DNA from: a virus
DNA length: 26,821 bases
Virus record (IMG/VR): IMGVR_UViG_3300046794_000148
Span: 1-26,821 of that record
Reading direction: 5' to 3' (one strand)
Part shown: piece after piece, positions 1-26,821 of the stretch
Numbering within the stretch: the stretch's first letter is position 1
How the letters are laid out: each line of letters opens with the position of its first letter
Made by a program: the position numbers and the translations under genes
The notes under the pieces: generated by a model
Told to the model about the DNA's origin: nothing
Databases searched by the model: none
What the model saw: only the letters and a program-made list of their open reading frames with translations

Positions 1-1
1 G

Positions 2-337
2 GTCAACATCGGAGCATTTGACGTATCGGTAACCGGAGTCTCCGAGAAAAGCGGAACAGACACGAAGACCGTCTCGCTAGAGCTGACCGCATATAACGCC
101 ACTAAGAGCGCGGATTCATTTTACGGGGACCAAGTCGTATTGCGTGACGTAGATGGACGCGAGTATAAAGCGGAGACAGGCGGATTCGGCCGCGCTTCAA
201 TCAATCCGGGCATTACCGAAAAGGGTACGCTAACGTATAAAGTGCCGGCCGATGCCGAAATAACTTACGCAATGGTCCGCGCAGAAATGATCGATACAGG
301 CGGAGCAAATTATACGCGCATAGACTTAACGAAATAA
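2..337 (+). CDS. DUF4352-like protein, 3' part
   Basis: This is the last 111 codons of a gene whose start lies before the window; the frame is open from base 2 to the TAA at 335-337. The visible part is beta-rich. It contains SINPG, then TEKGTLTYKVP, which matches the typical end of DUF4352 domains (a Telokin-like immunoglobulin fold often found in secreted Gram-positive and phage proteins, usually behind a lipoprotein signal). The N-terminal signal and any linker cannot be seen. The role of DUF4352 proteins in phages is unknown; in temperate phages they often lie near the integrase, as here. A TTG at 140 is an internal codon, not a likely start. The gene converges on the leftward gene at 389-790 with a hairpin between them. 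Confidence 0.6.
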   Translation, partial: VNIGAFDVSVTGVSEKSGTDTKTVSLELTAYNATKSADSFYGDQVVLRDVDGREYKAETGGFGRASINPGITEKGTLTYKVPADAEITYAMVRAEMIDTGGANYTRIDLTK

Positions 338-339
338 AT

Positions 340-388
340 ACGCAAGACCTAGCGCTCATCTCTCCGGAGGTGGGCGCTCTTTTTGCGT
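340..388 (+). terminator. Intrinsic terminator between convergent genes
   Basis: AGCGCTCA (351-358) pairs with TGGGCGCT (371-378, one G-T pair), with CTCCGGAG able to pair inside. CTTTTTG follows, and outer bases CGCAA/TTGCG extend the stem. The T-run lies on the + side, so it mainly ends the gene at 2-337; the long stem may also slow leftward transcription. Confidence 0.7.
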
Positions 389-790
389 TTACGGCCCTCG
401 TTGTAACCACTCCGGAATCGTCGGGTCAACGTACTTATCCGTATTCAGCCCGAGATACTTCCGCATAACCACGCTCGCATCCGCCGCCATCATCGTCCAC
501 CTAATCCGCATTTGCGACTCATAGCCGCGACATTTATAGCGCACCACTACTCCGTCATGATCCGTTACCTCTTCGTATACTTTAATGCCACGCTGACGGA
601 AGCCCTTGCGGATTTCGTAGATGTCTGCGGTAATCTTCCGCTGGGCCTCCGCAATGACGTCGACATACGGGCCCGGCGTCTTAAGCGTCTCGTTGATGAG
701 CGCGATGTCCCGTTCGAATGCGGTGAGGACTCGCGGGAGGATAATATGCGATTTGATTAGCGTGCGGTCTTCCGGGGTGATATCGATCAT
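389..790 (-). CDS. Conserved phage/Bacillota protein of unknown function, SOS-linked promoter
   Basis: A 133-aa, mostly helical, charged protein starting at the ATG at 790-788 with GAAGGAG 9 bases upstream. It has no signal peptide, membrane segment or cysteine cluster. The middle (residues 25-75) is predicted helical, followed by a short beta-like stretch (KVYEEVTDHDGVVVRYKCRGY). The overall look (ILPRVLTAFERD near the start, RGY in the middle) resembles small uncharacterised proteins of Bacillus-type phages and chromosomes; I cannot name a family or a function. It is the only gene in the window with a LexA-type box at its promoter, so it may be expressed in lysogens during DNA damage. It is transcribed away from attP and is separated from it by a hairpin with a leftward T-run. 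Confidence 0.75.
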   Translation of the reverse strand: MIDITPEDRTLIKSHIILPRVLTAFERDIALINETLKTPGPYVDVIAEAQRKITADIYEIRKGFRQRGIKVYEEVTDHDGVVVRYKCRGYESQMRIRWTMMAADASVVMRKYLGLNTDKYVDPTIPEWLQRGP

Positions 791-822
791 AAGGCGAGGC
801 TCCTTCGTTAGTGGGCGTAATA

Positions 823-834
823 GAACGTTTGTTC
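823..834. promoter_or_regulatory. LexA (SOS) box
   Basis: GAACGTTTGTTC fits the Gram-positive LexA/DinR core GAAC-N4-GTTC. It lies just downstream of the leftward -10 element and about 35 bases before the start codon of the 133-aa gene, where bound LexA would block transcription initiation. The box is seen directly; regulation is inferred. Confidence 0.65.
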
Positions 835-836
835 CT

Positions 837-866
837 AGTATAGCGCGGGAGTGGCGGAGGAGGCAA
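837..866 (-). promoter_or_regulatory. Leftward promoter of the 133-aa gene
   Basis: On the minus strand TTGCCT (866-861) is followed after 18 bases by TATACT (842-837). The expected transcription start falls at about 830, inside the LexA box. The -35 element is weak, the -10 good. Confidence 0.5.
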
Positions 867-875
867 GCGCGAGAA

Positions 876-897
876 AACCTCGCGGCGTCGCGAGGTT
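876..897 (-). terminator. Perfect 9-bp hairpin, leftward terminator-like
   Basis: AACCTCGCG (876-884), loop GCGT, CGCGAGGTT (889-897). On the minus strand the stem is followed by TTTTC; on the plus strand no T-run follows. It could stop leftward transcription from the attP side before it reaches the 133-aa gene. A protein-binding role is the alternative. Confidence 0.45.
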
Positions 898-926
898 CAG
901 ATAACGCAGATATGCGAAATTAATAG

Positions 927-956
927 TTGCAGCGATGCGCTCCCGTGTGATATATT
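927..956 (+). promoter_or_regulatory. Rightward promoter upstream of attP
   Basis: TTGCAG (927-932), 18 bases, TATATT (951-956), with TG one base before the -10 (TGATATATT, extended -10 type). The start site would be near 963. It points toward the tRNA-Ala piece at 1059 and the integrase at 1252. It could drive the tRNA gene rebuilt after integration, or integrase in the free phage. Confidence 0.5.
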
Positions 957-989
957 AATCGAGCGGAAAGAAAACGAACGGATGACTGA

Positions 990-1167
990 ACGCTGACAAA
1001 ACGTTGATATAACGCGGTTTGTACGCTGACTGACCGTTGACATTCCGGAGTAGAAAACGGGGCCTTAGCTCAGCTGGGAGAGCGCATCGCTGGCAGCTTA
1101 CTCGCTAAAAACCCGCTTTCCCTCCGTAGAATGTCCGGTGACTGTAGCGTTGACTGTTACGGTGACA
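990..1167 (+). other. attP: Phage attachment site (attP) with arm-type repeats
   Basis: Seven same-direction copies of a 9-bp motif flank a tRNA-Ala 5' fragment: ACGCTGACA 990-998, ACGTTGATA 1001-1009, ACGCTGACT 1023-1031 and CCGTTGACA 1034-1042 on the left; CCGGTGACT 1135-1143, GCGTTGACT 1147-1155 and ACGGTGACA 1159-1167 on the right. GACATTC (1039-1045) and GAATGTC (1129-1135) form an inverted pair around the core. This is the layout expected for integrase arm sites on both sides of a core, next to the integrase gene. Arms on both sides argue for an unintegrated attP. Binding of the integrase to the repeats is inferred. Confidence 0.65.
1059..1097 (+). other. 5' half of tRNA-Ala(GGC), likely att core
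   Basis: Bases 1059-1097 read as tRNA positions 1-39. The acceptor 5' strand is GGGGCCT, the D stem is GCTC/GAGC with loop AGCTGGGA, the anticodon stem 5' strand is CATCG, U33 is at 1091 and anticodon GGC is at 1092-1094. From 1098 on the sequence no longer pairs with CATCG, and no T arm or acceptor 3' strand follows. It is therefore not a functional tRNA gene but a piece identical to the front of a host tRNA gene, breaking at the anticodon loop, a known crossover place for tyrosine integrases. Confidence 0.75.
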
Positions 1168-1170
1168 TCA

Positions 1171-1182
1171 GCGGATATCCGC
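1171..1182. repeat. 12-bp perfect palindrome in the right att arm
   Basis: GCGGATATCCGC is a perfect dyad directly after the last arm repeat. It may be an accessory protein site (excisionase, host factor); this is inference from position only. Confidence 0.35.
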
Positions 1183-1217
1183 TTAGAATTAACGTAGATA
1201 TGCGTACATAAATCGTT

Positions 1218-1248
1218 CCTTTCCGTAGAATATCGGAAGGGGTTTTTT
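1218..1248 (+). terminator. Terminator hairpin overlapping the integrase RBS
   Basis: CCTTTCCG (1218-1225) pairs with CGGAAGGG (1234-1241, one G-T pair), followed by GTTTTTT. It has the form of an intrinsic terminator, yet its 3' arm GGAAGGG is the only ribosome binding site for the integrase start at 1252. Transcripts entering from the attP side would be stopped, or their integrase RBS masked. Confidence 0.65.
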
Positions 1249-1251
1249 AGT

Positions 1252-2295
1252 TTGAGCGAAGATAAACGGAAGGGCCGCGCAGTTAAAAAGGGGAGGACGT
1301 CTGAGCGCCTTCAATACTCGTTGGATTACCTGTTCGACTACTATTATCAGGCGAAGAAGTCTGAGGGCCGCGCAGAGAATACGTTAAAAACATACGTTCA
1401 GAATTTTACATACTTCTGCGAGTTTCTGGACGAACGAGGTATTATCCGTGATATCCGGAACGTTGACGTAGAGGTTGGCCGCGAATACGTGATCTGGCTA
1501 CGTGACGAGAAGCGGAAGTTTAGCGATAATTGTAACGTTCCTGAGTCTGCGCGAACGGTCGGTTTATTACCGAAGTCAATTAACACGCGGATAAAGAACA
1601 TGAAGACGATGTTTAAGTTCCTTAAAGAGGAAGACGTAATTGATGCGGACCCATTCGTATACCTCAAGAACGTTCAGGATATCGGGCGCGACATTGACGT
1701 ACTGACCGCGGAGGAAATGAATCTCCTCATTAAAGCGCCTAATCAACGTAACTATAGCGACTTCCGAGATTTCGTCGTTATGAACCTGTTAATTGACGGA
1801 ATGCTACGCGTAGACGAGGCGTTGACCTTACGCAAAGAAGACGTTGACCTGAGCGCCTGTTACGCTACCCTACGAAGAGAGATAACGAAGTCACGTAAGC
1901 CGCGCGTTGTACCGATCACCAAAAGAACCGCCAAGTTGCTGCAGGAATTGATCCGTGAGACTACGGAGTTCGACAGCGAGTACATTTTCTTAAACAACTA
2001 CGGAGAACGCTTGCTCCCGAATCACTTCCGCCATCAATTGAAGAAGTATGCGGATCGAGCCGGAATAGAGAAACGCGTATATCCACATCTACTTCGTCAC
2101 TCCGGTGCGACGCTATTTTTAGAGGAAGGCGGGTCGCAACGCCACCTGCAAGTCATTCTCGGGCATGCTGACGGCCGTATGACGGCCCACTACACGCATC
2201 TATCCGATAAGAACGTGAAGAAGAACCATGACGAGTTCTCTCCGTTAAACGCGGTAATTGGTAAGTTAGAAAAGCCGCGTAAAATAAAACGATAA
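1252..2295 (+). CDS. int: Tyrosine integrase
   Basis: A 347-aa tyrosine recombinase that would join attP to the host attB in tRNA-Ala and, with an excisionase, reverse this. Residues about 20-125 form the SAM-like core-binding domain (NTLKTYVQNFTYFCEFL). The catalytic domain follows with R186 (LRVDEAL), a Lys in TKSRKPR, H279-xx-R282 (HLLRH), H305 (LGHAD) and nucleophile Y314 (HYTHLS). All catalytic residues are present and the length is normal for phage and XerC/D-like enzymes. The lysine-rich N-terminus (MSEDKRKGRAVKKG) may contact arm sites. The start is TTG at 1252 with GGAAGGGG about 10 bases upstream, inside a terminator hairpin; no later Met is plausible. The gene lies directly beside attP, and its own strong terminator follows at 2302. 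Confidence 0.93.
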   Translation: MSEDKRKGRAVKKGRTSERLQYSLDYLFDYYYQAKKSEGRAENTLKTYVQNFTYFCEFLDERGIIRDIRNVDVEVGREYVIWLRDEKRKFSDNCNVPESARTVGLLPKSINTRIKNMKTMFKFLKEEDVIDADPFVYLKNVQDIGRDIDVLTAEEMNLLIKAPNQRNYSDFRDFVVMNLLIDGMLRVDEALTLRKEDVDLSACYATLRREITKSRKPRVVPITKRTAKLLQELIRETTEFDSEYIFLNNYGERLLPNHFRHQLKKYADRAGIEKRVYPHLLRHSGATLFLEEGGSQRHLQVILGHADGRMTAHYTHLSDKNVKKNHDEFSPLNAVIGKLEKPRKIKR

Positions 2296-2301
2296 ACACT
2301 G

Positions 2302-2341
2302 ACGCATGTCTCTTCGGAGATGTGCGTTATTTTTTTTTTTG
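2302..2341 (+). terminator. Strong intrinsic terminator of the integrase gene
   Basis: ACGCATGTCTC (2302-2312), a TTCG tetraloop, then GAGATGTGCGT: an 11-bp stem with two G-T pairs. A long T-run (2331-2340) follows after TTA. Confidence 0.9.
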
Positions 2342-2348
2342 CCTACGA

Positions 2349-2381
2349 TGTCCCAACTTCGCGATTCCGTGTCCTTATATA
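2349..2381 (+). promoter_or_regulatory. TGTCC-type promoter of the EDxHD gene
   Basis: TGTCCCAA (2349-2356), 12 bases, GTGTCCTTATATA (2369-2381). The same two blocks with the same spacing recur at 12892-12924. TGTCC is repeated 21 bp apart (two helical turns) just before the -10-like TATATAAG; there is no TTGACA-like -35. It may be read by an alternative sigma factor or be the target of an activator or repressor. Confidence 0.6.
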
Positions 2382-2414
2382 AGATATAAAGCAAATCGGA
2401 GAGGAGACGGAAAC

Positions 2415-3584
2415 ATGGCGAGAGGGAAGCGTGTTGAGCTCGTTAAGCTGACGTTAGACGGCGTCGAGGTTGACGCGAAGGTGTGCACGAAGTGTAAGGG
2501 GAATCCGAAGCCTCTAACTGAATTCCACGTAAACAAAACCAAGTATCACGGGTATGAAAGCCACTGTAAGGAGTGTAGACGGAGGCCGGGAGCGAAGCGC
2601 CGCAGGGCGTGGTCGCCTGATTTATATCGAGATCACGTTCGCGAGGTCACCTGTACTGAGTATGAGGTGTTGGGGGAGTACGTAACAAATGAGACACCGC
2701 TTCAGATGAGGCACAATACCTGTGGTCATGAGTGGCCTCTACGGCCGGGAAGCTTCCTCAGTGGGGGCAGATGCCCTGAATGTACCGAGAGCCGAAAAAA
2801 GAACCATGACACATTTGTTTCTGAGGTGTTTGATCTTGTAGCTGATGAGTATGAGGTGTTGGGTGAATATACAGCAAGTAAGATACCTCTTCAAATGAGA
2901 CACAACACATGTGGGCGTAAGTGGCTGGTAGTGCCGAACAATTTCCTAAGTGGGAGCAGATGTCCTGAATGTGCCGTGAGCCGCCCTCCAAAACCTCATG
3001 GGATATTTATTACTGAGGTGTTTGATCTTGTGGATGATGAGTACACTGTGTTGGGAAAATATCTAAGAGCTCTGACCCCTCTTCAAATGAGACACAACAT
3101 ATGTGGGCATAGGTGGTCAGTAAAGCCTAACAGTTTCCTACGGGGAACTAGGTGCCCTGAATGCGCCGCCAGCAAAGGTGAGACGCGCATCGCAACGTAC
3201 TTATCTGCGCGAGGGTATGAGTACATTCGCGGATATAAATTCGACGACTGCCGCCATAAACGCGCACTCCCGTTCGACGCGGCGGTAATAGTCGCAGACA
3301 GCGTTATCCCCATCGAGTACGACGGAGAGCAGCACTCCCGTCCGGTAGACTTTGCGGGTAGGGGCGACGATTGGGCGGAACGTGAATTCCGCAGAGTTCA
3401 ACGCAACGACGCCATCAAAACGGAGTATTGCCGCGCTAACGGCATTCCGTTAATCCGTATCAAACATACGCAGTTCGACGAAATCGAAGCGTTTCTCGAT
3501 CGTGAACTATCCGCATTAGGCGTAACAGGCAAACGCAATAATACGGATAACAACGATATTACGCGAAAGGAGGACGCAGCATAA
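2415..3584 (+). CDS. EDxHD-type endonuclease with three zinc repeats
   Basis: A 389-aa protein. The N-terminus has CTKC...CKEC (zinc finger, about residues 22-53). Three repeats of 63-64 residues follow (about 71-134, 135-198, 199-255), each with PLQMRHNxCG, a Trp and RCPEC. From 256 there is a Vsr-like nuclease domain with E256 (GETRI), D288 (LPFDA), E301-YDGEQ-H307 and D332 (RNDAIK). These fit the EDxHD homing-endonuclease family described from Bacillus phages, in which zinc and repeat modules read a long DNA site. It would cut unlettered alleles and spread its own gene; no intron or intein is seen, so it is freestanding. The start is ATG at 2415 behind GGAGAGGAGACGG. Codon use in the repeats (for example GAGGTGTTTGAT, CTTCAAATGAGA) differs from the CGN/GCG-rich flanks. 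The gene overlaps the next start by one base. Confidence 0.8.
   Translation: MARGKRVELVKLTLDGVEVDAKVCTKCKGNPKPLTEFHVNKTKYHGYESHCKECRRRPGAKRRRAWSPDLYRDHVREVTCTEYEVLGEYVTNETPLQMRHNTCGHEWPLRPGSFLSGGRCPECTESRKKNHDTFVSEVFDLVADEYEVLGEYTASKIPLQMRHNTCGRKWLVVPNNFLSGSRCPECAVSRPPKPHGIFITEVFDLVDDEYTVLGKYLRALTPLQMRHNICGHRWSVKPNSFLRGTRCPECAASKGETRIATYLSARGYEYIRGYKFDDCRHKRALPFDAAVIVADSVIPIEYDGEQHSRPVDFAGRGDDWAEREFRRVQRNDAIKTEYCRANGIPLIRIKHTQFDEIEAFLDRELSALGVTGKRNNTDNNDITRKEDAA
2628..3179 (+). repeat. Three tandem coding repeats of about 190 bp
   Basis: The repeats encode the zinc modules of the EDxHD protein. Equivalent points (CTTCARATGAG) lie at 2700, 2889 and 3081, so the units are 189 and 192 bp. Copies 2 and 3 are more alike than either is to copy 1, as after a late duplication. 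Confidence 0.8.
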
Positions 3585-4021
3585 TGACGCAGATCACCGA
3601 GTCCCAACGCCTAGTCTCCGTCGAATCCCAGACGGAATTCTCCGTCACATCCGGCGCAACCGAAACGCGCATCTTCGTTAAAATGTACGTCGACGCCGCT
3701 AAGGCCGGACTCATTGCGAGTATGGGCGCGCAGAATTGGACGACGCTTTGCGTAATCGCTTCGTTTATGGATGCGGCGGGTAACTGCTATCCGACGCAGG
3801 ACCAGATCGCAAGGCATCTCGGAGTCAACCGGACGACAGCGAATAAGTACGTTAAAAACCTAGTCGCGTACAGGTGGCGGGGGAGAGCGGTAATCCAAAC
3901 GATAAGGAAACGTGATAAGCACAACGGAAGGTGGGAGAGTACGAGGTATACGGTTTTACCGATCAGTCAATTAACCATCTTTGAATCGGAACCAGAGAAG
4001 ATAAAGGAGGAAACCGCGTGA
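3584..4021 (+). CDS. Helix-turn-helix protein (HTH_36 type)
   Basis: A 145-aa protein with a winged-helix core at about residues 35-90: NWTTLCVIASFMD, then CYPTQDQIARHLGVNRTTANKYVKNLV, the classic HTH_36 / replication-initiator N-domain pattern. A basic wing (RKRDKHNGRWESTRYTVLP) follows. Such proteins in phages act as replication initiators or DNA-binding regulators; here there is no second catalytic domain and no DnaD-like tail, so the role is open. The start is ATG at 3584, sharing its A with the previous stop, with AAAGGAGG 10 bases upstream. Base and codon use match the phage. Its end overlaps the GTG of the GIY-YIG gene. Confidence 0.75.
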   Translation: MTQITESQRLVSVESQTEFSVTSGATETRIFVKMYVDAAKAGLIASMGAQNWTTLCVIASFMDAAGNCYPTQDQIARHLGVNRTTANKYVKNLVAYRWRGRAVIQTIRKRDKHNGRWESTRYTVLPISQLTIFESEPEKIKEETA

Positions 4022-4416
4022 TTAACATTGAGTTGCCGAAGTTTGATTTCGATTTTGGCATAGCCGGGGAGTTGGAGCCTGCGGGCAACAGTAGAAGTAA
4101 GTCAGACAAGTATTATCAGCTAGTTCAGTCGCATTTGCCGTGGAAGTCCGAAGGTGTTTACTACATTTGCCAGGAGGATTACAAACCTTTCTATATTGGT
4201 AGGTCTATTAATCTGAATCAACGAGTAACGGATCATCTCCTCGGAAAGGAAAAGTCAACTCGCGACTTGGTAGGTGATAACATTCGTGTAGTAGGATTCT
4301 TTGTACCTGATATTTGCGATCAAGAAATATACGAAGCTTATGCTATCAAGATCTTCCAGCCTTCATGCAATAGAGCAAAGACAAATCGGCTGAGAGGTAA
4401 TTATAAGTCTGCATAA
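4018..4416 (+). CDS. GIY-YIG endonuclease, freestanding
   Basis: A 132-aa protein. The GIY-YIG core runs from about residue 45: GVYYI (GIY), FYIGRS (YIG) with the catalytic Arg in LNQRVTDHL, the metal-binding Glu in QEIYEAYAIK, and the conserved Asn in PSCN. The domain makes up most of the protein and only a short basic tail (KTNRLRGNYKSA) follows, so a long DNA-recognition domain is absent. It may be a homing endonuclease or a repair-like nuclease. The start is GTG at 4018 with AAAGGAGG upstream. The coding sequence is AT-richer than its neighbours, and the 200 bases behind it share this look, consistent with an inserted mobile gene. Confidence 0.82.
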   Translation: MINIELPKFDFDFGIAGELEPAGNSRSKSDKYYQLVQSHLPWKSEGVYYICQEDYKPFYIGRSINLNQRVTDHLLGKEKSTRDLVGDNIRVVGFFVPDICDQEIYEAYAIKIFQPSCNRAKTNRLRGNYKSA

Positions 4417-4621
4417 GACCCATGTACAACTATGCCGACATGGTAAATATCATCTTGGTAAACGTGGCACTAACTATAACCACCTTAAACAAGAGCCACT
4501 AAGAACTAGATAAAACATTACCACTCAGTTGATTTTGCTATCGCAAACTAAACTGCGCGGGACGAATTAGATAAGAGCATATTTATCCGCGCAGTAAATG
4601 ATGAAGAGGAGGTGATACTTT
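4417..4621. other. Noncoding stretch behind the GIY-YIG gene
   Basis: No gene with a ribosome binding site was found. It contains CCATGT (4421-4426) with ACATGG 12 bases later, and a larger inverted repeat at 4553-4594. The AT-rich style matches the GIY-YIG gene rather than the phage up to about 4545, so it may have come in with that gene. Confidence 0.4.
4553..4594. repeat. Inverted repeat before small membrane gene
   Basis: CTGCGCGG (4553-4560) and CCGCGCAG (4587-4594) are perfect 8-bp arms; GATAA/TTATC can pair further inside. No T-run follows. It lies 27 bases before the next start and could be an RNA leader structure or an operator. Confidence 0.4.
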
Positions 4622-4762
4622 ATGTACTTTAAACTGGTAGAGGGCAAAGAGTACTACATCGCATTGGACGGAAGTATCTTCGGAGAAGTCGTATTTTTAT
4701 GCGCGTTAGCCGTTATCCTAGCTCTCGTAATCAAGAAGAAGCGCGGCAAGAACGCTGAGTAA
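4622..4762 (+). CDS. Small single-span membrane protein
   Basis: 46 aa starting at ATG 4622 behind a near-perfect GAGGAGGTGAT. Residues about 19-37 (IFGEVVFLCALAVILALVI) form one membrane span, followed by a basic KKKRGKN tail that should stay in the cytoplasm. I cannot assign a function. The very strong ribosome binding site and clean spacing make it a real gene despite its size. Confidence 0.7.
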   Translation: MYFKLVEGKEYYIALDGSIFGEVVFLCALAVILALVIKKKRGKNAE

Positions 4763-4796
4763 CCCGCACTTATAAAAGAAACGGAGGAATCACGTT

Positions 4797-5147
4797 ATGT
4801 CAAATCGCAACCTCGCGAAATTTCCCGTCACTGCCGAAGACGGCACGGAGCTTCTCGTCACTATTGACGAATGGTCGGGCGGATGGATTCGGAGTTACGC
4901 TGAGTGCCGCCTATACGTTCCACGTAAATGGTTCGGATACCGCCGGATATTCGGAACCACCTACGACGACGGACGGGGCGTTTACGAGGAAGGCAATCCG
5001 GACTTTGTCGCAATCGCCCGCCAAGCATACGAAGACTACCGCGCAGAACTCCACGATTATAGAGTCGCCGCGTTAGAAGGCCGGGCGCAAGCCAAACGCA
5101 AGTCCGCCGCCATCGACGCATTCAACTCGTGGGACGGACGACTATGA
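4797..5147 (+). CDS. Hypothetical early phage protein
   Basis: 116 aa, start ATG 4797 with ACGGAGGAATC upstream. The N-terminal half is beta-rich with many aromatic residues (ECRLYVPRKWFGYRRIFG), the C-terminal half helical and charged (IARQAYEDYRAELHDYRVAALEGRAQAKRK). No motif, cysteines or membrane span was seen. Codon use is typical of the phage. The stop overlaps the next ATG (ATGA). Function unknown. Confidence 0.7.
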   Translation: MSNRNLAKFPVTAEDGTELLVTIDEWSGGWIRSYAECRLYVPRKWFGYRRIFGTTYDDGRGVYEEGNPDFVAIARQAYEDYRAELHDYRVAALEGRAQAKRKSAAIDAFNSWDGRL

Positions 5148-5287
5148 AACGATCAGACCGCAGACTCAACGCAACCATCTCCGCCTACGTCCTAGGAATC
5201 ACCGTAATAATCGCGTGGATATACGTCGATTACGCGTCGCTAGTCACAAATATACCGGAGGTGTTTCCGCATGTTAAACAACGTTAA
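5144..5287 (+). CDS. Small single-span membrane protein
   Basis: 47 aa, ATG 5144 overlapping the previous stop (ATGA). A basic N-terminus (MKRSDRRLN) precedes one span, residues about 12-29 (SAYVLGITVIIAWIYVDY). Its last 17 bases overlap the next gene in another frame, and the next gene's GGAGGTG lies inside it. The ATGA coupling, phage-like codons and clear span support it. Function unknown. Confidence 0.6.
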   Translation: MKRSDRRLNATISAYVLGITVIIAWIYVDYASLVTNIPEVFPHVKQR

Positions 5288-5621
5288 AATCACGCAAAAT
5301 TACGCACTCAAAACGGACGACCGCAACTTCATCGTCCTGCAGCGCAAGATCGTCGATCCAACGAAGGCGCCCGGATACAAGCCGGACCCTGACGCAACGC
5401 CACCTGCGCTCCGTGAACGGTGGGACGAGATCGCATATTATCCGCTGACGACCGCCGGCCTGACCGCGCTTATCGATAGCGTGAGGATGCGAACGGCTAC
5501 GGAATTTGAAGTAACGAATCTGACGGAACTTGGCGCGGCAATTCGCGAAACGACTACGGTTATAGTCGCGGCTGTTAACGCTGGATTATCGCCTGAGTTT
5601 AGCGTGAAGATGGGCGCGTAG
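5271..5621 (+). CDS. Hypothetical phage protein, resembles DUF5405 type
   Basis: 116 aa, ATG 5271 with CCGGAGGTGTTTCCGC upstream. The start (ITQNYALKTDDRNFIVLQRKIVD) followed by EIAYYPLTTAGLTALID recalls small phage proteins of the DUF5405 kind (YxLxSDxxNFILxExK...GYYxxxxxLL), which are early proteins of unknown role. The likeness is by eye only. The C-terminal third is helical (LTELGAAIRETTTVIVAAVN). No catalytic motif. Confidence 0.65.
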   Translation: MLNNVKITQNYALKTDDRNFIVLQRKIVDPTKAPGYKPDPDATPPALRERWDEIAYYPLTTAGLTALIDSVRMRTATEFEVTNLTELGAAIRETTTVIVAAVNAGLSPEFSVKMGA

Positions 5622-5696
5622 AGGTAGGCGGAGGGTATTCGGTAGGGTACGGAGGAAAAGCGCTAAAAACACGGTTAAATTACGGGAGGGATACGT

Positions 5697-6419
5697 ATGT
5701 TGGTGGATAAACCCCAAGTATTCGATCACGAAATGTTCGGTAGCATCCAGATTGTAACTATCGAAGGTAAAGAGATGTTTGGTGCTACTCAGGTTGCCTT
5801 GGCGCTAGGATACAAAGACCCCAACTCTGCGGTACGTCAGCACTGTAAATCAGAGGGGGCGGTGATTCACCCAGTCCTTACATCCGGGGGAACGCAGCAA
5901 ATGAAGTTCATCTCAGAGGGGAACGTGTACCGACTCATTGCTCGCTCCAAACTTCCAGGTGCGGTAGCATTTGAGAGGTGGGTTTTCGATGAGATACTGC
6001 CATCTATCCGTAAGAACGGGATGTACGTGACAGATTCTCTTCTGGACGACCCTGAATTGTTACTAAAGACAGTAACGAGGTTAGCAGAGGAACGACGCGC
6101 ACGAATAGTGGCCGAGTCTAGACTAATCGAGCAGGCTCCGAAAGTTGAAGCGTTCGACACGTTCATTTCGGCGGACGGACTACAAACGATGGGTGACGTT
6201 GCTAAATCTCTTGGCTGGGGACGGAACAGGCTGTACGCCGAACTGCGCGATCGGGACATTTTGATGAACGGGAATAAACCGTATCAGCGATTCGTTAATG
6301 ACGGCTATTTCACCGTGAAACAAACGGTAAAAGGTAACGACGAAGTGAAATTTACGCTACCTGTAACGATGGTGACCGCGCGAGGAGTCGCGTACATTGA
6401 GCGCTTACTTGCGGGCTAA
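5697..6419 (+). CDS. Phage antirepressor, BRO-N plus KilAC domains
   Basis: 240 aa. Residues about 1-105 are a BRO-N domain (GKEMFGATQVALALGYKDPNSAVRQHCK; FISEGNVYRLIARSKLPGA; FERWVFDEILPSIRKNG). A linker helix follows (LAEERRARIVAESRLIEQAPKVEAF), then a KilAC / ANT domain from about 140 (ADGLQTMGDVAKSLGWGRNRLYAELRD ... VTARGVAYIERLL). Such proteins bind DNA or repressors and help induce lytic growth. Start ATG 5697 with ACGGGAGGG upstream. The N-terminal half uses codons unlike the phage (CCCAACTCT, GGGGGAACG), while the KilAC half matches the phage, suggesting domain swapping. Confidence 0.88.
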   Translation: MLVDKPQVFDHEMFGSIQIVTIEGKEMFGATQVALALGYKDPNSAVRQHCKSEGAVIHPVLTSGGTQQMKFISEGNVYRLIARSKLPGAVAFERWVFDEILPSIRKNGMYVTDSLLDDPELLLKTVTRLAEERRARIVAESRLIEQAPKVEAFDTFISADGLQTMGDVAKSLGWGRNRLYAELRDRDILMNGNKPYQRFVNDGYFTVKQTVKGNDEVKFTLPVTMVTARGVAYIERLLAG

Positions 6420-6434
6420 GGAGGATTAACGCAT

Positions 6435-6530
6435 ATGAACCAAATTAACAACGCACCAACATTCGAAACAATCGACGATATCATCGAATATTATCGCAAA
6501 CAAAACGGAGGAGATGACGCGAATGAGTAA
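6435..6530 (+). CDS. 31-residue protein
   Basis: ATG 6435 with a strong TAAGGAGGATT at ideal distance. The product is acidic and helical (FETIDDIIEYYRKQNGG). It ends 5 bases inside the following gene, whose RBS lies within it, which suggests coupled translation. No known family. Confidence 0.5.
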   Translation: MNQINNAPTFETIDDIIEYYRKQNGGDDANE

Positions 6531-6870
6531 CGTAAATAAACCGGTAATTTCCGCCGAGGTTGCGGACGCGATCGAGAGAGCACGTAAACACCGATGGAGC
6601 AACGAACGTATTGCCCAATTCGTACTTGATCCGGATCATACGATGGTCGGCGTTTTAGCCTTGCACACCATTCCGTTCGATACGTTGCTCGCCGCGTTAA
6701 TAAACGGGTACGAGCGTGAAAAGAGTCCGGAAGATATCCGACATGAGGAGATCCGCAAGGAGTTCGTATGGCGCAACGGATCAATCACCGAGTACAGCTC
6801 AGGAATGGCGGACGGAATCCGTTATGCAGTCGCGATGCTCGGCGTCAAAATCGAAGGAGTGAACGCGTGA
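6523..6870 (+). CDS. Hypothetical early phage protein
   Basis: 115 aa. The start is ATG 6523 (GGAGGAG 9 bases upstream); an ATG at 6514 in the same frame sits on the RBS and is unlikely. The phrase LLAALINGYEREKSPEDIRHEEI occurs in this form in small proteins of Gram-positive phages (some DUF1642-like), which have no known function. The N-terminal half is helical (AEVADAIERARKHRWSNERIAQ). No catalytic motif. It ends in a GTGA overlap with the membrane gene. Confidence 0.65.
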   Translation: MSNVNKPVISAEVADAIERARKHRWSNERIAQFVLDPDHTMVGVLALHTIPFDTLLAALINGYEREKSPEDIRHEEIRKEFVWRNGSITEYSSGMADGIRYAVAMLGVKIEGVNA

Positions 6871-7070
6871 AGAAGGCGATTATCTGGCGCATACTCGACA
6901 ACTTGTACGTTCAGCACGTACTATTCGGAATCGTATTCGCGGCGGTATTATGCGTGTGGTTTCCGATTACACCCAATACGTTTTGGATGATCGTTGTGTT
7001 CTGGCCGTTTATCGTAGCGCTGTGGTTTTACGCGTTCATCAACGGGACAATTCCCGGAATGAATTTGTAA
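6867..7070 (+). CDS. Two-span membrane protein
   Basis: 67 aa from GTG 6867 (GTGA overlap, GAAGGAG 7 bases upstream). Two hydrophobic segments, residues about 17-34 (VLFGIVFAAVLCVWFPIT) and 38-57 (FWMIVVFWPFIVALWFYAFI), with a basic N-terminus. A small inner-membrane protein of unknown role; holin-like in size, but far from lysis genes and among early genes, so I do not call it a holin. It is the last gene before the AT-rich region. Confidence 0.65.
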   Translation: MKKAIIWRILDNLYVQHVLFGIVFAAVLCVWFPITPNTFWMIVVFWPFIVALWFYAFINGTIPGMNL

Positions 7071-7319
7071 GAAAACGGGAGAATTCGGGAGATATACGGA
7101 GTACCTTGATTTATCGCGAAAGTTAGAAAATCCGTCTAAATACCTACGAAGTTGGAGATTTTCTACAAGTTGGATAAATTTTTATTCAATACGTGGAAAA
7201 AATTCTACATTTAAAGCATTTCGCGAGAAGTAGTAAAAATGCTCGTGATAAGCGAAACCGCCGATTTTAAGCTTTGAACAAATACGCTAGTCCACTTATA
7301 CTACGGAGGTGTCAACGAG
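7071..7319. other. AT-rich noncoding region with repeats
   Basis: No gene. AT content is clearly above the phage average between about 7100 and 7270. It contains TAGAAAATC (7124-7132) / GATTTTCTA (7157-7165), TCGCGAAA (7114-7121) / TTTCGCGA (7219-7226), AGCATTT (7215-7221) / AAATGCT (7237-7243), and a direct pair AAGTTGGA (7149-7156, 7167-7174). Together with the promoter at its right edge it may be an operator cluster or a replication origin; both are inference. Confidence 0.45.
7274..7302 (+). promoter_or_regulatory. Sigma-A-like early promoter
   Basis: TTGAAC (7274-7279), 17 bases, TATACT (7297-7302), start near 7309, and the RBS CGGAGGTG directly after. It should drive 7320-8518 and probably the replication genes beyond. 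Confidence 0.7.
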
Positions 7320-7868
7320 ATGACAACGGAATCTAAACGGGATTTATACGCGGATCTTGCGCTATGTGAAGCGGCGGAAAACGCTTCGCCCGGCAAGTGG
7401 TTCGTTATGCACGGTAAGGATGTATGTGCGGAATTTCCGCCAGGATCGGGAGAACTCGATACTATCGCGAACAGCTATACGGTAGGTATTCCGGAATATA
7501 TCGCAGAATCACGCGAAGCTTGGCCGGAAGCTATCCGTAGGGCGATCGTGGCAGAATCGCGCCTGAAAGAAGCTGAGGCGGAGATTGATCGTCTTCGCTC
7601 CGTACTCTACCGATTTGATGACCGCAGAAATGCGATGATGCCACGTTCCCAAATGGCGCGGATTGCGAAGGAGGCGTTAGATGCATCGCCGGGAGAATAC
7701 GTAGATATAACGGAGTCTCACCGCTGGCTCAAGGCGCTGGTGTCCGCGCTAGATGACGGAAGGATTCAACAAACACGGCTGTCTAGCGGAACGGATTACG
7801 TTATCCTTGGTGCTCGTGAGCATGTTCGTAAGCTTAGTACGGAGGTGGTCGCCGATGTGGGACTTTAA
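7320..7868 (+). CDS. Hypothetical early phage protein, Ead/Ea22-like style
   Basis: 182 aa, ATG 7320 with CGGAGGTG upstream. The N-terminal part (ALCEAAENASPGKWFV) is followed by a long helix (EAWPEAIRRAIVAESRLKEAEAEIDRLRSVLYRF, about residues 68-100), a layout common in accessory early proteins of temperate phages (Ead/Ea22-like group). The C-terminal third is helical. No catalytic residues can be named. It is the first gene of the operon behind the promoter at 7274 and overlaps the next gene by 14 bases. Confidence 0.65.
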   Translation: MTTESKRDLYADLALCEAAENASPGKWFVMHGKDVCAEFPPGSGELDTIANSYTVGIPEYIAESREAWPEAIRRAIVAESRLKEAEAEIDRLRSVLYRFDDRRNAMMPRSQMARIAKEALDASPGEYVDITESHRWLKALVSALDDGRIQQTRLSSGTDYVILGAREHVRKLSTEVVADVGL

Positions 7869-8097
7869 ACTAAAGAAACGCGCACCAAAGCCGAAGGAGC
7901 CGGTCTGTTATCACTCTTGGAGACTTTTGGACATGCGAATGGTTGAGCCTTCCGATTGGACGCCGCACATTGACGAGATTGAATATGAAATCGCCTGTGA
8001 AACGTGCGGTAAACGACGGAAACTAGGCGAATATGCTTACGAGAAGTTTACGGAAGTGTTCGCCGTTAAAGGAGGCCGCGAAGATGCACCGCACTAA
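7855..8097 (+). CDS. Small putative zinc-binding protein
   Basis: 80 aa starting at ATG 7855, chosen for GGAGGTGG 7 bases upstream; an in-frame start at 7753 lies deep in the previous gene and has no RBS. The basic start (MWDFKLKKRAPKPKEP) is followed by CYHSW and, 44 residues later, CETCGKRR, so one Zn site of Cys/His plus CxxC type is likely. Function unknown; its size and position suit an early host-takeover or regulatory protein. It overlaps the next gene by 14 bases. Confidence 0.65.
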   Translation: MWDFKLKKRAPKPKEPVCYHSWRLLDMRMVEPSDWTPHIDEIEYEIACETCGKRRKLGEYAYEKFTEVFAVKGGREDAPH

Positions 8098-8518
8098 GAA
8101 GCCGCCTAAACCAAAGATCACCGCAGACCAACGCAAGGACTGGCGCAACCTTCCGCTCGAACAATGGAACGTACTCACGCTGCAGGCGATGGTATCCGAT
8201 CTCAACCGCGAGCAATTCGGAGTTACCGTGTACGTTCCGATGCGCGGACACGGATTTGAACAAGGCCAGCTAAAGCGCGCACTTACGCAATATGGGCCGT
8301 CAGCCCTACGCGAGACAATTACGCGAGCATTCCGAGAGCACCGAGTATCGCCGCAGTATCCGCAATTGACGGCGGGATTCTTGATTGCGTATCTTTTGCC
8401 GCGGATCATACCGCAGGTGCTGGCGGAACAGGCGAGAGCGGAGAAACAGGCGGAGTATTGCGGTGATAGTGCGGATAACAACGCATTGACTGACGAAGAG
8501 ATTATCGATTTATTTTAG
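8084..8518 (+). CDS. Hypothetical early protein before the helicase loader
   Basis: 144 aa, start ATG 8084 with AAAGGAGGCCG upstream. Lysine/proline-rich N-terminus (HRTKKPPKPKITADQRKDWRN), then mostly helical with QFGVTVYVPMRGHGFEQGQLKRALTQYGPSALRETITRAF in the middle and an acidic helix at the end (LTDEEIIDLF). No known motif. It is directly upstream of the DnaC-like loader and helicase, a slot that often holds a replication initiator or a regulator, but the sequence does not prove this. Confidence 0.65.
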   Translation: MHRTKKPPKPKITADQRKDWRNLPLEQWNVLTLQAMVSDLNREQFGVTVYVPMRGHGFEQGQLKRALTQYGPSALRETITRAFREHRVSPQYPQLTAGFLIAYLLPRIIPQVLAEQARAEKQAEYCGDSADNNALTDEEIIDLF

Positions 8519-8543
8519 CACGGCCTCGTATCGGGTTACCGCG

Positions 8544-8629
8544 CTTTCGAAAGTCACCGCGACAGGACTACGATAGCGGGAAATATCGATCATACGTTGA
8601 CAGAGCATGTGTCGCGAAAATGATACGAT
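8544..8629 (+). promoter_or_regulatory. Possible weak promoter and palindrome before the loader gene
   Basis: CTTTCGAAAG (8544-8553) is a perfect palindrome. TTGACA at 8597-8602 is followed after 18 bases by TGATAC (8621-8626); TGATACGAT (8621-8629) also has an extended -10 form. The spacing is not ideal and the RBS follows at once. Confidence 0.35.
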
Positions 8630-8649
8630 TGGGAAAAGGAGGAACGCAA

Positions 8650-9426
8650 TTGTCCAACGCTAAAAATTGCATACTAGCGCAGCACTGTTCGTTAGCCGAT
8701 TCCGCGCAATGTACGAAGCTGTGCGGATCATTTATCGGAGTGCACGGCTTGAACGGCGCAGGTGGACGTGTAGGCGCGGCAAATCTACCGTCTGGTTATC
8801 GCGGCTTAACGCTTGCCAATTCGCCCGCACGGACGGACCAGGCGTCGATATACCGCGCGATGGAGGAGTACGTTAAGACATTCGTTCGCCAATTCGAAGA
8901 GTCACCGGAGGAACCGATCAAATCGCTGTACTTTTATAGCGCGGGGCCAGGCACCGGAAAGACTACGACGGCGGCTGCGATAATCGGCGAATACATCGTA
9001 CGTCATTATATCGGATCAATCCAGCGTAACAGGCAAGCGTTGGATCGGCCGGCGTATTTTCTCGATGTAAACGCGTGGCAAACGCTCTATACGGAGTTCA
9101 ACCGACCCAAAGTACCGGACGACATTGCGGAGCCTGCAGCACGCCAATATTACGCGCAAATGCAGCACGCTAAGGCCGCCCCGTTTGCGGTGCTTGACGA
9201 CATCGGAGTGCGTGAAGATACGGAAGGTTTCCGCAGCGACTTGCACAGTATTATAAATCATCGCGTGACTAACGAGTTGGTGACGGTGTATACGAGTAAC
9301 GTTGCGTTAAAAGACCTCGGGACGGTGTTACGCGAAACTACGCCGCGATTGATAGACCGGATACGTGACCGCTGTATCGAACGCGAGTTTGTCGGAAAAA
9401 GTCATCGCGGCTTAAAGAGAGCGTGA
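8650..9426 (+). CDS. DnaC/IstB-like helicase loader (AAA+ ATPase)
   Basis: 258 aa. Walker A is GPGTGKT (99-105) and Walker B is FAVLDDIG (179-186, D183-D184); VTVYTSN matches sensor 1 and TPRLIDRIRDRC has the arginine-finger-region pattern of DnaC/DnaI loaders. The N-terminus carries four cysteines (CILAQHCSLADSAQC..LCG) like the zinc-binding front of Gram-positive loaders. It should load the DnaB-like helicase encoded next but one. The start is TTG 8650, set by AAAAGGAGGAACGCAA; an ATG at 8620 in frame lies before the RBS and is unlikely. It overlaps the following GTG by 4 bases. Confidence 0.88.
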   Translation: MSNAKNCILAQHCSLADSAQCTKLCGSFIGVHGLNGAGGRVGAANLPSGYRGLTLANSPARTDQASIYRAMEEYVKTFVRQFEESPEEPIKSLYFYSAGPGTGKTTTAAAIIGEYIVRHYIGSIQRNRQALDRPAYFLDVNAWQTLYTEFNRPKVPDDIAEPAARQYYAQMQHAKAAPFAVLDDIGVREDTEGFRSDLHSIINHRVTNELVTVYTSNVALKDLGTVLRETTPRLIDRIRDRCIEREFVGKSHRGLKRA

Positions 9427-9635
9427 AAACGAAAATGGCAGTAAACGAGAGCATTTGGAAGTTTATCAATTACGCTGTAAATGCCATTGACACGCACTTC
9501 GACAAAATGCGACTTGACAAACGGATTGACAATCATATTTTAGACCGCTTTTCACCTAATTACGTCCAGTATCTTACGTATTCTGGAATTGGTGTCGAAC
9601 AGTATTTACGTTGTCAAGGGGGAAAATTGTCCTAA
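9423..9635 (+). CDS. Small hypothetical protein between loader and helicase
   Basis: 70 aa from GTG 9423 (GTGA overlap with the loader stop); ATG 9435 is the alternative. There is only a weak AAAGAGAG upstream, so translation is likely coupled. It is basic and helical (MRLDKRIDNHILDRF), with aromatic NYVQYLTYSGIGVEQYL. No motif. It is AT-richer than its neighbours, so it may be a late arrival between two partner genes. Confidence 0.5.
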   Translation: MKTKMAVNESIWKFINYAVNAIDTHFDKMRLDKRIDNHILDRFSPNYVQYLTYSGIGVEQYLRCQGGKLS

Positions 9636-9690
9636 AACGGGATTTGACGATATATGTCATGGCGGTGTAAAACAGGAGGTGTAAGGAATT

Positions 9691-11049
9691 ATGGCAGCTA
9701 CAGGTCAGCAATTGCTATCTAAGTTGATTGACGAAGGCACAACGCAGGCCCTCGCGAAGTATAACGTGAAGCGATCGGACTTTCCGACGCCAGGCGAACG
9801 TGAGGCTTACGATTTCATCGTTAAGTACGCGGCTGAAAATGGCGGAGCTGCGCCATCGTACGCAACTTTCGCCGACAATGTGCGTAAGGTTATGTACCTT
9901 CCGGAGGTTACGGACTCATTCGAGTACTTAGCGGGTGAACTAAAAGATGCGTCCGGCAAGCGCGACTTCGCGGAATATATTAACAGCCCAGCGTTCGCGC
10001 AGTCTTATGAGACCTTGCCGACGGAAGCGTTCATTAATAGCTTGACCGATACACTTTCGCGGATTAAAATGGAAACACGAACAAGTGTTCCGAAGATTAC
10101 GGATATTTCCACGTCAGGCGAACAGTTTTTGGCGGAGTATCGCGCACGTAAATCCGGCACATCGTTTAAGATTTGGACTAGCAAATTCGACTCCATTAAC
10201 GAAGCGATCGGCGGCTACCTTTCCGGAAATATGTACGCATGGTATGGGCGGTCCGGCCGCGGTAAGTCCGTTATCGTAATGGAGGAGGCGTTAGAATCCG
10301 CGTTCCAAGGCGCGGTTGTCTTACTGTGGATACTCGAAATGAGTACGTTCGAATGGATGGCGCGAGCCTACTCGTCTATCTCCGCGAGGGTTAGCGGTAC
10401 AGTTGAACGGATTGACGGCGTTGACTATACGGTGGGCTTCGATAACAAGCGTATGCTCATGGGTAAGTTGGACGACGCATACGAACGCGGACTCGAACAG
10501 TTTGTCGCGGCGCTTAACGAAATCATTCCGGGTAAAATCCTACTCCGCGCAACTGATAGCGAAGGTTTCATTAATCGCGGCATTGCGAATCTGGAAACGG
10601 ATATAACCGAAGTGGATGCGGACGTCGTCGTAGTCGATCCGATATATTTGATGGATTTCGAGGCGAACACATCGCGAACGGCTGGCGGTGACGTTGCGGA
10701 AACATCGAAGAAGCTGCGGAGAATGGCGGGCCGACTAAAGACCGTCGTACACGTAGTAACGCAAGCTGACGAGGTTAAAGACGAAGAGAACGCGGACGGA
10801 GATCGCGAATTAGTTGCGCCTAAGCGTGGGGAAGTTAAGAAGACGAAAGCCATACTCGAAGACGCTACGAACCTGCTCGGTGTAGATACGTTGAATAAGG
10901 AAGGACGCGGCGCGGTGTGGATTAAGAAAGGGCGGAACGGTGGCGAGGATACACGTGTCGAGATCGTATACCTGCCGAATTACGGTGTGGTGCGCGAGTT
11001 AGATACGCAAGGGCAGGCGGAACAGTTTGCGAGCGTGAGCGGATTTTAA
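9691..11049 (+). CDS. Replicative DNA helicase, DnaB-like
   Basis: 452 aa. The N-terminal domain (1-125) is helical as in DnaB (LLSKLIDEGTTQALAKYNVKRSDF). The RecA-like core has Walker A GRSGRGKS (186-193), an acidic H1a-like LWILEMS, Walker B DVVVVDPIYLMD (311-322) and VVTQAD near 355. It is a hexameric 5'-3' helicase that would unwind the fork with the loader at 8650 and the primase at 11558. The usual GGxxGxGKS is GRSGRGKS here, still functional in form. ATG 9691 with ACAGGAGGTG 10 bases upstream. A leftward repressor gene starts just after, so the helicase is the last gene of its operon. Confidence 0.88.
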   Translation: MAATGQQLLSKLIDEGTTQALAKYNVKRSDFPTPGEREAYDFIVKYAAENGGAAPSYATFADNVRKVMYLPEVTDSFEYLAGELKDASGKRDFAEYINSPAFAQSYETLPTEAFINSLTDTLSRIKMETRTSVPKITDISTSGEQFLAEYRARKSGTSFKIWTSKFDSINEAIGGYLSGNMYAWYGRSGRGKSVIVMEEALESAFQGAVVLLWILEMSTFEWMARAYSSISARVSGTVERIDGVDYTVGFDNKRMLMGKLDDAYERGLEQFVAALNEIIPGKILLRATDSEGFINRGIANLETDITEVDADVVVVDPIYLMDFEANTSRTAGGDVAETSKKLRRMAGRLKTVVHVVTQADEVKDEENADGDRELVAPKRGEVKKTKAILEDATNLLGVDTLNKEGRGAVWIKKGRNGGEDTRVEIVYLPNYGVVRELDTQGQAEQFASVSGF

Positions 11050-11053
11050 CCGC

Positions 11054-11257
11054 CTACGCTTCGCGGCCGAGCAGATAGTCCGTTGACACTCCGAACAGGT
11101 CGGCTAATATGATAAGTCCTTCAATTTTAGGAACGGATTCACCTTTTTCATAGAGCTGAACCTGCCGTTGACTCACGCCTAAGATATCGGCAAGTTGTTG
11201 TGTAGACAAGCCGCGAGCCTCCCGCAATTCTCTAATTTTGCTTTTAAGTTCAGCCAT
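11054..11257 (-). CDS. Xre-family repressor (Cro/CI-like)
   Basis: 67 aa, nearly all helix-turn-helix: IRELREARGLSTQQLADILGVSQRQVQLYEKGESVPKIEGLIILADLFGVSTDYLLGRE is a textbook Xre domain with recognition helix SQRQVQLYEKG. No dimerisation or protease domain is present, as in short Cro-like or SinR-like regulators. Start ATG 11257 with CAGGAGGAAATTATC upstream. It is divergent from 11395; the space between holds two copies of a 15-bp palindrome that overlap the rightward promoter, its likely binding sites. It would repress the primase-side operon and perhaps itself. Confidence 0.88.
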   Translation of the reverse strand: MAELKSKIRELREARGLSTQQLADILGVSQRQVQLYEKGESVPKIEGLIILADLFGVSTDYLLGREA

Positions 11258-11279
11258 GATAATTTCCTCCTGAATGTTA

Positions 11280-11308
11280 TTGACAGCGAAATCTTATTTC
11301 GTTATGAT
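11280..11308 (+). promoter_or_regulatory. Strong promoter with operator in its spacer
   Basis: TTGACA (11280-11285), 17 bases, TATGAT (11303-11308). Operator copy 1 (11287-11301) fills the spacer and copy 2 covers the start region, so a bound repressor would fully block it. It drives 11395 and the primase gene. Confidence 0.8.
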
Positions 11309-11330
11309 GATGACACGAAATCTTATTTCG
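11287..11330. promoter_or_regulatory. Two 15-bp palindromic operators and a half site
   Basis: CGAAATCTTATTTCG occurs at 11287-11301 and 11316-11330 (29 bp apart), each preceded by TGACA. A half site CGAAAT follows at 11354-11359. The 6-3-6 dyad is typical for a small Xre dimer. Confidence 0.8.
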
Positions 11331-11394
11331 CGTACTTCTAACCCAATAATACACGAAATGAGTATCGGGAGCAATAGGAAGGGAGGACAAATAT

Positions 11395-11568
11395 ATGGGC
11401 AATGTGAAATTAGTTTACACCGTTATGGAGAGCTCCAACGACGTGATTATTACTCATCCTGAGCACATCGAATCAAACGCGAGTTTAGGATTCAAGGTAG
11501 TGGGCTCACGCAAGACTGAAAAAGGAGCACAAGCGCTCGCGGAAAGAAGGTGCTTGATTGGCAACTAA
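11395..11568 (+). CDS. Small protein before the primase
   Basis: 57 aa, ATG 11395 with GGGAGGAC upstream, first gene behind the operator-controlled promoter. Sequence style NVKLVYTVMESSNDVIITHPEHIE ... LGFKVVGSRKTEKGAQALAERR suggests a small alpha/beta fold. In this place temperate phages often encode Cro, an antirepressor or a regulator, but no HTH is visible. It overlaps the primase start by 11 bases. Confidence 0.6.
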   Translation: MGNVKLVYTVMESSNDVIITHPEHIESNASLGFKVVGSRKTEKGAQALAERRCLIGN

Positions 11569-12547
11569 GATAAACGTTGACACGTTCCTTGCCGCAATCG
11601 ACACGCATGACTGGCGCAATGTACAACCGAATACTCGCGGCCGTCTCAACGCATCTTCACCGTTCGGTCTCCGCGATGATAAGACGCCGTCATTTAGCGT
11701 AATCATCGATCCGGATTCGGCCGACTTCGGTTGCTGGCGTGACTCAGGCGCAAATAATCCGGACTTTGCCCGCGGCGGCCCCGTTAAGCTCTACGCGTTC
11801 CTCCGTAATATTACATACGAAGAGGCGCGCGAAGAGTTAATAAGCGGTGAAGTAACGGAAGATGGTCCGCCTAAACTACGGATCAAACTCGTACCGCCAG
11901 GTCCGCCGCCTAAGCCGCAGCCGATCGATGTGAGCGCGTATAAGACCGTAGCCGTTCCGTATCTAACAGGACGCGGAATTGATCCGGAAGTACAGCGCGC
12001 ATTCGATTGCGGATTTGATACCGAAAAGAATGCGGTAGTCATGCCGTGGCACGCTCCGGATGGCGCGATTATTAACGCAAAGTGGCGAGCAACGTGGTCC
12101 AAGGCGTTCTGGTACGCTAAGGGCGGCGCGCCTGTCCGTAACATGATATACGGGATTCACCTCGTTTATGCGCGGAAGGTTGCGCGAGTTGTTATCGTAG
12201 AATCCGAAACCGACGCGCTATATCTGTGGAGCTGCGGAATACCCGCGATAGCTGTCGGTGGGTCTACGTTTACGGATGCCCAGGCGGAAATGCTGCGTAT
12301 GTCTCCGGTGACGGCGCTTGTGATCGGGACGGATAACGATGCGGCCGGTGAGAAGCTACGTGAAGAGGTTGCGGCTAAGATGCGCGGATATTGCGAGTTA
12401 TATGACGCGCGGTGGCCGGATGGCGCGAAGGATGCGAACGAAGTAGGCGATGAGATGGCGGTACAGAATACGGTTGCACACGCTGTTAGAAGAAATATTT
12501 TCATAACGGCGCAACATAGTATCGACACATATCGTCATATCATGTAA
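11558..12547 (+). CDS. DnaG-like primase with Toprim domain
   Basis: 329 aa. The N-terminus resembles the DnaG zinc-binding fold (SPFGLRDDKTPSFSV ... FGCWRDSGA), but the CPFH and HCFGC zinc ligands are replaced, leaving one Cys. The Toprim domain has VVIVESETDAL (catalytic E215), GGSTFTDAQ, and TDNDAAG (D259, D261). The C-terminal helicase-binding domain is short or absent. It should make RNA primers at the fork for the phage polymerase, or act as a primase-related factor. Start TTG 11558 with AGAAGG upstream; it overlaps the previous gene. It ends before a hairpin, facing the second repressor. Confidence 0.82.
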   Translation: MATKINVDTFLAAIDTHDWRNVQPNTRGRLNASSPFGLRDDKTPSFSVIIDPDSADFGCWRDSGANNPDFARGGPVKLYAFLRNITYEEAREELISGEVTEDGPPKLRIKLVPPGPPPKPQPIDVSAYKTVAVPYLTGRGIDPEVQRAFDCGFDTEKNAVVMPWHAPDGAIINAKWRATWSKAFWYAKGGAPVRNMIYGIHLVYARKVARVVIVESETDALYLWSCGIPAIAVGGSTFTDAQAEMLRMSPVTALVIGTDNDAAGEKLREEVAAKMRGYCELYDARWPDGAKDANEVGDEMAVQNTVAHAVRRNIFITAQHSIDTYRHIM

Positions 12548-12555
12548 TATTAGGC

Positions 12556-12605
12556 AGTACACAAACTTGTGTACTATTAGTCGGTACAAGCGAACTACTC
12601 GCTTG
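12556..12605. terminator. Two adjacent hairpins between convergent genes
   Basis: AGTACACAA-AC-TTGTGTACT (12556-12575) and CAAGCGA-ACTAC-TCGCTTG (12587-12605) are perfect inverted repeats between the primase (+) and the second Xre gene (-). T-runs are short, so termination strength is uncertain. The second covers the Xre stop codon. Confidence 0.5.
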
Positions 12606-12846
12606 CAGCCTCTTCGGGAGAGTGCGGTAACTTCTTCATCTCATACAGTTCATAAGGAGAGTCCAGGTTAAGAGCTTCCGAAATGGTGCGAAGGGCCTCT
12701 AACCCCATTACACCTACTACATGCTGGCGGTTAATCCAGTTGTTGATCTGTTGCTTACTATACCCAGTAAGTTCAGCCAACTTTACCTGTGTCATCCTTT
12801 TAGACTTAAGTATCTCCCGAAGTCGGCACCTACCGACTTCATACAT
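12595..12846 (-). CDS. Second Xre-family regulator
   Basis: 83 aa, HTH at about residues 8-62: LREILKSKRMTQVKLAELTGYSKQQINNWINRQHVVG then LEALRTISEALNLDSPYELYEM. The start is ATG 12846 with GGAGGG 5 bases upstream; an in-frame ATG at 12864 has no RBS. It is divergent from the sigma-like gene at 12953, so it probably controls that promoter or its own. Codon use differs from the phage average and resembles the first part of the sigma-like gene, so the pair may have moved together. No C-terminal oligomerisation domain. Confidence 0.82.
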   Translation of the reverse strand: MYEVGRCRLREILKSKRMTQVKLAELTGYSKQQINNWINRQHVVGVMGLEALRTISEALNLDSPYELYEMKKLPHSPEEAASE

Positions 12847-12863
12847 AAAACCCTCCAACAACA

Positions 12864-12891
12864 AGAATAAAAAAAAAAGAATTCAGAACAA
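12864..12891 (-). promoter_or_regulatory. Leftward promoter of the second Xre gene
   Basis: On the minus strand TTGTTC (12891-12886), 16 bases with a T-tract, TATTCT (12869-12864). It abuts the TGTCCCAA block of the rightward promoter, so both share control DNA. Confidence 0.45.
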
Positions 12892-12924
12892 TGTCCCAAT
12901 ATCAAAGATTCGTGTCCTTATATA
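12892..12924 (+). promoter_or_regulatory. TGTCC-type promoter of the sigma-like gene
   Basis: TGTCCCAA (12892-12899), 12 bases, GTGTCCTTATATA (12912-12924), the same blocks and spacing as at 2349-2381. The gene behind encodes a sigma-like factor, so autoregulation is possible. Confidence 0.6.
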
Positions 12925-12952
12925 CTATGTAACCAAAACAAGGAGCTGATAA

Positions 12953-13543
12953 ATGTTGAATAACCAACAATTGAATATCTTAGCTGTGAATGCTAAGAAT
13001 GGTGACTCAGACGCGATGTGGGAAGTGAAGTTTCACTTTCAGAAGATGATTCACCAAATGTCGGATTATAACCGTAACCGACTTAACCAGGCTGATTTTG
13101 AAGACGAGTGTTTCAAGATCATCGAAGATACGGTAATGAGGTTTGAAGCCGAAAAAGGCGACTTACCACAATTGGTCGTCAACTTCGTGAAGAGAAGGTT
13201 AGGTCGAACCACTAAACGTTACAGTACGAAGACAAAAGCGGATGAATACGTTACGGTGCCGATGGTACATAACGAAAACACCGACGGATACACGGAGTTC
13301 GAAATACAAGACGATTTGGCGATCGTCGATAAAGATTTGATGTATAACGAAAGAATCACCGGCTTGGCGGCCGGCGACTCGAAGAAGTTGGCGATCTTGA
13401 AAGCTTGGTCAGAACCAGGGCATAGCGTTACTGCAACCGCTGCGGAGTTGGCGCTCCTATTCGGTGGTAAAGCAGAATCGCACCGCAAGTCCATCACAAG
13501 ATTCAGATCTGAATGTCAGAAAGCGCTGGCGTGCGCAATCTAA
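12953..13543 (+). CDS. Sigma-like transcription factor
   Basis: 196 aa, ATG 12953 with AAGGAGCTG upstream. Residues about 10-85 look like sigma-70 region 2 (NAKNGDSDAMWEVKFHF; QADFEDECFKIIEDTVMRFEAEKGDLPQLVVNFVKRRLGR). After an acidic linker, residues about 140-196 look like region 4 with a helix-turn-helix (AILKAWSEPGHSVTATAAELALLFGGKAESHRKSITRFRSECQKAL). The size fits ECF-like or Xpf-like phage factors. It could direct polymerase to the TGTCC promoters, including its own; the pairing is inference. The first half uses AT-rich codons, the last third phage-like ones. A terminator follows. Confidence 0.7.
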   Translation: MLNNQQLNILAVNAKNGDSDAMWEVKFHFQKMIHQMSDYNRNRLNQADFEDECFKIIEDTVMRFEAEKGDLPQLVVNFVKRRLGRTTKRYSTKTKADEYVTVPMVHNENTDGYTEFEIQDDLAIVDKDLMYNERITGLAAGDSKKLAILKAWSEPGHSVTATAAELALLFGGKAESHRKSITRFRSECQKALACAI

Positions 13544-13552
13544 CATAAACGC

Positions 13553-13590
13553 GGTCGGAGTTTCAGGCACGAAACCCGACCTTGTTCGTT
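13553..13590 (+). terminator. Terminator of the sigma-like gene
   Basis: GGTCGG-A-GTTTC (13553-13564) pairs with GAAAC-CCGACC (13571-13581) around loop AGGCAC, one bulged A. The following TTGTTCGTT is T-rich but broken. Confidence 0.6.
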
Positions 13591-13747
13591 AAAGAGTATA
13601 TCACACTTTCTTAACAATTAAACAATGCTGTTTCAATATGTATGTTGTAAATCTTTGGTAACGCGCTTAACTCACAATTAGCATGTTACCACGGTTGATA
13701 ACGCTTGTCAACGCTATCTAACTATATTATACCCGGAGGTGGCCGCT
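13591..13747. promoter_or_regulatory. AT-rich leader with promoter
   Basis: No gene. TTGTCA (13705-13710), 17 bases, TATACC (13728-13733) forms a likely rightward promoter directly before the RBS. Upstream, TGGTAAC (13656-13662) and GTTACCA (13685-13691) form an inverted repeat, a possible operator. Confidence 0.5.
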
Positions 13748-13945
13748 TTGAAACGCGCTCACATGTTAAATATACGTTCATATAACAACGAAGTTTCACG
13801 TTTTCTTAACGAAATCTCACCGAAACATCGTCACCAGTCTCGCCGATACCCTGACGTTTGGTACAACGGAGCCGTCGCAGAGTACGAAGATGCCGCGGAT
13901 TATATCGACGCGCGCTCTATACGGAGAGGACGGGTGATCGCGTGA
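13748..13945 (+). CDS. Small hypothetical protein
   Basis: 65 aa. The start is TTG 13748, set by CCGGAGGTGG 8 bases upstream; a GTG at 13739 lies inside the RBS. Basic, His/Arg-rich middle (ISPKHRHQSRRYPDVWYNG) and an acidic, tyrosine-rich segment (AVAEYEDAADYIDARS). No family recognised. It is the first gene behind the promoter at 13705 and is coupled to the next by GTGA. Confidence 0.6.
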   Translation: MKRAHMLNIRSYNNEVSRFLNEISPKHRHQSRRYPDVWYNGAVAEYEDAADYIDARSIRRGRVIA

Positions 13946-14478
13946 AGAATCCGTTAAGATGGTCCGCAACTTCCCACGCAATTAAGCGTGTCCGTGAACG
14001 GTTTAATGTCCGCGGCAGCGACGTTCAGGTAACGGAATGGATCGCGCAGAAACTAGATGCCGCGTCGTTTATCGGATGTATTCCGGACGATTCCGGCAAG
14101 ATGCGCCGCGCTTACACATCCGGCAAAGTCGTAATCTTCGTTGCCATTGCGGATAACGCGGTAATCACCGTACGTGAAGCGAGCGTCCAAAAAGAATGGC
14201 GCGGAGTTATCGAAAGGTTAGCGGATAAAGAGCTGCGCAAGCATAAGCGGAGAGCTCTCGCCGAAGAACGCAAACTCCTCGAATTGCGTACGCAGATGGA
14301 AACGGAAGTGTGCGAACTGAGGGCAGCAGCATTAGGAGCGAGGTCAGACGCTAAGCGCAACGCATGCCATGCGAGAGTTAACGCGCTGACTATGCGGATA
14401 ACAGAGGTGGAGCGCGATATAAACCGCGTTAGACGCGATGTTTTAAAGGCGGCCGAGAGTTATGCCGCGGTAATTTAA
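13942..14478 (+). CDS. Protein with RelE/DUF4258-like front and coiled coil
   Basis: 178 aa from GTG 13942 (GTGA overlap; GGAGAGGACGG upstream). Residues 1-80 (WSATSHAIKRVRERFNVRG ... RRAYTSGKVVIFVAIADNAVITVREA) follow the pattern H-x-x-x-R-x-x-E-R then two or three strands ending in a TVRE-like piece, as in DUF4258 and related RelE-superfamily folds. The rest is a long charged coiled coil (KELRKHKRRALAEERKLLELRTQME ...). No antitoxin gene is beside it, so a toxin role is unlikely to be supported; a regulatory RNA- or ribosome-binding role is possible. Function not known. Confidence 0.6.
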   Translation: MKNPLRWSATSHAIKRVRERFNVRGSDVQVTEWIAQKLDAASFIGCIPDDSGKMRRAYTSGKVVIFVAIADNAVITVREASVQKEWRGVIERLADKELRKHKRRALAEERKLLELRTQMETEVCELRAAALGARSDAKRNACHARVNALTMRITEVERDINRVRRDVLKAAESYAAVI

Positions 14479-14747
14479 ACCGTGTCATTACCTATTAAAT
14501 AGCGTACCAAGTCGGCCCTGCGTCGGCTGCGCGGTATTAACTAGAGACGTAGAGATTTCGCACATATCCGGTTAGTGCCGTGCAGCGGGCGTGGGACCCG
14601 TGGAACAGGAGCGGACATTCAAGATCCGCTTAACACGTAGAGGCGGATAACTCCGCTGGCGAAGAGTAAGCCGCGAACGATACGGAGTGCACTCGTATCC
14701 AGTAGCGCAATCCCCGTTCGAAATAAACCGAAAAGGAACGTGATTGC
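14479..14747. other. 269-nt structured, GC-rich noncoding region
   Basis: All frames on the + strand are closed or lack a ribosome binding site. Several stems can form: ATCCGC (14624-14629) with GCGGAT (14643-14648), GATAC (14679-14683) with GTATC (14695-14699) around GAGTGCACTC, and GTCGGC repeated at 14511 and 14522. It could be an RNA leader of the long operon, an operator region or an origin. No promoter was seen with confidence, and no tRNA. Confidence 0.4.
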
Positions 14748-15503
14748 ATGAGTATCCGCGACCAACTGAAACAACGTGAGGAAGACCGTCAAACTCCGAA
14801 AGGCAACGGCTTGAACGACGGACTTCCGGAAGGCATTACGCGCTATGTACGTCTCGGCTCCGAATTGAAAGAAGGCCGCCAGTTCGTAATGCTCGCAGAT
14901 CCCGATAGCTGGTTCTTCTACTTCTGCCACGAGGACGGCGACTTTGCAACGCGGGCCACTTACGTTAAGAAACACACGTGCTTGCATTCACCACGCGGAA
15001 CAGGCGCAGAGTTGAAAGGATTTACGAAGCCTAACGGTGGTGCGTGCATTTCGTGCAAAGCGAAGGCTAAACGCAAATTGTACTTCATGGTTCCGGTGTT
15101 CGATCTCGAATATCAGACGTGGAGAGTGCTCGATATCAAAGAGTTCCACGCGATGAACTTGATCGGAGACTACGACAAGCTCGAAAAGGCAGCGAAGAAG
15201 TTCTCGAAGGATTATTCGGTGGTCGGCGACGTCATTACGATTACAAAAACGTCCGATGGCAAATCGTATTCCCTCGGATCAGGTGACGCGGAGGTTCCCG
15301 TAGATGCAGCGCAATTTGTAGGATTCGACTTCCCGTACGAAGAGCTCGCAAACTTCCGTGACGAAGACGATATCATCGCGCTGTTGAACGAGGCTGATCC
15401 GGCCCATATCGATAAGTCCGTTTTGCCAGGCGCAAGTAATACGCCAGCTCCATCCGATAATGACGCGCCTATCGATATCAGCGACGAAGATTTGCCGTTC
15501 TAA
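14748..15503 (+). CDS. Single-stranded DNA-binding protein, phage type
   Basis: 251 aa, ATG 14748 with AAAAGGAACG upstream. A zinc-type cluster lies in the core (KKHTCLH ... ACISCKAKAKRKLYFMVPVFD), comparable to the gp32-like phage SSBs. The C-terminus is a long acidic tail ending DISDEDLPF, which matches the protein-contact tip of SSBs (D-x-DLPF). It should coat single strands at the fork and bring in the polymerase and nucleases encoded behind it. This is not a standard OB-fold cellular Ssb by sequence, so the call rests on the tail, the zinc motif and the operon place. First gene of the long replication operon. Confidence 0.72.
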   Translation: MSIRDQLKQREEDRQTPKGNGLNDGLPEGITRYVRLGSELKEGRQFVMLADPDSWFFYFCHEDGDFATRATYVKKHTCLHSPRGTGAELKGFTKPNGGACISCKAKAKRKLYFMVPVFDLEYQTWRVLDIKEFHAMNLIGDYDKLEKAAKKFSKDYSVVGDVITITKTSDGKSYSLGSGDAEVPVDAAQFVGFDFPYEELANFRDEDDIIALLNEADPAHIDKSVLPGASNTPAPSDNDAPIDISDEDLPF

Positions 15504-15526
15504 TTAAACGTCAAGGAGGCGGAGAT

Positions 15527-15802
15527 ATGAGCGAAGAAACCGAAGTAAGCTACGAAGTTGTATCGTCGGAATTGACCGTAGCACTCAACGTAGGTAGAGC
15601 GGCTGAATTGCCGCAAGCCGCGGTCAACGTATCCGATTTCGTAAATACGATCCGCGAGCTAACTGGTATTGATTACGTCGTGAATATCGCGGCTGCGGTT
15701 TCTCCAGGACCAACGCCAGGTAAGAACGCAGACGGTTCGCCAATTATCGGATTCACAGCGCCACGAACGATAGAAAACGAGTACGACGAGGAGGACGAAT
15801 AA
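15527..15802 (+). CDS. Small acidic hypothetical protein
   Basis: 91 aa, ATG 15527 with AAGGAGGCGGAG upstream. The front is beta/alpha (SYEVVSSELTVALNVGRAAEL), the end Pro/Gly-rich and very acidic (ENEYDEEDE). No motif recognised. It lies between the SSB and a nuclease-fold gene with tight spacing, so it likely serves the same complex. The downstream start follows its stop immediately. Confidence 0.65.
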   Translation: MSEETEVSYEVVSSELTVALNVGRAAELPQAAVNVSDFVNTIRELTGIDYVVNIAAAVSPGPTPGKNADGSPIIGFTAPRTIENEYDEEDE

Positions 15803-16213
15803 GTGGCACATGTAACGGAAATTACCGGAAAGTATTCGGAGCTGGCGGCGCGTCTTGCGCTGTTAGCTAACGGATGGACGGTCCACAAGGCGGAGACGGA
15901 CGAAGCTTACGATATCCTGGCGCGTGATCCATTAGCAGGTGAATACGCTAAGATTCAGGTTAAGACGGTGCGACAGCGTATGGACCGCGGCGGCGACCTC
16001 GTAGTCTACGCAAGAAAAGGGAACGGAACGACGTACGACTTATCCGACGCTGATTACATTGTTGGCGTGTGGGCGGTCGATGGCGAAATGCCGCGCGTGT
16101 TCATGTTCGAGAATCGATTATGCGGAGAGTACTGGTGCGCAGAGGCCCGCGCTAGGGAGCGTTGGGTAGAGTTATCGTTAGCGCTGAATCGCGGAATGGT
16201 TGCGGCGGCCTAA
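15803..16213 (+). CDS. PD-(D/E)XK nuclease-fold protein
   Basis: 136 aa from GTG 15803, directly after a stop, with GAGGAGGACG upstream. The N-terminal half has the small-endonuclease pattern: E in KYSELAARLALLANGWTVHK, D in DEAYDILARDP and the IQVKTVRQR strand, giving E...D...QxK. A second half with YIVGVWAVDG and FMFENRLCG fits the family (PDDEXK-like, often with homing nucleases or resolvases). A role in recombination or junction cutting is possible; the target is unknown. Confidence 0.65.
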   Translation: MAHVTEITGKYSELAARLALLANGWTVHKAETDEAYDILARDPLAGEYAKIQVKTVRQRMDRGGDLVVYARKGNGTTYDLSDADYIVGVWAVDGEMPRVFMFENRLCGEYWCAEARARERWVELSLALNRGMVAAA

Positions 16214-16281
16214 CGTAAGTAAACGGATTAATACGAATACCGGGCGGAGGTCGTAAAAGACAGCCCACGCGAAGGAGAACG

Positions 16282-17760
16282 ATGAATAATATGGCTAAAC
16301 TTAACGTGGTAATTCCGGCAGTAGAAGTAACAGTGGACGGCGTGACTTATCGTAAAGTTGACCGTAAGGCGCAAGCGGGCGATATCGTTAAGGCGCTCAA
16401 AAATGATGATGACATCGATATGGGCGCATTCTACGCGGTCTATTCGGATTCATGCGGCGACGCTGTGTTCGCGGACAACGAAGGAGACGAAAGAGGCGAC
16501 TACCAACTCCGGAGTAACTCAGAAAATTACGAAGTATACGCGCCAATCTCCGAACCGGCTACCGCAACCGCGTCCGACACAGTCATGTTCGAAGGCGCAA
16601 CATGGCGCAAAGTTGACCGTGATGTCAACGAAGGCGATGCGATTAAGTTTACGGATGAGGGCCGTTCCAGCTACTTGACCAAAGCGGAATTGTACGTTGT
16701 ATGCGAGGTTGATTCTTGCGACGATCCGCAGATTAAAGATGACGACGGGGACGAGTACGACGCAGGCGGCGAGGATTACGAAGTCTACGAGAAGGTAGCG
16801 GAAGAGAAGGCGGTTGAATACCGCGAGGTTAAGCGTAAAGCTAACGTAGGCGAGAAAATCCGCGTTACTAACGTACATCGTTCAGACGAAGAGTTTTCCG
16901 AAGGTGACGTATTGACGGTGAGCAGGGTGGATGGAGCCGGAGACATTTGGTATGCGGAAGAGGTCGACATCGACGGCATAATTTTCTACCAACATCGGGA
17001 ACACGGAAATGAATACGTAGTACTCGAACCGGTAACAAAGTCCGCGGAGCCTACGCAACCTGAACGCCTGGCCGTCGGAGATTATGCGCGTGTTGTAGAC
17101 TTCACGCAAATGTACGCTGAGAGCGGCGTTGTCGAAGGAAGTATCGTTAAGATCACGCAGGATGACGAATCGTATAGACCGTTCAAGGCTACGCTCACCG
17201 ACGGTAATAATGCGGGCTGGTTTACAGCGTCTGAGTTAGTCCGCGCAACAAACGAAGAAGTGTCGGCCGCTAAACGCGCAGCTCTCACCGCGCAATTCGC
17301 GATCGGAGACTACGTAAAGGTTGTGGTTGGATACTGCGAACATAACGCAGGAGACGTATTGAAAATAGACGCTACCGCAAGTATGCATGATTTCTACGTA
17401 ACCAACGCGGCTACTAACCGTTTGGGGTGCATCGACGCAGACAAACTCGTAAAACTCACCGCAGCCGAAATCGCGGAGATCGAACGCAAGCAAGCGGAGG
17501 AAGAGGCTAGACGACGGGAGGAGACGAAGTGGAGCGCGATCGGACGTAAGGTGAACGAGTATAAGCGAGGCGATATCGTGGCTGGGGTCGGAGTGCACAC
17601 GCATAAACACGAAATCGGAACGGTTAAGGACGTAGGGAGTACGCATCTCGGCGTAGACCGCGAAGATAATAAATACTCCGCAATGAAAATCGACGAAGTT
17701 ACGCTTATCGTCCCGGTAGAACAACGCTTCGACCGCGCAGAGGAGGTGGACGCCGCGTAA
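16282..17760 (+). CDS. Large acidic repeat protein, SH3-like modules
   Basis: 492 aa, ATG 16282 with GAAGGAG upstream. At least five to six modules of 65-85 residues recur, each built around a GDxVK/ARVV-type strand: YRKVDRKAQAGDIVKA, WRKVDRDVNEGDAIKFT, YREVKRKANVGEKIRVTN, LAVGDYARVVD, FAIGDYVKVVV, KVNEYKRGDIVAGV. Between them lie acidic stretches (DDDGDEYDAGGEDYEVYE). These look like KOW/SH3-like small beta barrels on a charged chain. A coiled-coil linker (EIERKQAEEEARRREE) precedes the last. It has no catalytic motif; it might be a scaffold or DNA/RNA mimic. It lies in the replication operon, not with virion genes. Confidence 0.65.
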   Translation: MNNMAKLNVVIPAVEVTVDGVTYRKVDRKAQAGDIVKALKNDDDIDMGAFYAVYSDSCGDAVFADNEGDERGDYQLRSNSENYEVYAPISEPATATASDTVMFEGATWRKVDRDVNEGDAIKFTDEGRSSYLTKAELYVVCEVDSCDDPQIKDDDGDEYDAGGEDYEVYEKVAEEKAVEYREVKRKANVGEKIRVTNVHRSDEEFSEGDVLTVSRVDGAGDIWYAEEVDIDGIIFYQHREHGNEYVVLEPVTKSAEPTQPERLAVGDYARVVDFTQMYAESGVVEGSIVKITQDDESYRPFKATLTDGNNAGWFTASELVRATNEEVSAAKRAALTAQFAIGDYVKVVVGYCEHNAGDVLKIDATASMHDFYVTNAATNRLGCIDADKLVKLTAAEIAEIERKQAEEEARRREETKWSAIGRKVNEYKRGDIVAGVGVHTHKHEIGTVKDVGSTHLGVDREDNKYSAMKIDEVTLIVPVEQRFDRAEEVDAA

Positions 17761-17800
17761 ACGCTAGCTTCACGCAATCCAACGAAAGGAGTGAGCGTAT

Positions 17801-19618
17801 ATCGTACCGAAACTAACGCTAAACTTACGGCCGCCTGCGGATGACGGAGCGGCGGAACGGGTAGCAGACGCAGCTAAACGGAAGAAGGCTGCGCAGGAGA
17901 CGGACGAAGAGGCGATCGACCGCGTACTGCGGATGTCATTAACGGATAAGCAACGCGAGTTAGTCGAGGGATTATCGGGCGAAACAGGCAATCGTCCGAC
18001 TCTCCGTACCTCTGGCGGCCAAGTTACGAAGGAAGACGTAATCCGCGCGGCTGAGCATATGCAACGGCAAAGGCAGACGGATCAGCGCGCGGAAAAAGTT
18101 GCGGAGACACTAGCGTCAAAGCCGGCGAATTTCCACATCGTAACGGATGACGCGGAGTTACCTGCGTTCGTCGAACGTATTCGCGAGGAGTGTCGGCGCC
18201 AAATGGCGGAGTGGCCGGACAGGTGGGCGGTACTTGGCGTAAAGTCGCTGACCGCGAATGACTTCGAGGGTACCGGAGTAGACACGTACATTGACATATC
18301 AATCGGATATAGCGTGTGGCTTCCGTTACTGGACGAAGGCTATTACCTTCCGTATGGACACGTTGATATGCGCGGCGAATCGGGCTTCGAGTTCCTTGAC
18401 GATATGAGCGCGCATAAATCAACCGACCGCCAGCTCACGCGTTCAAAAGTCCTTGCGGCAATCGCGCCCTATCTAGCGCAACCAACGCACGGCAAATCGT
18501 TTCATATGGGATCGGCGCGCTATGACTTACACGTTGCGATTAAGGACGGATACGAGATTCACGGCTGCGTATGGGATTCGCTTGATGCGATGAACTCGCT
18601 GAACGAACACGAAGAGTACTTCGGTCTCAAGCCGCTAACCGCGAAGTATGGACGGTATTTCGGAATCGATGGCCCGGTCTATACGTTCGAGGATATGTTC
18701 GGAAACCGTTCACCGGCTCCGTTTAGTATCGAACTCGTCGGAATCTACGCGATAAAGGACGTTCTGTACGGTTGGCGCCTTACGGAATGGCAATTCGAAC
18801 AGATGCGCGTTACGCCGTCCGCAGATAAGCCCGGCAAGCTCCTCGAATGTTACGCGCAGATTGACTCGAGGCTTCCGGAGACAGACGTATTCTTGGCGCG
18901 GTCAGGCTTCTGCGTTGACATTGACGGACTCGCCGCGTTAGAAACCGAGTTCGAACCGCTACTTGAGAAGGCGCGGGCCGACGTATTTGACGCATACCAG
19001 ATTGACGACGCGTTTGTACGTAAGATGGACCGAACGATCAACGCGGCTAAGGTTGCGGACTGGATTGATAAGCAACGTAAGAGAATCGCAAGGAATGAGG
19101 AAGCGCAGACGAAACAACGCGCCATTATTTCGGAGTGTGAGGTCGCCGGCAAAACACAACTCAAGAAGTATACGAACGCAATCGATAGACTTGCGCAATT
19201 GAAGGCGGAAAACTTAGCGCCGGCCGACGAAGAGCACGCGCCACTTAACATAACGGAGTTTTCAATTACTAACGGGAATCACCTTGCGTACTTGATATAC
19301 GACCACCTCGGAATACGCGACCGCACCGGACAGTTTAAGCGCGGTAAGGCACGTAGTACGGCGGCGGACGTCATGGAGGCGTATTACGAAGAGGAGGAGG
19401 CGCTAAAGCCGCTGGCGACCGTAGCTGCGTACGAGAAGCTGCTAACAACGTATATTCAACCGATGTTAGGGAGCGCGGGCAAATCGTCCATTATCGAAGT
19501 AGATGGGCGCGTACACTCGGAGTTCAAAGCGGGAGGAACCGCGACAGGGCGCTACAGTTCGTCAGGTTATAGCGGAAGACCGATCGACATATTACGCGAA
19601 TTTGAAACGGAGGAATAA
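17801..19618 (+). CDS. DNA polymerase I family, N-terminal part (exonuclease and thumb)
   Basis: 605 aa if read from ATC at 17801. AAAGGAG lies 9 bases before this ATC, a stop (TGA 17792) lies just upstream in frame, and the next ATG (17933) has no RBS; the 44 codons between look fully coding (VPKLTLNLRPPADDG...). Residues about 110-330 form the 3'-5' proofreading domain with D154-F-E156 (exo I) and D242 in RYDLH (exo II). The thumb follows, then TGRYSSS (582-588), where family A enzymes lead into the palm. The protein stops 21 residues later, before motif A; the rest is encoded at 19938-21035. It should act as a two-chain enzyme that copies the phage genome. Confidence 0.82.
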   Translation: MVPKLTLNLRPPADDGAAERVADAAKRKKAAQETDEEAIDRVLRMSLTDKQRELVEGLSGETGNRPTLRTSGGQVTKEDVIRAAEHMQRQRQTDQRAEKVAETLASKPANFHIVTDDAELPAFVERIREECRRQMAEWPDRWAVLGVKSLTANDFEGTGVDTYIDISIGYSVWLPLLDEGYYLPYGHVDMRGESGFEFLDDMSAHKSTDRQLTRSKVLAAIAPYLAQPTHGKSFHMGSARYDLHVAIKDGYEIHGCVWDSLDAMNSLNEHEEYFGLKPLTAKYGRYFGIDGPVYTFEDMFGNRSPAPFSIELVGIYAIKDVLYGWRLTEWQFEQMRVTPSADKPGKLLECYAQIDSRLPETDVFLARSGFCVDIDGLAALETEFEPLLEKARADVFDAYQIDDAFVRKMDRTINAAKVADWIDKQRKRIARNEEAQTKQRAIISECEVAGKTQLKKYTNAIDRLAQLKAENLAPADEEHAPLNITEFSITNGNHLAYLIYDHLGIRDRTGQFKRGKARSTAADVMEAYYEEEEALKPLATVAAYEKLLTTYIQPMLGSAGKSSIIEVDGRVHSEFKAGGTATGRYSSSGYSGRPIDILREFETEE

Positions 19619-19620
19619 AT

Positions 19621-19950
19621 ATGTTCTATACATTTTCGCAAAACAATTCAGGTGGGACATTTGATGTAAACAACCGCGTGTGCGAGTACGTAATTGTTGA
19701 GGCGGATTCCGCTAAAGACGCAAACGAGAGAGCGGAGAACGTCGGCGTTTACTTTAACGGCTGTGATACCGGTGCTGACTGTGAGTGTTGCGGTGACCGC
19801 TGGTACGAACAATGGGACGAGTCGGACGGCAAGGAGGTTCCTTCGATCTACGGAACGGCAGTAACTGAGATGACTGCGGGGTTCTTCCGTAAACAAGCTT
19901 ACGTTTATTACAAAGATGGCCGTAAGGAGGCGGTAATATTTCCGGAGTGA
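19621..19950 (+). CDS. 109-aa protein inserted between polymerase halves (DUF7296-like)
   Basis: ATG 19621 behind ACGGAGGAATAA. The start MFYTFSQNNSGGTF and the cluster CECCGDRWYE (about 58-67) match a small family seen in Gram-positive phages (I believe the DUF7296 type) of unknown role. It has no nuclease motif, so it is not an evident homing gene. It starts 3 bases after the first polymerase part and overlaps the second, so all three are co-translated. CxCC may bind zinc. Codon use agrees with the phage. Confidence 0.7.
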   Translation: MFYTFSQNNSGGTFDVNNRVCEYVIVEADSAKDANERAENVGVYFNGCDTGADCECCGDRWYEQWDESDGKEVPSIYGTAVTEMTAGFFRKQAYVYYKDGRKEAVIFPE

Positions 19951-21035
19951 AAATAACTGACGCGAACTACCATGCTATCGTCCGTAAGCTCATCTCAGAC
20001 AACCGTAAGGTAAGGCGCGGCCTAAATGCCCAGAATTTACCATCAAAAGGTGCAGGTAACCGTGTCCGTAATCAATTCGTTCCACGCGAAGGCTTCACGT
20101 TCGTAGGCGCCGACTTAGGCCAGATTGAGCCGCGCATAATGAGTCACATCATGTATACGAAATACAGCGATAACTCTATGCGCCAGATATTCGTTGAAGG
20201 CGTTGACCTTTATACGACGATGGCGATGATGACGTTTGATCTCGCGGAAGAGTATTGCGTCGACAAAGCGTATGATCCGACCGGCAAGTTCAAGCCACGC
20301 GTCATGATGAAGACGGGCCAGCTCGCCGTATCCTACGATCAGTCCGTTAAATCTTTCGCAAAGAAGATGCAGGTTACTGACGATGTTGCGCAGATGTTCT
20401 TCGAAAACTTCGATCAGACGTTTCCGTCGTTTAAAACGATGGTGGCTGATATCCGCGACTTCATGCGCCAGCACGGTTATGTCGAAACACTATTCGGCCG
20501 TAAACGACGCTTTCCGGATTATAAACGTGTAGCTGCAGCGGCCGCGAAGAATGAACAGCGCTTAATCCGCTTGTATACAGAACGGAAGGCACTACGCAAC
20601 AAAACGAAGCCGACCGACGCGGATCAACGTAAACTTACCACGCTGCAGGAAGAGATCGATAAGATCGCGGAGGATCGCGGCAATGTCGGCTACTGGGAAC
20701 GCGCATCATTCAACGCGGTTATCCAAGGAACTGGCGCTGACATTCTTAAGCGCATCGGTATCCGTATGGCGCAGATTTGTCGGGAACGCGGATGGGAGTT
20801 TAACGCGTCAATACACGATGAAGTTATCGTAAGCATTCCAGACGACCAGGTGACTCCGGAAACAATCGCGCTCATTAACGAAGTGATGACGAAGACTTCC
20901 GAGTTGAGCGTACCGCTTACGACGGACATTGCGATACAAAAGCGCTGGATGATGGAGTATTCAGCGGACGAATGGGACTACGTGAATAACCGGCCGTTGC
21001 CGGAGTTTGCGAATAAATACGGGGAGGCTGCGTAA
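19938..21035 (+). CDS. DNA polymerase I family, C-terminal part (palm and fingers)
   Basis: 365 aa from ATT 19938, which sits 7 bases after TAAGGAGG; the alternative GTG 19947 (overlapping the previous stop as GTGA) has that RBS 16 bases away. The front (KITDANYHAIVRKLISDNRKVRRGLNAQNLPSKGAG) continues family A polymerase after TGRYSSS. Motif A is GADLGQIEPRI (D59), the O-helix R121-VMM-K125-TGQ-L129-AVS-Y133, and motif C SIHDEVIV (D294, E295). Leu replaces the Phe762 of E. coli Pol I. All catalytic residues are present, and the gene alone lacks thumb and exonuclease, so it needs the first part. Confidence 0.85.
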   Translation: MSGVKITDANYHAIVRKLISDNRKVRRGLNAQNLPSKGAGNRVRNQFVPREGFTFVGADLGQIEPRIMSHIMYTKYSDNSMRQIFVEGVDLYTTMAMMTFDLAEEYCVDKAYDPTGKFKPRVMMKTGQLAVSYDQSVKSFAKKMQVTDDVAQMFFENFDQTFPSFKTMVADIRDFMRQHGYVETLFGRKRRFPDYKRVAAAAAKNEQRLIRLYTERKALRNKTKPTDADQRKLTTLQEEIDKIAEDRGNVGYWERASFNAVIQGTGADILKRIGIRMAQICRERGWEFNASIHDEVIVSIPDDQVTPETIALINEVMTKTSELSVPLTTDIAIQKRWMMEYSADEWDYVNNRPLPEFANKYGEAA

Positions 21036-21679
21036 TGGAGAACGAAATCGTAACGGTATTTGACATCGAATCAACCGGACTCGATCCGGCCACCGATCAC
21101 ATTACGGAAATCGCCGCGATCCGTGCGGAAGTTGGGCCCGGCGGTTATATCCGCGAGATTGGGCGGTTCCAGACGTACGTTGCGCTGCCGACGGTAAACG
21201 GCGAAGCTGTGGAGATTCCGGAGTTCATAACGGAGCTCACCGGAATTAAGACGGAGGATTTGCGCGGTGCTCCTCACGTTATCAGCGCTCTAATATCGCT
21301 GGACTGGTTTGCGGGCGACACAATTGTTGCGCATAATGCTCCGTTTGACCTGTCGTTCATAACTCGCGCGCAAACCGATTTTGACACCGACAACTTCGCC
21401 TGCACTCGCGCCATGTCACGCCTAATCGATCCGGATGAGAACGCCAGCCTTGCGCCGACATGTGAGCGTTACGGAATCGCGCTTAACGGACATCACCGCG
21501 CTATGAATGACGTGGAGGCTACGCTGCAGCTTTACGCAATCCTGCGAGAGAAGGCGGAGGTTAGCGGAATCACATACCGCAATGTCGTCGTCGATAGTCC
21601 GGAGCGGCCGCTGACTTACACGCCGCCTGGCGCGATTGTGCGTACGATTGAACGTAGACAAACGAAGGAGGTTGCGTAG
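21035..21679 (+). CDS. DnaQ-like 3'-5' exonuclease
   Basis: 214 aa, ATG 21035 with GGGGAGG upstream. Exo I is TVFDIESTGLD (D10, E12), exo II VAHNAPFDLSF, exo III HHRAMNDVEATLQL; the H-x4-D makes it the DEDDh type. It removes 3' nucleotides from DNA or RNA. The polymerase already has its own exonuclease domain, so this is a second one, perhaps for proofreading, repair or host nucleic acid breakdown. It starts on the last base of the polymerase gene and is followed at once by the zinc-ribbon gene. Confidence 0.88.
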   Translation: MENEIVTVFDIESTGLDPATDHITEIAAIRAEVGPGGYIREIGRFQTYVALPTVNGEAVEIPEFITELTGIKTEDLRGAPHVISALISLDWFAGDTIVAHNAPFDLSFITRAQTDFDTDNFACTRAMSRLIDPDENASLAPTCERYGIALNGHHRAMNDVEATLQLYAILREKAEVSGITYRNVVVDSPERPLTYTPPGAIVRTIERRQTKEVA

Positions 21680-21997
21680 ATGGCGAAAGGCAAGATTAAT
21701 ATGCCGACGTGTCCGAAGTGCGGCAAAGAGTCCGAGAGTAAATGGTGCTTCCGATGTCATTGCCATACCGAATTAGTATCGCGGGATAAATGTCAAGTAT
21801 CCGGAGATTTCCGTATTGTCGATTGGTTCTCATCGCGGTCTAGTGCGGGACTTATCGTGGAGGACACAATTTCGGGTCAGCGATACTCCCTATACATGGC
21901 GGATGTGTTTGACTTCTTCAAAGGAACGCGCTTATCCAGTCGTACGCTTGAAGAAACGAAAAAAGGCTCCGGGTACGGATGGAAAGTCATTAACTAA
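21680..21997 (+). CDS. Zinc-ribbon protein
   Basis: 105 aa, ATG 21680 with AAGGAGGTTG upstream. The N-terminus has CPKCG ... CFRCHC, a likely zinc ribbon; the rest is beta-rich (DFRIVDWFSSRSSAGLIVEDTISGQRYSLYMADVFDFFKG). Function unknown. Between the exonuclease and the RecB-like nuclease, it may be an adapter that binds nucleic acid. Confidence 0.7.
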   Translation: MAKGKINMPTCPKCGKESESKWCFRCHCHTELVSRDKCQVSGDFRIVDWFSSRSSAGLIVEDTISGQRYSLYMADVFDFFKGTRLSSRTLEETKKGSGYGWKVIN

Positions 21998-22016
21998 AAT
22001 AGAGGAGGCGGTTTAA

Positions 22017-23066
22017 ATTACGGATAATCAACTAATCGCAAATAGAATCGCGGAGCAATTTACGGAGCATTTAAACGCGTGGCATTCCGCGCCAGAAGTG
22101 TACGACGACGTACTCGACACGCAAATACACCGGTGGTACTCCGATATCCTCACGGACAAATCGCGCAAAGTATGGCCGCCGCGAGGCATTCCGTATTTCT
22201 CGCCAAGCTCCGCCAACTCCGACGCACGCGGCCTTTACGAAAAGATGCGCGGCGCTAAACGTGAGTCATCCGATCGGCCTGCGCACCAAGGACGTTGGGT
22301 CCGGATAGGTACGGCAATTGGCGATGTCATTCAGCGCGATATTCTGTTCGCGGAGAAACACTACGCACGCCATTACGGAGAGAATCCGCGCTTTTCATTC
22401 GACCGCAACGACCGCGGAGAGCCGGTATTCGAGGACTTCGCCAAACGCGGCCATATCGTTAATCACGGCGGCCAGACATTCGCGTTATACGGCACTTGCG
22501 ACGGCATCATGAACGTGTTTGTACCGGAGCTCGGACGGACAATCCGCGTCGGCCTCGAAATCAAATCGAAGCAAGGAACGTACTCCGCGACATCTGGCTA
22601 CTCCATGCGGAACGGTGCGAAGGAAGACCACGTTAAACAATGCGTCTGCTATTCGATCATGTATGACGTCGACTATTACGTAATCCTCTACGTTAACGCG
22701 AGTAAAAAGGCGTGGGCGATGCCTGACGCGGATATCGAAAAGTATCCGGACATAGCGGCGTTTGGTCTCCATATTACGGATGAGATGCGCGCGGAAATGC
22801 TCGATCACTTCGCCGGAATCGTTGACGCTGCGAATAAAGGCGAGCCGCCTGCGTTGGATCTCGATAAATGGTTATTCCTCGATCTCAAGCGGACGGTATC
22901 GTTGTCACTTTCGGAGGACGAGGTTGAAGCGTTAAGGCGGAAGGTCGCCGCGATTATGCGTTCTAGTCTACCGGACTGGAAGAAGCGCGGACCGGCGGAG
23001 GCGTTAGCGGATATTGAGCGGATCAGGGCCGAGGAAGCGGAGAGCCAAGCGAAGGAGGCTGCGTAA
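22017..23066 (+). CDS. RecB/Cas4-like PD-(D/E)XK exonuclease
   Basis: 349 aa if read from ATT 22017, which follows AGAGGAGGCGG by 8 bases and a TAA directly. The alternative start GTG 22098 has no RBS, and the 27 codons before it are coding in style (TDNQLIANRIAEQFTEHL). The nuclease core is GTCDGI (D), then GLEIKSK (E-x-K), with the downstream H..Q..CYSIMYDVDYYVILYV pattern of motif QxxxY in RecB-family nucleases. It should degrade or resect DNA ends in recombination or replication. C-terminus is a charged helix. No Fe-S cysteine set as in Cas4 is evident. Confidence 0.8.
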   Translation: MTDNQLIANRIAEQFTEHLNAWHSAPEVYDDVLDTQIHRWYSDILTDKSRKVWPPRGIPYFSPSSANSDARGLYEKMRGAKRESSDRPAHQGRWVRIGTAIGDVIQRDILFAEKHYARHYGENPRFSFDRNDRGEPVFEDFAKRGHIVNHGGQTFALYGTCDGIMNVFVPELGRTIRVGLEIKSKQGTYSATSGYSMRNGAKEDHVKQCVCYSIMYDVDYYVILYVNASKKAWAMPDADIEKYPDIAAFGLHITDEMRAEMLDHFAGIVDAANKGEPPALDLDKWLFLDLKRTVSLSLSEDEVEALRRKVAAIMRSSLPDWKKRGPAEALADIERIRAEEAESQAKEAA

Positions 23067-23068
23067 TT

Positions 23069-23443
23069 ATGAGCGGAATTTACCTTGAGGATTGGGATAG
23101 CGCGGACAAAGTATATCGCGATTTTGACGTAAAGGAACCGGAGGATATCGAAATCTTACTCGCCTGCTACACGTACATCTGGTACGAAGGAACCGCGTTT
23201 GTCCTTTACCGCGATAATAAGGACGGAAAACTCTACGAAGTTAATGGCGGACACTGTTCGTGCTACGGTCTGGAGGGACAGTGGAGTCCGGAAGAGACTA
23301 ACGTAGAGGTGTTAAGCCACCGTATCGAAAACGGGCGGCTCGGCCAAGGTTACGACGGAGAAGGGCGCTTTGTTGACGAACTGACTGCGGTACTTGACGC
23401 GCTAGGAGGCGATGATCATAGCGAAACACAAAGAGCGGCCTAA
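23069..23443 (+). CDS. Hypothetical phage protein
   Basis: 124 aa, ATG 23069 with GAAGGAGGCTGCG upstream. Acidic, with FVLYRDNKDGKLYEVNGGHCSCYGLEGQWSPEET in the middle, a segment I have seen in this form in many phage hypothetical proteins, with one Cys pair (HCSC). No function is known. It overlaps the resolvase gene by 32 bases, so translation is coupled. Alternative roles cannot be judged from sequence. Confidence 0.7.
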   Translation: MSGIYLEDWDSADKVYRDFDVKEPEDIEILLACYTYIWYEGTAFVLYRDNKDGKLYEVNGGHCSCYGLEGQWSPEETNVEVLSHRIENGRLGQGYDGEGRFVDELTAVLDALGGDDHSETQRAA

Positions 23444-23960
23444 ACGTTATCTCGGACTCGACTTATCGTTGTCTCCCGGCCTCGCGGTAATCGACGTTAA
23501 GGAACGCATCCCAACACTCGTATACGCAGGCTCAGTCGCAACGGATACGGATATCAACGACGCAACGCGCTCCGTAGTCGTCGAATCGTTCATCGCGCAC
23601 CAAGTATACGCGCATTTACCGTTCGACGTTATCTTGCGCGAGGACTTTACGGCGGGCCGCAATAAACGCGCTACTCAGACGATATTTAACGCATGGGCGG
23701 CGGCTGATCGAGCTCTACACTCGTTCGGCTATACGGTGGACGACGTTAAGCCGGTACTTGCGCCGACTGCCGTTAAGAAACTCGTAGCAGACAACGGAAA
23801 GGCGGAGAAGAAGGATGTCGCGGAGGGCGTACGGAAATATCTGCGCCTTCCCTCCGATTACAAGTTCGCGGCAGGTTACGATGACTCGGATGCTGCGGCC
23901 GTAATTCTGGCGTACCTTATTCGCGAGAACTTAATTGATACGGAAGTGGCCGCGGCATGA
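23412..23960 (+). CDS. RuvC-like Holliday junction resolvase
   Basis: 182 aa. RNase H-fold motifs: GLDLSLSPGLAVID (first Asp), VILREDFTAGRN (acidic Glu/Asp), and YDDSDAAAVILAYLI (last Asp pair). It would cut four-way junctions formed in phage recombination and replication before packaging. The ATG at 23412 is only 2 bases behind TAGGAGG; in frame ATC 23415 (5 bases) and ATA 23418 (8 bases) follow, so the real start may be one of these. It overlaps the previous gene by 32 bases and the next by ATGA. Confidence 0.85.
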   Translation: MIIAKHKERPKRYLGLDLSLSPGLAVIDVKERIPTLVYAGSVATDTDINDATRSVVVESFIAHQVYAHLPFDVILREDFTAGRNKRATQTIFNAWAAADRALHSFGYTVDDVKPVLAPTAVKKLVADNGKAEKKDVAEGVRKYLRLPSDYKFAAGYDDSDAAAVILAYLIRENLIDTEVAAA

Positions 23961-24109
23961 ACGAATTAGCCGCACGCCTAGCTGAACACCAACGCCAGGA
24001 AATCGCAGCCCTCGAACGGTCCGTCGCGATATACCGGGGGCTTGCGGATAAGTACGAACGGAAACTCGCCGAAACCCGCGCAATATACGAAAGGAGCGAG
24101 CGCGAATAA
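23957..24109 (+). CDS. Small coiled-coil protein
   Basis: 50 aa, ATG 23957 (ATGA overlap), ending on the A of the next ATG. The whole product is one charged helix (RLAEHQRQEIAALERSVAIYRGLADKYERKLAETRAIYERS). It has no RBS of its own, so it depends on coupling. The NrdI gene's AAAGGAGC is inside its end. A helper of the neighbours or a small linker protein; function unknown. Confidence 0.6.
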   Translation: MNELAARLAEHQRQEIAALERSVAIYRGLADKYERKLAETRAIYERSERE

Positions 24110-24471
24110 TGCTAATTGTCTATGCATCACGTACGGGAAATGTCGGCCTATTCGCGCGGCGTCTCCCGTATCCTACGCAAAAGTTAACGGAGGATCTACG
24201 CGTAACTGAACCGTTTATCCTCGTAACATATACGGATAAGATCGGAGAAGTTCCGGCTAAGACGCGCAAATTCCTCGCATATAACAACGAATACTTACGC
24301 GGCGTGGCTGCGTCCGGCAACCGTAATTTCGGACCGGCTTACGCACTCGCTGCGGATCAAATATCGAATCAGTACGGAGTGCCGATCGTTTGCAAATTCG
24401 AACTGGCAGGCACGCCTACCGACATACAAAAATTCACCGAAGGAGTGGACGCGCTTGTCGCAAACGTATAG
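24109..24471 (+). CDS. nrdI: NrdI flavodoxin of class Ib ribonucleotide reductase
   Basis: 120 aa, ATG 24109 with AAAGGAGCG upstream. FMN-phosphate loop SRTGNVG (7-13), LVTYTDKIGEVP, and ASGNRNFG, the NrdI hallmark loop. It delivers oxidant to build the dimanganese-tyrosyl radical in NrdF. It overlaps nrdE by 17 bases. The order nrdI-nrdE-nrdF is that of Bacillota hosts and their phages. Confidence 0.93.
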   Translation: MLIVYASRTGNVGLFARRLPYPTQKLTEDLRVTEPFILVTYTDKIGEVPAKTRKFLAYNNEYLRGVAASGNRNFGPAYALAADQISNQYGVPIVCKFELAGTPTDIQKFTEGVDALVANV

Positions 24472-26551
24472 ATATATCGAACTAAATAACGAGGTTACCG
24501 TGGAGAAGGACGGATTCTACCAGCTCGAAAAGGATACGGAGGCCGTCGAGGAGTTCATGCGTTTCATTCGCTATAATAAGATGCGGTTTGATTCCGTAAT
24601 GGCGCGCGTTCAGTACATGGTCGATAACGGATATTACTATCCGGAAGTGTTGGCGCAATACACTCCGGAACAGATTACGGATGTTCACCGCATGGCTGAC
24701 GACGCGGGCTTGCGATTCGCTTCGTACATGGCCGCGTTCAAATACTATACGGACTATGCGCTCAAGACTCGCGATAAGAAAACGTACCTGGAATCGCCGG
24801 AAGAACGTTACGCAATCATCGCGCTATATCTGGCGCAAGGTAACTACGAACAAGCGCGGGAGCTCATGTGGGGCTATCTTAACGGAGTACAACCGGCAAC
24901 ACCTACGTTCCTCAACGCAGGCAAAGCGAGGCGGGGCGAAATGGTATCATGTTTCCTTACGGAGCTTGACGATAGTCTTAACGCGATCGGCCACGCACAT
25001 AATACCGCGATGCAACTTTCGAAAATCGGCGGCGGCGTGGCGCTGAACCTATCGAAGCTGCGCGGACGGGGCGAGGCGATTAAGGAGGAGGAAGGCGTAG
25101 CAAAGGGCATACTTCCGGTCGCTAAGCAACTCGAAATGGCGTTCTCATATGCGGATCAAATGGGACAACGGAAAGGGAGCGGCGCAGTCTATTACAACAT
25201 CTTCGGATGGGACGTAATGGAGCTACTTGACGCGAAGAAGATCAACGCGGATGAACGGTCGCGCCTCAAAACGCTGTCGATCGGACTTATCGTTCCATCG
25301 AAGTTTATCGAGTTAGCGAGAGCCAACGCGCCTTATTACGTGTTCGCGCCACACACCGTGCACAAAACGTACGGAACGCACTTGGACGATATGGACATTA
25401 GCGCGATGTATGACGAGCTCGTTGCGAATCCGTCCGTTAAGAAGCGGGAATTAAATGCGCGTGAGATGCTAACGAAGATTGCAACGACGCAGCTCGAATC
25501 GGGATATCCGTATCTCATGTTCAAGGATAATGCGAACGCAGGTCATGCGCTGAAAGGCGTCGGCCAGGTGAAGATGTCAAACCTCTGCACGGAAATTTTC
25601 CAGTTGATGGAAACTAATATTATCAACGACTACGGACAGCCGGACGAAATTGGCCTCGATATCTCGTGTAATCTCGCGTCGCTCAACATCGTTACCGCAA
25701 TGGATTCCGGAGACTTACGTCGCGCTGTTCATTCCGCAATGGATTCGCTGACCGCAGTATCCGATATGACATCGATTGAGAACGCGCCAGGCGTACGAAA
25801 GGCTAACGATTTGATGCATAGCGTAGGACTCGGCGCAATGAACCTTCACGGATATTTAATGAAGAACCGCATATCGTACCAATCCGGACTCGGACGCGAA
25901 TTTGCCGACGCATTTTTCGCCGTGATCAACTACTACTCGCTGGAACGTTCGATGCAGATCGCTAAGGAGCGAGGAGAGTCCTTTTACGGATTTGACCGTT
26001 CGGACTACGCCAATGGAGTGTACTTCACGCAGTACATCGAAAATGACTTCCGTCCGAAATTCGAAAGAGTGGCGGATCTATTTACCAGCGTAGGGTTGGA
26101 ACTTCCGGGACCTGACGAGTGGGAGCGTTTGGCCGCGGACGTTAAGGAGCATGGGTTGTGGCACGCGTATAGACTCGCAATCGCGCCAACGCAAAGTATC
26201 TCGTACGTACAGAACGCGACGAGCTCCGTGTTGCCTATCTCCGACGTTATGGAGACACGTACGTACGGAAACTCCACGACGTACTATCCGGCACCATACC
26301 TGACGCGTGAGAACAAGATATCGTATACCAGCGCGTTTAAAATGGACCAGCGCAAAATTATCGAAATGGTTGCGACAATCCAGCGACACGTGGATCAGGG
26401 GATATCGACGATCCTCTTCGTAGATTCGAATACACCGACCAACGAACTCGTCCAATACTATTTATACGCACATAAACTAGACCTTAAATCACTGTACTAT
26501 ACGCGTAATAAATTGCTACCCGTATCTGAGTGTACTTCATGCGCTGTCTAA
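24455..26551 (+). CDS. nrdE: Class Ib ribonucleotide reductase alpha subunit
   Basis: 698 aa, normal for NrdE. The start is TTG 24455 with GAAGGAGTGG upstream. Motifs: QPATPTFLNAGKARRGEMVSCFL (substrate-site Cys), NLCTEIFQ (radical Cys and Glu), SCNLASLN, PTQSISYVQNATSSVLP, the YY pair in LKSLYYTRNK (radical transfer) and C-terminal ECTSCAV (C-x-x-C reduced by a NrdH-like redoxin). It converts ribonucleotides to deoxyribonucleotides for phage DNA. No inactive ATP-cone is seen, as usual in class Ib. No intron or intein interrupts it. Confidence 0.95.
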   Translation: MSQTYRYIELNNEVTVEKDGFYQLEKDTEAVEEFMRFIRYNKMRFDSVMARVQYMVDNGYYYPEVLAQYTPEQITDVHRMADDAGLRFASYMAAFKYYTDYALKTRDKKTYLESPEERYAIIALYLAQGNYEQARELMWGYLNGVQPATPTFLNAGKARRGEMVSCFLTELDDSLNAIGHAHNTAMQLSKIGGGVALNLSKLRGRGEAIKEEEGVAKGILPVAKQLEMAFSYADQMGQRKGSGAVYYNIFGWDVMELLDAKKINADERSRLKTLSIGLIVPSKFIELARANAPYYVFAPHTVHKTYGTHLDDMDISAMYDELVANPSVKKRELNAREMLTKIATTQLESGYPYLMFKDNANAGHALKGVGQVKMSNLCTEIFQLMETNIINDYGQPDEIGLDISCNLASLNIVTAMDSGDLRRAVHSAMDSLTAVSDMTSIENAPGVRKANDLMHSVGLGAMNLHGYLMKNRISYQSGLGREFADAFFAVINYYSLERSMQIAKERGESFYGFDRSDYANGVYFTQYIENDFRPKFERVADLFTSVGLELPGPDEWERLAADVKEHGLWHAYRLAIAPTQSISYVQNATSSVLPISDVMETRTYGNSTTYYPAPYLTRENKISYTSAFKMDQRKIIEMVATIQRHVDQGISTILFVDSNTPTNELVQYYLYAHKLDLKSLYYTRNKLLPVSECTSCAV

Positions 26552-26576
26552 ATACGAGAGGAGACTGATTCTTTAT

Positions 26577-26821
26577 ATGACGAACATTATCCGCGCTGTT
26601 AACTGGAACCGACCTGACGACGACTACTCCGAGGACTTCCTCGATCAGAACTTTATGCAAATCTGGCGGGAGCACGAAATCCCGCTTGATGACGATAAGA
26701 TGGCGTGGATGGCGCTGAGCGATACGGAGCGAGACGTGTATAAGAAGGTGCTCGGCGGCCTCACGTTCCTGGACACGACGCAAGGTTCGGAAGGCATGCC
26801 GCTAATTATGCAGCACGTTGA
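26577..26821 (+). CDS. nrdF: Class Ib ribonucleotide reductase beta subunit, 5' part
   Basis: The first 81 codons, cut by the window end. MTNIIRAVNWNRPDDDYSEDFLDQNF, IWREHEIPLDDDKMAW and VYKKVLGGLTFLDTTQG match NrdF N-termini. It houses the metal-radical cofactor; the ligand residues lie mostly beyond the window. ATG 26577 has GAGAGGAG 13 bases upstream, longer than usual; an in-frame ATT at 26568 lies 4 bases behind that RBS, so the start is not fixed. Confidence 0.9.
   Translation, partial: MTNIIRAVNWNRPDDDYSEDFLDQNFMQIWREHEIPLDDDKMAWMALSDTERDVYKKVLGGLTFLDTTQGSEGMPLIMQHV

Follow-up and report, generated by a model that had tools for sequence, protein, structure and literature searches.

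The attachment site of a probable Paenibacillus temperate phage carries the front of a tRNA-Ala(GGC) gene, including a promoter-like element

Which half of a target tRNA gene does a temperate phage rebuild when it integrates, and whose promoter then stands before the rebuilt gene? IMG/VR virus record IMGVR_UViG_3300046794_000148, positions 1–26,821, the whole 26.8-kb stretch that was analysed and is called the window here, raises both questions. Its attP differs from that of most tRNA phages in holding the front part of the gene, with promoter, leader and tRNA bases 1–39. The first-pass annotation of this DNA had set that arrangement against the rule that tRNA-targeting phages bring the 3′ part of the tRNA, and the rule holds with known exceptions: the Islander survey recorded a displaced 5′ tDNA fragment in 159 of 3919 islands, versus 3760 (PMC4383910). 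We consider it highly probable that the window represents a Paenibacillus temperate phage in unintegrated form, with attP intact, that its tyrosine integrase would recombine within the anticodon loop of tRNA-Ala(GGC) and that integration would exchange the promoters of phage and host. A DNA search of a phage database returned nothing beyond 29-bp matches to the tRNA piece, a plasmid search returned no relative of the window integrase, and an Rfam search of the window returned no matches.

The features of the attachment region are collected in Table 1. The attP core, GGGGCCTTAGCTCAGCTGGGAGAGCGCATCGCTGGCAGC, is identical to bases 1–39 of full Paenibacillus tRNA-Ala(GGC) genes, as expected from the first-pass assignment of this piece to the 5′ half of the tRNA; host genes sharing all 39 bases, the search for which had been proposed as a check, are present in many Paenibacillus genomes. 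ARAGORN detects no complete tRNA gene in the window, which may be a partial genome, so the piece is a tRNA fragment. The anticodon loop, CTGGCAG, occupies 1090–1096 with the anticodon GGC at 1092–1094, and the core stops one base past the loop, within which the crossover is expected to fall. Identity of the core to a stretch of a host tRNA gene, arm repeats on both sides of it and an adjoining tyrosine recombinase gene make up the layout of a temperate phage that targets a tRNA gene through a tyrosine integrase. All seven arm repeats named in the first-pass annotation are present, four before the tRNA piece, of the form (A/C)CG(T/C)TGA(C/T), and three after it, of the form CG(T/G)TGAC, with a spacing of 11–12 nt within each group. 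CGNTGAC occurs six times in 240 nt at attP, where the composition of the remaining window predicts 0.19.

Table 1. Features in and around the attachment site (window coordinates).
Feature	Coordinates	Strand	Details
Conserved ORF, phrog_34234, function unknown	389..790	-	Borders attP; marks the phage side of attR
Second repeat, two copies	905..942	+	GCAGATATGCG.. (906) and GCAGCGATGCGCTC (929); copy two overlaps the -35 and spacer
Promoter-like element	927..956	+	TTGCAG 927-932, 18-nt spacer, extended -10 TGATATATT 948-956; conserved in relatives
P arm	990..1041	+	Four repeats of integrase arm type (990, 1001, 1023, 1034) separate promoter from tRNA half; 0.1 expected in 240 nt
tRNA-Ala(GGC) bases 1-39, attP common core	1059..1097	+	Identical to host tRNA-Ala; 40-bp attL/attR repeat in G003
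P′ arm	1098..1216	+	Three arm-type repeats (1136, 1148, 1160) and further GCGGATATCCGC / GTAGATATGCG sites
Terminator-like hairpin and T run before int	1217..1248	+	Hairpin 1217-1242; 3′ arm GGAAGGGG (1235-1242)
Tyrosine integrase (int), 347 aa, TTG start	1252..2295	+	PF00589 1.6e-35; phrog_1 3.2e-49

A second repeat is also concentrated in this region. Allowing up to three mismatches, it has nine matches in the window versus 1.9 in shuffles, and six of the nine lie within 906–1207, the tRNA core itself being one of those six. The promoter spacer (930–942) and the tRNA half (1080–1092) also contain the two arms of a perfect inverted repeat of 13 nt. We discarded regulatory pairing between these two segments, since the segment in the promoter precedes the expected start and would be untranscribed. 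As similar sites, GCAGATATGCGCTC, recur in both attP arms, the inverted repeat is likely a putative protein-binding site, and possibly a candidate integrase or regulator site overlapping the -35.

Integrase relatives were collected from Paenibacillus genomes and virus contigs, and the other junction was located by a full-tRNA search of the same records. At attL, read in G003, G005, G001, P. taiwanensis (G002) and P. vini (attL only), a host-type promoter is followed by the tRNA-Ala 5′ half and then by the phage P′ arm, toward int. At attR, read in G003, G002, G005 and G001, the phage promoter, the P arm and the phage-borne 5′ half are followed by the host 3′ half, and the rebuilt gene is a complete tRNA-Ala(GGC) according to ARAGORN. 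In these integrated copies, both junctions lie in the tRNA gene (in G001 on two separate contigs), the host 5′ fragment is displaced to the int side and the complete tRNA stands at the far end, as in other 5′-restoring elements. Identical direct repeats of 40 (G003), 103 (G002), 38 (G005) and 40 bp (G001) join each attL/attR pair. The attachment of the host 3′ half to a phage 5′ half, which the first-pass annotation had offered as the direction of exchange, is thus read at both junctions in four prophages, all of them placed exactly at the 39-base site where it had proposed to look for them; the host tRNA promoter that it had expected to be left pointing at int is found so at attL of the relatives.

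The nearest prophage to the window is that of G003, with an integrase 98% identical to the window's. Between the window and its attL there is a 62-bp exact match covering the core and the start of the P′ arm, and the match to its attR covers the core and the promoter region; a homologue (82%) of the ORF bordering attP adjoins this attR. Judged by these matches, the window is the joined attP form relative to the G003 junctions, and a second relative, L015, is also in attP form. The anatomy of attP and, in relatives, both junctions are established at the level of sequence.

The rebuilt tRNA at attR is preceded by a conserved promoter-like element, TTGCAG..TATATT (TATAAT instead in G002), which differs from the host promoter found at attL. 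Of the 103-bp repeat in P. taiwanensis, 64 bp are tRNA leader. G024, a prophage-free relative, has a leader of the same kind and the promoter that stands at the P. taiwanensis attL. Since G024 carries the attL promoter while attR has another, the exchange of promoters is real. It is observed at the sequence level, and from it we infer the transcriptional effect. Most hosts have nrdR upstream of the empty site, and G001 has it upstream of attL. The window itself encodes a phage ribonucleotide reductase large subunit (24455–26551), and the attB of the family lies directly behind the gene for this host ribonucleotide reductase regulator, whether by chance or not.

The two halves of the rebuilt genes fit. 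In the acceptor stem, phage position 7 and host position 66 form T-A in G003 and G002 and A-T in G005 and G001, and for the L015 half, GGGGAAT, a matching host type ending in ATTCTCC is found in G099. A tRNA-Lys(CTT) is called directly behind tRNA-Ala in P. taiwanensis and G005, and the start of tRNA-Lys is visible at the contig end in G001; in these three hosts the phage promoter should therefore drive both tRNAs. As only one full tRNA-Ala(GGC) gene was found in P. taiwanensis, the rebuilt copy is likely needed there. G003 presents a tandem case: the 5′ half and promoter of its rebuilt tRNA-Ala come from the 5′-mode prophage (L016/L141/L142/L024; G003 57435–57507, 2339–2385), the 3′ half adjoins a second integrase-like ORF of another family, judged from sequence alone (L141 10206–11387), and a displaced tRNA-Ala 3′ fragment lies ~55 kb away. 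If this second element is a 3′-mode island, as it seems to be, the tRNA-Ala was apparently assembled from two mobile elements, with the host halves stranded at their outer ends.

We next turn to what the phage-side element would do. Where the first-pass annotation had placed an extended -10 promoter, a promoter-like element is present, its extended -10 reading TG-A-TATATT, and it is conserved in L015, G003, G005, G001 and G002, that is, in every tRNA-Ala 5′-mode relative with a P arm that was read. A simple consensus promoter scan does not list 927–956 because TTGCAG matches 3/6 of TTGACA. The scan also lists a promoter-like site at 1162–1189, in the P′ arm, that could serve int; by eye this site has no counterpart in relatives. 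Further from the window, the Bacillus phages KLEB27-1 (47%, tRNA-Val) and phi18-2 (43%, tRNA-Ala) carry 3′ halves, yet before attP, at the equivalent position, both show this promoter layout (TTGCAGAATAGCGCTCCTATCGTCTATAAT and TTGCAACGTAGCGCCCCTGTATCGTATAAT, respectively). Since a 3′-mode phage needs no tRNA promoter there, the simplest reading is that the element upstream of attP is the int promoter, which 5′-mode phages have probably reused for the tRNA. Before integration it would probably read across attP toward int; integration would separate int from it; and the same promoter would then drive the rebuilt tRNA, being strong enough to stand in for the host's.

The occurrence of this layout in 3′-mode Bacillus phages also suits a narrower explanation, in which 927–956 serves int alone and the tRNA of a lysogen is transcribed from elsewhere, for instance by read-through from phage genes. 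We regard this as unlikely: in every 5′-mode attR the element is the promoter-like sequence that immediately precedes the rebuilt tRNA, spaced much as a host promoter would be, the ORF bordering attP reads away from the tRNA, and homologous promoters occur directly before tRNA-Ala in G244 and, more weakly, in G192. In G244, the region upstream of tRNA-Ala (L101/L145; C10 9130–9281) matches the phage promoter at 84% over 56 nt and is the top match to it in its own genome (E 1.1e-10); nrdR lies upstream, no prophage intervenes, and G192 likewise has nrdR upstream. In a tree of nrdR the promoter types are intermixed within a single clade.

The 5′ mode is not confined to tRNA-Ala. G243 harbours a 5′-mode prophage at tRNA-Pro(GGG) whose integrase is 46% identical; its two junctions were read and its rebuilt tRNA is complete (loci L158/L159/L160; C27 115887 and 157529). 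Its phage-side promoter, TTGCAAGGGTGCGCGGCTATGTCGTATAAT, has the same layout. At attL the host-side tRNA-Pro promoter, which directly follows a host sugar ABC transporter operon, itself looks phage-like, with three arm-like ACGTTG repeats in its leader. GCGCnCC is common to the spacers of five divergent promoters, which show 95 pair identities versus 48.5 ± 5.9 in 20,000 shuffles, in a comparison that was aligned by hand on the hexamers and whose G243 entry turned out to be the host-side promoter. We tentatively entertain, at somewhat worse than even chances, the idea that the int promoter is a travelling tRNA promoter, which would fire int, pass to the host tRNA operon and be able to outlast the prophage, such that some host tRNA promoters would be phage fossils. 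Leads in favour are the G244 match, the mixed promoter types in the nrdR tree and the arm-like repeats before tRNA-Pro in G243. Transfer may also have run in the opposite direction, with the phage capturing a host promoter of the G244 type.

A further alternative takes the 5′ half for an accidental or decayed remnant of a tRNA and the window for a fossil with no working attP. The restriction of the tRNA to 39 bases would suit this, but all 39 are identical to the host gene, arm repeats stand on both sides and the int ORF is intact; moreover, four independent relatives are integrated exactly here, which already refutes it in the relatives, and for the window we find it very hard to credit. That the window uses the canonical 3′ mode, giving the 3′ half and retaining the host promoter, is next to impossible, since, although sisters L005, L049, L051, L052 and L057 do so at the same tRNA, the window is without a tRNA 3′ half, G003 has the displaced 5′ half on its int side and no close relative has an intact tRNA on that side.

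These sisters, together with L006, have integrases roughly 70–90% identical to that of the window and lie in canonical 3′ mode downstream of tRNA-Ala 3′ halves (mostly whole genes), with a phage-borne terminator; several of their int genes are frameshifted. In the integrase tree, which is built from a single gene and has moderate supports, L051 falls among the 5′-mode members and the main 3′ clade is nested inside the 5′ group. This placement contradicts a restriction of the 5′ mode to a single integrase clade, and implies that the mode changed at least twice or that att modules were exchanged. The initial 20 nt of the phage promoter, but not its -10, are retained in L005 (TTGCAGCGATGCGCTCCCGT) and in L011 (one mismatch). 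In both (L005 11159–11650, L011 4138–4655) the remnant lies beside a homologue of ORF 389–790, in inverted orientation and on the downstream side of int. This arrangement suggests that they descend from a 5′-mode ancestor via a rearrangement broken inside the promoter. Of 69 Paenibacillaceae genomes searched for tRNA-Ala fragments, two had 5′ fragments and about 18 had 3′ fragments.

On the other side of the core, the int ORF begins 155 nt past its end. The first-pass annotation had reported a terminator at 1218 ahead of int, and a terminator-like hairpin followed by a T run is indeed found there. Its 3′ arm is also the int Shine-Dalgarno, 9 nt ahead of the TTG start; relatives have AAGGAG or GGAGGTG at the int ribosome-binding site. 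The window hairpin (-12.7 kcal/mol, z -2.45) is by itself no better than chance, as shuffles yield 0.8 such sites. Six 5′-mode members were folded including the window, and the other five have a hairpin in the same place with z between -3.1 and -6.2; a count of base pairs gave no covariation support, the pairs being retained mostly through one-sided changes. The hairpin is likely an attenuator or shield and would damp read-through from the host tRNA promoter into int. Directly after int lies an endonuclease-like gene (2415–3584; phrog_559 HNH endonuclease, CapR domain), and further along the window DNA polymerase A-type functions are spread over three ORFs (17933–21679; polymerase, polymerase, exonuclease).

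Since a minority of 159 of the 3919 islands is already documented (PMC4383910), the 5′-restoring kind of element is not new. As in those islands, the window phage supplies the 5′ part and the displaced host piece is a 5′ fragment. The survey gives counts only, whereas here the element-borne promoter was followed through several relatives, and the family has, in addition to that record, a sister group in 3′ mode and an int-side hairpin that includes the int ribosome-binding site. The 3′-half sisters (L005, L049, L051, L052, L057) share with the window the integrase family (at least 70%), the tRNA, the core and the orientation of int; they differ in carrying the 3′ half and a terminator, with the tRNA staying under the host promoter.

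One review (PMC8371274) states that rebuilt bacterial tRNAs retain their original promoter with very few exceptions, and describes pTN3-like archaeal integrases as 5′-restoring, with the tRNA expressed from the integrase promoter, an arrangement seldom met in bacteria. As in these archaeal systems (PMC8371274, PMC5495485), attB here is the tRNA 5′ half and the tRNA, once rebuilt, no longer stands behind its own promoter. In contrast to them, the window is a bacterial phage with attP outside the int gene, which integration leaves unsplit: no split int of the pTN3-like type is seen, the int ORF being intact both in the window and next to attL in G003, G005 and G001. In tRNA-dependent lysogeny (PMC10865867), as would be the case here, viability of the lysogen relies on phage DNA for a host tRNA. 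There, however, the core is short, the phage encodes a separate, whole tRNA gene of matching isotype and no target is rebuilt at the junction; here the junction rebuilds the tRNA, and no whole tRNA gene is found in the window, which may be a partial genome. Among the papers searched, no Paenibacillus precedent was met. The window phage is thus a well-supported addition to a rare, already known type of tRNA insertion.

Both junctions, read in several relatives, document a rarely described route of tRNA attachment in which host and phage promoters are exchanged. Because sister integrases take the ordinary route at the same tRNA, the group is a natural comparison for what decides which half an element rebuilds. 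A plausible reason for the 5′ mode is that, in hosts with a tRNA-Lys co-transcribed downstream of tRNA-Ala, a 3′-restoring element would part the tRNA-Lys from its promoter, which a 5′-restoring element with its own promoter does not. The conserved and reused promoter, the changes of mode and the possible fossil promoters are of specialist interest, and the exchange suggests a route by which phage promoters could replace those of host tRNA genes.
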